Assembly (NCBI GenBank): GCA_002395805.1
Contig: DGVB01000040.1
Location: forward strand, 1 to 6,645
DNA length: 6,645 nucleotides
Direction: 5' to 3'
Origin: Bacteroidales bacterium UBA4295
GTDB lineage: Bacteria > Bacteroidota > Bacteroidia > Bacteroidales > Paludibacteraceae
The notes under the pieces were generated by a model. That model did not search any database. It had not been told where the DNA came from and worked only from the letters and a program-made list of their open reading frames with translations. The first letter of the stretch is position 1, and each line of letters begins with the position of its first letter. Position numbers and translations under genes: made by a program. Below, piece after piece: positions 1 through 6,645 of the stretch.

Positions 1-1307
1 TCCTGCCAGACGGGTGCGTTTTGGTAAGCAGAAAGGCTTCCCTGCGGCACGCGCAAAGTGACGGACGCTACGTTCAGTTTGTTGAACACATTCTTAGCGG
101 CTATATCCTGCGGCATAGGATTATAATTGGTCAGTTCGGCAAGGGCAGTACATCCGTCGAAGGCATTGTCATCGATCGTAACGAGCGTAGCAGGCAGAGA
201 AACGGTTGTCAGGTTCTCGCATTGGTAGAAAGCGAGTGTACCCATAGAAACCAAGCCTTCCGGCAAGTGAACCGTTTGCAGTTTCTTGCAGAGGTTGAAA
301 CAGAACGAACCGATGGTCTCAATGCCTTCCGGCAGGCTGACTGCACTCAGTTTCTCGCACATCTCAAAGGCGCTGTTTCCAATCGAGGTGACGCCTTCCG
401 GAATAGTGACCGACTCCACCGTGCGGTTATAAGCCAATGCAAAATCGCCGATAGCCGTCAGGGTATAAGTATCATCCTTGTTGATGGTAGCAGGCAAAAC
501 CACCGTTTCCGGCAGAGCGATATAATTTATACTTTTCTGCTTTAACTCATAAGTCAGTGTAGCGGTTTGTGCCGTTTCGTCGAAGTCATAATATAAGCCG
601 TCGAACGAAGGTTTCGGCATCTCTGCTATCTCCAGGTCGTTCCAACGGACATTCTCCTGATACGCCGCCAGATAGCCGCAAGGAACAATCAGTTTGGGTT
701 TATGGTCCGTACCGGAATAACACGGGTTTTCCTCCGTGACCGGAGGAGTCGGACGCATGAGATACAGATTATTCATCTTGCAATAGGAAAACGCCATCGT
801 ACGAATCGTATCCACCGTCGCTGGGATATAGAAGTCCTTCAGCGCTTCGCAATAACTGAAGGTGTAGGTACCGATTTTTTTGATGGTAACAGGGATATTG
901 ACTGTCGTTAGTTTGCGACACAGGCGAAACGCATAATTGCCGAGATACGTCACGCTGCTCGGGATATCCACTTTCTTGAGTTCACCGCAATCATGAAACG
1001 CATAATCGTCAATCGTGGTAATGGTAGAAGGCAGTACCACTTCGGTGATAGAGGGCGCTTTCTCGAAGGCGGAAAGACCAATCGAGGTGACGGTATAGGT
1101 GCCGGAATAACTGATGGTAGCAGGGATAACCACTACGCCGCTCAGATGATTATAGTTCGGCACGTCCGGACCGGGGATATTATAGGTCACAGACGCGGTG
1201 CAGTTTTGCTCATCCAGGGAGTATTTAATACCATCAATGACGGCGTCTTTGGCAAGCATGTTTGCTGCCACTAATAAGAGTACCAAAGCATAAAAAACAC
1301 GTCTCAT
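1..1307 (-). CDS. BspA-like leucine-rich repeat surface protein, two-module, 3' end missing
   Basis: The frame is open from an ATG at 1307-1305 to the window edge: 435 codons with no stop, so the C-terminus is outside. Residues 1-19 look like a Sec signal peptide (MRRVFYALVLLLVAANMLA). Two similar modules follow. Module 1 (about 20-228) and module 2 (about 234-435) each open with a DGxxY...D...TA..TY segment, continue through a VVIPATI or VVLPATI strand, then four to five TpLRR/LRR_5 units of the form IPxxVTxIGxxAFxxCxxL, and close with a cap of the form VPxGxLxAYQ....W (209-222 and 420-434). Proteins of this family (for example BspA of Tannerella) are surface or secreted adhesins. It is the last visible gene of the minus-strand operon, 32 bp after the stop of its neighbour. 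Its signal-peptide DNA differs from that of the other LRR genes. Whether it ends in the tail seen in its paralogues cannot be told. Ligand unknown. Confidence 0.9.
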   Translation of the reverse strand, partial: MRRVFYALVLLLVAANMLAKDAVIDGIKYSLDEQNCTASVTYNIPGPDVPNYNHLSGVVVIPATISYSGTYTVTSIGLSAFEKAPSITEVVLPSTITTIDDYAFHDCGELKKVDIPSSVTYLGNYAFRLCRKLTTVNIPVTIKKIGTYTFSYCEALKDFYIPATVDTIRTMAFSYCKMNNLYLMRPTPPVTEENPCYSGTDHKPKLIVPCGYLAAYQENVRWNDLEIAEMPKPSFDGLYYDFDETAQTATLTYELKQKSINYIALPETVVLPATINKDDTYTLTAIGDFALAYNRTVESVTIPEGVTSIGNSAFEMCEKLSAVSLPEGIETIGSFCFNLCKKLQTVHLPEGLVSMGTLAFYQCENLTTVSLPATLVTIDDNAFDGCTALAELTNYNPMPQDIAAKNVFNKLNVASVTLRVPQGSLSAYQNAPVWQ

Positions 1308-1320
1308 AATTGTATTGTTT
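1308..1320 (-). promoter_or_regulatory. A/T-rich translation leader shared with the gene at 4560
   Basis: On the minus strand the 13 bases AAACAATACAATT lie directly before the ATG at 1307. The same 13 bases precede the ATG at 4560. There is no Shine-Dalgarno sequence; A-rich leaders of this sort are usual for translation initiation in Bacteroidota. It supports the start chosen for both genes. Confidence 0.5.
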
Positions 1321-1322
1321 TA

Positions 1323-1338
1323 AGTATTCAGTATTCAG
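1323..1338. repeat. Intergenic heptamer tandem repeat (AGTATTC)
   Basis: Two perfect copies of AGTATTC plus two further bases fill the gap between the stop of the gene at 1340-2239 and the start of the gene at 1307. The period of 7 bp is the same as in the two unrelated repeats inside the neighbouring genes at 1414-1445 and 3046-3076. It is short, so chance cannot be excluded on its own. Confidence 0.55.
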
Positions 1339-1339
1339 C

Positions 1340-2239
1340 TTATTTCACCTCCGCGCCTAAAGCATTATAGGTCTTCCCGTTGCGCTCAATAATCAACTGA
1401 CCGTTTTTAATAAGCTTTTGGCTGTTGGCTTTTGGCTGTTGGCTAACCTCTTCTATTCCTTCGTTCGGGTCCGGCAACTCTTCGATATTCAGCATTTTCC
1501 ATCCTTCGGCAGCACGATAAGCCGGCCCACTGCCATAAGGTACGCGTAGCGTAATGACTTCCGGAACGGAAATGCCGGAAAAAGCAGAAGCGTAAATACT
1601 TTGAGGTGTCTCTGCATAATTGAAAATCAAACTCAATGCGTAATCATGTGCAAAACAATGATCACCAATGTATGGGCAACTCGACGGAAGAACCACGCTG
1701 GTTAGCGCATCACAATACCGAAATGCTCCAAAATCGATGGTTTCTACTTTATCCGGTATGCGAATGGATGTTAATGCTTTACAACCATGGAAGCACTCTA
1801 CTCCGATAGTTTGTAAATTCTCCGGTAATGTAATCTGGGTTAAATTTGTGCAGTACAGCATGGCATCTCTGCCTAATGTGGTTAATGTGGAAGATAAATA
1901 GATATCATACACGTTCATGTATTCGAAAGCGGATTTTCCTATAGTGGTGATAGCAGCGTCTCGCAGATCGATAGTTGTTATTGCTTTGTTATACCGAAAC
2001 GCACTATCTCCTATCGCTACGACCTTAAAATTGGTCAAGTCCCCACGAACGGTAGCGGGGATAACAACCCGGCCGCTGAGGTTCTTATAGTTATCGGCTG
2101 CTACTTTGGACTCGTAGGTCACAGTAGCCGTTTCGTCGCTCCAATTGACGTTGTAGCATATGCCATCTACTTGTAGGTTCCAGGCATTCGCCATTATTGC
2201 GTAGCAGAGGGCTGCGAGGAAAAGAGTAAATTTTTTCAT
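1340..2239 (-). CDS. BspA-like leucine-rich repeat protein with short T9SS-like C-terminal tail
   Basis: The 299-aa product begins with a signal peptide (MKKFTLFLAALCYAIMANA, cleavage near residue 19). Residues 20-80 form the N-terminal DGICYNVN...TATVTY...VVIPATV segment found in its paralogues. About five TpLRR units follow (roughly 74-205; for example ITLPENLQTIGVECFHGC), then a cap with LRVPYGSGPAYRAAEGW (231-247). A linker at about 257-275 is partly encoded by a heptamer tandem repeat. The last 24 residues (276-299) carry the tail NGQLIIERNGKTYNALG followed by AEVK, which resembles the end of a T9SS type A sorting domain but is shorter than the usual 70-90 residues. Expected role: exported adhesin or scaffold, perhaps at the surface. 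The start is supported by the signal peptide, whose DNA matches the copies at 4525-4560 and 5895-5930. It is 78 bp downstream of the 217-aa gene. Ligand unknown; the T9SS assignment is inference. Confidence 0.92.
   Translation of the reverse strand: MKKFTLFLAALCYAIMANAWNLQVDGICYNVNWSDETATVTYESKVAADNYKNLSGRVVIPATVRGDLTNFKVVAIGDSAFRYNKAITTIDLRDAAITTIGKSAFEYMNVYDIYLSSTLTTLGRDAMLYCTNLTQITLPENLQTIGVECFHGCKALTSIRIPDKVETIDFGAFRYCDALTSVVLPSSCPYIGDHCFAHDYALSLIFNYAETPQSIYASAFSGISVPEVITLRVPYGSGPAYRAAEGWKMLNIEELPDPNEGIEEVSQQPKANSQKLIKNGQLIIERNGKTYNALGAEVK
1414..1445. repeat. Heptamer tandem repeat inside the linker of the 299-aa LRR gene
   Basis: On the plus strand the 14-bp unit TTTTGGCTGTTGGC occurs twice without mismatch (1416-1429 and 1430-1443), flanked by partial matches. 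Each 14-mer is two heptamers, TTTTGGC and TGTTGGC, differing by one base. It encodes residues 265-275 (VSQQPKANSQK) just before the C-terminal tail. Similar low-complexity words (KANSQK-like) are familiar from Bacteroidota proteins and intergenic regions; that statement is from memory, not a search. Confidence 0.85.
2204..2233 (-). repeat. Signal-peptide-coding DNA repeat, copy 3
   Basis: These 30 bases are identical to 4525-4554 and differ at one position from 5895-5924. They encode KFTLFLAALC-type signal-peptide residues. Identity extends to synonymous positions, although the mature parts of the three genes are strongly diverged. Confidence 0.85.
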
Positions 2240-2257
2240 AACATTTTTTAGTTTTAA

Positions 2258-2291
2258 AGCCTAACCCCAACCCTTCCCTGAAAGGAAGGGA
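2258..2291. repeat. Hairpin-bearing intergenic repeat-like sequence
   Basis: The 78-bp gap between the genes at 2318-2971 and 1340-2239 contains GCCTAACCCCAACCCTTCCC followed by a mirrored GGAAGGG. The arms CCCTTCC (2271-2277) and GGAAGGG (2284-2290) form a perfect 7-bp stem with a 6-nt loop. Sequences with the translation PNPSxKGRE are a well-known dispersed word in many Bacteroidota genomes, and this one reads PNPSLKGR on the plus strand. Neither strand has a T-tract after the stem, so it is not a standard intrinsic terminator. It could act as an mRNA stability or processing element between the two cistrons. Confidence 0.55.
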
Positions 2292-2317
2292 GAAGTATAT
2301 ATAGTTAACTTTATGAT

Positions 2318-2971
2318 TTACGGTTCGGGGACGATGCTGACGAGGCGGGCATAGCGTCCTTTGTGGTCGCAGATGACGCCGTACTCATTGACGGTTATCT
2401 CGCTCGGCGTCTCCAGAACCGAGCCGTTGAGTGTGAGGGTGTTAATCTCCGCGGCTTTGGGACTGCGGCTCACTTCCATGCGCAGCGCCCCGCCGTTGAC
2501 GACCACTTCGCCCGGACATTTGAGAGCAATCATCTCCATGTTCGGCGCATCGGAATAGAGCCGTACGGAGGTGAAGTAATCGTCTATCACCAGCTGCGGG
2601 CACTTGAGCGCCGTGGCAGAACCGTTGGAGACGATGGTCAGCGTGCTGTAGGTGGTGCTCTCGATCACAACCGGGTCTTTGGACACCACCGCCGCTTCCA
2701 TATAGACTCTGCCCGCCAGACGGATACGGAGCGGTGCGCCGGTATTGAAGGTCACGAAGCCTTCCGGCAAACGATAGTTGAAGCCGTCCCGCAGGATGAG
2801 CATGTTGTCCTCCGGGTCATAGAGCGCCATCTTGTCCCCGAAGATATCCAAGACGTCGTTAAACCTTGCCTTTACAGGCGTCTGGCCAAAGAAGATACCG
2901 CGCGGCACTTCCTGTGCCACGGACGAAATCCCGAGGCATAACAGCCATATTAACAAAATTTTCTTTTTCAT
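2318..2971 (-). CDS. Small secreted beta-rich protein, relative of the carbohydrate-binding-like domain of the 452-aa neighbour
   Basis: The 217-aa product has a signal peptide (about 1-19, ending SSVA before Q20). Its mature part is beta-strand rich with no catalytic motif that I recognise. It can be aligned by eye with the N-terminal domain of the 452-aa protein: NDVLDIFGDKMALYDPEDNM (38-57) against TDVLGDGKVSFDPATNTL, APLRIRLAG (79-87) against STLTIMLKG, GEVVVNGGALRM (154-165) against GKLIIDGATVYM, and SVLETPSEITVNEYGVI (184-200) against SAITSPSDAVVVSDGRI. It is therefore probably a diverged stand-alone copy of that domain. Unlike its neighbours it lacks the NGQLxIERNG tail and stops at VPEP. 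Its ATG overlaps the TGA of the upstream gene by 4 bp (ATGA), so translation is probably coupled. Sampled stretches are about 60% G+C against about 40-50% in the 299-aa LRR gene. Function unknown. Confidence 0.88.
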   Translation of the reverse strand: MKKKILLIWLLCLGISSVAQEVPRGIFFGQTPVKARFNDVLDIFGDKMALYDPEDNMLILRDGFNYRLPEGFVTFNTGAPLRIRLAGRVYMEAAVVSKDPVVIESTTYSTLTIVSNGSATALKCPQLVIDDYFTSVRLYSDAPNMEMIALKCPGEVVVNGGALRMEVSRSPKAAEINTLTLNGSVLETPSEITVNEYGVICDHKGRYARLVSIVPEP

Positions 2972-4560
2972 TGTACCTCTGAGCCTAAAGCGTTATAAGT
3001 CCTGCCGTTGCGCTCGATGAAGAGTTGACCATTGCGGAGCACCTTATTCGTCATTCGTAATTCGTCATTCGTAATTTGATCAATGCCTTGTCCGATCGGG
3101 CGGAGACGGGCAGTATAGGTTTCGGGTCCGGAGACTTTGTCGAAATACTTGTCCCAGTCTTTGAACGTCATACCTTCCGGATAGACCGCACTGTTAGCCA
3201 CGGCATTCGCATATCCCTCAACGACCCAGTCTTCCGTGCCGTATTTCAGATCAACCGTAAAGACCGTTTCTCCGTTAATGACAAACGAAACGGGGTAGCT
3301 ATTCTGGTCGATATAATCATAAACGGCATTGTAGGTCTGGTTATCGGTCACCGCCGCGAGCGCAGGCTCCCAATACTTGAACTCCAGATCAGCAGGCATA
3401 TCCACCTGATCGAGGAAGATCTCAGCGAGGTATTCGACATCGGCTTTGGGCGAACCTTCGTTCAAGAGGAAGGATGCTTTGGGTACACCATTCACGGCAA
3501 ACTGGATCTTGCATTGCGTGACGGTGGCGGCGGGTTCGATTATGGCTTCGTAAGCATGTGAGACCGTTACGTCTGTAATCTCGGGATTCCAATGTTTGAA
3601 GACCATTCCTGCAGGAACTGCCATTTGCTGCTCGACGAGTCTGGCTTCTGCTTTGACGTCCGCTGCGGGTGTGCCATACTCCATAGATACCGAGTACGCC
3701 GTAGCGCCGTTAACGACAAAACGGATATCATAGTTCAGAGGTTTGACAGCGAAGTTTTTCCAAACGCTGTATGCTTTGTATGCCTCAAGGCTTTGGTTGG
3801 GAACAAGGAGCATGACATTGGGGCAATCCACATGATAGAAGACCTGTTGATTAACAGCCAGCGGTGAAGCGACACGGCAAACAATATATTTCAATGACAC
3901 ACACTCGGAAAAGGCCTCATTATCAATAAGTGCCACGGAAGCAGGTATAGTAAGCGAGTGCAAGGCGAGACATTCTTTGAAAGCCTCTTTGCCGACGAGC
4001 GCCACATTATCTGGCAGCACGATCGATTTCAACGACGGGCATTTGGCGAACGCCTGTTCACCGATAGAGATCAGAGCGGATGGCATAGTGAATGAAGCCA
4101 GAGAAGTGCAGTTATAGAGCATTTTGTCAGGAATAACCTCAAGACTATTGGCAAAAAGAGCATGTGTGAGTGCGGGATTGTTAGAGAAGGCGCCTTCTCC
4201 GATAGAGGTAACACTTGCAGGCACCTTAACCGAGTCCAACAAAAGACAAGCACTGAAGGCATTCGCACCGATAGATGTAATACCGTTCGAGATTGCGACG
4301 GAGGTTATTTTCTGGGCATTATGAAACGCCTCGTCTTCGATACCCGTGACGCTATAGGTCTGCCCGCTGATTACAAAGTTAGCAGGGATGATGATTTTGC
4401 CCTCCAGCGTACTATAATTGTCGAAAAACGGCGATTTTATAACGGTAGCCGTTTTGTCGAACAGATCGACATCATAGTAAATACCATCGATAATCATTAC
4501 AGCGGCATTGGCCGTGATTGCGCAGCAGAGGGCTGCGAGGAAAAGAGTAAATTTACGCAT
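2968..4560 (-). CDS. BspA-like leucine-rich repeat protein with three tandem beta-grasp-like repeats and short C-terminal tail
   Basis: The 530-aa product starts with a signal peptide (MRKFTLFLAALCCAITANA). Residues 21-75 hold the DGIYYDVD...TATV...IIIPANF segment, and about 76-270 hold TpLRR units (for example VKVPASVTSIGEGAF and LTIPASVALIDNEAF) ending in the cap LLVPNQSLEAYKAYSVW. Three tandem domains follow at about 277-341, 350-413 and 422-487. Each runs VxFxxNG......YGTP or similar, then a PxGMxFKxW motif and a closing Y.A; this resembles InlB B-repeat (Listeria-Bacteroides repeat, Flg_new) domains. A linker (488-505) partly made of a heptamer repeat leads to the tail NGQLFIERNGRTYNALG (510-526) plus SEVQ. 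It is likely an exported multidomain adhesin in which the repeats act as stalk or spacer. It starts 11 bp after the upstream stop, and its TGA overlaps the next ATG. Ligand unknown. Confidence 0.93.
   Translation of the reverse strand: MRKFTLFLAALCCAITANAAVMIIDGIYYDVDLFDKTATVIKSPFFDNYSTLEGKIIIPANFVISGQTYSVTGIEDEAFHNAQKITSVAISNGITSIGANAFSACLLLDSVKVPASVTSIGEGAFSNNPALTHALFANSLEVIPDKMLYNCTSLASFTMPSALISIGEQAFAKCPSLKSIVLPDNVALVGKEAFKECLALHSLTIPASVALIDNEAFSECVSLKYIVCRVASPLAVNQQVFYHVDCPNVMLLVPNQSLEAYKAYSVWKNFAVKPLNYDIRFVVNGATAYSVSMEYGTPAADVKAEARLVEQQMAVPAGMVFKHWNPEITDVTVSHAYEAIIEPAATVTQCKIQFAVNGVPKASFLLNEGSPKADVEYLAEIFLDQVDMPADLEFKYWEPALAAVTDNQTYNAVYDYIDQNSYPVSFVINGETVFTVDLKYGTEDWVVEGYANAVANSAVYPEGMTFKDWDKYFDKVSGPETYTARLRPIGQGIDQITNDELRMTNKVLRNGQLFIERNGRTYNALGSEVQ
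3046..3076. repeat. Heptamer tandem repeat inside the linker of the 530-aa LRR gene
   Basis: Four heptamers alternate on the plus strand, ATTCGTC, ATTCGTA, ATTCGTC, ATTCGTA, followed by ATT. This is two perfect copies of a 14-bp unit. It encodes residues 495-505 (QITNDELRMTN), directly before the C-terminal tail. Sequence is unrelated to the repeat at 1414-1445, but unit size, copy number and position in the protein are the same. NYELRITN-type words of this kind recur in Bacteroidota genomes (from memory). Confidence 0.85.
4525..4560 (-). repeat. Signal-peptide-coding DNA repeat, copy 2
   Basis: These 36 bases, ending at the ATG, match 5895-5930 with one mismatch, and the first 30 match 2204-2233 exactly. 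The repeat covers the first 12 codons (MRKFTLFLAALC). Confidence 0.88.
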
Positions 4561-4573
4561 AATTGTATTGTTT
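4561..4573 (-). promoter_or_regulatory. A/T-rich translation leader of the 530-aa gene
   Basis: The 13 bases AAACAATACAATT before the ATG at 4560 are identical to those before the ATG at 1307. Here the leader overlaps the TAA stop of the upstream gene (4574-4572), so the two cistrons are almost touching and no separate promoter is likely. Confidence 0.5.
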
Positions 4574-5930
4574 ATTTAAGTTCATTCCCTTGTGCATTAT
4601 AAGTTTTCCCGTTCCGCTCGATGAGCAACTGACCGTCTTTGATGACTTTATGTGCTTTTTCACCGGTTCCGATAGCATTAATGTCCTGCGATTGCTTCAC
4701 GGCATTAGCAGTCACTTCTTGTGAGTCGGGACTAAAAGTAAAACTAATGTCATATGTGGCATTTTCAGGGATGTCGAGGGTCGCGTTTTCCGTCGGCCAG
4801 CATGTATTCCAATGACGATTCAATACCACTTTATACTCAACGGTACCGGCAGGAACATATACTCCTTCTTTATGTAACTGATAAACCCTTCCGTCGAAAT
4901 CCATGTCGTTTGCTTTAAGCGAAAGGTCCCATTCCCCGCCAAAGATTGCTACTGAACTACCGGCAACGGTATAAATGAATGCTTCTTCAAACCGGCCGTA
5001 GATAAGGGTGGTGTTCTCGGTCATCAGTTGATGGTTTGAGTATGGGTTTTCGGTGCTGAGCAGTTGGTTATTCTTGTCATACCAACCGGTGAAGGCATAA
5101 CCTTCCGCAGGCGTGGCAGTGAGATTGATATAATCGGCAAGCTCAATCCAGGCATAAGCTTGGCTTTCCGTTAACGGATTATCGTTTACCCTCACTTTGT
5201 TCCCTACGTTCTTCGGCGTTGCGCCATATATCAGTCTGCGCAGGTTAGAAGAGATGACAACCTGAGTGGTTTTGCTGTACTCCGAAGACGTTCCTGACCG
5301 CATGATTCGTCCGTCAGAAACGACCACTGCATCCGAAGGCGAGGTGATGGCACTGCGAGCGATGACTGTTCCGCCGGTACGAATACGGCAAGGCATCATA
5401 TAAACGGTAGCGCCATCAATAATCAGTTTTCCGCCTGATTGCGAATAGATAGTTCCGGCTCCGTTGCCGGCTCCCTGCAGATTGACACTTATCGGATTTT
5501 CAATGAAGATATCATCGGAGTACGACCAGATAGCCGGTGCCCCGTCTGTACCGGAAGTTACGATTTTCAGTTCCGCTATAGAAGAAGGATTTTCTTCTGA
5601 TGTAATCAGCAGCCGCCCCATCGTATGGATAGCGCCGGTATAATCCGGGACACCGGACATAGCGATGTAATTGTTTGTGCCTTTGAGCATAATCGTCAAT
5701 GTCGAGGCGAAATCCGACCATATAATCGCGCTGTTGCCGGTAGTCTCGATGGTGGCGTTGTTGAGCGTGAGCGTGTTGGTGGCAGGGTCAAAACTAACTT
5801 TGCCGTCACCCAGCACATCGGTTTTGTTAACGTCCGTTACAGTAGTGCCTGCAACAGTCAGGCTATAGTTAACGGCGTTCATCATTGCGCAGCAGCAGAT
5901 GGCTGCGAGGAAAAGAGTAAATTTACGCAT
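4572..5930 (-). CDS. Secreted multidomain carbohydrate-binding-like protein with short C-terminal tail
   Basis: The 452-aa product has a signal peptide (MRKFTLFLAAICCCAMMNA). Residues about 22-228 form a beta-rich, possibly beta-helical domain with the hallmark VTDVNKTDVLGDGKVSFDP and then TNTLTLNNATI; domains with this motif are usually annotated as carbohydrate-binding in Bacteroidota, though not well characterised. Residues about 243-315 resemble a bacterial beta-grasp repeat (LTATPAEGYAFTGWYD...TTLIYGRF). Residues about 318-411 look like a starch-binding or pullulanase-associated immunoglobulin-like module: YTVAGSSVAIFGGEWDLSLK, then DGRVYQL, VPAGTVEYKVVLNRHW, and ATYDISFTFSPDSQEVTANA. 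The end carries the tail DGQLLIERNGKTYNAQG plus NELK. No catalytic residues are visible, so glycan binding rather than hydrolysis is suggested. It is first in the operon, with a promoter at 6003-6034. The shared signal-peptide DNA supports this start. Confidence 0.92.
   Translation of the reverse strand: MRKFTLFLAAICCCAMMNAVNYSLTVAGTTVTDVNKTDVLGDGKVSFDPATNTLTLNNATIETTGNSAIIWSDFASTLTIMLKGTNNYIAMSGVPDYTGAIHTMGRLLITSEENPSSIAELKIVTSGTDGAPAIWSYSDDIFIENPISVNLQGAGNGAGTIYSQSGGKLIIDGATVYMMPCRIRTGGTVIARSAITSPSDAVVVSDGRIMRSGTSSEYSKTTQVVISSNLRRLIYGATPKNVGNKVRVNDNPLTESQAYAWIELADYINLTATPAEGYAFTGWYDKNNQLLSTENPYSNHQLMTENTTLIYGRFEEAFIYTVAGSSVAIFGGEWDLSLKANDMDFDGRVYQLHKEGVYVPAGTVEYKVVLNRHWNTCWPTENATLDIPENATYDISFTFSPDSQEVTANAVKQSQDINAIGTGEKAHKVIKDGQLLIERNGKTYNAQGNELK
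5895..5930 (-). repeat. Signal-peptide-coding DNA repeat, copy 1
   Basis: One mismatch in 36 bases against 4525-4560. It encodes MRKFTLFLAAIC at the start of the first operon gene. Confidence 0.88.
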
Positions 5931-5935
5931 GTTTT

Positions 5936-5955
5936 TAATGATTATTAATGATTAT
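5936..5955. repeat. 10-bp tandem repeat in the leader of the first operon gene
   Basis: TAATGATTAT occurs twice in perfect tandem (5936-5945, 5946-5955), ending five bases before the ATG at 5930 as read on the minus strand. It gives an A/T-rich leader that probably keeps the initiation region unstructured. Confidence 0.6.
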
Positions 5956-5976
5956 TTTGAGTGGACATAAAGGCAT

Positions 5977-6003
5977 AAAAAAGCAGCGTCACTTTGACGC
6001 TGC
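5977..6003 (-). terminator. Terminator-like palindrome with T6 tract
   Basis: On the minus strand the arms GCAGCGTCA (6003-5995) and TGACGCTGC (5991-5983) form a perfect 9-bp GC-rich stem with a 3-nt loop, followed at once by six T residues (5982-5977). This is the shape of an intrinsic terminator for leftward transcription. It overlaps the -7 box of the operon promoter at 6003, so a transcript from that promoter would start inside the palindrome and could not fold it fully. It may instead stop leftward transcription arriving from upstream, or serve as an operator-like DNA palindrome. Confidence 0.65.
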
Positions 6004-6034
6004 AAAATTACTGCTTTTTTGCGGGGTACACAAG
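6003..6034 (-). promoter_or_regulatory. Bacteroidota-type promoter for the minus-strand operon
   Basis: On the minus strand TAATTTTG (6010-6003) matches the -7 consensus TAnnTTTG of the Bacteroidota primary sigma factor. CTTG at 6034-6031 serves as the -33 box (consensus TTTG), with exactly 20 nt between them. The expected start lies near 5993-5998, giving a leader of about 65 nt before the ATG at 5930. Confidence 0.7.
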
Positions 6035-6039
6035 TACCC
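6024..6039. promoter_or_regulatory. Palindrome overlapping the -33 box of the operon promoter
   Basis: GGGTAC (6024-6029) and GTACCC (6034-6039) are a perfect inverted repeat with a 4-base spacer ACAA. It covers the putative -33 box at 6031-6034, a position suited to an operator. No T-tract follows on either strand. Operator function is inference. Confidence 0.4.
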
Positions 6040-6069
6040 AAAACTCGCATTTTTCATTAATTGCGCAAT

Positions 6070-6097
6070 GAAAAAAGCACTTTGCGACGCTTTTTTC
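6070..6097. repeat. Inverted repeat between the divergent promoters
   Basis: GAAAAAAGC (6070-6078) and GCTTTTTTC (6089-6097) are perfect inverted copies around a 10-nt centre. The centre shares CACTTTG and ACGCT with the palindrome at 5983-6003. A6/T6 flanks make it look like a weak bidirectional terminator, but only two G:C pairs hold the core. Confidence 0.4.
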
Positions 6098-6128
6098 TTG
6101 CGTATTTCGAAAAAAAGCAGTAAATTTG
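6097..6128 (+). promoter_or_regulatory. Bacteroidota-type promoter for the vWA gene
   Basis: TAAATTTG (6121-6128) matches the -7 consensus TAnnTTTG and CTTG (6097-6100) is the -33 box, again with a 20-nt spacer. Transcription should begin near 6133-6138, about 20 nt before the ATG at 6157. The 20 bases at 6111-6130 match the reverse complement of 6001-6020 at 19 positions, so the two divergent promoters share the same core. Confidence 0.72.
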
Positions 6129-6156
6129 CACCCGAATATGTAATCGCCTTAAAATT

Positions 6157-6645
6157 ATGCTAAGAAAACTATTCCCATTTATCTTTACTACGGTAGTAGC
6201 CATTCTGCTGTTTATTCCTTACGCAAGCGCGCAAGATCATGATTTCAGCAACATGGAGAAAGAGTATCCGTTGCTGATGGAGCGGTACGGCAACCGGTTG
6301 GAAAGCCGCAACGCCCATTATATCTTTGCGATAGATATCTCCAGCTCGATGACCCAATACGAGCAGGTGGTACGCGAGAGCCTGAAGACCTTCATCCAGG
6401 CCATCCCGGACAAAGACCAGGTGACCATCATCGTCGTTTGCGACGAGAACAACACCAATTATCTGAACTCCATCAAATGTATCTCGATAGAGCCCGCCGT
6501 CCGTCAGTCCATCATTGCGGCCATCAACTCGCAGCAGTTTAAGTTTCTGAAGAAAAACGACCCGCACGACGGATCGGATATGTACGGGATGACAAGCCGT
6601 GTGCTGGAGGCGATGAACGTAGTGAACAGCAGCGATCTGACGTTC
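6157..6645 (+). CDS. Exported von Willebrand factor A domain protein, 3' end missing
   Basis: The frame is open from the ATG at 6157 to the edge: 163 codons. Residues 1-25 form a Sec signal peptide (hydrophobic FIFTTVVAILLFI, cleavage likely after PYASA). From about 53 a vWA domain begins: strand HYIFAID leads into the metal-ion-dependent adhesion site DISSSM (Asp60, Ser62, Ser64 in the DxSxS pattern). A second hydrophobic strand VTIIVV (89-94) ends the first Rossmann-like repeat. At 139-150 the segment GSDMYGMTSRVL sits where the third MIDAS residue, usually Thr in a GGT motif, is expected; here it is Ser140. The domain binds a divalent metal and usually a protein partner. The location outside the cytoplasm is predicted from the signal peptide. 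The gene is divergent from the adhesin operon and has its own promoter; no Shine-Dalgarno site is visible. The in-frame alternative ATG is at Met33, but it would remove the signal peptide. The full architecture and partner are unknown. Confidence 0.9.
   Translation, partial: MLRKLFPFIFTTVVAILLFIPYASAQDHDFSNMEKEYPLLMERYGNRLESRNAHYIFAIDISSSMTQYEQVVRESLKTFIQAIPDKDQVTIIVVCDENNTNYLNSIKCISIEPAVRQSIIAAINSQQFKFLKKNDPHDGSDMYGMTSRVLEAMNVVNSSDLTF

What the first reader, a model, noticed from the sequence alone, without database searches (positions are those of the whole stretch)
1414..3076. Two unrelated heptamer repeats of identical design occupy the same linker in two paralogues
The repeats at 1416-1443 (TTTTGGCTGTTGGC twice) and 3046-3073 (ATTCGTCATTCGTA twice) have no sequence in common. 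Both are four heptamers arranged as two copies of a 14-bp unit whose halves differ by one base. Both encode the 10-11 residues just before the tail NGQLxIERNG. The third tailed paralogue has a non-repeat linker there (about 413-427). This suggests that a family of heptamer elements settles in, or is tolerated at, this junction. Heptanucleotide tandem repeats (STRR) are described in heterocystous cyanobacteria; a comparable system tied to a protein-sorting junction in Bacteroidota would be noteworthy.
Basis: partly seen in the sequence, partly recalled or inferred. Interest (0 to 1): 0.72.

Follow-up and report, generated by a model that had tools for sequence, protein, structure and literature searches.

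The report
Seven-base repeats filling protein linkers
In a likely gut Bacteroidales bacterium and its relatives, seven-base DNA repeats with many unrelated sequences sit inside genes in frame, both just before a conserved protein tail and in predicted loops of ordinary enzymes, likely because those spots tolerate extra residues.

Summary
In detail: two unrelated four-unit heptamer arrays occupy the same linker before the tail K..NGQLxIERNG..YNALG. It is not confined to this window. Of 172 tails, 18 linkers (10 of 60 here, 8 of 112 in relatives) carry a period-7 array, against 2 of 681 coding windows upstream in the same genes, and the spike sits at the tail's first codon. So the positional link is not coincidence. 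Nor is it special to the tail. Heptamer arrays are spread through this genome (80 in 651 kb; period 11 has 19, periods 2-6 and 8-10 at most 8), in 34 word classes where about 71 are expected at random. They also lie in frame in conserved enzymes: 22 of 137 scored loops in 69 KdsD-type orthologues, with at least 16 and 14 changes of insert state on the tree. Palindromic repeats use the same spots. The junction is best read as one insertion-tolerant site among many; how arrays are written or spread is inferred. Known neighbours are cyanobacterial and Beggiatoaceae heptamers and Rickettsia palindromic elements; repeated in-frame entry of a non-triplet microsatellite into enzyme loops is a new variant.

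The parts
1414..1444 (-). Heptamer array AGCCAAC/AGCCAAA, about 4.4 units (2.2 units of 14), coding SQQPKANSQKL in the linker of LRR protein 1
   Evidence: TRF; translation
3046..3076 (-). Heptamer array GAATTAC/GAATGAC, about 4.4 units (2.2 units of 14), coding QITNDELRMTN in the linker of LRR protein 2; the identical array precedes two other tails in this genome
   Evidence: TRF
1323..1338 (.). Short heptamer run AGTATTC x2.3 directly after the stop of ORF 1340-2239
   Evidence: TRF
1343..1420 (-). C-terminal tail QKLIKNGQLIIERNGKTYNALGAEVK
2974..3045 (-). C-terminal tail KVLRNGQLFIERNGRTYNALGSEV
4575..4649 (-). C-terminal tail KVIKDGQLLIERNGKTYNAQGNELK of the third paralogue
4650..4691 (-). 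Non-repeat linker of the third paralogue (SQDINAIGTGEKAH)
1340..2239 (-). BspA-type LRR protein 1 (299 aa)
   Evidence: PF13306
2968..4560 (-). BspA-type LRR protein 2 (530 aa)
   Evidence: PF13306
4572..5930 (-). Third tailed protein (452 aa), with PF22058 (X25) and PF18998 (InlB B-repeat-like) matches
2271..2290 (.). Palindromic repeat CCCTTCCCTGAAAGGAAGGG in the gap between genes; similar sequences are read in other tail linkers and in KdsD loops of relatives

Best explanation
The two repeats belong to a genome-wide population of period-7 tandem arrays with many different words that also lie in frame inside genes, at points predicted to tolerate extra residues, of which the linker before the C-terminal tail is one. 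Shown here: the period-7 excess in this genome, the restricted word vocabulary, the spike at the tail junction in this genome and four relatives, and species-specific in-frame inserts at two fixed stretches of a KdsD-type enzyme and in several stretches of a FAD protein. Inferred: arrays are copied into new sites from other arrays of the same genome (recombination or template switching) and resized by slippage; most coding insertions are removed by selection, and those left are stop-free on the sense strand and keep the net length a multiple of three. Because 7 is not a multiple of 3, an array of three or more units is read in all three phases, so a strand without stop triplets is open whatever the frame of entry, and resizing keeps the frame in steps of three units (21 nt). 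Four units, as in both window arrays, is one unit plus three; that this explains their shared design is an inference.
For: Period 7: 80 arrays in 651 kb. 34 word classes against a mean of 71 (minimum 61 in 500 simulations) for random words (copies inside larger repeats add to the sharing). 18/172 linkers against 2/681 upstream coding windows; 0-1 hits at every offset from -660 to -99, 14 and 17 of 172 at -66 and -33, 1 in the tail. Array density 0.81 per kb between genes and 0.056 per kb in coding DNA (gene calls are crude). KdsD orthologues: loop 1 has an insert in 26/69 (10 heptamer), loop 2 in 21/68 (12 heptamer); other periods 0-1; at least 16 and 14 state changes. One pair with 98.6% identical cores differs by 12 residues in loop 1. 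FAD orthologues: 9 arrays in 7 of 21 sequences, in four regions inside the protein and one before the probable start; 10-residue gap against PDB 3nlc. Two KdsD loop pairs, picked by eye, differ by exactly 7 residues, i.e. three units (L219/L269 loop 1, L295/L267 loop 2). AlphaFold model of the own KdsD (mean pLDDT 82, pTM 0.60): loop 1 insert at the tip of a beta-hairpin (strands 232-241 and 246-256), loop 2 in a coil stretch, both with block pLDDT 62-64.
Against: No insertion was caught in the act; one genome per species is held, so donor and enzyme are unknown. Period 7 does not dominate everywhere: in four of ten sampled same-genus genomes period 11 equals or exceeds it, and two (G011, G012) gave no period-7 array in 40 kb each; in 69 KdsD flanks period 9 has 68 and period 11 has 45 arrays against 78 for period 7. 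The 11-nt arrays of this genome are mostly between genes (2 of 19 genic against 33 of 80 for period 7, p = 0.015), which tolerance of any repeat does not explain. Not every genic array is a clean insertion: in the SDR protein the array faces only a 2-residue gap in the best PDB match, and 12 of 32 genic arrays lie in the first 25 codons of crude gene calls, where the true start is uncertain. Length clustering of coding arrays is weak (25-35 nt: 18/21 against 29/47, p = 0.054). Sites were judged tolerant partly because inserts are there.
Confidence: 0.75

Rival explanations
1. The arrays are part of a tail-spreading module: repeats before the tail (and after the stop) serve as homology for recombination that moves the tail onto new proteins.
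For: Array ends lie at -6 to +5 of the tail's first K codon in 17 of 18 linkers (the scanned window ended at +6), and arrays also lie past the stop. The identical ATTCGTC/ATTCGTA array precedes three tails; C38:60 and C38:903 share the 3' flank shown but carry different heptamers.
Against: The same kind of array lies in KdsD and FAD orthologues that have no such tail, at a rate not shown to be lower in KdsD (p = 0.17). A G-I-E or A-I-D motif lies upstream of array linkers and of plain linkers alike, so the array sits inside the module, not at its edge.
Confidence: 0.12
2. Purely local replication slippage: chance short repeats in relaxed positions grow by 7-nt steps with no copying between sites.
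For: Prevalence of 7-nt units was attributed to polymerase slippage by Mrazek et al. 2007, as summarised in PMC4679880. Two KdsD loop pairs differ by three units.
Against: 80 arrays share 34 word classes where 71 are expected; the words seen in relatives' samples differ from genome to genome; L220 has a 12-residue insert where its 98.6% identical relative L221 has none.
Confidence: 0.15
3. Phase-variation switches: gain or loss of one unit shifts the frame and cuts off the tail, turning surface display on and off.
For: The unit is not a multiple of three and the window proteins look like surface LRR proteins.
Against: Arrays are short and partly degenerate, and also occur in KdsD and FAD enzymes, which are not surface proteins; the two resized pairs that I compared differ by three units. 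Frame-shifted versions were not looked for, since tails were found by open frames.
Confidence: 0.08
4. Chance or assembly artefact.
For: The genome is a 60.8% complete draft in 40 contigs.
Against: Records from several independent MAG studies carry such inserts; other-period and other-position controls in the linkers and loops are near zero.
Confidence: 0.02

Closest known systems
   Same: 7-nt direct repeats, mostly between genes, dispersed; the TAACTGA class (AACTGAT) is one of the 34 classes here; that paper also finds sets in or overlapping ORFs of 25 putative proteins and suggests that entry into coding DNA may be tolerated between modules or at protein ends.
   Different: Here many unrelated words coexist in one genome, and arrays recur in frame at fixed loops of conserved enzymes and in tail linkers.
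Rickettsia palindromic elements (review PMC10969869, passages read)
   Same: Repeats inserted in frame into unrelated protein genes.
   Different: RPEs are about 150 bp and palindromic, with conserved peptides; these are direct repeats of about 20-50 nt with variable words. The palindromic CCTCCCT-type inserts at the same sites are closer to RPEs.
Tandem repeats of Borg elements (PMC9879509, passages read)
   Same: Tandem repeats inside ORFs of one lineage, evolving fast.
   Different: Borg ORF repeats have unit lengths divisible by three; here the unit is 7.
Long simple sequence repeats with 7-nt units (Mrazek et al. 2007, known only through PMC4679880)
   Same: 7-nt units are abundant.
   Different: That survey found units divisible by three to be the likeliest in coding regions.

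Membership tests
Heptanucleotide tandem repeats (broad kind) | Tandem units of 7 nt in excess over other periods | tested here: met
   This genome: 80 against 0-8 for periods 2-6, 8-10, 12, 13; 19 for period 11. In several relatives period 9 or 11 comes close or leads
Heptanucleotide tandem repeats (broad kind) | Mostly between genes | tested here: met
   47 of 80 between genes, which are about 9% of the bases sampled
Cyanobacterial STRR proper | Their particular words and hosts | not tested
   Words known only by recall; no cyanobacterial genome was compared
TAACTGA repeats | The word TAACTGA | tested here: not met
   Neither window array has this word; one of 80 arrays in the genome sample falls in its class
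Rickettsia palindromic elements | About 150 bp palindromic element with conserved peptide | tested here: not met
   Window arrays are 31-nt direct repeats with unrelated peptides
Rickettsia palindromic elements | In-frame insertion in unrelated genes | tested here: met
   not a clean insertion in the SDR protein
Borg-type amino-acid tandem repeats | Unit divisible by three | tested here: not met
   Unit 7
Type IX secretion C-terminal domain (tail) | Match to Por_Secre_tail or an NCBIfam model | tested here: not met
   No NCBIfam match; in Pfam only a sub-threshold chance match to Phospholamban (E 0.17) for one tail. Profile comparison with C-termini from 7 CTD loci, at least one mis-extracted, was weak
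Type IX secretion C-terminal domain (tail) | Host has the secretion system | tested here: met
   SprA_N in 24 of 25 genomes, own included; Por_Secre_tail in 25 of 25

The most novel reading that the evidence does not exclude
These bacteria have an active, heptamer-specific DNA-writing process with a genome-specific word list that keeps inserting arrays of about four units; because such arrays are open in every frame, it supplies a steady stream of ready-made linker peptides to enzymes, signal peptides and surface-protein tails, and loops are rewritten between sister species.
Probability: 0.15. Interest if true: 0.9.

Novelty: new variant of a known kind. Interest (0 to 1): 0.68.

Why it matters
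A repeat whose unit is not a multiple of three is not expected in coding DNA, yet here it repeatedly supplies loops and linkers of conserved proteins. That gives a natural series of insert changes at fixed loops of one enzyme, useful for studying how new protein segments arise, and a lineage in which the question why 7-nt units are so common in bacterial tandem repeats can be tested. It also warns annotators that many species-specific loops in these genomes are translated repeats.

Tried and rejected
Tail as known domain: no NCBIfam match, only a chance sub-threshold Pfam match, and a weak local profile match (YNAQG against YDMQG), so no membership is claimed. Palindromes as a second enriched linker class: with stems of 7 or more, 4/172 linkers against 5/681 controls, though 30/170 after stops; that several linkers resemble the CCTCCCT element rests on reading, not on a count. 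Heptamers as hydrophobic signal-peptide cores: several examples but no significant trend (p = 0.15; gene starts are uncertain). One-substitution network of words: 35 edges against a random mean of 26 and maximum of 41, not unusual. Length clustering: p = 0.054. A compound element (heptamers, core GCATTAATCGTTTGAGCG..CGAAATAA, heptamers) was seen six times but does not account for the other words. Loop extraction by regular expression overran, lost rows (59 of 90 usable, 51 distinct) and was redone (90 given; 9 duplicates and 12 failures dropped, all 12 among the last 16 loci listed). still misreads L323, whose loop-1 heptamer insert came out empty, so its count of 10 is low by at least one. 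Of the 172 tails, one (L184, 6293) has a stop 20 codons upstream and was kept.

Literature: eight searches (on repeats; 57 on sorting tails) listed no paper that by title or abstract describes in-frame heptamer arrays at protein loops or tail linkers in Bacteroidales; three listings were capped and the library holds open-licence papers only. Three papers were seen in passages.
Full report
What is in the window. The window is a whole 6,645-bp contig of a 1.50-Mb, 60.8% complete genome in 40 contigs. It holds five minus-strand genes, one cut by the contig end, and the start of a plus-strand gene. They encode SQQPKANSQKL and QITNDELRMTN, at the tail's first lysine. A third short heptamer run follows a stop codon at 1323-1338.

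The genome is full of such arrays. In 40 stretches (651,371 bp, 43% of the assembly, chosen partly for tail genes) I counted 80 period-7 arrays at score 13; periods 2, 3, 5, 6, 10, 12 and 13 gave none, 4 gave 1, 8 gave 8, 9 gave 4, 11 gave 19, 14 gave 6 and 15 gave 6. The 80 arrays fall into 34 word classes, against a mean of 70.8 and a minimum of 61 in 500 simulations of random words with the arrays' base make-up. Some of that sharing comes from copied larger units (three identical linkers; six copies of a compound element). By a crude gene call, 47 are between genes and 33 in genes, 6 of these in tail linkers; densities are 0.81 and 0.056 per kb. Twelve of 32 scored genic arrays lie in the first 25 codons, where the start is uncertain.

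Relatives. Of ten same-genus genomes sampled (11 to 55 kb each), eight carry period-7 arrays with words mostly of their own; two (G011, G012) showed none in 40 kb each. In four (G002, G004, G006, G016) period 11 equals or exceeds period 7. Ten other members of the order gave 2 period-7 arrays in about 267 kb. In the flanks of 69 KdsD loci (463 kb) period 7 gave 78 arrays, period 9 68 and period 11 45. So other non-triplet repeats are also common in this group; those of this genome are mostly between genes (2 of 8 at period 8, 1 of 4 at 9 and 2 of 19 at 11 in genes).

The tail junction. A profile of 30 tails found 60 tails in the own stretches and 112 distinct ones in relatives' loci, after dropping weak, internal, short and duplicate hits (115 and 229 raw hits). 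The relatives' loci had been picked by similarity to the LRR protein or the tail or by contig start, not by repeats. In the window from -60 to +6 of the tail's first codon, 18 of 172 linkers score 9 or more at period 7: 10 of 60 own and 8 of 112 in relatives, the latter from G006, G007, G016 and G017. Other periods give at most 4, except 14 (14 linkers), which is two units. Four upstream coding windows of the same genes give 2 of 681, the tail itself 1 of 172 and the 66 bases after the stop 12 of 170. Sliding the window gives 0 or 1 at every offset from -660 to -99, then 14 and 17, then 1 in the tail, then 13 and 15 at +33 and +66. The 18 arrays are 16 distinct sequences; 17 of 18 end within -6 to +5 of the lysine codon, the scan ending at +6.

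The junction is not special. Heptamer arrays lie in frame inside genes of this genome that match a KdsD-type arabinose-5-phosphate isomerase, 3-dehydroquinate synthase, an SDR protein and a FAD protein, among others. The FAD array faces a 10-residue gap in PDB 3nlc; the SDR array faces only a 2-residue gap, so there it replaces rather than adds. For the isomerase I used 10 of the 22 same-genus loci and the best 80 of 439 loci, which are rumen and gut records named Paludibacteraceae or Bacteroidales for the most part, with two Prevotella-type records. Of these 90 loci, 69 distinct proteins were usable. Loop 1 of the CBS domain, natively about 5 residues in the stretch measured, has an insert in 26 of 69 (10 heptamer, 16 other); loop 2 in 21 of 68 (12 heptamer, 9 other). 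Periods other than 7 give 0 or 1. The fewest changes of insert state on the tree are 16 and 14 (gain and loss are not told apart). Words differ: EITNYELRITN here, AVSHQPSAVSN, KVQSDKVQSTNG and ENSQFSILNSQFSILNSQ elsewhere, with palindromic CCTCCCT-type inserts in others. L220 and L221, 98.6% identical in the core, differ by 12 residues in loop 1. FAD orthologues (21 of the loci) carry 9 arrays in 7 sequences, in four regions inside the protein and one before the probable start; other periods give 0-2, except 14 with 5. The rate in KdsD loops is not shown to differ from that in tail linkers (22/137 against 18/172, p = 0.17). A predicted model (mean pLDDT 82, pTM 0.60) puts loop 1 at the tip of a beta-hairpin and loop 2 in a coil stretch, both with lowered confidence.

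How it likely works. From the sequence alone: a period-7 array of three or more units is read in all three phases, so a strand without stop triplets is open in any frame; one unit more or less shifts the frame, three units (21 nt, 7 codons) do not. Two KdsD loop pairs, picked by eye, differ by exactly 7 residues. I infer that arrays are copied between sites of one genome and resized by slippage, and that selection leaves them in coding DNA only where extra residues do little harm and where the sense strand is stop-free. The copying step is the weakest: no donor, enzyme or within-species event was seen. Against simple tolerance of any repeat, 11-nt arrays are rarely genic (2 of 19 against 33 of 80, p = 0.015).

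What is known. PMC4679880 (passages) describes TAACTGA heptamers in Beggiatoaceae, Cyanobacteria and five Bacteroidetes, mostly between genes, with sets in or overlapping ORFs of 25 putative proteins, and reports Mrazek et al. 2007 on the abundance of 7-nt units and on units divisible by three being likeliest in coding DNA. PMC9879509 (passages) reports Borg repeats in ORFs whose units are divisible by three. PMC10969869 (passages) reviews Rickettsia palindromic elements inserted in frame. The present case shares features with each and is a member of none but the broad heptamer kind. The listings of eight literature searches, three of them capped, showed no description of it.

The tail. The genus has the type IX secretion protein SprA (24 of 25 genomes) and Por_Secre_tail domains (25 of 25), but the short tail has no NCBIfam match and no Pfam match above threshold, so its role as a sorting signal is likely at most.

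Noticed in passing
window 2271-2290: Palindromic element CCCTTCCCTGAAAGGAAGGG between genes; similar sequences follow the stop of other tail genes and are read in linkers (PTSDSSLKGRAN) and KdsD loops.
   Followed up: partly
L017 and L061 (C22:23301, 30654; C30:42398, 43056, 44528, 45859): Compound repeat: heptamers, core GCATTAATCGTTTGAGCG..CGAAATAA, heptamers again; a related core sits inside the KdsD heptamer array of L268.
   Followed up: partly
own stretches, such as C14:51744, C2:12470; KdsD flanks L267-L335: Separate families of 8-, 9- and 11-nt direct-repeat arrays, mostly between genes here; near KdsD, periods 9 and 11 are nearly as common as 7. In L268, 9-nt arrays appear in both orientations, as if forming a hairpin.
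   Followed up: partly
own C4:62834, C4:15998, C11:54452, C11:41226: Heptamer arrays encode hydrophobic stretches near protein starts (LSLFTFHLSLF, LSIFSFQFSIS, INHYSLFI), as if building signal peptides.
   Followed up: partly
L241-L264 (FAD protein): A further recurrent insert type with peptides like LSAERSVS and SEAVCQHSG in several species at more than one place.
   Followed up: no
window 2201-2265, 4522-4586, 5892-5956: The coding starts of three paralogues are alike (72-85% over 65 nt) while their bodies differ, as if gene starts are shared cassettes.
   Followed up: no
L010: C38:60-137 and C38:903-977: Two tails share the same 3' flank (60 nt shown) but carry different heptamer linkers.
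   Followed up: partly
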